Assembly (NCBI GenBank): GCA_033439295.1
Contig: JAVTLE010000021.1
Location: forward strand, 682,009 to 746,008
DNA from: Deuterostichococcus epilithicus
Lineage: Eukaryota > Chlorophyta > Trebouxiophyceae > Prasiolales > Stichococcaceae
Direction: 5' to 3'
Length of the DNA: 64,000 nt
Shown: positions 1 to 64,000 of the stretch, piece by piece
How the letters are laid out: each line of letters starts with the position of its first letter
Numbering within the stretch: the first letter of the stretch is position 1
Notes under the pieces: model-generated
The model's database searches: none
Seen by the model: the letters and a program-made list of their open reading frames with translations, nothing else
What the model was told of the DNA's origin: nothing
Position numbers and translations under genes: made by a program

Positions 1-143
1 GCCCACTCCCGTGACAAGCACACCGCAGCGAGCGTGGCGACAGGCGGCGCATGCGGCAACAAGCGTGCAATCATGCTGCAGAACGAGCGGCCGAACGAGA
101 AGCCCAAAAGCGTTGGTTTGGTGACTCCTTGTTGCTCTGATAC

Positions 144-2423
144 AGGACAAAAGCGCTGACCTTGTCGGCCTGGGGGAAGCTGTAGTCGGTGCCGATGGCG
201 ATGGCGAGCACGTTCTTGAAGCCGTTGATGACCAGGTGCGGCACGGCCACCTGAAACAGCAAGATCAGCCAGGATCATGAATGGTCGGATGGCATTTGTG
301 CCCATGGCACATTGAGCCCATATCACTTGGCAAATCGCTGTGGCCGATGCACAAGCGCCTGATGCAGCCAGACCGTGCGTACGCCGCAACAAGAAAAGCT
401 GCGGCAGGCACGGCAGACGGAAACCACACCTCGGTGGGGTAGTGGGTGGCCAGCGACAGCGCGGTGATGTTGGCGAGCCCGGTCTTGACCTTGGACAGCA
501 GGTCCTCCTCCGTGATGTCGAGCACCGACGGGCTGTACATGCTGCCCGACTCGAACACCTGCGAAGGTTTGAGGGTGCAAATATGGTGAGTGGGGCACAA
601 GTTGGAGGGTGCGCGCATGCCGGTTGGAGTTCTGGGTTTGCCGCTGATGCGCGGCATCAGCAGCCGGACGTTCAAGACGTCTGCTGTTGCAGGCGCAGCA
701 GGGTCCGGGCATTGTGCTGTTGCACCCGGGCGGCACGCCCAAAACAGCGCGGGCTGGAATGCACACCGTGGCAGTCTGAGCAGCACGACAAGGGCGGCAG
801 CCGCATCTTGTGTTCAGTAGGGTTTTCAGTAGCTTTTGCTCAGAACCGCACCTGCTGGATGACCAGACCGTAGGAGAAGGGCTTGATGCCCAGCTTGGCG
901 AGCAGCGTCGCCTCCGAGGCGCCGACCTTCTCGCCGGTCTTCACCAGCGGGCAGTCCGTCGTGATCTCGACCGTACCCTTGTTAATCTTAGTCGGGATGT
1001 TGAGGGCCTGTGCGGTCAGGCGGAGGAGGACATGCGTGTCAGCGCTGCCGACTGCCAATGGGACACGAAGGGCCGCACAGCGCGAGCCTTAATAGTGTGC
1101 ACCAGTTTGGCTCAGCTCATGACCCTGAAGACTCTTGAAGGAACCATTGAAATGTCAGGTCAAGTCGGAACCGGCGCCGACCTGGAAGAAGTTGGTCTGC
1201 GACGGGTCGAGTCCGGTGTTGCCGGCGGGCACCGTAACATCCACGGGGGCGATCAGACCCACGCGAGCGGGGGCGCCGACCTGCGGGGGTTGGCACAAGT
1301 CGCATGAGGCTGACGGAGCGCAGCAGAACCGGGGGATGTCATCCAAGCGAGGACGTCCCGAGCCGCTCCTGCGGCGCCGCCCGTCCGCTGCGCAGATGTG
1401 CATCACACGAGAGCGAACGGCACCCAATCGTGGGTTGCGCCTGGTGAGAATGGCCACTCTGCAAGTGGCTTTGAAGAGCGGCAGAGCAGGAGGTGAGGAA
1501 GTCAATGCAGCAGGAAGGACGTGCTCTGCCTGCGCATCTTGCCGTGAACAGCAGCCGGACAGAGGGACGGCAGGAGAATCGGGAGTTGAGCCGCACCTGG
1601 AAGGACATGATCTGCTCGCGCACATCAGGCAGGTCGCCCTTGGTGAAGATGATGCCGACATTGCCGACCAGGTAGGGCAGGATGGTGGACCACTTCTCGT
1701 CGCCGGTCTCCTCCACGTAGAGGCGGATGGAGCGCTTCATCATGGTGTTCTTGCCCATCAGCACGACCGACTTGCCGCGCAGGCCCTGCAGAGGCGCAAC
1801 TAGCAGTCAAGTCCAGTGCATGGTCGCGATGGGAATATGGAGTGCAGGGCAGGAGACAGCTTATACAAGGTGTGTCGCAAGGGGGGGAGATGTGGGCGAT
1901 GTCACGGCAATGTGCAGAGGCGTGACTTCGGGAGGCGGCTGGCAGCACATCGCGAAGGCTTTGCAGCGCATGGGAACCCACCGCGCGAATGTCCATGAAC
2001 TGCTTGGAGCCCACGTTGTCGGCGTGCACCAGGAAGGCCTTGTCGTACTCCTCCAGGTAGGAACGCAGCTTGGCGTCATACTGTGACGACAGGGAGCATT
2101 CATAGGTTTCAGCGACTGCGCCAGACAGCGGTAAGGTAATGTCCGCCAAGGGCGGCCCGCAGAACGCTGCGGCAACCCAGACGCTTGGCTGGCACGAATT
2201 GGCCGTCCGCAAGACGCCCAATGGGACCAGTGCTGCTCAGCTCTAGCCTGGAGTGAGCTGAGCCGGAGGCAGACACACATCTTTTGTCTAGAGCAGCAAG
2301 GTCTGTCCACGTGCTGCCATCTCGCCTATATGACGCCAAATAGCCAGCTAAACGTCGCTGTGCAGCGAGCGGTAGCCGCAGGCTCCGCACCTGCTCCTTC
2401 TTCAGGATCTTCGCCGAAGGCAT
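144..2423 (-). CDS. RPLP0: 60S acidic ribosomal protein P0 (3'-truncated by window edge)
   Basis: P0 forms the base of the ribosomal stalk and binds 28S rRNA and the P1/P2 dimers. Seven exons read on the minus strand: 2423-2391, 2080-1982, 1785-1597, 1280-1182, 1007-852, 558-430 and 250 to about 144. All phases close. Family signatures seen include [61 protein letters not shown] and [10 protein letters not shown]. The start [11 protein letters not shown] is short and lysine-rich, like plant P0. About 270 residues are present; the Ala-rich hinge and acidic stalk tail lie left of position 1. The last donor (GTATCAG after KVSAFV) was chosen from family alignment and could be off by a few bases. 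It is divergent from IMPL1. Confidence 0.95.
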
Positions 2424-2961
2424 GATGGCGGCTTGATTGCAGCTGGTGAGGGCTGCGAGGATGCGTTTGCAACAGGACCACACCGGCTGGTCGACCGGTA
2501 GGCAAGTTTAACCTGTTTGCAAGAGGGCCTTACTGAGCGCGGCGCACAGCTTTTGTCGCCGCAAAGGGGACCGGGTCCGGCCTGCACTGGTAGTCCGTGA
2601 GAAGACCGCTAGGGAGATTAACCCTGACTAGCAGTGGCTTCCGTGCATATCCAGCAGCCCGGCTTTTGCAACAGTGCAAGAGCTATCCATTTACAGCAGT
2701 CGCCGGTGCTTTGTCACTTTGATCTCGTTGACAGGATCTGCCGGATCAGCGGTTTTGAATCTCTCTGCTCACGTAGTGAATCTGCTCCCACACCGGACAT
2801 CTGGATATAAGGTCCAGGTACATCCAACATAACTGTCATGCTGTCTCAGGAATCCTGCCCTCTTGCGGGACGCATGTCAAAAATTTACGATCTACACCAA
2901 GGGCCTCCAGTGCGTGCAGGGACCGGTGAGCGCGGGCATTGGTCGCAGATAGATCAGCACA
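2424..2961. promoter_or_regulatory. Divergent intergenic region between P0 and IMPL1
   Basis: 538 bases separate the two start codons of oppositely transcribed genes, so both promoters and 5' UTRs must lie here. I see no open frame with coding character and no clear TATA box that I would defend. The bidirectional promoter role is inferred from gene orientation only. Confidence 0.5.
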
Positions 2962-5900
2962 ATGCAGTGCAGTAGGAGCATCGCGAACACCCGGACACGT
3001 CCTTTCTCATCGACGCTGTCTCAAACCGGCCGGCGCTGCCGGCCAGCCATGCGGCGCTCACTGTGCGTCACGCGGGCCGAGCAGGCCGGCGCATCAAAGG
3101 AGCAGCTCCTGGAGGTGGCTCAGACAGCCGCCAAGGCAGCCACGCAGGTGAGCAGCCGCCGAATCTGCAGCGACGTGATTGATCATGAGTGGCGGCGGAC
3201 GGCAGCTCACAATGCCGCAGCCTGACGAGCTGCGGACGACCTCTGATCGGGGGTGCCGTGTGTGAGACAAGCACATGCTGCACCCTGTATGCAGCACCAT
3301 GATGCGTTGTAGCCCAGTCAACATGCAAAGCTCACAGGAACTAGACATGTTCAACTCGAAGACTGAATGGGCCTTGCGTCCAACAAATTTGCAGATCATC
3401 ATGTCAGCGGTGGACAAGCCGCGCACAATCAGCTTTAAGGGCACCACCGACCTGGTGACCGAGACGGACAAGAACTGCGAGGAGGCGATCATCAAGGTGC
3501 CGCTACCTTGGCGATCACTGCGGGTCCACTGCGCTAGCCTCGCGGGTCCAGCACCATGCAGCATCTGCAGCTGCTGCAGACGACAGCAGCAGCAGCACGG
3601 CAATGCGCTTGTCATATCATCAGTATAAACAGAGTCTGTTGCTGCGTGTCATGGCCCTTTGCAGCTACCCTTTGCAGCAACAAGGGCTATGAAGTTTGGG
3701 GGCTCTGGGTGCCGAAGAGGGGTTTCCTCATGGTGCGGCAGGTGATCCGGGAGGCGTTCCCGCACCATGCGCTGCTCGGCGAGGAGGGCGGCGCCTCCGG
3801 CGACGTCAACTCCGACTTCCTCTGGTGCATTGATCCCCTGGACGGTGCGCCTCGCCCGACAGAAGGGCCCGGGGAAATACGCGTGCGGGACCCTCCATGG
3901 CAGCAGCCTGCATCACAGTCGATCGTGCTGTCATGCAGCATGCTGCCACAACGAATGCTATGACGCAGACTGCTGCCATGGAGGGTCCCGCACGCGTAGT
4001 GCTGCGGCCTTTGGGTCGGTGCTGGCTAACAGTGCAGATGGCCTCTGAGAAAATTGGGCTGCCGGAGTGTCGCTGAGCAGAGAACGCTGCTTACACGCAG
4101 GCACCACGAACTTTGCGCATGGGTACCCGTCCTTTGCAACCTCCATCGGTGAGGCACTGTCACGCTTGGTGCATCTTTCCCTTGGTGCAGCGTCGCGAAG
4201 GCGTGCAAGGTCGATGTGGCAATGCTGCTGCAGCAGGGTTGAAGTTGATGCAGGTTTGCGTGCAATGAACAATGTGCTGCCCCGCCAAGCTGGCGTGCAA
4301 GGTCGATGTGGCAGAATATGAGAGCTTTTCACGCAGGCGTCCTGAGGAAGAGCCAGCCGGCAGCGGGGGTGGTGGTCGAGTTCTCCGGCGGCCCAGGCAG
4401 CTGGGTAGCCCGCACATACACAGCCACGAAGGGCGGCGGTGCATTCTTTAATGGCCAGCGGCTGTCTGCGAGCAAGACTTCCGCAATCAACCAAAGCCTT
4501 CTGGTGGGCAACGGCGCGCCGGCACGCTCCTCCTATTGCTCGCATTCCAATCGTGCAAAATTTCAGATTCGTCAAGCGCCTTATCATGCTGCAATTCGCA
4601 GGTGACTGGCCATCGACGGATCAGAGCTGCTCACTAGTCATTGCTTGTGTCGCACCTTGCAGGTGACAGGGTTTGGCTATGAGCACGATGAGGTATGGGC
4701 ACCTGCCGTGATCAATCTCGCATGAGCATCCACGTCTGCGATGGGCTCGACTGGTGTGGCGACACTACGAGCCTGCTCTGATGCACATGTTTGCATTGGT
4801 TCCTGCAGCCGTGGCTGGCCAACATGGACTTGTTCAAGCAGGTAAGGTTGATAAGATTGATTGGTTCCTGCCATGCCGCGCGTGACATGCGGCGCCGCCT
4901 GTGTGCTCGGCTGTTTGAAGGCTTGCCAGTCTCGACGTATTTCTCGCTGGCTCACCTGACATGCGGTTGAAGATGTCTACCTGCTGCCGCCCCGCAGTTC
5001 ACGGACGAGAGCAGGGGCGTGCGGCGGCTGGGGGCGGCGGCTGTGGACCTGTGCCATGTAGCCCTGGGTGAGAGCTCTGCCCGATGCCATATATCTCGGT
5101 GCTTCAAAAAGCAACAGCTGTTGCACTGCTTGTATGCCTTGCTGATGCTTTTCCAGCACCGCTCCTGCACAGCGCCGCAGCCATGTGAAAGTCCTCCTCC
5201 TTCGCTGCGCAGGCATCGTGGATGGGTGAGTGTGGCCTAAGTTTCAACTTGCCTGGCGTGCTGCTGCCTACCAGCGATGTCTGCAGAACACACGCACAGC
5301 AAGATCGATAGCTCCCCACACGTCCCCCACCGTCCTACCCATTCATGACGAATGAAATCTGAGCCTGCGCCCATCTTTGCCAGGTACTGGGAGTACAGGT
5401 GAGAGCCCCAGCTCGGCGCTGGCTGCTGCGTTCGCCTCTGAGGACGCGCCACAATGCTCAGCGTGCAATCGCCATGCGCGGAGCACGTCTGCCAGTGTCT
5501 CACAGATGTCACCATCCCGCAAGTGTTTCTGCAGCCTGCAGACCCCTTGCATAGCCTGTGGAACACCTGCTGAACGTACGTGGGGGGCAACCCAGTCACA
5601 GTCTTTGACCTTGAACCCTGCAGGCTGAAGCCGTGGGACGTGTGCGCGGGCGTGTTGATCGCCCAGGAGGCGGGCGCAAAGGTCACCACCATGGAGGGGG
5701 AGCCCTTCAGCGTGTTCGACCGCTCGCTCCTCGCCGCGGCGCCGGGCATGCACGAGGTGCCCTGATTGCCCGCCGCTTCTGTTGTGTCTGTATCTGATGC
5801 GTCTGTGGTGCTTGCTGCCGGTTGTGGCGGACTGAGCAGGTTCCTGCGGCATAGCCTGCGGCGCTCTTGTCACTGCCATTCGCCTCGGGTCTAGGGTGCT

Positions 5901-6169
5901 GTAGTTGGGTGTTGATGTCCTACACTGGGTGCTCATGGCAGGCAATGATCGCGAAGACGAAGCCAGCGACAGCAAAGCTGCGGCAAGGCGGCATCGACTT
6001 CTCGCACTGGTGGGTGCATTGTGATGTGTGGCTGCCGGGTCTTCAATGCGGCGGTGTTGTACACATGGAGTAGAGACCGATTCGCGCCCTGCACTACACT
6101 TTCAATCTCCTGGTCTGCAGGTTCGTTCCCGATGGCTACAAAGTGCAGCAGCCGGGAACTGCTCTCTGA
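2962..6169 (+). CDS. IMPL1: Inositol monophosphatase family protein, chloroplast IMPL1-like
   Basis: Mg2+-dependent phosphatase that hydrolyses inositol monophosphates and related sugar phosphates; the plant homologue is plastid-localised. Thirteen exons: 2962-3147, 3395-3496, 3742-3844, 4101-4148, 4337-4503, 4663-4692, 4809-4841, 4998-5067, 5213-5225, 5384-5398, 5624-5756, 5942-6009, 6121-6169. They give 338 residues with all phases closed. The basic, Ser/Arg-rich start (MQCSRSIANTRTRPFSSTLS) looks like a transit peptide. Motifs are LLGEEGG, the metal-binding WCIDPLDGTTNFAHG (split by intron 3), RGVRRLGAAAVDLCHVALG and the second motif LKPWDVCAGVLIAQEAG. It ends FSHWFVPDGYKV, as in plant IMPL1. 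Exons 9 and 10 are only 13 and 15 nt. Intron 3 holds a long inverted repeat. Convergent with the DUF3598 gene. Confidence 0.94.
3878..3998. repeat. Inverted repeat with 29-bp perfect arms in IMPL1 intron 3
   Basis: Arms at 3878-3906 and 3970-3998 are exact reverse complements. Pairing continues imperfectly inward (one mismatch, then four more matches), leaving a loop of about 50-60 nt. The arm contains the core CGGGACCCTCCATGGCAGCA. The hairpin sits wholly inside the intron between the two halves of the DPLDGTTN motif. It could be a MITE-like remnant or a structured intron; neither is proven. Confidence 0.85.
4201..4313. repeat. 21-bp direct repeat in IMPL1 intron 4
   Basis: An exact 21-bp sequence beginning GCGTGCAAGGTCGATG occurs at 4201-4221 and again at 4293-4313, 92 bp apart, within one intron. 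No open frame is associated with it. Confidence 0.8.
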
Positions 6170-6579
6170 ATTCGAAGACGGCAGGGTACATCAGCTGGTG
6201 CCACATCACAGCCAGGTTTGGCGACAATCTCAGGTGGTCTTGGTTTACGGTAGCCTCGTGTCGCTTGAGACCTACCCTTGAACCAAGACCAAAGATTCTT
6301 TTACATTGATATTGATTGGTGTACACATGGGAAATTTTCGGTGCGACCTAAATCCTCATGCGGTATGGCAGAACGCTGCCTGCTGCCTGCGGCTAGATGC
6401 ACATTGTACAACACGGAGAAAGGAAAAGACTTCGAAAGAATCGCGCAATCGGGTTGGTGTTCCTTGACCAATCCGTTTCTCCCTCGCCAATGATGAAGTT
6501 GACATGTCCTCAGCCCTAGCGTGGCTCCGTCCTCCGCTACTCTCACGAGGCTGCCAGAACCTAGCCACCAGCTGAACCC
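6170..6579. other. Convergent intergenic region IMPL1 / DUF3598 gene
   Basis: 410 bases between two stop codons facing each other, so it should hold both 3' UTRs and polyadenylation sites. No coding signal is seen. Confidence 0.6.
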
Positions 6580-9500
6580 TCACATGCGGCCGCCGACCCA
6601 GCCGCCCAGCACCGCCGTGCGCGCGCGCACCTCTGTAAGCTGGCCTGTGCCGTCGTACTCCCGTTCTACCAGGGACAGCAGGCCGCGCCCATCCGCAGGC
6701 CCCCAGCCGCAAGAAACCAGCAGCCCGCGCGGCAGACTGGTGTCTACGCCCTCCGACGCGTCCGCTTCGCGCCCGCGGCTCGCCTGTAATCATGGATGCA
6801 AAGGGTGCCTTGCAAATTGGAAAGTGCAGATTCTGCAAGCCCAGCAGGCTGTACTGAAGTGCACTTCGCCGGCTGGACCCATGTGCCCGGGGGGGTGGTT
6901 GTGATGGCCAGCGCAGCGATTGCACCACGCTCCACAAGCTGTCCTCTCCCTGACAGTGCGGGTCTCCAGCCACCCGGCCCAGCCACACGAGGACAGGCGC
7001 AGGACACGAGCAAGACACAGGAGCTGCTAGCCAGGAGCTCCGCAAAGGAGCGCACCGGCGGCAGCATCCGCAGCTGCAGCAGCAGGCGGCCGGGCAGCCA
7101 GAGCGCAGCGCCGTCCTGCGGCTGCGCCTCGGGTGGGCCCCAATGCTGCGCCGTCTCCTGCGAGAAGTACAGCAGCTGCTGCCGCACCTCTCCTGCGCGC
7201 ATGTGACCCAAAGGCCTTTAGATCTGGCGATGCACATGAACACTCGGTCGGGTGAGGTCCAGGAGCCTGCTGCCGCCGCCCGGCATCTGCACACGACACG
7301 CTGCGCGGCGCTCAGCACGCCGCAGCCCATCTCTGCAGACTGTCCATGCAGGCTGGAATTGGCGGGTTTGTCACCACCACTACTTTGTCCTCAGAGGAAA
7401 TGCACCGTTGAACATGAAACGGGTGCAGACAGATCTGTCGAGGGGTCAGTGTCTCAGCCTGACACAATGCTGAGGTTGAACACAAAGCGACGCCGAGCGC
7501 ACAGCATGTAAACGTCATCAGTCTTGACTCTTGACAGACAGCATGTGCGCTGCAAACCTGTGAAGGGGTCGGTGTCCTCGACGGGCACCGCGCTGAGGTC
7601 GAACACCTTGTAGTCGCCCGCCAGCTGGCTGGCCGCCAGCTGCAGGCCATTCGACAGCGGCCCCGCGGCGGTGTCTGCCACGGCGCAGGCGTCGTCGTCC
7701 GTGAGGCACTCCCACGCCTCGCGCGTCACGCCCACGCGCAGCACCTCAACATCGAGCTCCTCCCCCTCGTGCAGGCCTGCAGGTTGGTCCGCGGATGTTT
7801 AGACACCTCTCATTTACTCAGTCATGGTTATACGCAGTGCTCTCTGACTCTGCACCTTGATGCCCAGCTCCCCCCTGCGGGCCTGCCACTTTCGCTCATT
7901 GCGTCATCCTCACCTTTGTGATGCCATGCGCACTCCGAATCCTCCCCCTCCGGCAGGTATCAGCCAACACGGTTTGCGGGACTCTGAACTCTGCGGCAGC
8001 TCAACTGTTCATAGCTCTTTTGAGGGCGCTCACCCCTTGTCCATGCGCAGGAGCTGGAACCTTCCCAGTCTGAAGCGTGAACCGGTGAGTACATGCATGC
8101 CAAAGCTCACCTGCGCAGGCGAGCGTGATGTGGAAGCGCACACGCTGCTCGCCGCCCCACGCGATGCACTGCTCAATCACTGCCGTCTGCACGGGGGGTA
8201 GCCCAATCGCCTCCGGGTCCGCGTCGGCAAACAACTGCTCCGCCGCCGGGCTGCTGCCCTGAAAAATCCCTGCGTCCTCTACATCGTCTGCATCCCCAGG
8301 GTCTGCATCCCCTGAAGATTCTGGCGCCACGGACGCCGCCGCCGCAACAGACTGCTCCGTCACGCTGTCGTCCAAGTAGGGACGTTCGTCGCCGGAGTCG
8401 CTGCCGGAGTCGCCGCCGGAGTCGCCGCTGCTGTCATACTGTTGCATCGCCTCGTGCAGGCCGCCGGCGCCGTTCCCGCCTGAGTCTTCCGCTGCCAGCG
8501 GCGCAGATGCGCCGACACCTGCCTCCTCCGGGCTCAAGTGTCCTGCGATATCGTTCCGACAGCAGAGAAAGTGAGCATGATCTGCGGGTGTGAACACGCA
8601 GCACGCCCCCTGATGTCTGCCTCGTCCGGGCTCAGGTAAGCTGCAGGAAATACCTTTTGCATGTAATGCGATCTATCGCATATCTTCCGACTTTCCGCAA
8701 GCAAGGCGAGGCAGATGGCGAGGCACATGCGTCAATACCCTGCTCAGGGGCCGAGCGCCGTGCAAGCAAACGTCGACAAGCATCGAAATAAGGCACGACC
8801 CACTCGACGACCACCTTGCAGCGCCCATCTGGCATCAAGCAACTGACCTAGCCGCATGGGGCCGCGGGAGTACGAGCCGCCGTCGAACACCACGAACCCT
8901 GGCTCCTCAGAGCGGATGACCTCAGAGTCCCAATCGGCGTCGTCCTGCGATGGCGTCGCGCTGCCGCGCAGCTGCAGGTCCGGAGCCGCGATCGCGTGCT
9001 GTGTGCGCCTGCCGCCAGAACATCACGATTAAGTCCCTTGAGAACGTTCGGTAGGCAGCAATGTTGTTGAGCTTTTGGGTCCCCTCTCGCATTGGAGTCG
9101 TATCTCGCACGCAGCAGGAGACTGCAGGTCGGCAGCAGAGCCAGGCCGCAGCTCAGAGTTGCAGCTTGGCACTGGATGCGATCCTCGGGTTTCGCGTTCT
9201 ACATGCGCGCACCGCTCCACGGTGTCGTCGTCCAGGCGGTCGTCAACGACAATGACGTGCATGTCGAACACCTGCTTGTTGTTCTCGTCGAGGGCGACCG
9301 CCTCGGGCTCGCCTGTGGCGCCGGAGGCGAATTCAGCGCGTGCATCGCCCAGTTGCTCCAGCACTTGCGCCGGGCACTAGCTGAGCAACTGACTGTGCGG
9401 AACGTGATGAGTACCACAGGGGCTGGCGCGCGTTTAATGCGACAGAAGCCTCGAGGTAGCCAGGCCCACGCCCACCCTTCTGAGGGATTGTGGCAAGCGT

Positions 9501-9926
9501 ACTTGGTACGATGGATCCTACGCCGCACTGGTGCGCTGCAGATCGAGGTTCTGGAGTGACCCGCTGGCCGAGTCTGATCGCGTGAACACGTACCGGTGGT
9601 GGGGCTGAAGGCCGAGGAGGTGCCCTGCCAGCAGCCGCCACTGGTTGCAAAAAAGGTGCTCCACAACGGCGCCGGCTGCCGCTCGACGCTCGTCAGCTGC
9701 TCCAGGGTGGTCATCTGCAGCGGTCCCGTGACGCACGGCTGCTGTCCCGATCTCGCCTTCTGCGCCGTCTGGGCGCCGCCGCTCCTGCCGCCGCCGCTGC
9801 CGCTGCCACGTGCGGCGCTGCAGGGAACGAGCCGCTGCCGCTGAGGCACAGCGCTGCATGCCGGGCGCGCCAGCGGTGCGCAGCGCCAGCGACGCTGCCA
9901 GGACGAGCCGTTCGCCTGAGCCGCAT
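6580..9926 (-). CDS. DUF3598 (lipocalin-like) protein, probably plastid
   Basis: Best match by eye is the cyanobacterial/plastid DUF3598 family of lipocalin-like proteins, whose function is unknown. Exons on the minus strand: 9926-9810 (putative transit peptide MRLRRTARPGSVAG), 9714-9594, 9363 to about 9221, 8971-8848, 8542-8111, 7776-7558, 7192-7056, 6783-6580. Phases close to 498 residues. Family-like blocks are LWSTFFATSGGCWQGTSSAF near the start, GFVVFDGGSYSRGPMRL, VIEQCIAWGGEQRVRFHITL, LWLPGRLLLQL, and the end block GLLVSCGWGPADGRGLLSLV followed by EREYDGTGQLTEV. The 432-nt exon carries a Gly/Asp/Ser-rich acidic insert (GDSGGDSGSDSGDE) not typical of the family. Uncertain points are the first exon, the acceptor at 9363 and the donor near 9221. 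Confidence 0.7.
8611..8647 (-). repeat. Degenerate intronic copy of the acceptor and start of exon 8542-8111
   Basis: In the intron just upstream (minus strand) of exon 8542-8111, positions 8611-8647 repeat the exon's acceptor and first codons with about 80% identity over 30 nt. The shared core on the plus strand is TCCGGGCTCA. The real copy is at about 8513-8547. Use of this acceptor would change the start of the exon. Confidence 0.6.
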
Positions 9927-10658
9927 CCTGACTGCAGGTCGGCCGGCCCGGCTGGAAGTCATTCCTGCAGCGCGGCGCCAGTCCTGTTGCCACGCATCGC
10001 CACCTGTCAGTCGTCTTGCGCAGGCAGGTTTGACTTCGATGTTGTTTTTTCTTGACACTCACAAGCAGCATGCAGTTCGGAAGGGCTGTGCCCCAACGTA
10101 GACCAACATTTGACCCTGCATGATCGTGGACGACCATACCTCTGCTGCAGGGCCACTGCCTGGTGCAGTGCGGCATGAGACCCAACGGGATGCTGCAACT
10201 GCAGAATTGTGTTGTTCGCGAAGTGATGTGTGCAAGCGGAAAAGTAACGGCCGAGTACGTCGAGCACCTGCTCACCACATGCATGCAAAATGCAGATCGC
10301 AGATTCATGTTCAGTTTTGCCGCGATCAGCATGACAGCGTCGTAGCATTCATGTCGTTCTTAGTCTGACCCTAGAGCAGGCTGCGCAATCAAATTGCCAG
10401 CTTTGACAGAACACACGCTCGGATCTCTGGAGGGTCACAACGTGCAGAAGTCGGCAATTGGAGTTCCAGATCCTGTGAATATGTCATAGACTGCATGTAG
10501 TAAATTGGTAGTGAATCCTATGCCCGCGATGGCTGCCCAGATGGCCTGCAGCATGGTCTGCTGCCCGCTCGCGCTTCCAGGTAGCAGACCAGTGCCAGCA
10601 GTGCGTCAGCGATCTGCTAGCCTTTCGACATGCCGCTGCTTCAACACTGCACGCCGTC
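9927..10658. promoter_or_regulatory. Divergent region between DUF3598 gene and starch synthase
   Basis: About 730 bases between putative starts of divergently transcribed genes. Open frames here have no recognisable product. It may also contain a missed 5' exon of either gene, since both starts are the least certain parts of their models. Confidence 0.4.
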
Positions 10659-13600
10659 ATGCATCAGAGGTGGGTGACGAGCTGGCAGCATCGTGCCGCG
10701 CTGCCGGTCCGACTGAAACATGCTACCGCTGCACGGCTATGTCGCCATTTGACAGGTTGCAGAATCGGCTCATGGCAGAACCCCTTTTTGCAGCAGGTTT
10801 GTTGGGCCGGAACTTTGCCAGGCGTCAGCAACTCTGGCGACGCCGTGGGGGATGAGGCCAATGACCTGCCGCGGCTGAAGGCCGAGATCACCGCTCTGCG
10901 CGAAGCCCTTGCCAAGGCACAGGGCGTGCCCGTTGACGAGGTAAGTGTGCGATCGCATGCCGTAGCTCTTGTTCGGATTGGACACTTTGATGCAGGGCAG
11001 CGTCGCATCCAGTCCGTGTAGCTGATCGAGACGTTCGATCAGCAGGTCATATATCAGCAGCCGAGCATTCCAGCCGAGGACGCGCAGCAGCAGTCAGATG
11101 TAGCCGCTCCAGCAGCAGAGCAGAAGCCAGCTGCGTCAGTGAAGCTGGCTTCGGCGCCCGAGCGGCGGCGGACCGCGGAGCAGCGGCAGCTATCAGCGGC
11201 AGAGCTGGAGCGCGGCATCAGATGGCCTTCGCGAGAGGAGAGCCCGCCATTCTGGGACCGCCCGCCTCGCGACAGCCCGTTGTCTCTGGGTGAGCTTCGA
11301 GGCTCTCTCACGTTCGTGACGCCGCCAGCTGTGAGGATACTGTCTGTTGTCAGCAATGTCGCACAGATGCAGTCCTGAAAATGCTTGGCCCACGCATGCC
11401 CATCGGCCCAAATCGCATGAAGCCATGCGAGTCTATTGTGACTGACTGCTGCCCGGTGCGTCGGTAGGTGGTGAGCCTCCTGCAGCTGAGCAGGACCCTC
11501 AGCCGATGCACATCGTGCACATAACAGCGGAGATGGCACCCATTGCAAAGGTGCGCCGCTTTGCCGCACGCCCCACCTTACCAAAGCGCCCTGCAGTGGG
11601 AGCCTTTTGCCGCCACCGTGAGGCAGGACAGAGATGGATGGGCGGGCACAAGAGCGCAGTAAATCAGCTGGTCGGACTCAGGCGCTGGGCAGCGGGTGCT
11701 GGTACTTGCGTGCTGCAGCGGCCTGTGGGGTATATCATGAAAGTGGAGGAACCAGCGACACTCTCGAAGACATCGTGTCTCTTGTGCTCAAGCGCAGGTG
11801 GGCGGCCTGGGTGATGTGGTCACGGGGCTCGGGCGTGCCTGCCTGCAGCGGGGACACAATGTGGAGGTCTGCCTCCCGTTCTACCAGTGCCTGCCGGAGG
11901 CGCGCATAGCGGCACTGCAGCACGAGCGCGACTTTGACGTGCCGAAGGTGATGCGCAGCGCCGATTTTGTTTCATGATCACAGTCGCAGGGAGTCTGCAT
12001 TTGTTCATGTCATTGAAGGGTCAAGTCAGGACTCAGAGGCACGACGGCTAGTCCATCCTGACTCGACACTCGTGCTCTGATCCTGGTGCGGTTTCCACGC
12101 AGCAGGGCTACAGGTGGGACGGTCGCATGAGGTTGGGCCCGCTCCGCACGTCCGCGTTCACGGGCCGCATAGGCGGCGTGCAGGTGCTGCTGCTGCGGCC
12201 CGCCGATTGGGATGCATGCTCCCTCTTCCGTGGCGGGATCTACTCGGGCCCTTATAGCCAACTGGAAGCTTACCTCTACTTCTGCAGGTGAGAGTAGATC
12301 CCCGCGCCGATACCAGTCTCCTTTCAGCTAATAAATTTTACAGGGCCCACAGCAAGGCAGCGCTTACTCAATGCGACTCTGAGTGAACAGTGCGGTGCGG
12401 TGTGGTGTCACACCGTCTCTCCTCGCATCAGGCTGGCGGCCACAGGCGCAGAAACGAAGATGAGTTTGCTCGACAGGGCAGCGCTCGAGTATCTGGCGGT
12501 GTCGGGGCGTACCCCCAACGTCATCCACCTGCACGAGTGGCAGGCGGCGGCGGCGGGCATGATCTTCTGGGACCTATACTCGGGTAAGTGCTCCGGACGG
12601 TCGGGTGTCAGGAAGATCACATGCCAGGCGGGGTGAGGTGCTCTCATGTGCGGATTGAGGGTGCAGCAGGAAGGTGCGGCAGATCCAACATTTCTTGTCG
12701 CAGCAGCAGTCTGGAGGGGGCATGGTTGGACTGACTTCATCATCTTGAGGAGCTTACCAGTGCCGTCATCATATGCAGACAGGATGCCGGCGGCGCGGCT
12801 GGCGCTCACGCTGCACAACATGGACTCGACCGGGGAGTGCTCCCAGGAAGAGTTCAGTTTCACCGGTGCGACTTCATCCCGATTATAGGGCTTGCGCGAC
12901 TGCCATCGGGAGCTTGACTACAAAACCTCGGAGTCACAGCACCACAACGTGCTGTGTGAGCAATTGTGTGCCATCCGTACAAGCTGTCACATCATGTTGC
13001 CCGCCGCTTAACGATGTTCACCCGCCAAGAATGCCAGTGCCGCTTGCGCAGCCCTCTGGCTGCTGACCAGTGCTGCTGCGCCAGCACACACTGTGGCTGC
13101 CTGAACTGCCGCTGCCGCCGCCCCTGCAGGCGTGCCAGGAGAGCAGTTTGCGACGGTCGACAAGGCGCTCGATGCACGCACCATCGGCCACAATCCGGAG
13201 CGCCTGAGCCTGCTGCAGGGCGGCATTGTGTACGCCAACCAGGTGGCTTCCTCTTCTCCCTTGTGTCCTGGCGAGCCACCATGCAGAGCCGCATGCATTG
13301 TGTAGCTGGATGTCTAGGATGGTCGCAAGGGTGGACGTCTGACTCACGCCTGCAAAATCTGCAAAAAATGCAGGTGACCACAGTGTCGCCCACTTATGCC
13401 GACGACGCGCTTGGCGGCGGCGGCGGCGCGCTGCGCAGCACCCTGGGAAGGAAGGACGTGCGCGCCAAATTCAGGGTGGGTGTGCTGCCTAAAGGGCCGC
13501 AAGCCTTGGTTGCAGCCTTTGGCTGGCCAGCGTCCCTGGACTTCGACCAGCTCGGCAAGCCGAGGGCTTGAGGTCCGACGGGCGCCACCTTCACAAAAGG

Positions 13601-15572
13601 CATTAGAGCAGACCATGTTTCTGATGTCTTCCAACACGAACCCTTGACCTCGAAACACAGTGCTTGACGCTGACAGCCTTACTTACACATGCCGCTCAAA
13701 TGCTCCTGCTGACAGGCTTCAACTTGAGTATGTGGCTGCTCCGCATCGCACCCTGATCGGCATAGGCTTTCAAGAAGTGGAACCTCAAGCTGGATACGGT
13801 GGCTGGTCCGCAGGGCATCCTGAACGGCATAGACTCGAAGGAGTGGGACCCAGCGCGGGACGAAGCGCTGCCGGCGCCCTTCTCCGCAGATGCGCCCGAC
13901 GGCAAGACGCTCTGCAAGCGCTTCCTGCAGGTGCTTCCACCCCATGATGTGCACATGCTGCCGTCTCGATTGAATCGCCCCTTGTGTATGCTGTCCTGTG
14001 CTGGTGTGAGCTACAGCCCGCATCGCTAGAAGCCCGCATCCCTAGTCAAGCTGCTGCAACACATGCACCCACCCACAACAGACTGTGCACTCCAGGAGGG
14101 CCTGGGGCTGAAGGTGGACCAGGGCGCGCCGCTGGTGGCGTGCATCACGCGGCTGGTGCCACAGAAGGGGGTGCACCTCATCCGGCATGCGCTATTCCGG
14201 ACGCGCGACGCCGGCGGCCAGGCGGTGCTGCTCGGCAGCGGCCATGTCGACGGCGAGTTCAGGGCGCTCGCCGAGGGCGAGTTCAGGTGACCACAGCGAC
14301 TTCTTGAGGACTGTTAAACCAGCGTCTGGACTTATACTTGCCGCAGCGATGGCTGCGTCCTGCAGCCAGTGGATACAGGGAGGTTTCAATAAAGTGCAGA
14401 GACTGAGGAGCCGTGCCGTCTCGAGAATCGTGCCAGGAGCCCTTGCCCTGGCAACGAATCTGCGCTGAGGTGCCAGGAGCAATTGGGTAATGATTAAAGC
14501 AACCCTGGCAGGGAGCAGCTGCTGCCAGATGATGTAGCCGCCGGCGCTGTCAGCATATACAAATCCCACACGTGGCCGCCTGTGACACGTGCAGGGGCAG
14601 TGATGCTGTGGCAATAAAGGTGATGTACAGCGACGCGCTGGCGCACCTCATCTATGCGGCCGCCGACATCGTGCTCGTGCCTTCAATGTTCGAACCGTGC
14701 GGCCTCACGCAGCTGGTCGCCATGCGGTGGGGCCATTGTGCTGAGAATCAAACTGCTGCTGACTGTCCCGACTATCCTGATGTGCGTACGAGCACCGTCA
14801 TAAGCCAAATCCTTCCTGAAGAGACAACCTACCTGCTGTGTCGCGACCATTGCATGCATGCTTGGCAGCCCCTCGGCCATGCAAATCGCCAGCGCACGCG
14901 CCATTCTGGGCTGCGCCTCCCCCAATATGTGCTGCGCTGTCAGCGCTGCCGCACGAGGTGGGCCTCGCAACCCTCCATGGGCTGAGACTCGTCAGCCGCC
15001 AGTGTTGAATTGCACAGGTAACAATGTCAAATTGCACAGGTACGGGGCGCTGCCGGTGGTGCGGGCCACGGGCGGCCTGGCGGACACGGTGTTCGACGTC
15101 GACGACCCAGACCCGCCGCCGGCCGGGCAGCACCCCAACGGCTTCACCTTCAGCGGCGCCGACGAGGCTTCGGAGGACGGCGCCCTCGACCGCGCGTTCA
15201 GGTGCTCAGATTTGGACCAAAAGCGGACCAAAAGTGGACCAGCTGCGCTGGCACCTGACACAGAGCCATGGCAGTCTGGTCTGCTGCAGCTCCAGGCATG
15301 CTCCCGGCACTGAGGCAGCCTGCACACCTACGGCGCCGCCGTGCTGGGGCGTGCCTGCCGCAACACAAAAGTTCGTGCGGCGAACGAATCGCCCGCCTTG
15401 CTGCTTTGTACCTGTAGACACACACACACACACGAGCGACTTCTTCAGGTACTACAAGGAGCGGCCGGAATGGTGGGCGGAGGTGTCACGGCGCAACATG
15501 CAGTTGGACTCCTCGTGGGGCCCCAGCGCACAGGCCTACTTGGACCTGTACCGCTCCATGGGCGCCGCGTGA
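10659..15572 (+). CDS. SS4: Starch synthase, SSIV-like (GT5)
   Basis: ADP-glucose:alpha-1,4-glucan glucosyltransferase acting in the plastid. Fourteen exons: 10659-10940, 11022-11289, 11468-11550, 11798-11947, 12103-12287, 12432-12583, 12779-12865, 13130-13242, 13374-13475, 13814-13930, 14096-14286, 14595-14726, 15040-15201, 15449-15572. Phases close to 715 residues. The GT5 domain starts [15 protein letters not shown], followed by K-V-G-G-L (intron inside the K-X-G-G-L motif). Other marks are [54 protein letters not shown] and [17 protein letters not shown]. The [16 protein letters not shown] block and GILNGID favour class IV over class III. Only a short coiled-coil-like stretch ([19 protein letters not shown]) precedes the catalytic region, much less than in land-plant SSIV. 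The basic 5' end could be a transit peptide, but the start codon is uncertain. Confidence 0.92.
15007..15042 (+). repeat. Duplicated splice acceptor ATTGCACAGGTA in starch synthase intron
   Basis: The string ATTGCACAGGTA occurs twice, with its CAG ending at 15017 and at 15039, immediately upstream of exon 15040-15201. The second acceptor keeps the frame (CG|G TAC = R Y). The first would add 22 nt and shift the frame. The first copy, CAG|GTAACA, also looks like a donor joined to an acceptor. Confidence 0.7.
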
Positions 15573-16346
15573 TGGGTGCCGCTTGAGATCGGGGACCACA
15601 GATGGCGGACGCCGCTGCATTCTGGGCGCCGCTTGGCCGCACCATGTTGGACGGGTTTTGTCTAGCGCTGCAGGCATCGTCAGACTGCACTATGTCGGGG
15701 TAGGCTGGGATCGGATGGGACATGGTTTGGGGTCTGGAGGGCTGCAGCAACCGCACCCTCACATATTTTGAATCGGACAGAGCTTGCAGCTCACTTGACT
15801 CGCCTGATCACAGATCAAAGAGCACTCATATCGGATGGCTCACGATCGTGCAATTCATGCCGCTCTTGGCCCCTGTCTCCTGTCTTCTCACATCTTGCAC
15901 CTATCTCAACCTGGCTGCTCTGGACTACATTCTGCAAAATCCCATCCTCAGCGCACCCTGTAACGGGCAGCCGGTTGCTGAAATGACTGGCTGCTGGCAC
16001 ATGGCGAGGCTGCTGTGCACATGCACGTCCAGCCACATGCGACCTCGTCCATGAACCTGGCCCAGTCATCATCCCTGCGATGGTGGCCGCTCCCCGTGTG
16101 CGGCCTGCTGTTCGTCTAGGCGCTGCTGCTCCTTCTGCAGCAAGGCTGGTAGGCCGCCGTCTGTAAGCGCGGCCACCCTGCAACAACGGTGTTCAGTTGT
16201 CAGCGCGTGGGTCGGGTCCGGGACGCGGGGGAGCGCTGCTGCACAGTGGCAGTGACCGTGCAGGAGGCTCGAGGCTTCATCAGGAGCGGCATGTCTGGCT
16301 GCCTGAGAATGGGAGTCCCTCGTTCATGCAAGACAAGCAAGACGGC
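15573..16346. other. Convergent intergenic region starch synthase / Tim17-family gene
   Basis: 774 bases between facing stop codons. A TGTAA, the usual chlorophyte polyadenylation motif, occurs at about 15959-15963. No open frame with coding character is seen. Confidence 0.45.
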
Positions 16347-18235
16347 TTAAACAGAACTCTTCAAGCGTGAGACGCGCCTCTGCTTGAACTTGGTGCCGTG
16401 CTTCTTTTCGCACTGGTACTCTGCCCATTCCTCGTCGCTCATGCGCCGTACCGGCAGCCAGCGCTCCCACCATGGCGGCACATGCTCCTCTGTACGTGCC
16501 AATGGGCAGTTTCAGCATCAAGATCAGCCATCGTCCACCTTAGGGTCGACATATGAGCCAAGTTCGGCTGCATTGGTTCCTTTCACCTAGCTTCCTCCCA
16601 AAACGAGCATCTCAGCCCCAAAATAGAATATGCGTCGAGTGGGCGACAACTTGACCTCTGCCTGAGTCAAGTACAGCAAAGGGAAAAGGCCATGAAAATT
16701 TGCAGACCTGGGGGCCCTTGATGCCTGTCCAGCCCGCTGCCTGGCGTCATGGCTGCAGCAGAATCATGCACAGCAATATTTCACTAAAATGCACCAGCAT
16801 GCCGAGTCTAGTTGCGTGGGCAGTGCATCGGGAGCGCACCAACAGTGATGCATTACCTTGACACAGTCTGGCTGGATGCAACATCTTGAGGCAGACTTGC
16901 TGGCTCGACATGTCCTGGGCTAGTTGCTTCATCGCTCTGGGCACCTGAGGTTGTCTCGCCCTCCGGCTGCGGCCGCAGCCAGTGCGCCATGTCAAAGTAG
17001 GCGTCTGCCGTGTGCAGCAGGCCGGCGGCGGCGCCGCAGTACAGCGCGGCGCTGGTCGCCTTGCGCTTGCTGGCCTCTGCGCAGACACCAGAAGTAACTA
17101 AAGTAGCTTAAGGTGTGCTTGGCATGCTGCACCTCAGCATGGTGCCCCGCCTTGCTCTTGCGGGCCTCTGCGCAGGCATCTGGGTCGAGCATCGCCCGGA
17201 TGAGCGCCCTTCCACACACATGCAGCAGACCGGTGACTGTGCCGCCGCACAGCACAGCGCCGCACAGCACGGCGCACGGCCGCTTAGGGGGCAGCGTCTG
17301 CTGCCCCCTGCATGACCGCCTGCTTGCCAAAGCAGCTCAAGATGTGCTGTGTGTACGGCATGCCACCCAAGGATGCCTCTGATGGGCCGTCTTGCACCTA
17401 CATGTCTTCATACAGCTCGCGATCCCTTGTTGTTAGAGCACTGATCCAACGACCCTGTCCAGTGTGAGGCATGTGTTCAGTGTGAGGTGGGCGCCCGAGC
17501 CTGCGGTCCAGTGCTGCTATCTATTTAACAGCTGCTCAGTTGGTGCGAGAGGACGACAACCAGGGTGCGAGAGCCATGTACGGAGCTGACTCACGGTGTA
17601 TACCAACCAGGACGTAGGCAGCAGCACTGCCTGCAGCGACGCTGTTCCAGGCATCATCCCGACACCGCATGCGCCGCATGCCCTCCAGCAGAGCTGCGTG
17701 TCGGAATCCTGACCGCATTTCAGATCGCTTGAAATTTCACTGTAATGGACAAACGTCCACTTTTGGGTGGTAGCCCGGGCTGTCTGCTTGCCGTTTGAAG
17801 TGAACGCGCAACACAGTAGGCGCAGGTTGCGCAAACATGCGCAAACACCCAGGACCTCACAGGACGTAATTCGCTCGAACAGAGACTGCTTTGCAGGGGG
17901 TGAAACACGCGCACAGCCATAGAGGCCGATGCAGAAGGCTGTGCTGGCGCCCGTGCCGATTGAGTACTGAAGCAGCGGCGCTTGCCGCAGAATGGCCAGC
18001 ACGCTGCCAGTCGCGGTTCCGGCCGCGCCTGCATATATAAAAAGGTTACTCGAATCAATGCAGAGTCATTAACACACAGGGGGATCAGTGCTTGGTGTGT
18101 GCCGCATGTCGCTGTCAGCCTGCTCAATCCCGATTTCCCCATCAGGTCCTGAGCCGACATACCTGCAATAGCCGTCTTGGCTCCGATGCGCTTCTTCCAT
18201 CCGTGGCTGAGCGGGCAGTCCTCCACAATCGCCAT
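16347..18235 (-). CDS. Tim17/Tim22/Tim23-family membrane protein
   Basis: Small membrane protein of the family that includes mitochondrial import channels, complex I subunit B14.7/NDUFA11 and OEP16. Five exons on the minus strand: 18235-18163, 18028-17909, 17693-17595, 17076-16945, 16489-16347. Phases close to 188 residues. Family-like features are Gly/Ala-rich helices (AGTATGSVLAILRQAPLLQ, YSIGTGASTAFCIGLYG), the basic loop RRMRCRDDAWNSVAAGSAA, and ALYCGAAAGLLHTADAYF. It ends in a soluble tail, PPWWERWLPVRRMSDEEWAE then KKHGTKFKQR. The order of helices and the R-x-x-D-D-x-x-N loop resemble NDUFA11, but the exact orthology cannot be fixed by eye. The donor at 17909 is chosen by phase. The large intron 17594-17077 holds degenerate copies of the next exon. 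Confidence 0.75.
17099..17370 (-). repeat. Degenerate copies of exon 17076-16945 and its upstream intron
   Basis: Inside intron 17594-17077 three stretches resemble the downstream exon or its flank. 17147-17176 matches the acceptor and exon 5' end at 17057-17085 (about 24 of 29). 17217-17262 resembles the exon middle at 17008-17051. 17330-17369 resembles 17099-17132, which is itself intronic. The order is scrambled, so more than one duplication or a rearrangement is needed. Confidence 0.6.
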
Positions 18236-18724
18236 GCCACCACGGCGCCTTGCTGCGCCTGCGAGCTGACCTCAAGATATGCCATGGCCCTTCCGCATGC
18301 GAATCATGATGGAATGCATGGAGCTTCGTTGTCTAGATGCTCTTCCTTCGATCCTGTCCGTCCCGAAGGCGACAAAGTCTGTGTCTCGGATGCTTTCGAG
18401 GCACGTGATCGGGTGCAGTGGCTGCAACCGCGATAGGCCGTTGCGAGACACCGCTTCAAATGCTCTGGAAGACTTGATTGGCCATCACCATGTTTCGTTG
18501 AGAGTTCTGTATTTCAGGTGAAAGAGCTGAAATGCTGTCGACCTACTCTCGAAGTGGTGAGCAGCTGGAAGCTGTGACGGCTGCAGTCCACGTTTTCTCG
18601 CTGCGATGCCGGCATTGTCGCGTTTGTGTCCTGCACAAGTTCAAGTATCGTCATTTGATAAACGCGGAGAGCGCCCAGTTGTTCAGTTATGTGAAGGTGC
18701 TGTTCCAAACATCTTGCTTTGGCG
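18236..18724. promoter_or_regulatory. Divergent intergenic region Tim17-family gene / PPR gene
   Basis: 489 bases between start codons of divergent genes; both promoters are inferred to lie here. No coding signal or clear motif recognised. Confidence 0.45.
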
Positions 18725-21700
18725 ATGAGGTCGTCACGTACACTGCTCAGCCTAGCGCGGGCGCTGGTCGAGGCTAGGCCCGGCAATGGCGCCTGCAGCC
18801 GCTTGCTCGCCGCACAGCCGCTTTCGGGCGCCGTGCATGCCGCCCAGGCGGCTGCAATGCCGGCGCTGGCAGCTCATGCGGGCGGCCAGGTTCGCGGCTT
18901 TGCGGATGGCAACGTGCCGCCTGTAGATCCCGTGCTGGAGCGAATGCAGGCGAATACAGGCGACGAGCCGTCGGAGGCCTGGGAGTATGGGCACCGCACA
19001 GAGCACACGGTCATCGCCGATCGGCCGCGTTCTCTGGACGATTACAACGAGCTCATCGGCGTCATCGCCCGGCGGCGCAGGTGCAGGCGCCGTGATACAC
19101 TTGTCGATGCTGTTTCTTCTTGATCGCGGTTGCTGGTGCAGGGTCGATGCTGCGCTGCATTATAGAGCGCTCTGGCAACGAGTCAAGATGCAGCAGATGT
19201 CACAACGCACAACACGGCTTCCAGGAAATCCGCGATTCATTGAACTTAACTTGCGACGACCAACAGCGCCCCAGGCCGCACCCTTGCTGAACCATGTTCC
19301 ATTGGCCAACTTCTGCAAACAGGGCGTACAAGATACGTGACGTGTTTGAGGAGATGGACCTGAACGGCATGGCGCCGCAGGCGATGACATTCTTCCGGGC
19401 CATGTTCGCGTGCATGAAGGCCCGCCGCCTGGGGGACACCCTGTACTACTGGCGCCGCATGCAGCGTGCCGGCATCCAGCCAGACGTGAGAAAGGCTGCC
19501 TGCTGCTGACCTCGGTCCCCTGGGGTTGATAGGCCTGTAATGCTGGCGAGCCATGTGCACGCGGCACCTGGCCGGGCTGAGAGGGGCACAGCATGCGGGT
19601 CAGTGCCAGTGGATCCTCCAGTTGCTTGCCGTCATGATGACGGCGCATGATGATGGCGCGCGTTTGTCGAAGTGTGGATGACAATGTTGGTACTGCGCAG
19701 CCACCCCGTCGTGCTGGGGCAAAGGCCTCACTCCAGGCTGCTGTCTACTCTGTTGTGCTGTTGAGACATCACGCTTGCGTCTTGGTGAGCGCAGGCGCAG
19801 GCGTATGGCGTCATCATCAGTGCAGCGGGCCGGGCGGGGCAGACGCAGCAGGCCGTCAAGGTGAGGTCTCCACCGACAAGCCCTCGAGTGTCGCTGCAGA
19901 ACTTGCTGACAGCTGCCAACGAGCGCCTGAACGCAACTTGGATCAAAGGCGTCAGCCAGAATGAGATAAGCCTGCCTGCTCTGAGTCTTCTCGACGTCAC
20001 CATGGCCACATTGTGAGCAGCCCATTTTGCTTGTGACGATTCTGCCCTGGGGGCCGTAGCTCATGGATTTGCGAGGCCAGGGACAATCTCATGTTAGGTT
20101 GGAGAGCTTGCCGCTTCTTAGGGCCTCGATAGGGCTGGGCAGGGCTGCTGCATCTTAGGCATGCCCTGCCAAACATCTGCAGCTGATAGACGAGAGCAAG
20201 GGGCTGACGCTGAGGGAGGGGCTGACGCAGGGGAGAGACGATGTCCCTGGGTTTTGAGCTGAAACCATGATACCGTTCCCTGTGTACCCGCATCCGCAGC
20301 TGACAGACAAGTTCTGGGGCAAAGGGGCTGGCGCCCAAAAACGCCACGTACCTGGCTCTGGGATGCACAGTGAATCTGAAACCTGAGCTTCTGACCGCAG
20401 CTGATGGACGAGATGCGGGGCAAGGGCCTGACGCCGACCAAGAACACGTACCTGGCGGCGCTCAACGCGCTCGCGGAAACGGCACGGGTGGACGACGCCT
20501 GGGCGCTGCTGGCGGAGATGCAGCAGCACGGCATCCCGCCCGACGAGTTCGCCTTCACGGCGCTCATCAACGGCTACAAGCGCGCCAAGCCGGTGCGTGC
20601 TGTTCAAGCAATCATTTCAAGAAAACCCACTGGAGTTGCAGGAGGGGGCTGTCCTGATGTGGCAGCCGCAGGAGTTCAGCCAGCGCTGCCAGCAGGAAGG
20701 AGATGCGCCAGATCCGCCGCACAGATGCCGGCCAGATGCACTTTGAACTCACTTCTTCTATTCGCTTCCCTCCCTTCCAGATGGACAACACTCCTCACTT
20801 CCTCCCCACACAAAGGCGCCGCTGGACATTGAGGCGCGGGTGGTGGACGAGCTGTTGGGACCACTACCAGGGTGGTGGCCAGGGGTGGTGGCCAAGTGCA
20901 AGCTGTCGTGCACCTCCAACGACGATTTTAACCCGAATCCACACTTCGGAACGAAGGCGCCGCTGGATGTGGAGGCGCGGGTGGATGACCTGTTGGACCG
21001 GTGCCGGGGGGTGGAGTGCATGGAGTTCAGCCGGCGCCGCTCCGGCGGCCTCGGCATTGTCGCCTACAATGCCGCGCTCAACACCTTCTGCGAGCTCGGG
21101 TGCGCAGCCGCCGCGGCCCGCGCGGGCTCCCCGCCTGGGAACCCATGCCTCGAGCGCCTGCTGCATGCACACCCACAGATTCTGCAAATTATCTTTCAGT
21201 AACGGGACCATGGCCTGCGAGCTCGACTTGATCAGCCGAGCACAGTTCCCCCCGACCGACTGCGCTGGCTGTATGTGCCGTGACGACACTGGGGAACCTG
21301 CGGGTGTCCGCCCATGACCTGCGAACCCGCTCTCGTCTCGCAGGTTCCATGAGCGCGTGGTCAGCATGTTCGAGGGCATGCAGGCGGAGGGTTTGATGCC
21401 GGACTACGATTCGTATTCCGCCGTCATCACTTCCTACCTCAAGGAGGCTGTGCGTGCATACCGTCAGTTCGCCGCCAGCCACCCCTGTGCGTCAGCTTGC
21501 TATTTCTGATCCTGCTTCCTGTGTCACTTACGAGCTCTGTACCCTGCATCACGTCCTTGAATTTGTCATCCTGCCGCCGTCATGTGCGGCGCTGGTCGAG
21601 CATATGCACATCCTCATTGATGCTTCACTCTGACCGCGCACCCTGATGCACGACGCAGGCTCGCGCGTGCACGTGGAGTTCCTGGATGCCCGGCTAGATT

Positions 21701-23801
21701 CCCGCAACCTGAAGGCGTCCCTCAGCACCGCGGAAGCGCCTGCCGGCGACGCCGACGAGCCGGGCCGCGACGCAATCCCGGACTGGGGCGCGCCGCCGCG
21801 GCGGCAGACGAAGGGGCAGCAGGAAGCAGGAAGCAGCAGCGAGAGCGGCGGCCCGCCGGCGCCGGCGTTCACTGCCGAAACTGCTGAGGCGGCGGCCAGT
21901 GCGCAGCTGAACTTCGGCATTGGCCCCGCCGAGGTGGCGGAGGAGTATCACCATCTGCCGCAGGAGCTGGCCATGCACCTGACCAAGCTCAAGGTGCGGG
22001 TGTCCCTCAAGGTGCCTGTGTCACCACTGTTGTGCTGCTCTTCACTGGTGTGACCAACAGCCTGCGCTCCGGCAGCAGGAGACCAGCATGCAGTGTGAGC
22101 TTCCACAGTTGGCGGAGCCACATTCGATGGGATTGCCGAGGGGCAGCAGCCGCCCCCAGGCCATGCACACACATACTCTGAACGTTTGTCTGTGCCTCTG
22201 AACATCCACGCCGCACTGCAGCATGCCTGCCGGCTTGCAGCTGCACCCCACCCTTGCAGCGCAGCGCCTATCGGCGGCCTGTCAGGGCTCACGACCTTGT
22301 GACGCATTTGTGGCCCATCTCGTGGCAGGCGCCGGGGTCAAGCGGGACGCCTGGGCAAGAGGCATCGAGGTGCAGAACGAGACGGCGCAGAAAGGGTTCA
22401 TCACTCTCTGAAAGCCTCTGCGGTTTGCATGGCAGGCGCGGGTGAACCTGGACGCCTGGGCCAAGGTCATAGAGGTGTACAACGAAGCCGCGCAGAAGGG
22501 GCTGTCCCTGAGCCCGGGCGTCTACTACGACCTCATGCGCACGGCGGTGCTGGTTGCCAACGCGGGCCACACCGAGTCGCTGGGCTTTGCGGAGCACTGC
22601 CTGCTGGAGATGTCGCACCTGGGTGAGCTTTTGTGCCTCAGTACAGGATCCTCATATCCCCCCACAGAAAGGACATCGTGTTTGGTAGTCAAGCCGTTTG
22701 TGGTGGACTCTGTTCAAGGAGCGCACACATATGTGAGACCCCATTGTGGGTTTCCATCTCATCCCTGAACGATTGTGAAGGCGTCAGAATTGGAGCTGAT
22801 CGCAAAGGCTGTTCCTGCCGTTGTGGACAACCGTTCCAGTGCAGTTGCCAAGGCAGTGCACCGGTGCCGCGCAGGCATGTTCCTAAACACGCACAACGGC
22901 AGCGTCATCCTGGCGGCGTGCAGCCGGCAAGAGCTGCCATCCGCCTTCCCTTTTGCGCATCGCCTGTGGGATGTGCTCGTGCTCAACGGTGAGTTAAACT
23001 TTCCAGTTGCTCAGATGGCTTCCATGCGTTTTCTCTAATTCATAACCATGCAAGCTGGCAACGACCTCCCGTCAAGCTGGCTGCAGCGCTTCCCTGGGGC
23101 ACCAGACACCTGCTTGACGTGCAGATCTGTCAGACCGTCTCTGCGTGGGTTGCGTAGGTCGGGTGCCGAAGACAAACGCGATCAAAATCTACCTCCGGGC
23201 GCTGCAGACCCGGGAGCCGCAGTGGACAGATCGTATCGAGCAGGTGCGCGCTGATGGCAAGCGCAAGTCGAAGCCGTGAAACCTCTGAGTCTTGGGGCGC
23301 GCAGCTGCCGTCTGCTGTGTCGAGATGTCCTGCCCACGGACTAGGGCAAGGGCAGGACAGGGAGTTTCTTGAGATGGAGGCAGCACTGAAGACATGCCTG
23401 TCGGCTGAGCATCCCCGGAGCCAATTGCAGGTGAAGCGGGTGGCAGCCATCGACCCCAACCGCCTGCGTGCCCGCCCCAGGGTGCCACAGGTGAGAAATG
23501 CTGGACGCCGCCTTTGCTGCGTATCGAGCGGCCTGCCGACTGCGCGACTCCGGGCATTTTGAGTCCGCTGCTTCCGACCTACAGCCGCAATCTTCCGAAC
23601 TGTAACGGAGCAGCCTTGGCGCTGACCCCGCATACGAAGCCTTTCATGCTTCTGCAGCCGGCTGAATCCGTAAGTGTGTGCGGCTTGCAGAAGCCCAAGT
23701 CTGCGATGGTGCGGCGGAAGCATGAGCAGCACGAGAAATTGTCCAGGATGCAAGCTTTCAGCTTCACGACTGACGTTGCAGAGAAGCCAAGCAACGACTG
23801 A
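18725..23801 (+). CDS. Pentatricopeptide repeat protein, probably mitochondrial
   Basis: PPR proteins bind organellar RNA through tandem helical hairpins. Twelve exons: 18725-19080, 19323-19485, 19795-19860, 20401-20592, 20957-21099, 21344-21453, 21659-21993, 22436-22622, 22788-22988, 23158-23243, 23431-23490, 23691-23801. Phases close to 669 residues. The N-terminus (MRSSRTLLSLARALVEARPG, then QVRGFADG) looks like a mitochondrial presequence. PPR-type helices are IRDVFEEMDLNGMAPQAMTF, YYWRRMQRAGIQPD AQAYGVIISAAGRAG, LMDEMRGKGLTPTKNTYLAA and LLAEMQQHGIPPDEFAFTAL. The middle is partly disordered and Ala/Ser-rich; the end is basic. The start ATG at 18725 follows an in-frame TTG. The donor at 21453 was chosen by phase. 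TGTAA motifs at 23850 and 23869 are likely polyadenylation signals. Introns hold at least four degenerate exon copies. Confidence 0.85.
20176..20365 (+). repeat. Two degenerate copies of PPR exon 20401-20592 in the preceding intron
   Basis: 20291-20362 mirrors exon 20401 onward, from the acceptor GCAG|CTGA through the codons for the GKG...T(P)TKNTYLA region; ACGTACCTGGC is shared. 20177-20215 is a second, shorter copy beginning GCAGCTGATAGACGAGA. Both keep the acceptor plus the first codons but have lost frame. Confidence 0.75.
20811..20880 (+). repeat. Degenerate copy of PPR exon 20957-21099 start
   Basis: 20814-20865 repeats the first about 45 nt of exon 20957-21099. The shared core is AAGGCGCCGCTGGA followed by GAGGCGCGGGTGG, so the unusual AAG acceptor is duplicated as well. 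The copy keeps frame for about 15 codons and then diverges into GTGG repeats. Confidence 0.8.
22326..22400 (+). repeat. Degenerate copy of PPR exon 22436-22622 start
   Basis: 22326-22400 aligns with 22433-22505. Both carry CAGGCG at the acceptor, then GACGCCTGGGC, ATCGAGGTG/ATAGAGGTG, CGCAGAA and GGG at matching spacing, about 75% identical. The copy would read as a slightly altered version of the DAWAKVIEVYNEAAQKG segment. Confidence 0.8.
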
Positions 23802-24391
23802 GCTCCAGTGCCTGTCGAGTGACTGTCGAGTCATCTGACGCCGTTGCACTGTAAAGCTTGGAGCGACATGTAACGGGTCACGTCTTTTGTCCGTCACTGC
23901 CGCATCATCCCTGTAGTGCGGCGAGGGGCTGTGATCAGTATCGAGTGTTTCTCAACCCGTGGTGACGTGATGCGGCAGAAACCCTTTCGATATGCTTGCC
24001 TCGAGCTCTCCGCCATGGCAAATTCTGGCGGAGAAGTCCAGCATCGACACCACCTATTTACGTCGCGCCATCGGCATCAGTGTGACACGATCGATCGATC
24101 GTCGTTGCGTACCTATCACGACGCTTGCATGGTCGCGCAGACGTGACTCCCAAGCCAGCCCGCGAATGATGCCTCTTTTGCGTCAATGTAGCTGACAATC
24201 TCGCAGGTCACAGTTCGTTGCACATCGTTCTGATGTGGCCCTTGCGATTATGGGTGGCAGCCACCGATACGTGACGCCGGTGGTGCAGCAGCGGATATGT
24301 GCAAAATCACACTTTTTTCCACTCTACAGGTGCATGCGTGGATCAGCTATTGTGTCATGCTCGATTGCTGATCGACATTCGGTGCTGCACC
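23802..24391. other. Intergenic region between PPR and AP2 genes
   Basis: 590 bases between a stop and the next start on the same strand. It should hold the PPR 3' UTR with two TGTAA motifs and the AP2 promoter. No coding stretch recognised. Confidence 0.5.
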
Positions 24392-27300
24392 ATGGCTCGG
24401 ACAGACAAGCCCAAGTTGCAGCCAGGAGACAGCCCTGCAGCCAAAGCTGTCTCGTCAGCGGATGGCACAGCGGATGGCGCAGCGGATGGAGGGTCACATA
24501 GTGTGCAGCGGCAGCAGCAGCAGCAGCAGACTGCAGATCCAGGAGCCACTGCCACTGCGACCACACCGCAAGCAGGAGCCTTTGACGACATTTTCTCGTG
24601 CGTCCCACACATACGTACCCAGGCACTTGCAGCATTTGACCAACGAGCGCCACTGTTTAGGTGCCGAGCACACTCCGACTTATGCAGATGCCAGAGCAGT
24701 GGATAGCAATGAAGCAGCCATGCCTTCGATCCTGCAGGGACGGCATGCTGCATTTCGACAGCGATGCCGGCTTCCTGGACAGCCTGCTGGGCGAGGAGGA
24801 CATCGCACTGGACGCAGCGGCGATTGACGGCGCGGCCGCCGCCGCCGCCGCTGCCGACGATGGCTCCCTGAGCTGGGAGGAGCTCATGACTGGCCTCGAT
24901 GACCTGCCGCTCATGTACGCCTCCAACCAGATGTTTGCAATTCCTCAGGAGTCGAGTTTGTGAGAACGCAGACGAGGGAGGCTTCTCGTCAGGGATGGCC
25001 CCATAACGTGAACGTGATGTTGCACCTTGGTACGGCCGCTGCCACGCATTGCAAACTGCCGGTTCGTTGCCGACGGTCGGGTGCTTGCTGAGTCGTCGTG
25101 CCTTCGCACAGCAGCAGGGCATGCGAACAGAAATACTTTGACAGCCTCTGTGCCGCTGCACCAGGCCTGCGCTGGATTATCCCCGAGCGACGGCGCTGCA
25201 GCACTGGGACCCCATGGCGGTAGTGCCGGTGCCGACGCACACGCACCTGCACGGGGTCGCGCGAGCGGCGGCCAACATCATGTCCAGCCTCAGCAGCGGG
25301 GTCGACCACCTTGACGCAGCGCTGCCGCCGATGGCTCATGACCGTCAGCAGGGCTGGGACCCCCGCGGCAGTCACTTCGGCCACCATCACCCACCGGCGC
25401 AGCTTCACCACACGGCATATCTGTCGGAACAGCAGCAGCAGCAGCAGCAGCAGCTGCGGGCGACTTGGCTGCAGCCCGGGGCTAATCAGGATCATGTGCA
25501 CGCTGCTGCTCACCACGGGGCGCACAGCTTTGCGGGCCTGCCGGCCGGCGGGAGTTCCGCCGAGCTGCAGGGGCGGGGCTCCTCGCACGCGAGCGCGGAC
25601 GTCGCCACCATCGGCGGCCGCCTCGGGCCGCTGGCGGCAGATGCTGCGCCAATGGGGGGCTTTCAGGCAAGTCTCGACGCTGTTGCCGTCTTCCCGGCTC
25701 TTGAGAAGCTCAGCAGCTTTGCAACTGCACAGAGGTGCCAAACATTTCGCAGCTCCAATGTGCATGAACGAACTGTTGAGACAGGGGCTCATGTTGCCTG
25801 CTAGCGCTGGCATCGAAGTGGCTCTGGAACTGTTTCTGCGCGGCGGCCTGTGGCCACATCGCTGCCGTTGCTCGTCGTACTGTGCTTCCAAGGCGAAAAT
25901 TTCCCGTGACAACGTGACCTGGCATCTAACCTGCAGGACCTCATGCTGGCGCCGCACCCGGAGCGCGACGTGGATGCGCTGGGCTGGCAGCGGACTGAGC
26001 GGTGGAGCAACTCCACAGAGGCCTCCGCCTCCGCGCGCGTAGTGCTGACGCACCAGGTGGGGCATGCTCGGAGGCTGCGGCAGGAGGAGGCGACTGCTGC
26101 AAAAGGCGGTGGCTGCGGCACTGAGCAGCCATGCCTGTCAGGCTCTCAATTTCAGACTGATCCAGGCGTTACAGGAATTTCGCAACAACGCACAACGCCT
26201 TCATGCTCGTGACGAGATGCGTGATTACGATGCGCTGCAGGCCGCCGCGGCTCCAGCGTCGCCGACATTCGTGTCGCTGCACAGCAGTGGGCTGTCCACG
26301 CCGCGCCGCAGCGGCGTCAATGGCCACAGCAGCTCCAGCGGCCGCTCCCGCGGCAGCGGCCCCTCAACGCCCACGAGCCGCAGGTGCACCAACTTTCAAT
26401 CTCACGAGGGCAGTATGTACAAGTCTTATAGCAATCGCTTGTTCATCTCAGGGCAGCGGAGCAGCATGTCCTGGGGTCGACAACGTGGCGCAGCCAACTT
26501 TCGTATGTGCAGATGGAGTCCGGCCGCATCAGTTCTGTATCCGCTCTGATCCAGTGACCTCGGTCCTGATGAGCACGACTGTCGGATATGTCAGCAGCCG
26601 GGCCTCAGGTCGTGGCTCCTGGCTCATATGCAGGCTGGCGGGCGCCGTGCTGCTCGGCCGCTCGCTGCTGGGCGGCGCAGCACCGGGACTGCTGCCCCTG
26701 GGCGGCCAGCTCCTCGGCGGCCGGGAGCCCGGGGCCGCTGCGGCGCCTGGCAGGCGACCAAGGTCCTCGAGGCTGGCGGCGCAGGTGATCCAGGCACTGT
26801 CTGAGACTCGTCCTGCTCATGACTCGCAGACATCGCGGCGCATGGTGCCTGAGGTCATTGCAACGCCAGCGGCGCACACAGTCCGGAGACGCGATACAGA
26901 GCGCCGCCTGCTACCTGCCGCGCATGCACCTGGCTCCTCGAGTCCATGTGCACTCTCCTGGGACGCGGCTGCAAGCGGAGCTGTTGCCGATTCGCTTAAG
27001 TGGTGGTCATGTGACGCGCAGGCGCTGATGCAGCAGCAGTTCGACGCGGTGGTGGCGCAGCTGACTGGCGACGGTGGCGCTCCAGGCCGCACGCAGACAG
27101 TGACAGCCGCCATTTCGACAGCCGCGCCGACGCTGCAGGTGGGCTTTGATCACGTGGTAGCCCAGTCGAGCCAGCGCGGCCATGTGCGAGAACAGCTGCT
27201 GAAGTTGAACACTGGCCGTCACGGGCTGCGTGCATTGGTGTCGCAGTGTTCCAGGCTTTGTCGGCACAACATCTGCCAACCGCGTCCTTCCAGCATCTCG

Positions 27301-30300
27301 TGGAGCACATCCTCACAAAAGGGCCCCTCAACTTGAGTTGTTCTCATCTCGATTTGACAGGCAATGCTGGAGCAGATGTCGGACCGTTCTGCTGATGGCA
27401 GCGGCGACGCTGTCGCACAGCCTGTGCGTCCGCCGCCGCTGCGCCGCTCCCCCAGCCTGCCGCCGCTGGGACAGGCATGCCTCTGCAGATGCGTTTGCCA
27501 GGCGCACACAATCCTTCACCACCGTGCAACTGTGCTGCATCGTCGTTATGCAGGCCCAAACAGCATTCGTGTTGACTGATCGGACCTGACACGACAGGCT
27601 GGCAGGGCATGGTCGAAGGTGCCGGAATTTCCTCATCCCAGATTTGGGCGGCCTCCGATGAGCCCAGGAGGTGTGGCATTCCTCCATCGATGCCAACAAG
27701 CTCCTCGTCTGCAGCATGGTGCATTGCAGTGCAACGGCAGGTGGCAGCAGCGCCGCTGCCCAGTTCATGAGAACCCAAAGGACGGCATGTAGAGTGTCCT
27801 GACGGCAGACTGCATTTGCGAACAGACGCGAGGGCGGGCTGGCAGGCGACACCCACAAACAGCAGCTCGCCCACCATCATCCGCACGTACTCAGCCGGAT
27901 ACACCTTCGAGTGCGTGACGGCGGCTCTTGCGCACTCTCCCACAAAGTGCAGATGCGGATCCGACAATCGGTCGCATGATTCGCCACCAGCATGCCCGTT
28001 CACTGTAACGACACAAACACACACCGGTGCAGATGCAATATGGATGCAATGCGTGGATGCGAATAATCGCCCCTTGGCGCCGCAGCCCCAAGACCGGGCG
28101 CCGGCTGCGCTTCGGGCCCGCTATGCGGGAGCGCACCAAGCAAGTGGAGCTGCCGGGGCTGGCGGCACTGTTCGCGGACATCGCGTCGACGGCGCCGACG
28201 CGGGCCTGGGACCTCAACACGGATGGCGGCAGCGGCGCCCCCAGCCGGCCACCCACGCCGCTGGTCCGTTCCACTCGTCGTTGCCGGTGTCTGGCAGCGA
28301 TGCCCGTGCATCCGAAGCGAAAATAGAGTCTCACAAGCATGGCCAGATTCCTTGCCGGGTCTGAAGTGACATTTACTGGCAAGTGCATCATTGCTGCATG
28401 CCACTCACGCCTGCAGCACCATGAGGCTGCGTGAGAGGCGACAGCACCTCCTGCGAGTCCAATCAACATGCTTTTGGGAATGCTGTCGTAGTTTCGAGCT
28501 GCAGAGCCGCAGCTCCAGCGCCCCCAGCGGCTCTAAGTGGGCCGCCGCTGCCCAGCAGGCTGCCGCAGCCTGTCAGCCGATGACTGTGGCAGGAGAACCG
28601 CCCGCGGCGCAGCTGCTCGCCATTCCCATCCCACCCGCTCCAGCAGCCGCTCCAGCAGCCGCCGCAGGCGCAGTAGGCCCTGCTCCCGGCGTAGCAGCTG
28701 CCGTGATGGCGTCACCAGCTGGCAGTGGCGGCGTCCCAGCAGCAGTGGTGGTACCTGCGGCAGGCGAGCTGCCGCCCGCGCCGGCGCCGGTGCTGGCACC
28801 AGCGGTCCTGTCATCTACAGACGCAGCGCAGCCCACGAAACCAATGCTGCTGCCGCCTGGCGCAACAGGCGAACCTGCAGCGGCATCCGCTGAGCAGCCA
28901 GCCCGTCCAGCAGCCGCCCAGCCGCCACAGCAGAACAGCTCGCCCATTGCGACGCCCAGCAGCCAGGCACCAGCAGAATGGGAACTGGACATTGTGCCAC
29001 TGAATCTGCCTCCGACGCTGCCGCCGCCCGGCTTGGCAGTTGATGCGCGCAGCGGCCTGCTCGCGACCAGCGCAGCCGTGAGCCCGCCGCTCGTGAACAC
29101 GCTCGCAGAGCACCAGCCAGGATCGGCGACAGAGGCAGCTGGTGATGCAGCGGCTGCGGCGTTTGAGGGCACGGGCTGGCCGCCGGGGTCATCTAAGGGA
29201 CTGGCGGGAGACATGACCACGTCAGCCGGACGCGGAGCCGCTGCAAGCACAGGGGCACCGCCTCCTGGCAGCATGCAGCCGCCACAGCAGCAGCCGCCGC
29301 CGCTGGATCATGCGCAGCGGCTGGGGGCACCTGCGCGGCCGGTGAGGCAGCGGCGGCCCCGGAGTGCCACCAGGAGGCCGGCCCCGCCAGCCGCCAGGAG
29401 CGAGGCTCCCAAGCGGGTGCGTGGCCTGCAGCTCCTGCATTTGCATCCGCTGGCAGCTGTGCACCGCAGCCGTTCCTCCGCAGAATGCGACGTCGGCACC
29501 CACTTGTTTGGCACGACGACACTCCCCGTGCAGCGTCTTGGACACTGCGCCAAGCTTGCATTCGGATGCAGGGCTTTGGCGGCATCACCAGCGGCGTCAT
29601 ACGGGAGGCTGCTCAAAGTGCCAAGCGGCCCGCCCTCACTATGAACCTCGCGCTCCTCGCGGCGGTACTGAGTCTGCCCGATCGATTTGCGTGTCCTGAC
29701 GCTCCTGCTGGTTGCTTGCCAAAATCCGTAATCAATGTCATGACAGCATTTCATGCCACAGGGTGTGGTGCAGTCGAGCATGTGCACCGCAACAGAGCAC
29801 CCAGCCAGAAACGAAAGCACCAGCCAGAGGGACGTGTCGGCCTGACCGATGCTGACTGGCTTCATCGTCACAGGTGATCGAGGTGGGTTTTTGCTCGAGT
29901 GCAGAGTGCGGACGACGGGCGGGAGCGCGGCCGCGTGCTGCACGGCGTGACGCGTGAGCTGTGGCAGGCGGCCTTCGAGGCGCACCTGCCTGCCGTCACG
30001 CCCGGCCAGGTGCCGCACTACTCGTACTGGCCCTTCTGCGGACTGATGTCGAGCCGGTCGGACGGCGCAATGACTGGTGTCGATGCATTGCTTGCTCCGC
30101 ATTGCTTGCCAGAGCTCGCCAAGGTCTGGGGCGACCGACGATGTGCCTGGCGGGGCACCGCCTCGGTGGCGGAAGGCGGGGTTTGGCACCCTGGCCACGC
30201 CACTGCATCGAAGCCTGCAGTGTCTGGAGCGTGCCCGATCGCGACCCACTTCGCTGCCGCAGGCGCGACTGCACCTGGGGTGCTTTGCCAGCGAGGACCG

Positions 30301-30502
30301 TGCTGCTCGTGCCCACGATGTGGCAGCGCTTTACCTGCACGGGCCAGACTACGCCGGGCCCGTCAACTTCCCGGCGCCGTGCTACGCCGCGGGGCTGACG
30401 GACCTGCGCGGCGTGCCGCATGACGCGGTTCTGGGTGCGCTGCGGCGGGAGGCGGCGGCGCCGGCGCTGCGGCCGACCAGGCAGGGCGCTGAAGCTGTCT
30501 AG
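24392..30502 (+). CDS. AP2/ERF-domain transcription factor with long disordered N-terminus
   Basis: Probable nuclear DNA-binding protein. Exons seen: 24392-24597, 24738 to about 24914, 25202-25666, 25937-26056, 26241-26383, 26634-26784, 27022-27138, 27361 to about 27474, about 28086-28263, 28505-29416, 29905-30009 and 30263-30502. The single AP2 domain is C-terminal and split by an intron: VLHGVTRELWQAAFEAHLP, then ARLHLGCFASEDRAARAHDV and AALYLHGPDYAGPVNFP. This matches the AP2 pattern GV-x-W-x-A, L-G-x-F-x-x-x-x-x-A-A-x-A-x-D-x-A-A, and the final N-F-P. The remainder is low complexity: a polyQ tract, His-rich and Ala/Pro-rich regions, and an acidic GFLDSLLGEEDIALD segment that could activate transcription. 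Joins 24914-25202 and 27474-28086 do not close in phase, so an exon or border is missing. Intron 25667 starts with GC (CAG|GCAAGT). Confidence 0.75.
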
Positions 30503-30721
30503 CACGTCGATGACAGCTGGATCCAGGCCGGGGACACAACAGCCATGCCTGAAGACCCAGTGGCCATCGTGTGTGGATGTCTGGAATGGAGCAGCTTGAA
30601 TTTCTCGTTCTGTGTCCATGCAAGGGCGACGAGTGCACTGGCCAGTGCACTGGCCAGCCATGGCTGAATTTGCCACCATGTGTGTGGCTGCGCTGCTCGA
30701 GCTTGTGGTGCATGGATGCAG

Positions 30722-30794
30722 GTTCCATGGCGTGTTTGCGGCTGGCAGCGGGCAGTGGGAGGCGCGCTATGAAGAGATGGCTGACTACCACTGA
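30722..30794 (+). pseudogene. AP2-like half-domain fragment
   Basis: After an acceptor-like TGCAG, the frame reads FHGVFAAGSGQWEARYEE and stops within a few codons. The pattern [YF]-[RH]-G-V-F ... G-x-W-E-A-R is the first half of an AP2 domain, closer to consensus than the half in the gene just upstream. The second half is not found nearby. It may be a decayed AP2 copy or an alternative 3' exon. Confidence 0.45.
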
Positions 30795-31167
30795 ACCTTG
30801 GGCGNCGGAAAAAGGGGGGGCAGTGGACNTTCCAGCAGGTGTCGGGGCTTTGATGTCGAAGGTAAACCACTGGTCGTGAACATGGTTGCATCACCTGCGC
30901 GCAACCCATTTGACTGGCGTGTGCACTCAGCGCAGTTTGCAGCACTGTCAATGATGCCGTTACCTGCGATTACGTACTGCCGCCACTGGCAAAACTCAAA
31001 ACCCTTTTTATCAGTATCAACCTTGACTAGGTGACGATCCACGACATGAGCACTTCCCCTAGCTGTTCGTCTTGAAACGACACAAGAATCACCACCGCCA
31101 GTGTGGACTCTCCACGCCTGTGTGTCATCAACTTCGAAAGCCGCGGCCCGCTGCATCAGAATGGGAT

Positions 31168-31260
31168 CCGCTTGCCCATGCCTGGAACCATGCTGCATCG
31201 TAGGTAGTCGCAGCCGCTTGCCCATGCCTTGAATCCATGCTGCGTCGTAGGTAGCCGTAG
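31168..31260. repeat. Two-unit tandem repeat, 45-bp period
   Basis: Units start at 31168 and 31213 with CCGCTTGCCCATGCCT, followed by CCATGCTGC and CGTAGGTAG at the same spacing. They differ at several positions. No gene is associated. Confidence 0.75.
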
Positions 31261-31951
31261 GATCATCCCGTCTGTCTCCTCAGCAACCACTTCCATCATG
31301 CCACTGCTGTGGCCCACCATACCTCTTGCCTACATTCTCGAGAAAATGTTTCAGCATCTGCCCTCGGTTTCCATGCCTGCACCTGCATGTCAGCCACTGG
31401 ACAGTATGCCAAGGCACATTGACCGCTAGCCACGCGACCCAGCACAAGTCCTAACACCTGCAATGCTATTGCAGGATGCGGTATATTTTGGTGATGACAC
31501 ATGCTCATGCCAGCACTCATCCAGCAGGGTGTTGCGCCTGGCAGATTCAAGCGTGCCTGCGTGCCTCAATAATGCTCGGCTGCTTCCTTGTGGCCCGCCT
31601 TTTTCTTCTTCTTCCGCTTCTTTCCGCCGATGCCATCATCGCGCTTGCCTGCGTCGCTTGGGCTGTCCCGATACTTACGCTTCCTGATGCCAGACTCAGC
31701 GGCTACTGTGGCTGTCCCAAACAGCACGATGGCCTGCACCATGTCCCAATCCTACCGTGGCAACTTTGTAACATTTCGTCGCAATTTCGTGAGCTCCCAT
31801 TGCAGGTTAAGCAAGCATTGTCATCGATGGCACGCCTGCCGCTGATTAAGCGTTTTGACGGCAGTGCAGCCGGAAGCACGCCCTGACATGTCCAGACAGT
31901 TCACTTCCACACATGCACAGCCGCCTGACAGCCCTGCGCCAGTCTGAGCAG

Positions 31952-32098
31952 TCATAAGGCCTTATGGCGCACCGGTATCAGTGCAATGCCGAAGGCGGCG
32001 GCGGCGTCGCTCCTTCGGTGGGCCGGCATGTCGCTCTCGGCTTCCGCAGCCATCAGGGCGCAGGGCGGCTCGCCTAAACCCACCTTCTTGACCGGCTC

Positions 32099-32168
<70 letters not shown>

Positions 32169-33212
32169 TCCGGTGAGGCAGGTGCTGCGTCCTTCATGCC
32201 AACCTTGCGCCGGGCGGGAATTCCAGGTGAGTCCGCGGCCGCCGCAGCGCCGCCGTCGTCGCCGCCGCCTGCTTCTTTCTTTGACATCTCGATGTCACCA
32301 TCTGCTTTCGCCGATGCCTTGTCGCTGCCGCCGTTGCCGGCGGTCTGCTCCTTGCCGCCGCTTATGCCCGGTGCCTCCTGCTCGTTGCTGCTGCCGCCAC
32401 TGCCGCTGTCTTTGTTTTTGCTGCCGCCGCTTTGGCTGCCTTTCTTCTGGCTCCAGCCTCCATCGCCGTTCCCTTTCGCGGCAATCGCAGGCGCGCCGCC
32501 ACCGCCACCTGCCGCCTCCTGTGCCACGAACGCGCGCCGCATGGCAGCCGCAGCGGCCTTGTCCCGAGGGGAGCCGCCAGGGCTGACAGGCACCGGTCCG
32601 GGCGTCACACCCTCCGCAACATCTTCCTCCTTGACCTCTGCCTGCAGTTGCTGCTGTCCGCCTGTATGCTGCTGTGCCGCCTGCTGCTCCGTTGGCTTGC
32701 CAGATGCATCTGCAGCCTTGCCGACAGCCTTGCCGGGACCTTCATCATCGCCAGATGTGTCGGACGCCTCACTGCTGGTGGACGGCTGCTGCGCCTTGGC
32801 TCCACTGACCGCAGTGGTAGCATCTGGCGCGGCCGCCTCACGCTCCTTCTCCTCTGTGGAGGACTCCTCTTCCGAGCTGCTGCTGTCAGCCACCGCCTGC
32901 TCGAGACGACGTCAAGGAAGACTCTAGTCAAAACATCCCTTTGTTGGGCAGTATAAGAACAGGCGTCGCCTCCCACAGCTGATGGACAATTGCACTTATG
33001 TTTGCATAGCCGGTCCACATTCTGCCGCACGTCCTCCCGCAGTGTGCCTGAACAGGAGTATCGCCTTGCAGACCCAACAAAAACCATCGGGCCGATGTAG
33101 TTGGTCATGTATGGAGGAGCAGTACCTCATCCTTGCCATGCTGCTCAGCCTCATCGTGACTTGTGCTGGCCATCGTGTCGTCAGAGCCGGCTGCTGTGCC
33201 AGAGGCCGACAT
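31952..33212 (-). CDS. Acidic, Ser/Gly-rich polyQ disordered protein, unknown
   Basis: I do not recognise this gene. Two exons on the minus strand: 33212-33126 (MSASGTAAGSDDTMASTSHD...KDE) and 32896-31952, joined in phase 0 through GAG|GTACTG and GAGCAG|GCGGTG, 343 residues. The large exon has no ATG near its start, which supports the upstream first exon. Composition is strongly biased: a Ser/Glu run near the start (SSSSEEESSTEEKEREAA), Gly/Ser/Lys-rich middle, then about 23 consecutive Gln, nearly all CAG, and a short basic end. No domain, signal peptide or membrane segment is visible. The opposite strand is also open over the same length but reads as poly-Leu/Cys/Arg and is taken as a shadow. 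Confidence 0.6.
32099..32167 (-). repeat. CAG trinucleotide tract (polyglutamine)
   Basis: About 22 uninterrupted CAG units plus one CAA on the minus strand encode the polyQ tract in the acidic protein. It is the longest of several CAG tracts in the window (others near 24513, 25429 and 33823). Confidence 0.95.
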
Positions 33213-33659
33213 GCTCTCGTGAGCACGAAGATGCATCAGGTCGTCACCTCGCAGGGCAAATGTCAGTGCCAGGCCGCCGTTTGCCGCTCAACTGCGCTCG
33301 TTGGTCTGTCTCAAGAGCAGTTGTTGACTCGATTACAGAGAGTTTTGTGCACTGCTTTGTCACCCTGATGGCCGTTACAGATGAACCTGACACGCGCAGC
33401 AGCTCTTGAAAGCAACCGCCAATTGTTCATGCAGCGGTCACTTCATCATGCCTCCACAGCATCGTTCTGGCCCCCAGAACAGCCGCATCCGTTGCTCCGC
33501 ATGCGCGTCGTCTTGATTTGGTCCTCGCTGCCACGGCAGTGCGCTGCTGTCAGCTTGTGTCACCTTCCGAGCATTCGATATTTCCCAACAACGAACCGTA
33601 TCATACATAAACTGCTTCGTCTTCCAAAAAAGCGTCTTGTTCGTTGCCTGCGCTCCGAC
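33213..33659. promoter_or_regulatory. Divergent intergenic region polyQ gene / PNGase gene
   Basis: 447 bases between divergent start codons, with both promoters inferred. No motif recognised. Confidence 0.4.
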
Positions 33660-33818
33660 ATGGACGCAGACGAGGCACTTGCGCGCCAGCTGCAGGTGAG
33701 GGAGACTCGCGGGTGCCGATATAGTGACCTGTGGCTTGGAGCAGATGTGACATTTCGAGCTCGCAGCCATATCAACGAGTGCTTTGTGCAGGCGGAAGAG
33801 GATGCGCACGCCGCGAGG

Positions 33819-33859
<41 letters not shown>

Positions 33860-36800
33860 GGCTGAGAGAGACTTCATGGGCCAGCTGCAGCGCGGCGTCC
33901 ACACCATCCTCCAGGTTCAGAGACTCAGCAACGTTCCCGAGCTTTCTTCGAGAAGAGTAACCTTCTGCGTCTGCATGAATTTCAAACATGAAGGAGCATG
34001 GTCACTGTGATATGCTCGAACGTCTGCTCAAGAGCGCTGGGACGGTTGAATCGCATACTCGGCGCGGGTGACCAGGATGATACCTGTCTGCAGTACGAGG
34101 AGCCGGGGATGCAGGACAAGGCGCGGGCGGCAATGCCGCAGGCGGCGCTGCAGGCGGCCGCAGCGGACGCAGCACTTTTGAGCATGACGATGCGCGAGGT
34201 GCCGCAGCTGTCGGAGCAGGACGTGCTGGTCCAGGAGCTGCTGGCCTGGTTCAAGACCCGCTTCTTCACGTGGGTGCGCAGCCGCGCCTGTCATAGCACA
34301 CATCACCGTGACACCGTGTCTCACCCAAATGCAGCGTGCTGCTGCTGCGTTCTGCAGCTGAGTACAGGCCGACCGCAGGGTCACGCGTCGGTTTGGTCGC
34401 CTTGCACGAGCAGACCTGCGGTGGTCTGAGGAGCAGTTTGCACTCTGCATGCGTGCCGCAGTCCTACATGCAGGTTTGGAGTGTACGGGACAGGAGAACC
34501 CCCTCACGTGTTGTGTCCATTGTTGCAGTCGGCAAGCAGCTCGATAGCCCTGTCAACGCAGTGCTCCCACGGTCGCAGGTGGACAAGCCGGTGTGCCACA
34601 TGTGCGGCAGCCGCGAGACACTGGCCACTGGTGTGGAGGCGCCGACGGCGGCGGAGGCAGCAGACGGCGCAGGCCGCACTGAAGTGTACCGCTGCACTGC
34701 CTGCATCGCTTCAGTGAGGTGCTGCCGCCCACATGCGACCTGCCATGAATGAGTTTCCACCCTGATATTCCGCTGTCACTGCTTCGAATATGCGACTGAG
34801 TGGCCAAGTGCAGCCGTGTGCTCGGAATCAGCAGATGTCAAAGCACACACATGCCAACGCACAGGCCTAGCACTTCGCCTTGGCAGGGTTAATTGAAATG
34901 CCTTAGAGTGGAGTGCTGCTTCGCTGCCGCGTGGCACCAGCAGTGTCGCTGCTCTTGGCATCGATGCATTTCTACGTCTCAACCCTGCGGCGAAAATCTT
35001 CACTGCATCGCCGCCAGGTTTGCCCGCTACAATGACCCGGGCAAGCTGCTGGAGATGCGGCGGGGGCGCTGCGGCGAGTGGGCCAACTGCTTTTGTCTGT
35101 GCCTGCGCACCGCCGGCCTAGCCGCACGCTGGGTCAAGGACTGGGTGCGAGACACTGTCACGATGCCTTGGCAGCTGGCCATGCGCCAGCTGGGCCTGGC
35201 CACGAAAGCCCAGACACCGTCGCTTCCTCATGCGCGGCTGCCTTGCGTCGCCTGTCAACCGCGGCAGCGCGTGTGCTGTGTTGCTGAACGAGCATGGATG
35301 GTCCTGTCCTGTCTGCCTACGAGTACGCAAGCCTCCTGCGCCTGGGGCTGGCCAGAAGGACCCCACTGTGGTGCCAAACCCCTTGGTCTTCCCAACCCTG
35401 GCGCAGGCGGACCACGTGTGGTGCGAGTACTACAGCGAGGCGCTGGGGCGGTGGGTGCATGTGGACCCCTGCGAGGCGGCCTGGGACCGCCCGCTGCTGT
35501 ATGAGGTGGACCCTTGTTTGTCCTGTCTCCTCCCGAGGAAGCTTCTCGTGAGCAGCAGAAAGCTGAAGGAAGTTTCTCTTCTACTCGCTCTGCTCACAAG
35601 GAACTTCCTTGTGAGAAGAGTGCAATTGAAGGGAACTATCCGTTTTGCTCTCGAGGACACTTCTGGTTGTTCGTTGCTCGTGCAGGAGTTGAGCGTCCAA
35701 TGGTCGTGGTTGCAGGCCGGCTGGGGGAAGCAGCAGTCGTATGTGGTGGCCTTCGGGCTTGACGGCGTTGCCGACGTGACGCGCCGCTACACCGCAGACT
35801 TCGCCGCCACGCGGGCACGGCGGACCAGAGTGCCAGAGCAGTGGCTGGCCGCGACTATTGGCGCTCTGACGGCGCAGCTGCGGGCGGCGCTTCCCGCCTC
35901 CGAGCAGCGGAAGGCGGCAGCGCGGGATGCCGCAGAAGCGGCCCAGCTGCGGGCGGCCGGCGGCGTGGGCGCCATTGCTGACCAGGCCCTGCCAGGTGGG
36001 AGGAATGCCTTATGCAGCAGCCCTCAACTGCTTCAAGATGCGAGAAGAGCTCTGGCGCAAAGCTGTGGAGCAGCGGTGCGCCACTGATGCAGTGTCTTCT
36101 GGGGCAGCAGGTGGCTGGGGCAGTACGCTACATATGCCTTTGCACCCTGTTGAGCGTCATTTACAACTCTGACGACATCTCAGAAGCGGAGTTGTGATGC
36201 CGATGTGTTCTGGCTGCAGGCCGGCAGACGGGGTCGCTGGAGTGGCGGACTGCACGCGGCGAGCTCGGCACATCCGCCGCCGCCGCCGCCCCGGCTGCCA
36301 GCAAGCCGGCGCCCGGCACACGCTGGCAGCGCGCCGCCGACGTGCCTGCGGCGGGCAGCGCGGCGGACCGCGTCTGTGGCGCGGCCGTGCGGGCGTCCGG
36401 GCAGAACGCTCCCAGCGAGACCGCTGCGCAGGTGAGCCACACGCTCCATGCTTCCCTGCTGTGGCTTCGCATCACATACTTTCTTGCAATGTCCATTCCT
36501 CTCTTGAACCCAAGTCAGATCCTTGCTGCAGCCTCCTGGCTAAGTCAGAGGTGACTCGAGGCCTCTGCTGCCTGTCGCGGGCAGGCGTTCGATGGAGACC
36601 CTCAGACCAAATGGCTGGACTTTGCCGGCGGCGCTCCCGGGCAGGCGACCTGGCTGGAGGCGGCGGTGCTTCCGGCTTCCGTGCCGCCCAGCGCCGCCCG
36701 CCTGGCGTCATATTCGCTGGTGTCTGCGAACGACGCCCCGGAGCGCGACCCTGCAGACTTTGTGCTGGNGGGCCNGCCTGCCGCCGCTGAGGCGGCGGCG

Positions 36801-37860
36801 GCAGTGGCGGCGGCGCCCACCCCGGCGGCGGTGGCGGCGGCGCCGGCGACGCCAGCGGTAGGTGCCGCCGGGGAATGGCGGGTGCTGGATGCACAAGAGG
36901 GCGTGCGTTTCAGCGGCCGCGGCCAGCGGCTGACCTTCCAGGTGCTTCGATGCTGTCGTCAAGCGGGGCAGCTCCACTGCGGACACTTTCAATCTGCCCC
37001 TCGATGGTGCATGCATGCATGTCTGGAACCGAGACAAACCTTAAGAACTGAAAAGCGGCTGTCTCTCCCTGCATTCCCAGGTGCTTGCATGGGTGAATCT
37101 TCTGCATTGGGAAGGCCGCTGAACACAGCACTTGTCTCTCCTCGATCGTAAGAAGGCTGATCAGAGGCCAGGGTGCTCTCCTCCACAGGTGAAGGGTGCG
37201 CCGGAGTGTAGCCGCTTCCGCCTCACCATCAGCGCGGTGCGCGACCCGGTCGCCGCGGGCGCAGTGCAGCTGGCGTGCCTCGATTTGCACCTCGTCCAGC
37301 CAGGTACGGACGCCATAAGTCAACAATACATGACAGCTGCAGCCTATTTAGAACAACGCCTCTGACAAGACTTTCGGAAGTCTGCACACTGGCCTCCGCA
37401 GATGCTTGTGCTGACGGCAGCACGTTGAGTGATCGGCACGCCTGCCCGTGCAGGCTCAGAATCGAGGGTGCGGGAGCCATCGGCGGCCGCTGCAGCGGCG
37501 GCAGCGAACGAAGCATCGCTGCCAGCGCCCAGCAGCGCAGTATCACCCATGGAGCAGCTGGCCCGCTTGGCGGTGTCGCAGCCGCCGCCCAGCGCGGGCA
37601 CCTCAGCGCAGCCGCCGCCCGGCACAGCCGGCTCAGAAGATGGGTTGGCGGCGGGCCGCCCGCCGGACGCTGGCAATGCCGCTGAGGCGGGGCGGGCGCC
37701 GGCTGCCGTGCCAGAGACGGCTGCGCAGGATGAAAAGGCAGCATTTGCCCAGCGCGTCAGTACGCACTTTGCCCGGCTGATGGCAGGCGGCAGCCTGGCA
37801 CCGGCGGCCGCTGCGGCAGAGGCGCTGAAGCTGGCGGTGCAGCAGCTGGCGACAGGATGA
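33660..37860 (+). CDS. PNG1: Peptide:N-glycanase (PNGase), plant type
   Basis: Cytosolic amidase that removes N-glycans from misfolded glycoproteins exported from the ER. Eleven exons: 33660-33695, 33792-33914, 34094-34273, 34579-34718, 35018-35144, 35407-35505, 35716-35995, 36220-36431, 36585-36941, 37189-37303, 37454-37860. They close to 691 residues. The transglutaminase-like core has the zinc cysteines VCHMCGS and YRCTAC, the catalytic-Cys block [12 protein letters not shown], the His block [10 protein letters not shown] and the Asp block [18 protein letters not shown]. The plant-type C-terminal half follows: [26 protein letters not shown] and [12 protein letters not shown] (galactose-binding-like). 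It starts [16 protein letters not shown], as in plants, followed by a 12-residue polyQ. No PUB or ubiquitin-like N-terminal domain is present. The end is an Ala/Pro-rich extension of about 130 residues. Two N bases lie near 36770 and 36776. Confidence 0.95.
35593..35615. repeat. Perfect 23-bp palindrome in PNGase intron
   Basis: Arms of 11 bp (CTCACAAGGAA and its complement) flank one central C. It lies in the intron after the catalytic Asp exon, in a local stretch that is less GC-rich than the exons and rich in GAAG/CTTC. Confidence 0.85.
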
Positions 37861-38378
37861 CGCAGGCTTTTTCATGGAAGTTCAATGCAGCTGATGTTGG
37901 GAGCCGGAGGGCGATTTCCAGCCGCAGCATGATGCAAGGAACCAAAACGGCAGCAGCGGTTGTGTTGTGACTCATTGGATTGCAATCCATATCACATACA
38001 TGTTCTATGGCGCGCGCGTTGTGACACATTGTCTCATGCAATGCTGTAGTTTCTCTTTCGGATTTGAATGCTGCAGCTTGACCTGCACCTGTGTCGTCGA
38101 AAGTTGTGCACGTTGGTGCAGTATGATGGTTTGTAGACCGAATTGCGATAGGTACTTGGTGGTGATTGGAGGCCAAGGGGAGGCCAATGTACATATGGCG
38201 TCTCGTTGTACGACCTTTACAGCCGGTGAAGCGTGGGCTTCAGTGCCTAGCCAAGCACCCTGCATGCGCAGACGCTGCATGCAAAGCTGTCCCAGCGCCC
38301 GGCTCTTCCTGCTGGCAACGCCTGCTGACCCCGCCACACCGGCTGTTCAACCTCCTCCTTCCATTCTTGAAGATGCGC
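37861..38378. other. Convergent intergenic region PNGase / RPL34
   Basis: 518 bases between facing stop codons, holding both 3' UTRs. No coding signal. Confidence 0.5.
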
Positions 38379-38655
38379 CTACGACTGGCCGCCGCGCTGC
38401 TGCAGCTTCAGCACCTTCTTGACGATCTTCTGCTCCTCGATGAGAAAGGCGCGCACGATCCTGCAGGAGTGCAGTTGGACGACTCAGATAACCAGCACCC
38501 ATGCCGCAGCGAGTGGAAACCGGGGAGGGCGCATTTCCAACCCCCGGCCAGTCACCAGGCGCCAGCCTGTCATCAGTGCAGCTCCCTCCTGGTCCGCTTG
38601 CTAGCATTCGTTCCACTTCTGGCGCACTGCTGCCATCGCTGCTGCGGGCACCACC

Positions 38656-38688
<33 letters not shown>

Positions 38689-39546
38689 GCCGAATGACGC
38701 TGGTTGCATCCCCACAGCTCCGGTTTCATGCCGCTGTTCCTGCTCGGCTGCCATCCTGCCGCCAAGGCGGTTGCGGGAGTGAGCTCGCAGACTCTCTGTC
38801 TCCCTCCGCTGTCTCGCTCCATTCCCTCCAGTTGATGCCCTGTCAGCTTGGTCATGTGATTGCGGCGGTCGTTTCAGTGTATCGTCACAGCACAAGTCGT
38901 GCTGCAGCAGCTGCTCACCTCTCCTTGACGATGGCGTGGCTGAGGTGTCCGCCGTAGATGCGGTTGACCGTCTTGTGGCGCTTGGCCAGCTTGGCCAGCT
39001 TGTTGGGGCGGTGCGCGGAAATCTGCACGTCGGCAGCATGCAGTGAGGCACTACGTGCGTGCGTCTTGACGAGCAGATGTGCGGCACTGCGCAGGCCAGT
39101 CCGCAGCGTGGAGGCGCAGGCAGGCTCGCTGCATGCGCAGCACAGATGTGAGCAGCGGCACGCTGGTCGCTCCGCCAACTCACCCCCTGCAGCCGCACGC
39201 CGGTGGCACCGCACTTGGGCGCGCTCGCGCGCTTGGTCTTGTACTGGAAGATCAGACGGCCACCTGCACCGCAGAAGCGCCGATTCGGCGAACGTTGAGA
39301 CACGGAACTTGGTACTTGTGCTCGATAGCAGATGCCAGATGTTAGACGTCCAGGGCCGCGCGAGGCGCAGCGCAGCCTGCTGCAAACTGTTGTGCAGCTG
39401 CGCCTGCAGCCGTTGCAGGCCACCCAGCAGCCTTGCGTGCTTGGGCGTGGAGCCTGCCAGAGCCTACCTGGCGTCTTGACCTTCTTGACCACATTAGAGC
39501 GAGTGGCGTACGCGTGCCTGCGGCGGTAGGTCAGCCGCTGCACCAT
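38379..39546 (-). CDS. RPL34: 60S ribosomal protein L34 (eL34)
   Basis: Structural component of the large cytosolic ribosomal subunit. Four exons on the minus strand: 39546-39468, 39263-39184, 39022-38919, 38460-38379. Phases close to 114 residues, a normal length for eL34. The protein starts MVQRLTYRRRHAYATRSN, continues VVKKVKTPGGRLIFQYKTKR and ASAPKCGATGVRLQG, then ISAHRPNKLAKLAKRHKTVN and RIYGGHLSHAIVKER, and ends in IEEQKIVKKVLKLQQ. The last intron contains a CTG/CAG microsatellite at about 38656-38688. The gene is divergent from the small TM-protein gene. Confidence 0.97.
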
Positions 39547-39920
39547 CTTGCCAAAATGTGTGGTGCACGAGCCCTGCGCCCACGAAAAGAGGGCGAACTG
39601 CACCCTGCTCGCCGCCTGAAGTGCGCATGTCACAAAACCCGCGCCGCTTGAGGTAATCTGCTTGAGCAAAACCCTGACGTAAAATTACGCCGGTACGAGT
39701 ACGCCTTGTCAGACAGGCGAGGTGATGTAATCGGCAATCGCAGGTGCAGAGGTGGCAGCGGCACGCTCCTCCGCTTTGCGCCTCTCGTGCAGCTTTGTAA
39801 GCTGAACCTCAAGTGTCCGAGCCGACCTGCACGGCGTTGCAGGTCACACGTCGCTGGTCACACGTGGGCCTGCAGCTCGGTGACTACGCCCAGCGTCGCG
39901 CCTGGTCGGCACCCACAGTC
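39547..39920. promoter_or_regulatory. Divergent region RPL34 / small membrane protein
   Basis: 374 bases between starts. The frame of the downstream small gene is open for about 100 nt upstream of its ATG behind a possible acceptor (TTGCAG at about 39841), so a 5' exon may be hidden here. Confidence 0.4.
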
Positions 39921-40148
39921 ATGGAGCTCGTCACCGCTGTGTGGGTCACAACTGCAGTGGGGTTTGCGAAGTGGGCGGTGGTGCTGGGCCTCATGCACAA
40001 GGCCAGGCAGAAGGCACTGCAGAGAGGAGTAGCGGAGCGGCCGTCAGATGACGGCGCAGGCAGCGACACTGAGCCTCTGATGGCTGACGATCGGGAGATG
40101 GAGGATCTTCGACAAAGGAAATCGGAGCTCAAGACCAAGGGCCTCTAG
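39921..40148 (+). CDS. Small single-TM protein, unknown
   Basis: I do not recognise this protein. A 75-residue frame starts at the ATG at 39921. One hydrophobic segment (about residues 3-24, LVTAVWVTTAVGFAKWAVVL) is followed by a basic stretch (HKARQKALQR) and an acidic, charged tail (DDGAGSDTEPLMADDREMED...RQRKSELKTKGL). This layout suggests a tail exposed to cytosol or matrix behind one membrane anchor. The frame stays open upstream without an ATG, so the true start could be in an upstream exon. Confidence 0.5.
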   Translation: MELVTAVWVTTAVGFAKWAVVLGLMHKARQKALQRGVAERPSDDGAGSDTEPLMADDREMEDLRQRKSELKTKGL

Positions 40149-40866
40149 AGTTTGCGTATGCCGAGGTGAGGAAGCTGGACAGCTGCTGCGTGTGGCAGCG
40201 CATTGGCTCACTGCTCAGATGCTCTGCGACACCTTCAATATCAGAGCTTGTGCCTCAGTCCTGATTTTGCAGTGTGGTGAACTCAGGGGCATGTGACTGC
40301 AAGAAGCAGTTGAGGGATTGCCACGGAGCGCAGAGACCGACGAGCGGTTGTCCACAAATGCAGCAAGCAGAGTGGCCATCGAGGCCTGGTCGTTAGTGCA
40401 TCACAGTTGGAGGCTTAGACATCAATTGAATTTTCTTTGTTCCGCTACTTTCATTCGAGACTGCTGGGGTGCATTACTCCGGCCGAACACAACCGCAGCG
40501 CACCACTACCGAAGGTATATAGTGACACCTCTGCGAACAAATGATTCACAATCACAATCGGAGTTGTCAGGGGTCCTGAGTCGCTGCGTGATTAAGGTCT
40601 GCCGTGTGCTTTGACATTCACTTTGCGAAGAGAGGCGAGCAACATAGACGGGCAGAGGGCGCATAGCAGACTGCTTCAGAACTTTGCTGAAAGGCGTGTT
40701 CAAAACATTGACATCATGTGGACCCTCGCCTCGCGCTGCTCACAGCCATCCTCGATTACTTCCAACTGCGCTGCTCTCGTGCCCTGTCGAGCTGGTTCGT
40801 GCCAGCATTCTGTCCGCCTTGTGCTTAAGAATTTTGCTCCTCACTAAGATCGCTTCTATCCTGCCA
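40149..40866. other. Convergent intergenic region small TM gene / AC19 gene
   Basis: 718 bases, less GC-rich than the genes, between facing stop codons. Nothing recognisable. Confidence 0.5.
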
Positions 40867-41577
40867 TCATGTTTCCATCACATCGGCCGCGTCACCATCG
40901 CCCTCCCTCTTGGCGTCCATCTCGCTCCTGAACGTCTGCTTCATGTGGGCGCACACCGCCTTGAGGCTCTTGCACGCCTCCTCTAGCGCCTCCCTCGGCG
41001 TTATGAGCCCTGCATGCGATGCTGGACTGCTCAAACTCAGTCTGTGCTTGAAGTGCAATCCGGCATGCAGCATTGACGCATGAACGTCAGGTCTGATGCG
41101 AAAATCAGCATGAGGAGGCCTTGTTGATGACCAGTTGGTGGTCAGACAGCACACACGCACCTGTCGTCTGTATCCTGAGGTTGGTCACCGGCTCTGACGG
41201 GTGCGGGATGCTGTAGCCGCAGAAAGACACATGCGGGCTGCATGGTCACAGAACCCGCACAATACTGGCCCTTCAGATCGGTTGTGAGTTTAAGCAATTT
41301 GATCTGTGAAAGCTAGGCATCAATGCCGCCAGAAGCATTTTGTGCATAATGAGCAGCTCACTTTTTGTTCAGGAAGAAGCGCAGCGCATTGGCAAGCGTG
41401 TGGTCCTCCTTCTCGAGCGCAAAGGTGGCCCCCAGCTCCTCCACCTTGTCGTTTCCTTCCTGCAGGTTGGCCTGGACTCGTCGCCAGGCGGGTTGCTGGG
41501 CGGTTTCGTGCCCGATGCCACCATGCATGCGACGGCGCATGCACGGCACTCAGCCTGCCTACCTGTCCGGTTGTCAT
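40867..41577 (-). CDS. RPC19: DNA-directed RNA polymerases I and III subunit AC19 (RPAC2)
   Basis: Small subunit shared by RNA polymerases I and III, a homologue of the bacterial alpha N-terminal domain. It pairs with AC40 during enzyme assembly in the nucleus. Four exons on the minus strand: 41577-41563, 41459-41362, 41237-41161, 41009-40867. Phases close to 110 residues. Family motifs are FALEKEDHTLANALRFFLNK, then NPHVSFCGYSIPHPSEPV and TNLRIQTTG, then a C-terminal helix EALEEACKSLKAVCAHMKQT. The first coding exon is only 15 nt (MTTGQ), followed by a canonical GTAGGC donor; it was chosen because the ATG, donor and phase all fit. Confidence 0.93.
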
Positions 41578-42035
41578 GCTCTGTGGCCGCTGCTTTCGGA
41601 CAGCATATCAGGGGCTGTCAAAGAGCTTTGCGCAGGCTTCTGAGCCTGGGAACGTAGACTCGACAGTCGATGCTGGCAAGTGATATTCGAGCACTGCAGG
41701 TGCGCGATGAAAAGTCGGACGGCAACAAATGCTTGCAACACCAGCAAGTTATTGAATGAGCTCTGTTGCGTGACGAGCAAAAAAAATGGCAGGCGCCTGT
41801 TCGCTGTTCCGAGAGCGGGACCCAGAAGTTCGCAGGCAGTCCCGTCTCCCCTGGGACCCTTCCACCTGGGAGCCAGCCAGTACGCTGCATCGGCGCCAGT
41901 ATCCGGTTCCAATTAACTGTCAGACCCCAAAAGTGGGGAGGCTTGTGGTGGTTCACCGCCGACGCCATTCCAGGCATACACGGCCTCGAACCTTCAACCC
42001 TTGCAAATGCCCCAGGATGCGTCCTTGGTGACCAA
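41578..42035. promoter_or_regulatory. Divergent region AC19 / first U-box gene
   Basis: 458 bases between starts. The frame of the first exon of the U-box gene remains open upstream to about 41766, so its start could be earlier than given. Confidence 0.4.
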
Positions 42036-45000
42036 ATGGATGGCCAGTGCGACTGCGATGAGTGCCGCGCCAGTCGCGAGCGGGACAGCCACGCGCGCGA
42101 TCCGGCCAAGCTCAAAGACTCGTGGCTGGGCAGATCGCTGACAGGCGCCTGCTTGTCACTATGCCATGCCGGCCATGCCTGCGATGGCGCAGAGGCCAAC
42201 AGCATGCAGCTGGTGCCCGTCGCCATGCCTGGCTCGGGGCGGCGCGTGTCGCTGTCGGCGCACATCTTGCAGGTGCGCCGCAGTGCGCCTATGGGGTCAG
42301 GAAATTGGGCTCATTGCCGCCGACAGCACGGGTGCCGCCATCATGACCAACAAGCATAGCACACACGCGGCGCAAGCTGGCTCGCAGTGTAGTTTGTTTT
42401 CCAAGCTGCCATGTGCATTAGCGGAGGTCCTATGGTATGCCATGTCCCTCACAGTGACGGAACAAGTTGACCTGCAGGCTCTGGGAATGCACAAGCGCGC
42501 CGCCCCAAACCAGCTGGCGCAGCACATGGACACCACGGACGGCAAGACTCTGCGGAAGCTGGCCTCGGACCTGCGCGGCCGTGCGACTCGCAAAAAGCTG
42601 ACGTCCCTGGGTGCGCTTCGAACCGCCTCGAAATGTGCGGGTTGTCTTGGTGCCGGCTGCCGTTCACTGTGCTGCATTGCCCCACTTGCTGTGTGCGCTT
42701 CTGCAATCTCGCAGTGTTTCGACAGTTCCTCAGCAATGCTCGCAGGTGTGTGCAACGAATTAAGCCTTAGCCCTGACATGAGCGAGCGCGCCCGCCTTAG
42801 GTCCGCCATTTACGTGCAGCCTGAGCTGGCAGCGCACGTCCAGATCACTGCCCGGCATGTCAGTCACGATGAGGCCGCAGCCTCTGTCGACAGTGCTGTG
42901 CTGCTGCACGAGGTGGGCATCAACTCACCAACAATGCGACACGCCGGCACCGCAAGTTTCCGGTGTGTCGTGAGCAGGAAGGCTGGCGTCACCGGTGCGC
43001 TGCTCAACATCGTGGAGGCCGGCCCCGACTACGATGTGGACCCGGCTGCTGAGACGCCAGACGGCGACGGCAGCGATAACGAGGTGTACTCGCAGACGGA
43101 CAAGCGTTTCAGGGATGAGCTGGCTTCCGTCATCTGGATCCTGAGCGTTGCCACAAGCGGAAACCTGCTGGGTATACCCTCTGAGGCCACGCCGGGTTTC
43201 GCTCGCGCCCTCATGCAGGTGCATTCTGATCTTAGGGTTTCAGTTCCAGCTTGGTGCTGCTGCCAAATGTGCTCGCTGTAGGGTCCGCCAGCTACCGCCG
43301 GAAATTATGAGAGTTTCCGCACGAGCTGCCTTCGAGGCGCTCATGCCGTGGCAGCATGTGTTGATGGGGCCCGGCCCGAGGTGCAGCATTCGATGTGCAT
43401 CGCCAACAAGCTGGCAGGTCCTCATGCGCATTGCACAAGTCTCACGCTGGCAGCAACGCTGGTGATGCTGACTGAAGCGGCACCCGTGTGCGCCGCGCAG
43501 AAACTCTCGCTGCTGGCCCAGTACCCACGACTCGGAGCAGTTCACTCTGGCGCGTGTGTACGAAAAGGCCGGCGAGGCGTGCGGCTCGAAAGCCGACCTG
43601 GCCAAGCTGTTCCCAAGTGCGCTTTCCACCGTGCGATGGTCAGGTGCCGTGGCCTGCAGGCTTCTGGAACCATGGAACCCATGGAAATCGCTGCTACTGC
43701 TGCTGCTGCTCCAAGCGGCTGCTGCATTGGGTGTGGATGAGAGGCGTGGCGGGTGGGACTTTCAGGCGCATCATCCTCAGTGACATCTGGCAGCAAGGCA
43801 TCATCCTGGACAGAGGTCCAGCATCGTTGCATCGATGTCCGTCATCATGACGATCATCACGTATGCTTGCAGATGCCGGGGCCGACGATGACGACGTGCC
43901 GCCGCTGTCGGACAACAGCGACTACCAGGACGACTTTTCGGACATGGAAGACGAAGAGGAGACGACAGAGCCCTCGTCCGAGAGGGGGGCCCGGGTTTCG
44001 ACTTCAAACCTATGTGCGCCTCCAGGCCTCCAGGCTCCATCTCCAACTCCTGTCAGTGCATTGGCTGGCTCAGCCGCCTGTGCAGAGATGCGCCATCCTG
44101 CGACTCAAACACTGCGCAATGGATGAGATGGGCCAGGTCCGGCAGCATTGCTGCAAATGTGGACCAATCACCCCCGTGCACCCCTGCCGCAGTCTACGCG
44201 CCAGAGATCGCCAGAGAATTCGCTGCCATGACGGAGGCAGCTCGCGCGGCAGCCACGAGATATGCGGCGCCGGCGGCCAAGCCCGCGGCCAGGCCGACGC
44301 CGGCCGCCAAGAAACCCGCCAAGCCGGCGCCCAAGCCGACGCCGGCGGCAAAGCAGCCTGCAAAGCCGGCGCCAGCGGCGGCGGCCAAGCAGCAGCCGGC
44401 CAAGCCCACGAAGTCAGCAGCGGCGCAGGACGACACCTCCATGCCGGACGTGGTCACCAACAGCCTGTTCGCCATCGGCTGCACGCCGGGCGGGTCCCGC
44501 AAGGTAGGCCCTGCGGGCGACGGCCTGTGACCTGCAGGGGCACCAGCATCCCGGCATGCATGGGTGCCTCGTCTGCACCTGGCCCAGTCGAGCAGCTCAG
44601 CTCATGGGCCGTTGCCTCCTGCACTGCAGGGCACCGCACCGCACCGCGCCGCACTGCGCTGCGCTGCACTGCAACCCGCGGTCGACACTGTACCCTACAT
44701 CTCACATTTGCAGGTGGAGGCGTTCCGCAACCTGATGTCGGAGTCCGCCATCGTGCGCGACGCGGTGGACACGGTGCCGGCCAGCTACGCGCCCGAATTT
44801 GTCGAGCTGCTCGTCGGCCTCGCCTCCGATGTGCGCGCCCCGCTTGCCCCTTTGGCCCATCCCTTCCACTCCTTGGCCCATCCCTTTTCACTCCTTCCCG
44901 GCATGGCCCTTCCCGTGTCGGACTCCGCAAATGGAAGGCTTCTGGTGTCTCTGGGACGGCTGGGTCGTAGCCGGCCTGCAACCTGCAAGCCCTCAGGAGC

Positions 45001-48000
45001 GTCCAGCCCCCAAGAGCGGGAGCCAGCTGGTGCCAAACCCTGGGGCGTCGCCCCCTGCATGCGCTGCGGCACACTTGGGGACTGCTGCGCCGGGTGTCGC
45101 TGCAGCAGACTGACGCCGCATGAGACTGACCCTTCGCACCGCTGTGCCGCAGCCGCAGCACATGACGCGCAAGATGATCGAGACGACGGCGTCGGAGCAG
45201 GCGCTGGTGGCCAAGTACTGCGAGGCGCACCCTGACGGCGGCGGCCCGCTCGCGGACGGCGACACGGACCGGCCCACCTCGGCAGCCGGCCTGGTGGCCG
45301 CGGTAGGCATGGTCGGGCCCCCCGCCGGCGCGCTGAAGGGGGGGGCTCACAGCAGCGGCGGNAGCGGCGGCGGNGGCGGCGGCGGCGGGTCTGCCTCTCC
45401 TGCAGCGGCAGCGGCGGCGGGTCTGCCTCTCCTGCAGCGGCAGCGGGCGTCGCCAAGAAGGCGGGCGGCGCCAAGGCCAAGGCCAAGGGCGGCAGCAGCG
45501 GCTTCTCTTTTGGCGCGGCGCTGGGCATGAAGCCCAAGCCGGTGCCGGCGGCTGCCCCGAAGGCGACGGCGGCCGCAGAGAAGGCCAAGGCCCCGTCGCC
45601 GCTGCCGCAGCAGCAGCCGCAGCGGCAGCAGCAGCAGGGGGCGGCAAAGGGGTCAGCAGGTAGCCGACCGTCTGGCACAGGCCCCGCGCCGCAGAAGGTC
45701 ACCCGCACGGCGGCGCCGGGTGAAGAGCCGCCTGCGTTCCACAAGCAGATGGCAGGCAGCCTCGCAGCCGGCGGCAGCGCAGGCCCCTCGGCCCGGGCCT
45801 CGCCCGCTGCGCCGCCGGAGCAGCAGCCGGACAGCAAGGGCGCGAAGCGGAAGGCGGGGCGGCAGACGGTGGCAGACGGCGCAAGCTCGCAGGTGTTGGC
45901 CTCGTCGGCGGGCAGCCTGTCCTCAGGCGAGCACAGCAGCGCGTCGTTGTACACAACAAACGAGGCGCCGCATGACGCCGGGCGGCCGCAGGGCGCGGCT
46001 GCCACGGCGCAGGCTGCCGAAGAGCCGGCAACGGCCGCCGGCGCGGGGTATGCGGCAGACGCGGCGGCGGCGGAGGCGGCGGCGCAGCCAGGCGACGGCC
46101 ACGAGTCGGACGAGGACCCCTTCGCGTGGCTGGGCAGGTCCGGTGGCGAGGCGGCCTCACTGCCGCAGCTGCCGCAGGCGGCCCCTGCCGCGGCGGCGGC
46201 GCCGGTGGAGCGCCGCAGCCGGCGCCGGCACCGCGGCCCCNGCCACGCTTGGGCTCCGCGCAGGCGGCGCGCAGGGCGTTCACCACCAAGCGGACGCGGT
46301 CGCCGCGGCGCGGCATGGGCGCCGCCAAGCCCAGGCCGGCAGGCCTGCGCAACCCCTTCGAGCTGCTGGAGGATGGCGCGTCGGAGCCGGAGCCGGAGCT
46401 GGACGAGTCATCAGGCCGCGAAGACTCCGAGGAGGACGTTGCGGACGTCACGTACGCGGCGCCCACGGCGGCAGTCGCCCCGGCGGCGGCGCCGGNCGNC
46501 GGCGCCAGTGCAGCAGAAGCANTCGATGCGGCTGGACGGCGGCAGGTGCGGCGCGAGCCGTCCGGGCTCCGCCTGCAGCAGCTGGGGCGGCGTGCCCAAA
46601 GAGTTTGCGCTGCCGCCCGCGATCGACCCGTGGGCGAAGCACCGGCCCGTCGGCGGCCAGCAGGTGCCCGTCCGCCCCCTTGCAGGGAATCTTGTGCGAC
46701 GAGCGTACACCACTCAGCTCTCAGCACTGAGCGCTGCCTGCTGGGCTCCGACAGGGTGGCATCCTGGCTGCGTGGGTTCTGCAGGTGCAGGCCAGCTCGA
46801 CAGGGAGTGATCGCTCTCGTCCTGCAGCAGCGTGGCTTCATGGCCGGCCTGCCCCAACAGCACGGGCATGCTGTCAAGTGGTCACCGCACTGGCGGGCCA
46901 AGTGAAGTCGAGATGCATGTGCCCCTTTCCTGCAGACCCCGGCGGGCATCATCATGTGCCGCGTCTGCGGCTGGTCAGGTCACCCTGCGCCAGCGCTGCA
47001 CCACTTCCTGGTGCGCCTCTGTCGCTGCATTGTCTGTGCGGCTGTCCTGCGGCCGTCTCCTGCCCTATCTCGCTGCGTGCTGGGGCGGAAAGCGTTGCAA
47101 ACGCACCAACAGCCGTTGCGGCATGCACCTGAACAAAGTCCAGGGTCACAGCCATTGATCTTGCATGTCATCACTCACGATGCTGCTTTGTCATCATCTG
47201 CTTTTGTTCCTCTCGTCGCAGCTCTGCTGCCTCCACTTCTGGGGCTTTGTGACGATCGCCGTGCACCGCGCAGGGCCAGGAGCATGCGTTCATGTGCGAG
47301 GCGATGGGCACTGGCGCCTGCGCCGCCTGCGGCGTCAAGTGCCCCTCCCCCGGGCACCTCCGGGTGGGTTCCACTGCCGGCCGCTGCACTCGCTGCGAGC
47401 TCAGAGTGCAACGACTCTTTTAGGGTTTACGACTCTGTGCATCAGTGTGTCGAAACACCCGTGAAGCTGACGAGTCCAGGCTGCAGCGTGGGATGCAGCG
47501 AGCGACAGCGGCCTGTGCACATGGGACCTCTCTGCTGTTGAGGGCCCTCACATGACAACACACTTGTCATTTGTGAGGACCAACTGTCTGACAGCGTTTG
47601 CGGGCTGCGAGCAGGTGCACATGACGAGCCGCAAGCACCAGGAACGCGTCGCATGGCTGGTCGCCAGCGCCGCCGATCCGGGTACACGGCAGCCGCCGCC
47701 GCCGCCACGGCAGCCGCAGCCGCCGCCGCCACGGCAGCCGCGGCCGCAGCCGCAGCAGCAAGGGCAGCCGCAGCCGTCGCCATCGCCGCCTCCGCCGCAG
47801 CAGCTGGCGGCCGCGGCAGCGCAGCGCCCGGCCTCGCCGCAGCCGGCGGCGCCAGCGGCGGAGCCCATTGGCGAGGAGATCGCCAACAACTTCGAGTGCC
47901 CCATCACCCAGGTGGGCGCTGAGGGTTGCAGGCTCCATTCTGCGTCTCTGCAATAGAAGTTCTGAGGCGAGCTGCTCATGAGCAACCTGCTGATGCAGCA

Positions 48001-48611
48001 GCAGCAGCTAGCTCTGAAGTCCTGCCTCAGAAAGCTGGTCCTGATGCTCGCACAACAGGAAGCGATGGACAGATTGTCATGGAAAGCAAAGTACTGCTGA
48101 GGCTGACTTCAGAGCTTGTCTCACTCGACTCGCAGGATTGGATGGTAGACCCGGTGATATGTGCTGACGGATATACCTATGAGCGCTCCGCCATCGAGTC
48201 GTGGATCGCCCGCAACAAAACGTCGCCCATGACAGGTGCCGCGCCTTGCTTCGAACGTCTTCCTGCAAGCTCTCCCAGCTGACTCCTCGAGCGGTCATCG
48301 TCGGGAAATTTGATGTCGCGGCAGCCACGAAGAGCATTCTACGAGCCTGCTGCAGCCATGCGATCAGGGCTTCATGTGACAGCTTCAGACCTCCCGGCAC
48401 AATTTGCTGGCTCATGTGGTTCTGCGCGCTGGTGCCATGCCGTGCAGCAGTGCTGCTCGGCCTTCATCACATTTCGGCAGACGATGGCCATGATATGAGA
48501 CTGATGTTCCTATCCGCTGCTGCTGCAGGGCTCGACCTGACCTCCACTACCCTCACGCCCAACCGGGCCCTGCAGGGCGCAATCCGGGCCATGATGGTGA
48601 AGCAGACTTGA
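42036..48611 (+). CDS. Large U-box protein with one paired C2H2 zinc-finger module
   Basis: Probable E3 ubiquitin ligase. Exons: 42036-42272, 42478-42610, 42746-43218, 43282-43380, 43541-43643, 43873-44013, 44193-44503, 44714-44830, 45153-46663, 46936-47010, 47274-47363, 47615-47911, 48136-48235, 48529-48611. Phases close except inside 45153-46663, where a 32-bp duplication and N bases shift the frame. The product is about 1250 residues. The N-terminal 350 residues are unrecognised. Then come an acidic stretch, an Ala/Lys/Pro-rich region and the motif DEDPFAWL. A two-finger module follows: CRVCGWSGHPAPALHHFL, then CAACGVKCPSPGHLRVHMTS and RKHQERVAWL. The C-terminal U-box reads NFECPITQDWMVDPVICADG, then YTYERSAIESWI and SPMTG. 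It is a paralogue of the next gene. The start is uncertain. Confidence 0.72.
45387..45450 (+). repeat. 32-bp tandem duplication causing a frameshift in the first U-box gene
   Basis: The unit containing TCTGCCTCTCCTGCAGCGGC occurs twice, 32 bp apart. With one copy the exon reads on smoothly as SASPAAAAGVAKKAGGAKAK; with two the frame is lost. N bases lie just upstream (about 45362 and 45374), so an assembly error is plausible. The unit ends in CTCCTGCAG, so it also duplicates an acceptor-like site. Confidence 0.7.
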
Positions 48612-49780
48612 ACAAGGGATGCAAAAGGCAGGCCAGACGGCCATGCGGCTCCTGAACGCGCTGTGATCGCAGGCAGCCAGAGTCAGCGCTGCTGCCGAGG
48701 TACAGCAGCTTGGTGAAATTTGCATCCCAGTTGAACAACGACAATGCAGTCGGACCGCCCCGCGTGCGAGTGTTTCGGGCAGCCTAGGCAGTGTAGGATG
48801 CTCAGCTGTAGTGCGCAGTGTGTTTCTAGCACCCTGCTTGTGAGTGGAAGCTAGCTCCTCCGATGTGTGCCACAGGGTTTCAGTTTCGAATGTTGGGCTC
48901 CGGTTCGCATATGAATGGGAGGCCAATCTCGTGCAATCTGGCGAAGTTCACTTCCAAACTTACCTTTCGAGTTGCCCTTCCAAGGCTCATACAGTAGGCA
49001 CCTGTCTGCGCCCAATCACTTGAGCTGCCGATGCCGATTGACCCGATCGCCGTGTTTGCAGTGCTGGGCACGCTCAGGCACGCTGCCCTTCCAACCGCTA
49101 ATGCACCCAGCGCAGCAGGCTGTAAAGTGCAAGTCTATTGGGGGTCCGCAGCTTTTCGCCACTGGTGCAATCTGACAGTAACAGACGGCACTGCAAGTCT
49201 AAGTCGGGAATCCGCAACGCGGCACAGTCGGACGATAGACGCTTCAAAGACGAAAAGTGCTGCAGACAAGTGCTGCAGGTGATGGCGGAGTCTGCGCTGA
49301 AGGCCCTCACCAGGTGTGACTTCGTGTTTAGAAGATGAGGCTAATGTCAGGCACGCATCAGCGCGGCACTGTCCATACAGATCAAAACAGCAGGCTCGGG
49401 TAAACTCACTCCGCGAGGCCGACAAAGTACCGAGCAAAACCGGAGCCTTGTAGAGACGACATGATGTCTGCAGCAGGGCCGCAGCGTACCGAGTTGCATG
49501 CGTTGCATGCGCTGACTCAACACAAGAGGACATCGTGAACGACGGCAACGCTTGCGAAGACTGACTCACGCTTATGGATGGTGGGCGCCAGCAAGCTGGC
49601 AGCAACTCGGGTGCGTGAAAATGCCCGAAAAGCAGGTTCGAGGTGGTCCATTATGCCAAGCGATGTCATCTCTGCATTGCATCGTATCGCATTGCATCTC
49701 ATTACCGGCCCTGCACAACATGGCAATCCTGCTGGGAAGGTGCCCGCTGAGAGTGGACCCTTGATTTCTTCGTGCTGCAG
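48612..49780. other. Intergenic region between the two U-box genes
   Basis: About 1.2 kb between tandem paralogues. It should hold a 3' UTR, a promoter and possibly a 5'-UTR intron ending at 49780. No coding stretch stands out. Confidence 0.45.
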
Positions 49781-52700
49781 ATGCAGGCGCCTGATGGCAG
49801 CACCAGTGGCGGCACCAGCGGCAGTAGAAGCAGCATCTCCGGCGTCGACAACGATATCAGCAAACGGATCAGGTCCAGCGGCGGCGGCAGCGACAGTGGC
49901 GATGCCTTGGATTTTTTCAAGCAGCCGCCACCGCCAGGCGAAGAACTCACTGGTTTTGTGGAGATTTTGCTGGCCCACGCTGCCTCAGCGGGTCAGGCAT
50001 CAGACTCGCAGGCGCAGCAGGCGAGTTCTGCATTGCCGTTAGGCCAGTGAGGAGGCCGAGTTCGTGTTTCAGTCACTGCAACCCTGCTGCAGCACTGCCT
50101 TGTGACTGTTCACCAGACCGTAAGCCTCTGGACCACCTGACAGGACTGCGTCTGCACTCTGCACATCACGGCCATGGGCAGCACGAGTCGGCGCAAATCA
50201 GTTCTTGGTGCGGGCTGAGAGACCTGCTTCATGCCTGATGACATCAGCAGTTGTCTGCTGCGCAGATGGCTGAGCTTCTGCGGTCCGACAGCATCTTGCT
50301 GGCGGCTGCGGAATGCCCCGGGGAGATTCTCACGTGCCTTACAAACGGCATGTATGAAATCCAGGTGAGCAAAGCCAGCAACTGATGATGAAGAACATCA
50401 TCATCAATCTGCCGTAGGAATGATGCACTACCATCCATGCCACACAAGGCCTGAGGAGGCCGGGAACCTTGCGGAACCTGCAAACCAGCGCAGAATGGGT
50501 CACGGGAGGTTTTGACAGCTTGATAGTATATTTGTAGGCACGCAGAATTCTTTTAGATGGGCTCGGCAAGCCAGGTATGGCGGTGCCGCCGCCTAATCCG
50601 CTTGCAGAAACGCCGTTGGGTGCACGCTGCCTGTGCTGCTGCCTCATCGTCAGGGTGTTTGTGCTGCTGCTTGCAGAACGACCGGGGCGTCTCGGAGGAG
50701 ACGTGGCCAACGGTCCTGGAGGAATTCGTCCTCAGTATGTACGACGCTCACGCCATGCTGATGGAGTCCGACGGGCACCCACTGCTGGCGAGAAGGCAGC
50801 ACGCACTTGAGCGCAGCCATGCCGTCTCGGCAGCCGACGAAGAGGAGACGGAGGCGATGGTCAGCAGGTGCACTGGTGCGCGGCAGGCGAGATGGGCGGC
50901 CATGCCCGAGGCAGGCGAGTGACGCACTCGCTGGCTGACCTGCTCCGTGGGCGTCTGGACGTGCTGCTGCGTGCATCTTGCTCGCACTGCAGGCTGCCGA
51001 GCATGCTCGCTGGGCAGTCTATGGCAGCACAGCGAGGATGTTACAACCATCGGCACCCTCAGTACGCCATGCTGCAGCTGGCACGCGCCTGGGGGGAGTG
51101 GCGCAACCTCCCTAACTCGCCGGTTCCCGTAGGCCCCTGGCGCAGCTGTTCTGCAGCTCCGCCCGCGGTCCCGGCTCCCAGGAACCGGGAGGGTGAGCCT
51201 CACATGGGGGACTGTGTCGCCCGCAGAGCGTGCGGCGGCACTGCAGCTCGGCAGGCAGCACCTCGTCACCCTGGCTCAGTGCTGGGACTTGGGACGGCAG
51301 ACACCGCCTGGCCCGGAGCTGGGGAGCTCGCTGCTGGCCATGCTGTTCATTGAGGGCGCTCCGCTCGCAGAGTTGGTCAACCGCCTGGCAGTCCGCATGT
51401 CTGACGACTGCGTGGACATCCTGTCGTACATCTCTGCACTGATGATGCGGGTGAGTGGCGCTCCCCCAAACGCACTGGGAGCCTGCACGCTGGCGGCAAG
51501 GGCTGCGCGCGCCTGCGACCACCGCCACTGCAGCATGAGCCGCCCTAGAAGGCCCTGCTGGCATCCGAAGGCTGACCTACCTGTGTGTGTCGGAGCAATG
51601 CGTCGGGCTGCAAGCACGCATTCGTGGCTTGTCATACCCATGCATGGTGCACCTGCACGATGCGGTGCTCCCGCGCTGCTGACGACGAGGAAGCGATGTT
51701 CCATCTTCTGCCTGATGCCCTCGTCCCCACTGTCCTGGTGGTGCTCATTGCCCCGGGAAATCTGTGGCGCAGGGCATGTCTCTGCCCGTCATCACGCGTG
51801 CGGTCGAGCAGATGGTGGCCAAGCTGTTTCGCAGTGCGGACGCCGGGACCAGCGACAGTAACAGCACCGGCGGCACCGGTCAAGGCGACGCAGCTGCTGC
51901 TGCGACGCGGCTGGAGGAGCGCGCCCCTGCGCCGGCTGGACACCAGCCAGATTGCCAGGGCGCCGGCGAGGAGCAAGCGGCACAGCCGTCGGCGCCTGCG
52001 GGCTCCGCCGCCGCCACGACAGAGGCGCCGCAGCCGGAGGCAGGCGTCAGCGGCGCAGCCGCCGGCGCAGCGGACATCAGCTCTGCAGATCCGGCGCGGC
52101 AGCTGGGGCAGCCTGGCACGGCGGCAAGCGCCGGAGCGGCAGCGGCCGCGCAGAGGCGCATCGCTGCTCTGGTGGATCAGCTCAGGGCGCGGAGCGCCCA
52201 GCAGGAGGCAGTGGCCGAGCTGGTAGCATCTTTCCGGGAGTGCGCTACGGAGGTAGACAACGAGGAGGCCGCCAGGGCAGCAGACCTCATAGCTGAATCC
52301 GTGGGTTCCTTTGCTGCTGCCACGAATAGAGCACTGGATGCCTCCGAGGCGCTGGTGGACAGGGCAGCGGCGACCTTGTGGGCGGACATGTCCGCCCACA
52401 AGGTGGCGGAGCTCGAGGCGAGTCTGACTCAGCAGCTGGCGAATCAAGAGGCGACGGTTGCAGCCCACGCCACGGCGGTTGCTGCTGGCCTGGCGAACCT
52501 CGAGGCAGAGCTGTTTCCGAAGCTGGTCGAGCGTGCTGCCATGCCCGCCCTCCCCCCGCTGCCGGAAGCAGCGGCTGCACAGGCCGGCGGGGCTGCGATC
52601 GAGCGTGGCGCGTCTGCCGGGGCGCCACCGCGGCAGACGGCCAAGCAAATGTCTCAAGGGATGCTAGCGCGAATGAGGCGCATCGAGACCTCCCTGCGGC

Positions 52701-55700
52701 GGGCGAGGGGCGCTCCTGCCAGCAAACACCCGCCCGCCGCCGCAGCAGCATGCCTCCTGGCTGATGCTCCCTCGACGGGTCAGCCCTCAGGCGCAGAGGG
52801 CTCCAGCTGCTCGGCGGACGCACAGCCGGCGGCGGTGGCCGCGGCAGCTGGTGGCGGTGACATCCCCAGGCCTGGACGCGCAGCAGCAGCAGCAGCAGCG
52901 AAGGGCGCGGCAGGCTCAGCGTTAGAGCCCGCCGAGCCCGCGAAGCGGCGGCGCGACCCGGCACCCTCGGTAGGCGAGCCAGCTCAGGCCGGAGGCCGAG
53001 TTGTGGCGGGGCCGGCGCCGCATGGTGTGACTTATGACAAGAGCGGCGCGGTAATCGCAGATGCACAGGCACTGGCGGCGCCGCAGCCGCAGCCGCAGCT
53101 GCAGCCAGCAGGCGGTGCGGCAGGAGGCGATGCAGCCACTTCGCAGGCGGATGGCTCCGATTCCGAGGAGGACCCCTTCGCCTGGTTGCTGCCGGCAGAA
53201 GCGCCGGCGCCTGCCGTGCGAGTCCCCGCTGCCGCGCCGCCGGCTCCCGCCGCTGGCGCTGTGCCCGCTGCAGCAGGTGCGCCGCCCACCGCCGCGCCAT
53301 CAGCGCCAGTGGCGCACCCGAGCCGCCTTGGGCCTGACGTGCCGCCTGAGCCATGGATGCTGCCAGAGCCCCCCTCCGCGGACCCGCAGCCCACGACAGC
53401 TGCCGCCGGCGGGCCTGCAGATGAGCAACCCCCGGCTACGCAGCCGTCGGCACACCCTCAGCCGCCCGCGCAGCTGCCGCCCACGTCCCGACCCTCCGCG
53501 GGGACCCCTGCAGCACGAGCGCCAGCCAGCGCAGCCGCCCTGCTGCAGGCGGCCGCTGCCAGGCAGCCGGCNNCAGCGCNNCCGCCGGCTCAGCACCAGC
53601 CGCCGGCAGTGCCGGCAGGCACGCTGCATGCCTCTGCGGCAGCACCCGCAGCGCCAGTGCAGGCGGCTGCGACAGCCCCGCAGCCTTCGGCCGCCGCCGC
53701 TACGCCAACCTACAGGGCGGTCGGCGGGGTGCAGGTGAGCGTGAATACCTGCAAACGCTCACCAACATCATCTTGGCAATGCAAGTTTGTGGCACCACAT
53801 TGACATTGAATTCGACTTCATCAGTGCTGTGGCACCCGGCTGCTATCGCCCCGGCAAGAAGGCCGTCTTGCAGCAGCCGGACTTCCTCAAATTCAACAGT
53901 CTCAAAACCTGCAGGAGGCGGATGGCACCGTCATCTGCCGCGTGTGCGACTGGCGCGGCAAGCCGGAGCGCACGATCGAACACTTTAAGGCACGCTCACC
54001 GAGCCTCAGGCATTCCCTCAACGATGCACTTCTTCCTGTCTTTCCGCACACTACTCTGCCCCTGCTGTCACGAACACAGTGGCATACACTCCACATTCGT
54101 GCAGCAGGTATTCCTGCTAGCTTCTCGTCTGACGAAAGACCACCTCAAATGTGTTTTCCTGCCAGGGCTCGGCTCACCGCGACCGCGCGCGCGACCTGCC
54201 GCTAGTGTGTGGCCCCTGCGGCATCGTCTGCAATCACGAAGGCGTGCTGCGCGGCCACAAGGTCAACAGCACACCGCACGCCACGCGGCTCGCGTTCCTG
54301 CAGGGCGGCTCCGCCGCCGTGACGGAGCTGCTGGGGGAGGTGCTTGCGCCGCCGCCAGCGGTGGCAGCAGCAGACCGCCCGCGGCCGCGCCCGGAAGCGC
54401 AGCTGCAGCTGCCGCCGCGGCAGGCGCCTGAAGCCTGGCCGGCCGCCGCTGGCGCCCGCCGCCAGCCATCAGACGGCTGTGCGACCGAGGCACTGGTGCC
54501 CGCTGGCGCCCCATGGTCGTTCGTGGCGGCGGCGCCGGCAGCTGCAGCCGCGGCGCCTGGCCTGCCGCCTGGCGTGGAGGCTGTTGGCGGGCTTCAAGAC
54601 TGCGATGGCCTGGTTACGTGCGAGCTGTGCGACTGGCTCGGTGCCCCGGAGGAGACATTTGCCCACTTCAAGGTACTGTGTGCACTGCTATGTGCCGGAA
54701 ACACAGGGTTTGCCTGATGCCACCCATGTGGCAGCTGCTGCTGCTTGCCAGCCGGAGCCTTGGGGCTGGTGAGGCCATTGCGTGCACGGCAGGCTCAGCC
54801 GTCAGGCAGTAGTGGGCGGTGGTCGTGAGCACAGGTCGAGCTCTGCTCCCTGACAGCCTCATAGACTGTGCTGAGTACTCCAGCACCCGGTCGACATCTC
54901 CTCTGCCGGCACCGCTGTCATTGCCTCTGCGCATTGTCGTACAGGCGCCGGAGCACTATGCGAATACAGATGGCCTCAGTCGGGGGACCTGGTGCGGTTC
55001 CTGTGGGATGGGGTCTTTACCCGACGGGCTGGAAGCCCACCGGGCGACAGCGGCGCACATCTCCAGGATCGTCTGGCTGCAAGAGCGCTCCGATGCGAAG
55101 CAGCCGCGGCAGCCTACCACGGCCCCTACGGCGCCGTCGGCGGCAGCCAGCAGGGGCAGCGGCAGCGGCGGCGGAAACTTGGCGGCGGCGCCTGCGCAGC
55201 GAGACCACCCGGGATCCTGCAAGCTGTGCGCCTGGAAGGGTGACTCGGTGTTGCAGCACTTCAAGGTGCTTTATCGCTGCTGAATATCGATCTTGCTGCA
55301 GTGCGCAACTTGTCATGTGGTAAAGATTGTTCAATGCCGGCCTCCCAGTGATGAACAGGGCTCAAAGCTGCTTTGTCGGAGCTGAGATGGGGCCCTTTCC
55401 AGCGCTCTCTTGTCGAATGATAGGCAGAATCTTACACATGGCGCAGCATCGCGATCAGCTTCGCAAGGTTCTTGCGTGCTGCAGAACGACGCCGGGCACC
55501 AGCGGCGGTGCCGCGAGGCCGGCGCCTTCAGCTGCGCCGACTGCGGCGTCGTGTGCCCGGGGCCCCCACAGCTGGCGGACCACCGCGCCTGCGACAGGCA
55601 TGTTGCCAGGGCCGCGCTGCTGCGGGGCGCCGGCCACGCGGTGAAAGAGCAGGCGGCGGCGCAGCGGGCGGTGGCGGGCATGCAGCAGGCAGCGGCAGCG

Positions 55701-57050
55701 CGGCGGGCGGCCCAGGCAGCGGGACAGCCCGCCTCTGACGGCAGCCAGGCGGCGCGGCCGGCGGCGGCGCCACGGCAGGCGCCTCGCTCGGCCGCGCAGC
55801 GCGCCGGCAGCGGTGGCGGCGGCAGCTCCATGGCGCCGCAAGAAGGCGGCGGCGGCGGCGGCGGCAGCGACGGCGGCACGGCTGCCACGGCCGCAGCGTG
55901 GCAGGCTCCGGCAGAGTTCGGGCTGCCGGCCGTCGCGGCGGGCGGCGCACAGGCAGCCAATGGCAACTTGATCTGCAAGATCTGCAGCTTCGAGGGTCCG
56001 CCAGACGAGGTGGCGGCCGCCCACTTCAAGGCGAGGGCCTTGCATGCGCCCTTGAAGCTGCAGTTGCTATCCTGTCATAAAGTAATTGCAGGGTGCTGGC
56101 GAGGCGTTGGTGCTGCACCCAGGTTTCTGTTCGCTCACTGTGGGATGACGGGCGCGCTGCAGGCGGCAAGACTGCATCAATGCCGGCATCTGGACCGAGA
56201 AACGCCACTGATGCCATCCAGCCTGTGCTTCTACAGGGTAACATGCACAAGCGGGCGTGCAAGGCGCGCGGGCGCCCGGGAGCTTTCCCCTGCTGGGCGT
56301 GCGGCATCGTGTTCCCCGCCCAGTCGCACCTGCAGCGGCACCGGGTCCATCAGAAGCACCTCGACCGCCTCGTTTGGCTCTACGGGGCAAGAGACCGCGC
56401 TGCGCACAAGCGGCCAGAGGCGCCGGCGTCCGGGGTAGCCGCCGCCACCGCAGCCGCCNCCGCGGCGCCTTCCCGGCCGCGCAGCGGCCCCACNGCNCCT
56501 CCGCCNCCGCTGGCACAGCGCCCCGCGCCGCTGGCGCAGCTGCCGTGGGCGCTGCTGGCGGACGACGAGGACGAGGGCAGCAGCGATGACCAGGAGGCGG
56601 TGGCGGCGGAGGTGGCTGTCGAGCAGCCTGCGCCTGAGGCGCAGCCGCCGGCGCCGCTGCCGGCATCGCCAGACGCCGGCGCTGGGGCTGCCGCTCAGGC
56701 GCTGGCAGGCGGCGACTACGAGTGCCCCATCACTCAGGTGTGTATTAGTCAGCCGGTGCCCTGTGCAACATGCTGCACGAGCTATGTGAAGCATGCTGCA
56801 ACCAAGCTGCATCAACCTGACATGACCACACATGTCTCGATTGCAAATGCACATTTCAACACAGGATGTGATGCGTGACCCGGTCATGTGCGCCGACGGG
56901 CACACCTACGAGCGCGCCGCCATCGAGGCGTGGCTCGCTCGGAGCGACTGCTCGCCGATGACGAACGAGCTGCTGCCAAGCAAGGCACTTGTGCCAAACC
57001 TGGCACTGAGAGCAGCGATTGCGCCGGCGTTGGCGCATAGGGCCAAATAA
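49781..57050 (+). CDS. Large U-box protein with four paired C2H2 zinc-finger modules
   Basis: Probable E3 ubiquitin ligase, paralogue of the preceding gene. Exons: 49781 to about 50046 (join unresolved), 50266-50364, 50677-50867, 50993-51192, 51227-51450, 51773-53734, 53915-53989, 54166-54672, 54945-55265, 55485-56030, 56237-56737, 56865-57050. From 50266 all phases close to 1603 residues. The N-terminal third is helical and unrecognised. A 654-residue exon has coiled-coil-like stretches (AQRRIAALVDQLRARSAQQE) and the shared motif EEDPFAWL. Four modules follow, each C-x2-C-x-[WF]-x-G ... HFK, intron, then C-x2-C-G ... H-x(5)-H: CRVCDWRG/CGPCGIVC, CELCDWLG/CGSCGMGS, CKLCAWKG/CADCGVVC, CKICSFEG/CWACGIVF. 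The C-terminal U-box reads YECPITQDVMRDPVMCADGH, then TYERAAIEAWLARSDCSPMT. Confidence 0.78.
53915..56460 (+). repeat. Four exon-encoded zinc-finger modules in tandem
   Basis: Half-modules CxxCx[WF]xG...HFK lie at the 3' ends of exons 53915-53989, 54166-54672, 54945-55265 and 55485-56030. The matching half CxxCG...H....H lies at the 5' start of the next exon each time. The intron always falls right after HFK in phase 0. Each unit is therefore one exon long and symmetric in phase, which allows frame-neutral duplication. Confidence 0.85.
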
Positions 57051-58385
57051 CATCCGGCAGCTATGCTTTGCTAGATCCAGTTCCCGAGAGTCTATAAACG
57101 TCCCCAAGCTTCAGACAACAAGCAAGTGGGCGTTGAGTCCCTTTGCAATCACGAACCCGCCGGTCTGTACACCATTTGCCTTCTCCGCCGTGTTCTGTTG
57201 TGATTGTGCATGAGCAGACCCCCAATCAGGGAGTCTGCGTGTCCCCCATGAAGCGAATTCAGTGTCGCATGATGCGCTACACATACCAGCAGCAAATTTC
57301 AGTACCTTCAACAGCTATATGCGCATGCATTTGCGCATGCCGGTTGGTGGCGCCGCCACTATCATCTGCGTGAGAGTGGGAGCCTCCACCACTCACGCAC
57401 CAAAGAACGGCAGGCAGCAGCGGCGCTGGAGGCCCTGCATGCGGGCCCACGCCGCTGCAGGCTGCGCCAGCCCCAGAGCTTGGCAGAAGTCTGGTGTGCA
57501 CTGCATTCGACGCCACCAGGGCCAAGCTGCGCTGATGCGACTGCCAAAGAAATCACATTTGCCGCGCATCTGCGGGCGTAGAAGCTGGCGCTGCTGCTGC
57601 GTCTGTAGCAGCTTGCGCCGTCAGCTGAGCGCCCGCTCAGCAGCAAGATGATGCACGGCTGCAAATGTAGAATGGCCAATTGTCTGGCAGGAGTACTAGT
57701 CTGCATCGAAGCAGCAGCGGGCTGTGGAGCCTGACAAGGAGGAGAAAGATGAGCTCTGCTCTCGCCTCGTCCGAGAAGCCTTGCAGTTTGTGTGTTTGCC
57801 GCTCAAATAGCAACCTCAATACACTGCTGCAGCTTCAACAGGGTGACCGCTGCCTCTCCCTTGAATCCTGGGGCGAAGCGTTAGAATGGCTGGTTGTCAA
57901 AGCAGCAACATGGCTACCTGAACTTCCTCATCACCGAAATATGTCGCCAACTATTGAAACAGCAGGCCGTGGGGGTGTTTGCAAGCTGTCTGTCAGTTGA
58001 ACTGCCGTAGTCTCTCTCCCATCGCATAATGAGCGCATGCTGTAAATCTGTTCGAATGCGCGGGCGCACAGCACTGTGCTACTTGTGCCATTCAGAAGGC
58101 TTGAACCGATGGGGGCACACAGGGCTGCCAAGGCGGATGTCCTCCAGCGGCAACGAAGTAGCATACTGGTCAGGCAATCCCCATGGACACGGGGATGCGG
58201 CAGAGGCTTGCCATCTGCAGGAACGTCCAGCGCATGGCGGGATGCGCCGTCGGGTGAAATGCCTGCCGCACCACACAGAGACAGCTAGGTATAAGTTTCA
58301 AAAGGACTTCTGGATGACCGATTGTGTCAAGTGAGTTTTGGCCTCAGAGATCAGAAATAGCCATTTGGGATCGAAATGCTTGCAT
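57051..58385. other. Convergent region second U-box gene / Hint gene
   Basis: 1.3 kb between facing stop codons. Open frames up to about 110 codons occur on both strands without recognisable features. I see no gene. Confidence 0.45.
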
Positions 58386-61112
58386 CTAGGTATTCAGGTC
58401 CGTCAAATCGGTGTACAGCCCTGTCACCTTTTGGGTGGCGCGGCCAATGCTTAAGAGGACGGGCTCCGCCAGGCGTCGGCTGTGCAGCACACGGAAAGCC
58501 CAAGGAGCAAGGCGGTAGGCCAGCCGGAAGACGCCCATAGCAGCGTGACTAGCAGCCTCAGAGCCCAGGTAGTTGCCAGCGTAGGATGATGCGGCAATGC
58601 TGTCGACTACCAGGTCGAATTCTGGCAGTTCGATTGCTGCCAGGTGCGTGCTGCAACGAAAATCAGCCGTACGGAAGTGATGTTTGGAACATGTCTGTAA
58701 GGAAATTCTGGCTGTGAGAAATGAGGGCATTTGCTCACCGCGCATGGTCATTGGGCTGACGATCCCAGCGCCGCTCACCAGGCCCACGCCCGTCACCAAT
58801 TCCAAGACAACAGCGCCATTGTCAGCAGATGCGCGCCAGACGTAGCTGCCAATCGTAACAGAGCCAGCGGGGAGGGCAGTGCGATCCTGAAACGCGGTCG
58901 TGTTGGACGCTGCAGTGTAGGCCATGTGGTCCGCTGTCATAAGCACCTGCGGTTGCAGCAGCGCCAATCTGGGCAAGTATGAGCCGCATAGCGTCTCCAC
59001 AGAGACGACAGCAGATGGGTGATCGCGCCAAGTTGTTGCATTTGGCAATTTAAATCGGGGGTGTGACAATGTGTGTACCTGTGCGCCGGAGGCCGTGGCA
59101 ATGTGCACGAAGTTGTGGGTGCCTGTAGTCCGGAAGTGGGCAAAGACATACATAGGCGACCAGCTTAGGGAGCCATCGCTCTCGACCACCTGCAGATGCT
59201 CAACGCTGCCTGAAATCAGTACATCAGCAGCCTTCAGAATACCATTGATGCCTCTGGAGGGCCCGCTTCATCATTTGAGTGTTGAGTTGCCGTCAAGTAA
59301 AGTCTTCGGCAGTCAGCAGCAGGAAAACAGTAATATTGCTCGTGCATGTCCCACTTGCCTGAACCAGGTCGCCGATGTTTACGTCAGCCAAGGCCTTGTG
59401 GGACATGACGCCAGAGGGGTTCTTCACAAGCGCTTGTGCATCGGCTGGGAAGCATGCCGCCCCATCGGCAGCTGCACTTGTATGTGACAAGTGCTGTCAG
59501 ATAACAACCCGAAGGTTGACATGCCGCAGTCGTCACCACCATTGCCTGGTGTGTGCAGCATCACAGGCAGCAGGGAAAGAGGCGTTGCGACCCACACACC
59601 ACAGACGCTTGTGTCAGTTGGGCACTGGCCGACGCTGCAGGTTGTGCCATCTATAAAGGTGAAGCTCGGACATGAGCTGGTCGCGCCGGTTGGCGGGCAC
59701 CTATTGCCACCGGTTGCGGGATTGCTGTCGCATGCAGGATTACAAGGGTCGCCCTGTCTAACTGAGCCTGGCGGCGGACAGCCTGCAGCGCGCACCGAGA
59801 ACGAGTCAATTGATCCTGCACAACCGTTGCGAATTACAGTGCTTGTGGATGCCATGTCGATGAAATGCAGCCATGACTGTATGAAAGTGCGTGGCTGCTT
59901 GAACTGGCGGCTGGGACTGGCGGTCGCCTCCCCCTGCTCCTTCTTCCCATTTTCAGCAGGTCCGTCTTGGAGTTTGTGATGTGGTGAGGTGTGTCAATCT
60001 GCCGCAGAGCCGAGCTTAGTGTCGAGCAGGTTGTGAGTGTTTGGCGGGATGTCAGAACGGTTCAGTCCGATCAGCCAAGACGAGACTTGCCACTAGTAGG
60101 GGCAGTCGGCGTGGGGGCAGTCGGCGTGGGGGCACTCGGCGTTGGGGTGCTCGGNGTGGGGGTACTTGGCGCGGGGGTAGGTGCTGCAGGAGCCGCTGCG
60201 GGGGCTGGAGTCGAGCTGGTGGTCGGCATCACGGCGGGAACTGCCGTAGGAATGGCACTGGGCATTGCAGAAGGGGCGATGGTGCCTGCGGAACTGCAGC
60301 CGGCGCCGTTTGCAGTGGCGGCGCTGGAGGCGCCATTGCCAGCGGTCGAACACGCAGAGGCGCCACCGCCTGCGCAATATCCGTTTGTGTAAGTTTGATC
60401 TTTCGCAAGCGTATTGCTGGGGATGATGCCGAGATGTCGCTAGCTGCATGCAAGACTACTTATGCAGTCGGTAATAGAAACATGGTGATCAACACGGTCT
60501 GACTTGGTATACAGTGAAAGGGCTTCCACATTCAGCTTCCACATTTACAGCAGGACAGGTTGCAGTTTCACGAACAGACCTCCGGTGCTAGAAATGGCAG
60601 CAGAATTGCCAGCGCCACTGCCGGCGGCTGCGCCGCTGGTCCCTGCGGCAGCTGCGGCCGCAGCTGCCTCGTCAGTGGCGGCTGCTGAGGCGGCGGCGGA
60701 TTGGGAGGCAGCAGCAGCGGCAGCAGTAGCAGCAGCAGGGTCCGGACCCGCAACCATTTGCTGGAACCCGGAGGAGGCTGCGCTGCCGCTAGACGAGATG
60801 GATTGTGTTAAGTGGCGGCGGTGAGTAGCTGCGAATGAAAGTTCGTGGGCAGGTTCAAGATGATTTCGCCTTTTCGCCTTATGTCTCGTAGGGTAGGGCA
60901 ACGAAGCGTACTACAACAACAAGGCACGGCCGTGCACAAACGAGGGGCTGCTTATTAGCGATGTGCCGCGATGCAACGAGCCAAACCGCTGAAGATCCTT
61001 GAATGCCGTGCATCGTGGATGAACACGCACCTGACGAAGACGGACAAGCTGCGGCCTGGCATGTCAAAATGCACAGCGCACACAGTAGCAGGTGCCGCCG
61101 ACGGCAAGCCAT
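58386..61112 (-). CDS. Secreted Hint (Hedgehog/intein) domain protein
   Basis: Predicted secreted or cell-surface protein with a self-processing Hint domain. Six exons on the minus strand: 61112-61031, 60828-60580, 60369-60087, 59841-59600, 59471-59359, 59189-58386. Phases close to 590 residues (one N near 60154). A signal peptide is clear: MACRRRHLLLCALCILTCQAAA. Next come an Ala/Ser-rich stretch, a Cys/Gly-rich piece, a Pro/Thr/Ser linker (PTPTAPTPTAPTSG) and a Cys-rich segment (GCPPPGSVRQGDPCNPACDS ... CPPTG). The Hint domain starts at AACFPADAQALV, with Cys-Phe at the expected splice/cleavage site as in Hedgehog CF. It continues NIGDLVQVVESDGSLSWSPM, YVFAHFR and LLQPQVLMTADHMAYTA (T-x-x-H motif). 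The intron at 59358 has a GC donor. The residues following 58740 could hide one more intron. Confidence 0.82.
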
Positions 61113-62755
61113 CGTTGCGGAAGTAAGCGCCCAGATGACGTTTGCGAGTATCAACTTGAACTCGAAGGAGAGTTGCGAGCTTGTGATATGCTCTTCGGCG
61201 CTGTCAACAAGCGAAGAAGAGAAAGCGTCCTGGGAAAACGAACCTGCAGTTGGCGATTCAATACCTCTGCTACCTGGGACCCTGCCAAGGAGGTCGTACA
61301 CGCAACAAAGGGTTGATCTGGCTGTAGCGATGAAGAGAGTCGACGAGCATCGATGCCATCGGTGAAGACCAATAAAGAACTCTGGCAAGCAGCGAATCAA
61401 TATTCGTGTTGCCAGCAAGCAGGATGGGGAATTTTTTCGCCGTCTCCTGTGAGCCACAACGTACAGTCCTACCACCAGATTTTCCGCCACAATTGGGGGC
61501 CTCGAGCTAGGCTCAAGTAGCACTCACAGGCTGCGGAAACGAAGGTGACCCTAACCCTAACCCTAAACCGAGGTGAAAGGCTGCTGGAATGAAGGAATGA
61601 AGGCTGCTGCAGATACATCGTGACAGCAAAATGATGGTTGGAAAGACGGAAACTGGAAGTTGAAACTCGATGCCTCTATCTTCCAAAACGTGCTGGGTTG
61701 CAACTTTGCAGGCTGCTGCAGCTATTGGCTCCAAACGTAGCGGTGCGGCTAGAGGCGGCTGCATTTGCTCAAGCGCTTGGTGCTGGGGAAAGATTCCCTC
61801 ACAGCTTTGTGGAGGCGCTGACAAGTCTGCTGCTGGTGAAAGCAGCAGGCTTGTCTTGCCTGCTGCTGTCACTGCCTCTCACTCAGCGGCTCGGTAGCTG
61901 CAGTTGATACTGCTGAGCCTAGCAAGCCTGTGCGCAAAGGCATTTGCCGCCATAGCAAGTCGGGGAGACATGCGTTGCATGTACTGCCACTGGATGCGGC
62001 GGCGGCGGGCGCAGGCTTCTTGCCTGCTGGAATTCTACTCGCCTGGAGTCCTATATGGCGCTTGAATTTTGCTGCGGCGTAGTGAGTTCGTTCGTTGGCA
62101 TAGCGCACCTTTGCCATGCACACAGGTGCATGATCCACATAACTTGACGCCGCGCAGCATGCACAATGCTGTTTTATCACTATGTTTCCAGAAACGATCC
62201 ATCAACCACCTCTCTCGCCTGCCAAGCAGGTACTGCCAGTACTCAGCTGTGCACGAAGCCAACTGTTGAAGTACACGCCCTGCATCATTGACAATAGGTC
62301 CGGCATCATTGACAGGCTGTTCACCGTGCTAATTGCCCGCAGCTTCTGCTGCGGCAGCAGCCCTACCACACCTGCTTGTGCAGCTGCAGCAGAGCCTGAT
62401 CGACGCCCTGCCACAGCTTCAGGCTCTGACATGTTGCGCCGCATCCACTGCCTGACGATGGTTTGCAGCTTCTGCCTTCTCTGCAGCTCCAGTGATCGAC
62501 AGCCGCCCTGTAAAGGTGCCTTGCGACCCAGCATGGTGTGGGTTCGATCTAGGGTCGAGTGTCTGTGCAGTGGACACAGCAGCGATGTGGCTGCATCTTG
62601 CAGAAGAGCGCACCCAACACCGCCAGCTTGCAGCGCCTCAACAAGAGCAGGACGTCCAGCCCTGCCTGCTGTCGGCACCTCCAGGTCGATGTTGTGCAAG
62701 GGATCCCCTTGAAGCTCACTAATTCTCTCCGATGAAGTGTTGCTGCCTTTTGCAG
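61113..62755. other. Region upstream of Hint gene with telomere-like repeat
   Basis: 1.6 kb without a firm gene. It contains three CCCTAA units at 61549-61567. Overlapping open frames near 61640-61910 and 62200-62940 exist on both strands; I cannot choose among them, and one could be an upstream exon of the partial gene to the right. Confidence 0.4.
61549..61567. repeat. Interstitial telomere-like repeat (CCCTAA)3
   Basis: Three perfect tandem CCCTAA units plus one extra A. Read on the other strand this is TTTAGGGTTAGGGTTAGGG, so one unit edge fits the plant-type TTTAGGG. It is short and internal, so it is not a chromosome end. Confidence 0.85.
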
Positions 62756-64000
62756 GGAATCCCAGCCGAGGAGGCCATTGCGGCGGTCCGCAGCGCGGCC
62801 GACGGTGCGGCTGGGGATGGTAGGTAAGCGCCCAGCGTGAGCAACGACTTGCGGCGCCAGCTGCCAGAGGCAGCGACAGGTGACAGCACGAGGTCTCAAT
62901 TGCAGCAGTCAGTTCGGCATCTGGCTGTGGATGCTGCATTGTCCACGTATGCTATTTGCATCAGTGCAGCATGCGTTGGTGCGGCGCAAGGCAGCAGGAG
63001 GCACTGCGTGGCACAGCGATGCACTGCAGAAGGGACAGCTAGGGCAGAGGAGAGTCAGCACAAAGCCACGCCCCTGCAACGACATCGTGTGCAGTTCTTC
63101 CCTTTAGGAGCCGCGGTGTCCTTTGCTCCATGCCTGCGGCCAGGGGTGCATGCCCGCAGTTCTGATACAACAATCCCTACCTCATGCAGGTGGTGCAGCC
63201 GCTGAGGCCGGCAATGAGCGCCTGGAGGACGATGCTGCAGCCGTCCCTGATCCGGTCTGGCTGGTGCTGGCGGTTCCCGGCAGCCGGCTGCCGCCGGACC
63301 TTATCCGTCAAGCAGCGCAATCCGCTGCGCTTCTGGCGGCGCTGCGGGCGCTGTGGACGGCGGCGGCGCGGCAGAAGCTGCTGCGTTGGGTTGAAGTAAA
63401 GCGGCTCAGGTGCGATGTGCAGGAACGAGCGGTAACTGCCTCACACAACGGCCACGCCGGTTTGCCTGTTGCTATCGCTGCCACCCCTGCCCGGAGGCTC
63501 CCACTCCTGCGGGCCTCCCTGCTGCCACTGCTGCGCCAATGCTGACGGCTCGCGCCAGCCGCCGCCCGAACAGAGTAGATGTGCAGCTGACTTCGCACCA
63601 GGCAGCGCCCATGCCTTGAGCCATGCTGCGCCCTGTGCAGGGCATGGACATGGCCGACATCGACAGGAAGGTGGAAGCAGATGATCCGTCAAAGGCTCGT
63701 GCCGGAGGCTGCAGCGGCCAACGGCACCAAAGGCAGCGCCAGCACTGCCAACAGCAGCTGGCCCGATGCACCCGGGTCATCCGCAGGCAGCGGTCGCGGC
63801 GTGGCCAGCGCCGCCGTTTGGGCCACGGCGCCGCAGCAGTCGGCGCGGCAGCGCCTGACAGACGTGCTGAGGCTGCCTTCTGTACGCACTGCCCACGCAC
63901 TGCCCTGGACTCTGGCAGCGCCATCCAGGTGGTTGCAGTGGACTGGACTTGAGCCGCACTCGCTTTGTATCAGATCTCGAATCAGACACGCCTGTCGAAC
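62756..64000 (+). CDS. Partial unidentified gene at right edge
   Basis: I do not recognise this gene. Two exons join in phase: 62756-62819 (GIPAEEAIAAVRSAADGAAG) and 63190-63409 (AGNERLEDDAAAVPDPVWLV, then SRLPPDLIRQAAQSAALLAA and WTAAARQKLLRWVEVKRLR). The product is Ala-rich and helical. A third exon is likely between about 63670 and 63930. The frame reading AAAANGTKGSASTANSSWPD through RQRLTDVLRLPSV looks best, entered from a possible AAG acceptor near 63694. Both ends of the gene are unknown and it runs off the window. Confidence 0.45.

Follow-up and report, generated by a model that had tools for sequence, protein, structure and literature searches.

Putative tandem U-box ubiquitin ligase genes with paired C2H2 zinc-finger modules in the green alga Deuterostichococcus epilithicus

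Two adjacent genes on one strand of the Deuterostichococcus epilithicus genome probably encode paralogous U-box E3 ligases in which an array of paired C2H2 zinc fingers stands in place of the usual partner domain (a reading given, from sequence comparison, a probability of roughly 0.6). U-box ligases are classified by partner domain, the partner being thought to set the targets, and U-boxes recruit E2 enzymes without zinc. With a finger array in that role, the U-box family would gain a further mode of recruitment; and the occurrence of one-, two- and four-module forms, together with damaged copies, within a single genome would allow a direct test of how module number relates to target choice. 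The genes lie in a stretch of 64,000 nucleotides (C18:682009-746008; termed here the window) of a 46.8 Mb genome assembled in 21 contigs. Their fusion architecture--that is, finger modules followed by a U-box in one chain--is well supported by the exon structure described below, and module and U-box together appear to form a novel arrangement of known types of parts, without a clear relative beyond contig C18.

The exon joins are comparative, being based on reading frame, splice sites and the match between the paralogs (Table 1). The initial annotation had described two neighboring same-strand genes ending in a U-box, each with an intron-split finger module, present once in gene 1 and four times in gene 2; both U-boxes and all five modules were found at the place and on the strand claimed, and the joined exons yield both counts. 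Nothing found backs the upstream limit (42036) that it had set, and the 5' ends of both genes are left unplaced. The mapped exons of gene 1 (46936-47010, 47274-47363, 47615-47911, 48136-48235 and 48529-48611) can be spliced in frame at AG acceptors and GT donors. In order, they specify finger 1, finger 2, a linker rich in Pro, Gln and Ala, and a U-box ending at the stop codon; upstream of the module, N bases interrupt the reading frame. In gene 2 every join is in phase 0, with GC donors needed at two introns (after 53989 and 56030), and three of the exons (54166-54672, 54945-55265 and 55485-56030) share a common layout: each starts with the last His of a finger 1, continues through finger 2 and a linker, and supplies at its end the first three ligands of the following finger 1. 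Unspliced, gene 2 modules 2 and 3 run into stops within their introns, and for the remaining three modules of the window finger 1 and finger 2 sit in different reading frames, so that the joins need splicing. A phase-0 AG acceptor precedes the last His of finger 1 in all five window modules and, as read by eye, in both locus 3 modules and in module A of locus 4, two loci that are described further on.

Table 1. Mapped features of the two genes, in window coordinates
Feature	Position	Strand	Remark
Gene 1, mapped exons	46936-48611	+	one two-finger module, then U-box
Gene 1, linear motif EDPFAWL	46112..46132	+	letter for letter as in gene 2; N bases break the frame downstream
Gene 1, exon end PVGGQQ before module	46646..46663	+	then phase-0 intron; same place in gene 2
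Gene 1, finger 1 to first zinc His (CRVC...HHFL)	46936..47010	+	
Gene 1, finger 1 second His (GQEH) and finger 2 Cys pair	47274..47363	+	
Gene 1, finger 2 His pair and following helix (VHMTSRKHQERVAWLVA)	47615..47665	+	exon continues to 47911
Gene 1, U-box start CPITQ	47897..47911	+	then phase-0 intron
Gene 1, U-box exon 2 (DWMVDPVICADGYTYERSAIESW...)	48136..48235	+	
Gene 1, U-box end, C terminus, stop	48529..48611	+	
Gene 2, mapped exons	53915-57050	+	four modules, then U-box
Gene 2, linear motif EDPFAWL	53168..53188	+	
Gene 2, exon end AVGGVQ before module 1	53717..53734	+	then phase-0 intron
Gene 2, module 1 finger 1 to HFK	53915..53989	+	GC donor
Gene 2, module 1 finger 2, linker, module 2 finger 1	54166..54672	+	
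Gene 2, module 2 finger 2, linker, module 3 finger 1	54945..55265	+	
Gene 2, module 3 finger 2, linker, module 4 finger 1	55485..56030	+	GC donor
Gene 2, module 4 finger 2, linker with acidic stretch, U-box start CPITQ	56237..56737	+	
Gene 2, U-box exon 2 and stop	56865..57050	+	

The first-finger pattern occurs five times in the window, always within genes 1 and 2, as compared with a mean of 0.02 and a maximum of 1 in 100 first-order Markov resamples; the second-finger pattern occurs four times, always in gene 2 (resampled mean 0.07, maximum 1), finger 2 of gene 1 going uncounted because an intron splits it. A profile of the four gene 2 modules scores the gene 1 module at 67 bits, versus at most 16.6 bits for 1000 shuffled sequences, and scores the locus 3 modules at 62.6 and 39.2 bits and the locus 4 module at 42.3 bits; the profile columns were taken from the eight-module alignment, which is a slight leak. 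In that alignment, which spans four loci, all eight ligands (C, C, H, H of finger 1 and C, C, H, H of finger 2) are invariant in eight of eight modules, and so are the Gly that follows the fourth Cys and one Leu of the final helix; pairwise identities are 24-39%. (The aligned modules were picked after motif and protein searches, with the damaged second module of locus 4 left out and the joins at loci 3 and 4 made by eye.)

That the unit lacks a known domain model, as had been proposed, is borne out for Pfam, where no model above its cut-off covers both fingers, and NCBIfam gave no useful match. The C2H2 character assigned to the fingers also stands, with the correction that they are divergent and that finger 2 is zf-met-like, having the layout C-x2-C-x(11-12)-H-x(4-6)-H and, past the second His, a helix. 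The zf-met model (PF12874; cut-off 21.2 bits) scores the gene 1 module at 23.4 bits when taken alone and at 20.9 bits within a longer chain; the gene 2 chain has no match at E up to 1, and five of the eight modules match at E up to 10. Finger 1 falls under every Pfam cut-off. An AlphaFold model of finger 2 alone (pLDDT 79) consists of two short strands and a broken helix, and its weak Foldseek matches are to many C2H2 fingers, including those of NDP52 (E 3.4) and TAX1BP1 (E 4.8). The only solved match of the finger-1 profile is the RNA-binding protein ZFa (E 0.079), and the matches of the finger-2 profile are mostly DNA-binding proteins.

The U-boxes themselves are clear: against PF04564 (cut-off 21.4 bits), the joined exons of gene 1 score 61.7 bits and those of gene 2 score 58.8 bits, and the gene 1 U-box matches solved U-boxes with E down to 2e-13. 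The genome holds 30 U-box matches over the family cut-off, and 40 places, among the best candidates scored, resemble the gene 2 U-box exon at E up to 10. At 26 of the 30 U-box loci an AG directly precedes the [DE]VM codon at the expected join (the four without it being locus 4, L031, L036 and L039), and at 14 of the 30 the upstream sequence reads CPI[TS]x followed by GT. An intron after CPITQ is thus general in the expanded U-box family of this genome, and this lends credibility to the joins in both window genes. For comparison, PMC8875423 counts 30 U-box genes in Chlamydomonas and describes a marked expansion across green plants and algae. A U-box tree of 23 rows (seven of the 30 loci being left out as short or as containing a stop) places L021, L027 and L032 near genes 1 and 2 with support 85/87 and with no fork starred, and is weak evidence on relationships. 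No module was found in the 5.7-6.7 kb upstream of those three loci or in the 6 kb upstream of a further U-box at C18:1333469. Overall, modules lie upstream of at least three of 34 U-box places, namely gene 1, gene 2 and locus 4 (the places being L010-L039, L001, L002, L006 and one in L009); this is a lower bound because mostly 1.5 kb upstream was read and finger-2 matches were taken from among those listed.

Among known systems, the nearest by ligase domain are the plant U-box (PUB) E3 ligases, which share the U-box core, with U-box domain-containing protein 12 and CHIP among the solved relatives; the present genes differ from them in their partner, a finger array, and in the C-terminal position of the U-box. 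The PUB partners named in PMC8875423 are ARM, CYC4, GKL, UFD2, WD40, TPR-like and kinase domains, and its main text contains the terms 'zinc finger' and 'C2H2' zero times. None of the ARM, WD40, TPR, kinase, UFD2 or cyclophilin partners was detected in the parts of the genes scanned, the 5' exons being partly mapped. By domain content there is a likeness to ZNF598/Hel2, which likewise combines a ligase domain with several C2H2 fingers in one chain, although there the ligase domain is an N-terminal RING rather than a C-terminal U-box. The zf-met, U1 and JAZ-type C2H2 fingers resemble finger 2 in spacing and helix, finger 2 of gene 1 exceeding the zf-met cut-off; the module differs from them in having a phase-0 intron inside finger 1 and in a finger 1 that no Pfam family claims. 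No title on U-box plus C2H2 fingers appeared among the matches listed from the open-licence PMC literature. In one protein search (7999 candidates sharing most words) there were nine matches, which have the U-box among their Pfam domains; they cover 25-30% of the query, so that the module was hardly tested by this search. Two others, with 6 and 214 candidates, gave none at E up to 10. All three covered 5.8 billion proteins by a method that needs shared 5-residue words, and none yielded a relative of the module. The domain arrangement is, on this evidence, a real one, built from known parts and not met with in literature and protein searches whose coverage of algal genomes is incomplete.

Beyond the window, and so missed by the initial annotation, the same contig carries a third tandem U-box copy and two module loci. 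The U-box copy (C18:750419-750619; about 4420-4620 of L009) is found 11 kb beyond gene 2 and 4.4 kb outside the window; it has a score of 28.4 bits and an in-frame TAG, and keeps the CPI and the C-terminal part with the middle missing. Upstream of it stands PWLLPGEA, which resembles AWLLPAEA of gene 2 (WLLPxEA), and no module was found near it. Locus 3 (C18:784.0-786.4 kb; L042 8956-10000 plus L043 1-1400), 45 kb off, has two modules and a third, intron-joined finger scoring 23.2 bits against the zf-met cut-off of 21.2 bits; no U-box was found in about 9 kb downstream. The sequence downstream of locus 3 includes repeats and frames that, by a motif, are presumably reverse-transcriptase-like. 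Separately, L042 6500-6790 holds part of a family B DNA polymerase (PF00136, 72.5 bits), possibly derived from a virus-like or self-synthesizing element. Locus 4 (minus strand, C18:1363.4-1368.5 kb), about 625 kb away, has one readable and one damaged module, CPITQ, and a damaged U-box whose first part lacks the DPV core and which has no AG at the expected join; for a further C2H2-like finger there, Pfam gave nothing at E up to 1. When six module exons were searched against the whole genome, matches outside C18 were all weak, the best being a finger-2-like one on the minus strand at C19:3336383-3336496 (E 0.0095), with others at C12:593940, C9:633860, C10:60897 and C12:2872814 (E 0.02 to 0.28) and C4:966603 (E 1.0). 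The match at C9:2289459 (E 0.033) was rejected as a module locus, consisting of single C2H2 patterns without a module. As far as tested, then, the family is confined to contig C18.

Paralogy of the two genes, which had been suggested at the outset, has good evidence: the EDPFAWL motif, the exon end VGGxQ with its phase-0 intron, and the introns at HF[KL] and at CPITQ are common to both, as expected from a tandem duplication. The accompanying proposal, that modules were amplified after local duplication, is at best weakly supported by the sequences: the likeness of finger 1 between gene 2 modules 1 and 2 favors it, whereas for whole modules the identity inside gene 2 (30-37%) is no higher than between the genes (24-39%). 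Finger 1 of gene 2 module 1 shares 58% identity with its counterpart in module 2 and 48% with the one in gene 1, a hint of a single duplication within gene 2, and a poorly resolved module tree pairs the same two modules (82/88); this tree has no starred fork, best inner supports of 86/84 and 82/88, and a long-branch warning. The VGGxQ phase-0 intron precedes module 1 in both genes and is absent before modules 2-4, a pattern that gain of modules 2-4 would explain, as would their loss from gene 1. Since other C18 loci also have two modules, such a loss is compatible with the data as well. Module identities and the tree do not put duplication and amplification in sequence, the modules having otherwise diverged too far for gain and loss to be placed in order.

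The most likely explanation is a lineage-restricted, birth-and-death U-box family whose fingers may recruit RNA, RNA-protein or protein targets. In such a ligase the U-box would recruit E2~ubiquitin, while the fingers, carried on flexible Ala/Pro-rich linkers, would bind the target (an RNA, an RNA-protein particle or a protein, the choice of class being a guess) and so act as target receptor, by analogy with ZNF598; the number of modules might tune the avidity of binding. For ZNF598 itself, PMC5504347 reports that the RING is needed for ribosome quality control. Gene 2 has, in addition, an upstream frame (51716-53734) that by eye looks rich in coiled coil and that could add self-association. 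A Pfam scan of the N-terminal piece of gene 2 gave no match, and a genome search no second copy of it (one other match, E 1.45). Turnover is indicated by one tandem neighbor and one distant copy with damaged U-boxes and by one copy for which no U-box was found. A stronger version, in which these are lineage-specific RNA-guided or RNP-directed ligases--the paired RNA-binding fingers multiplying on flexible linkers and the C-terminal U-box modifying the cargo of the bound RNA, with a fast birth-and-death turnover like that of defence or surveillance genes--is rather unlikely. A less favored but tenable alternative is that the fingers bind ubiquitin or a protein partner rather than RNA (as UBZ-like or adaptor fingers), so that the array would select ubiquitinated or other proteins. 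NDP52 and TAX1BP1 do occur among the weak Foldseek matches, and EDPFAWL might serve as a protein contact; yet several DNA- and RNA-binding fingers stand above these two in that list, zf-met is the best Pfam family, and the finger-1 profile points to ZFa. The DNA-binding matches of the finger-2 profile fit neither the RNA nor the ubiquitin/protein reading well.

Two further explanations would deny the family a function or the genes their unity. Decay of the whole family into pseudogenes or half-dead copies would account for the broken U-box of the third tandem copy, for the damage to the second module and U-box front of locus 4, and for the Ns that break the upstream frame of gene 1; it is nevertheless improbable, given that all mapped exons of the window genes are open and that the zinc ligands are all kept at 24-39% identity, which is hard to square with neutral drift. 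More improbable still is that finger exons and U-box exons belong to separate, adjacent genes that were fused by joining exons by eye, as the modules of locus 3, with no U-box found in about 9 kb downstream, might be taken to indicate: in both genes a single open exon (47615-47911 and 56237-56737) begins in finger 2, crosses the linker and reaches CPITQ, which puts finger sequence and U-box start within one exon, and at locus 4 modules again precede a U-box, though the U-box join there is damaged.

The genes of the window are intron-rich, and its GC content ranges from 56 to 71% (in 2 kb steps). Other coding sequence in the window, on the minus strand, includes a ribosomal protein L34e exon at 38347-39681 (PF01199, 51.5 bits), an exon at 41358-41549 resembling an Rpb3/Rpb11 dimerisation domain, below cut-off (24.2 versus 27 bits), and, adjoining gene 2, a Hint module at 58386-59264 (PF01079, 48 bits).
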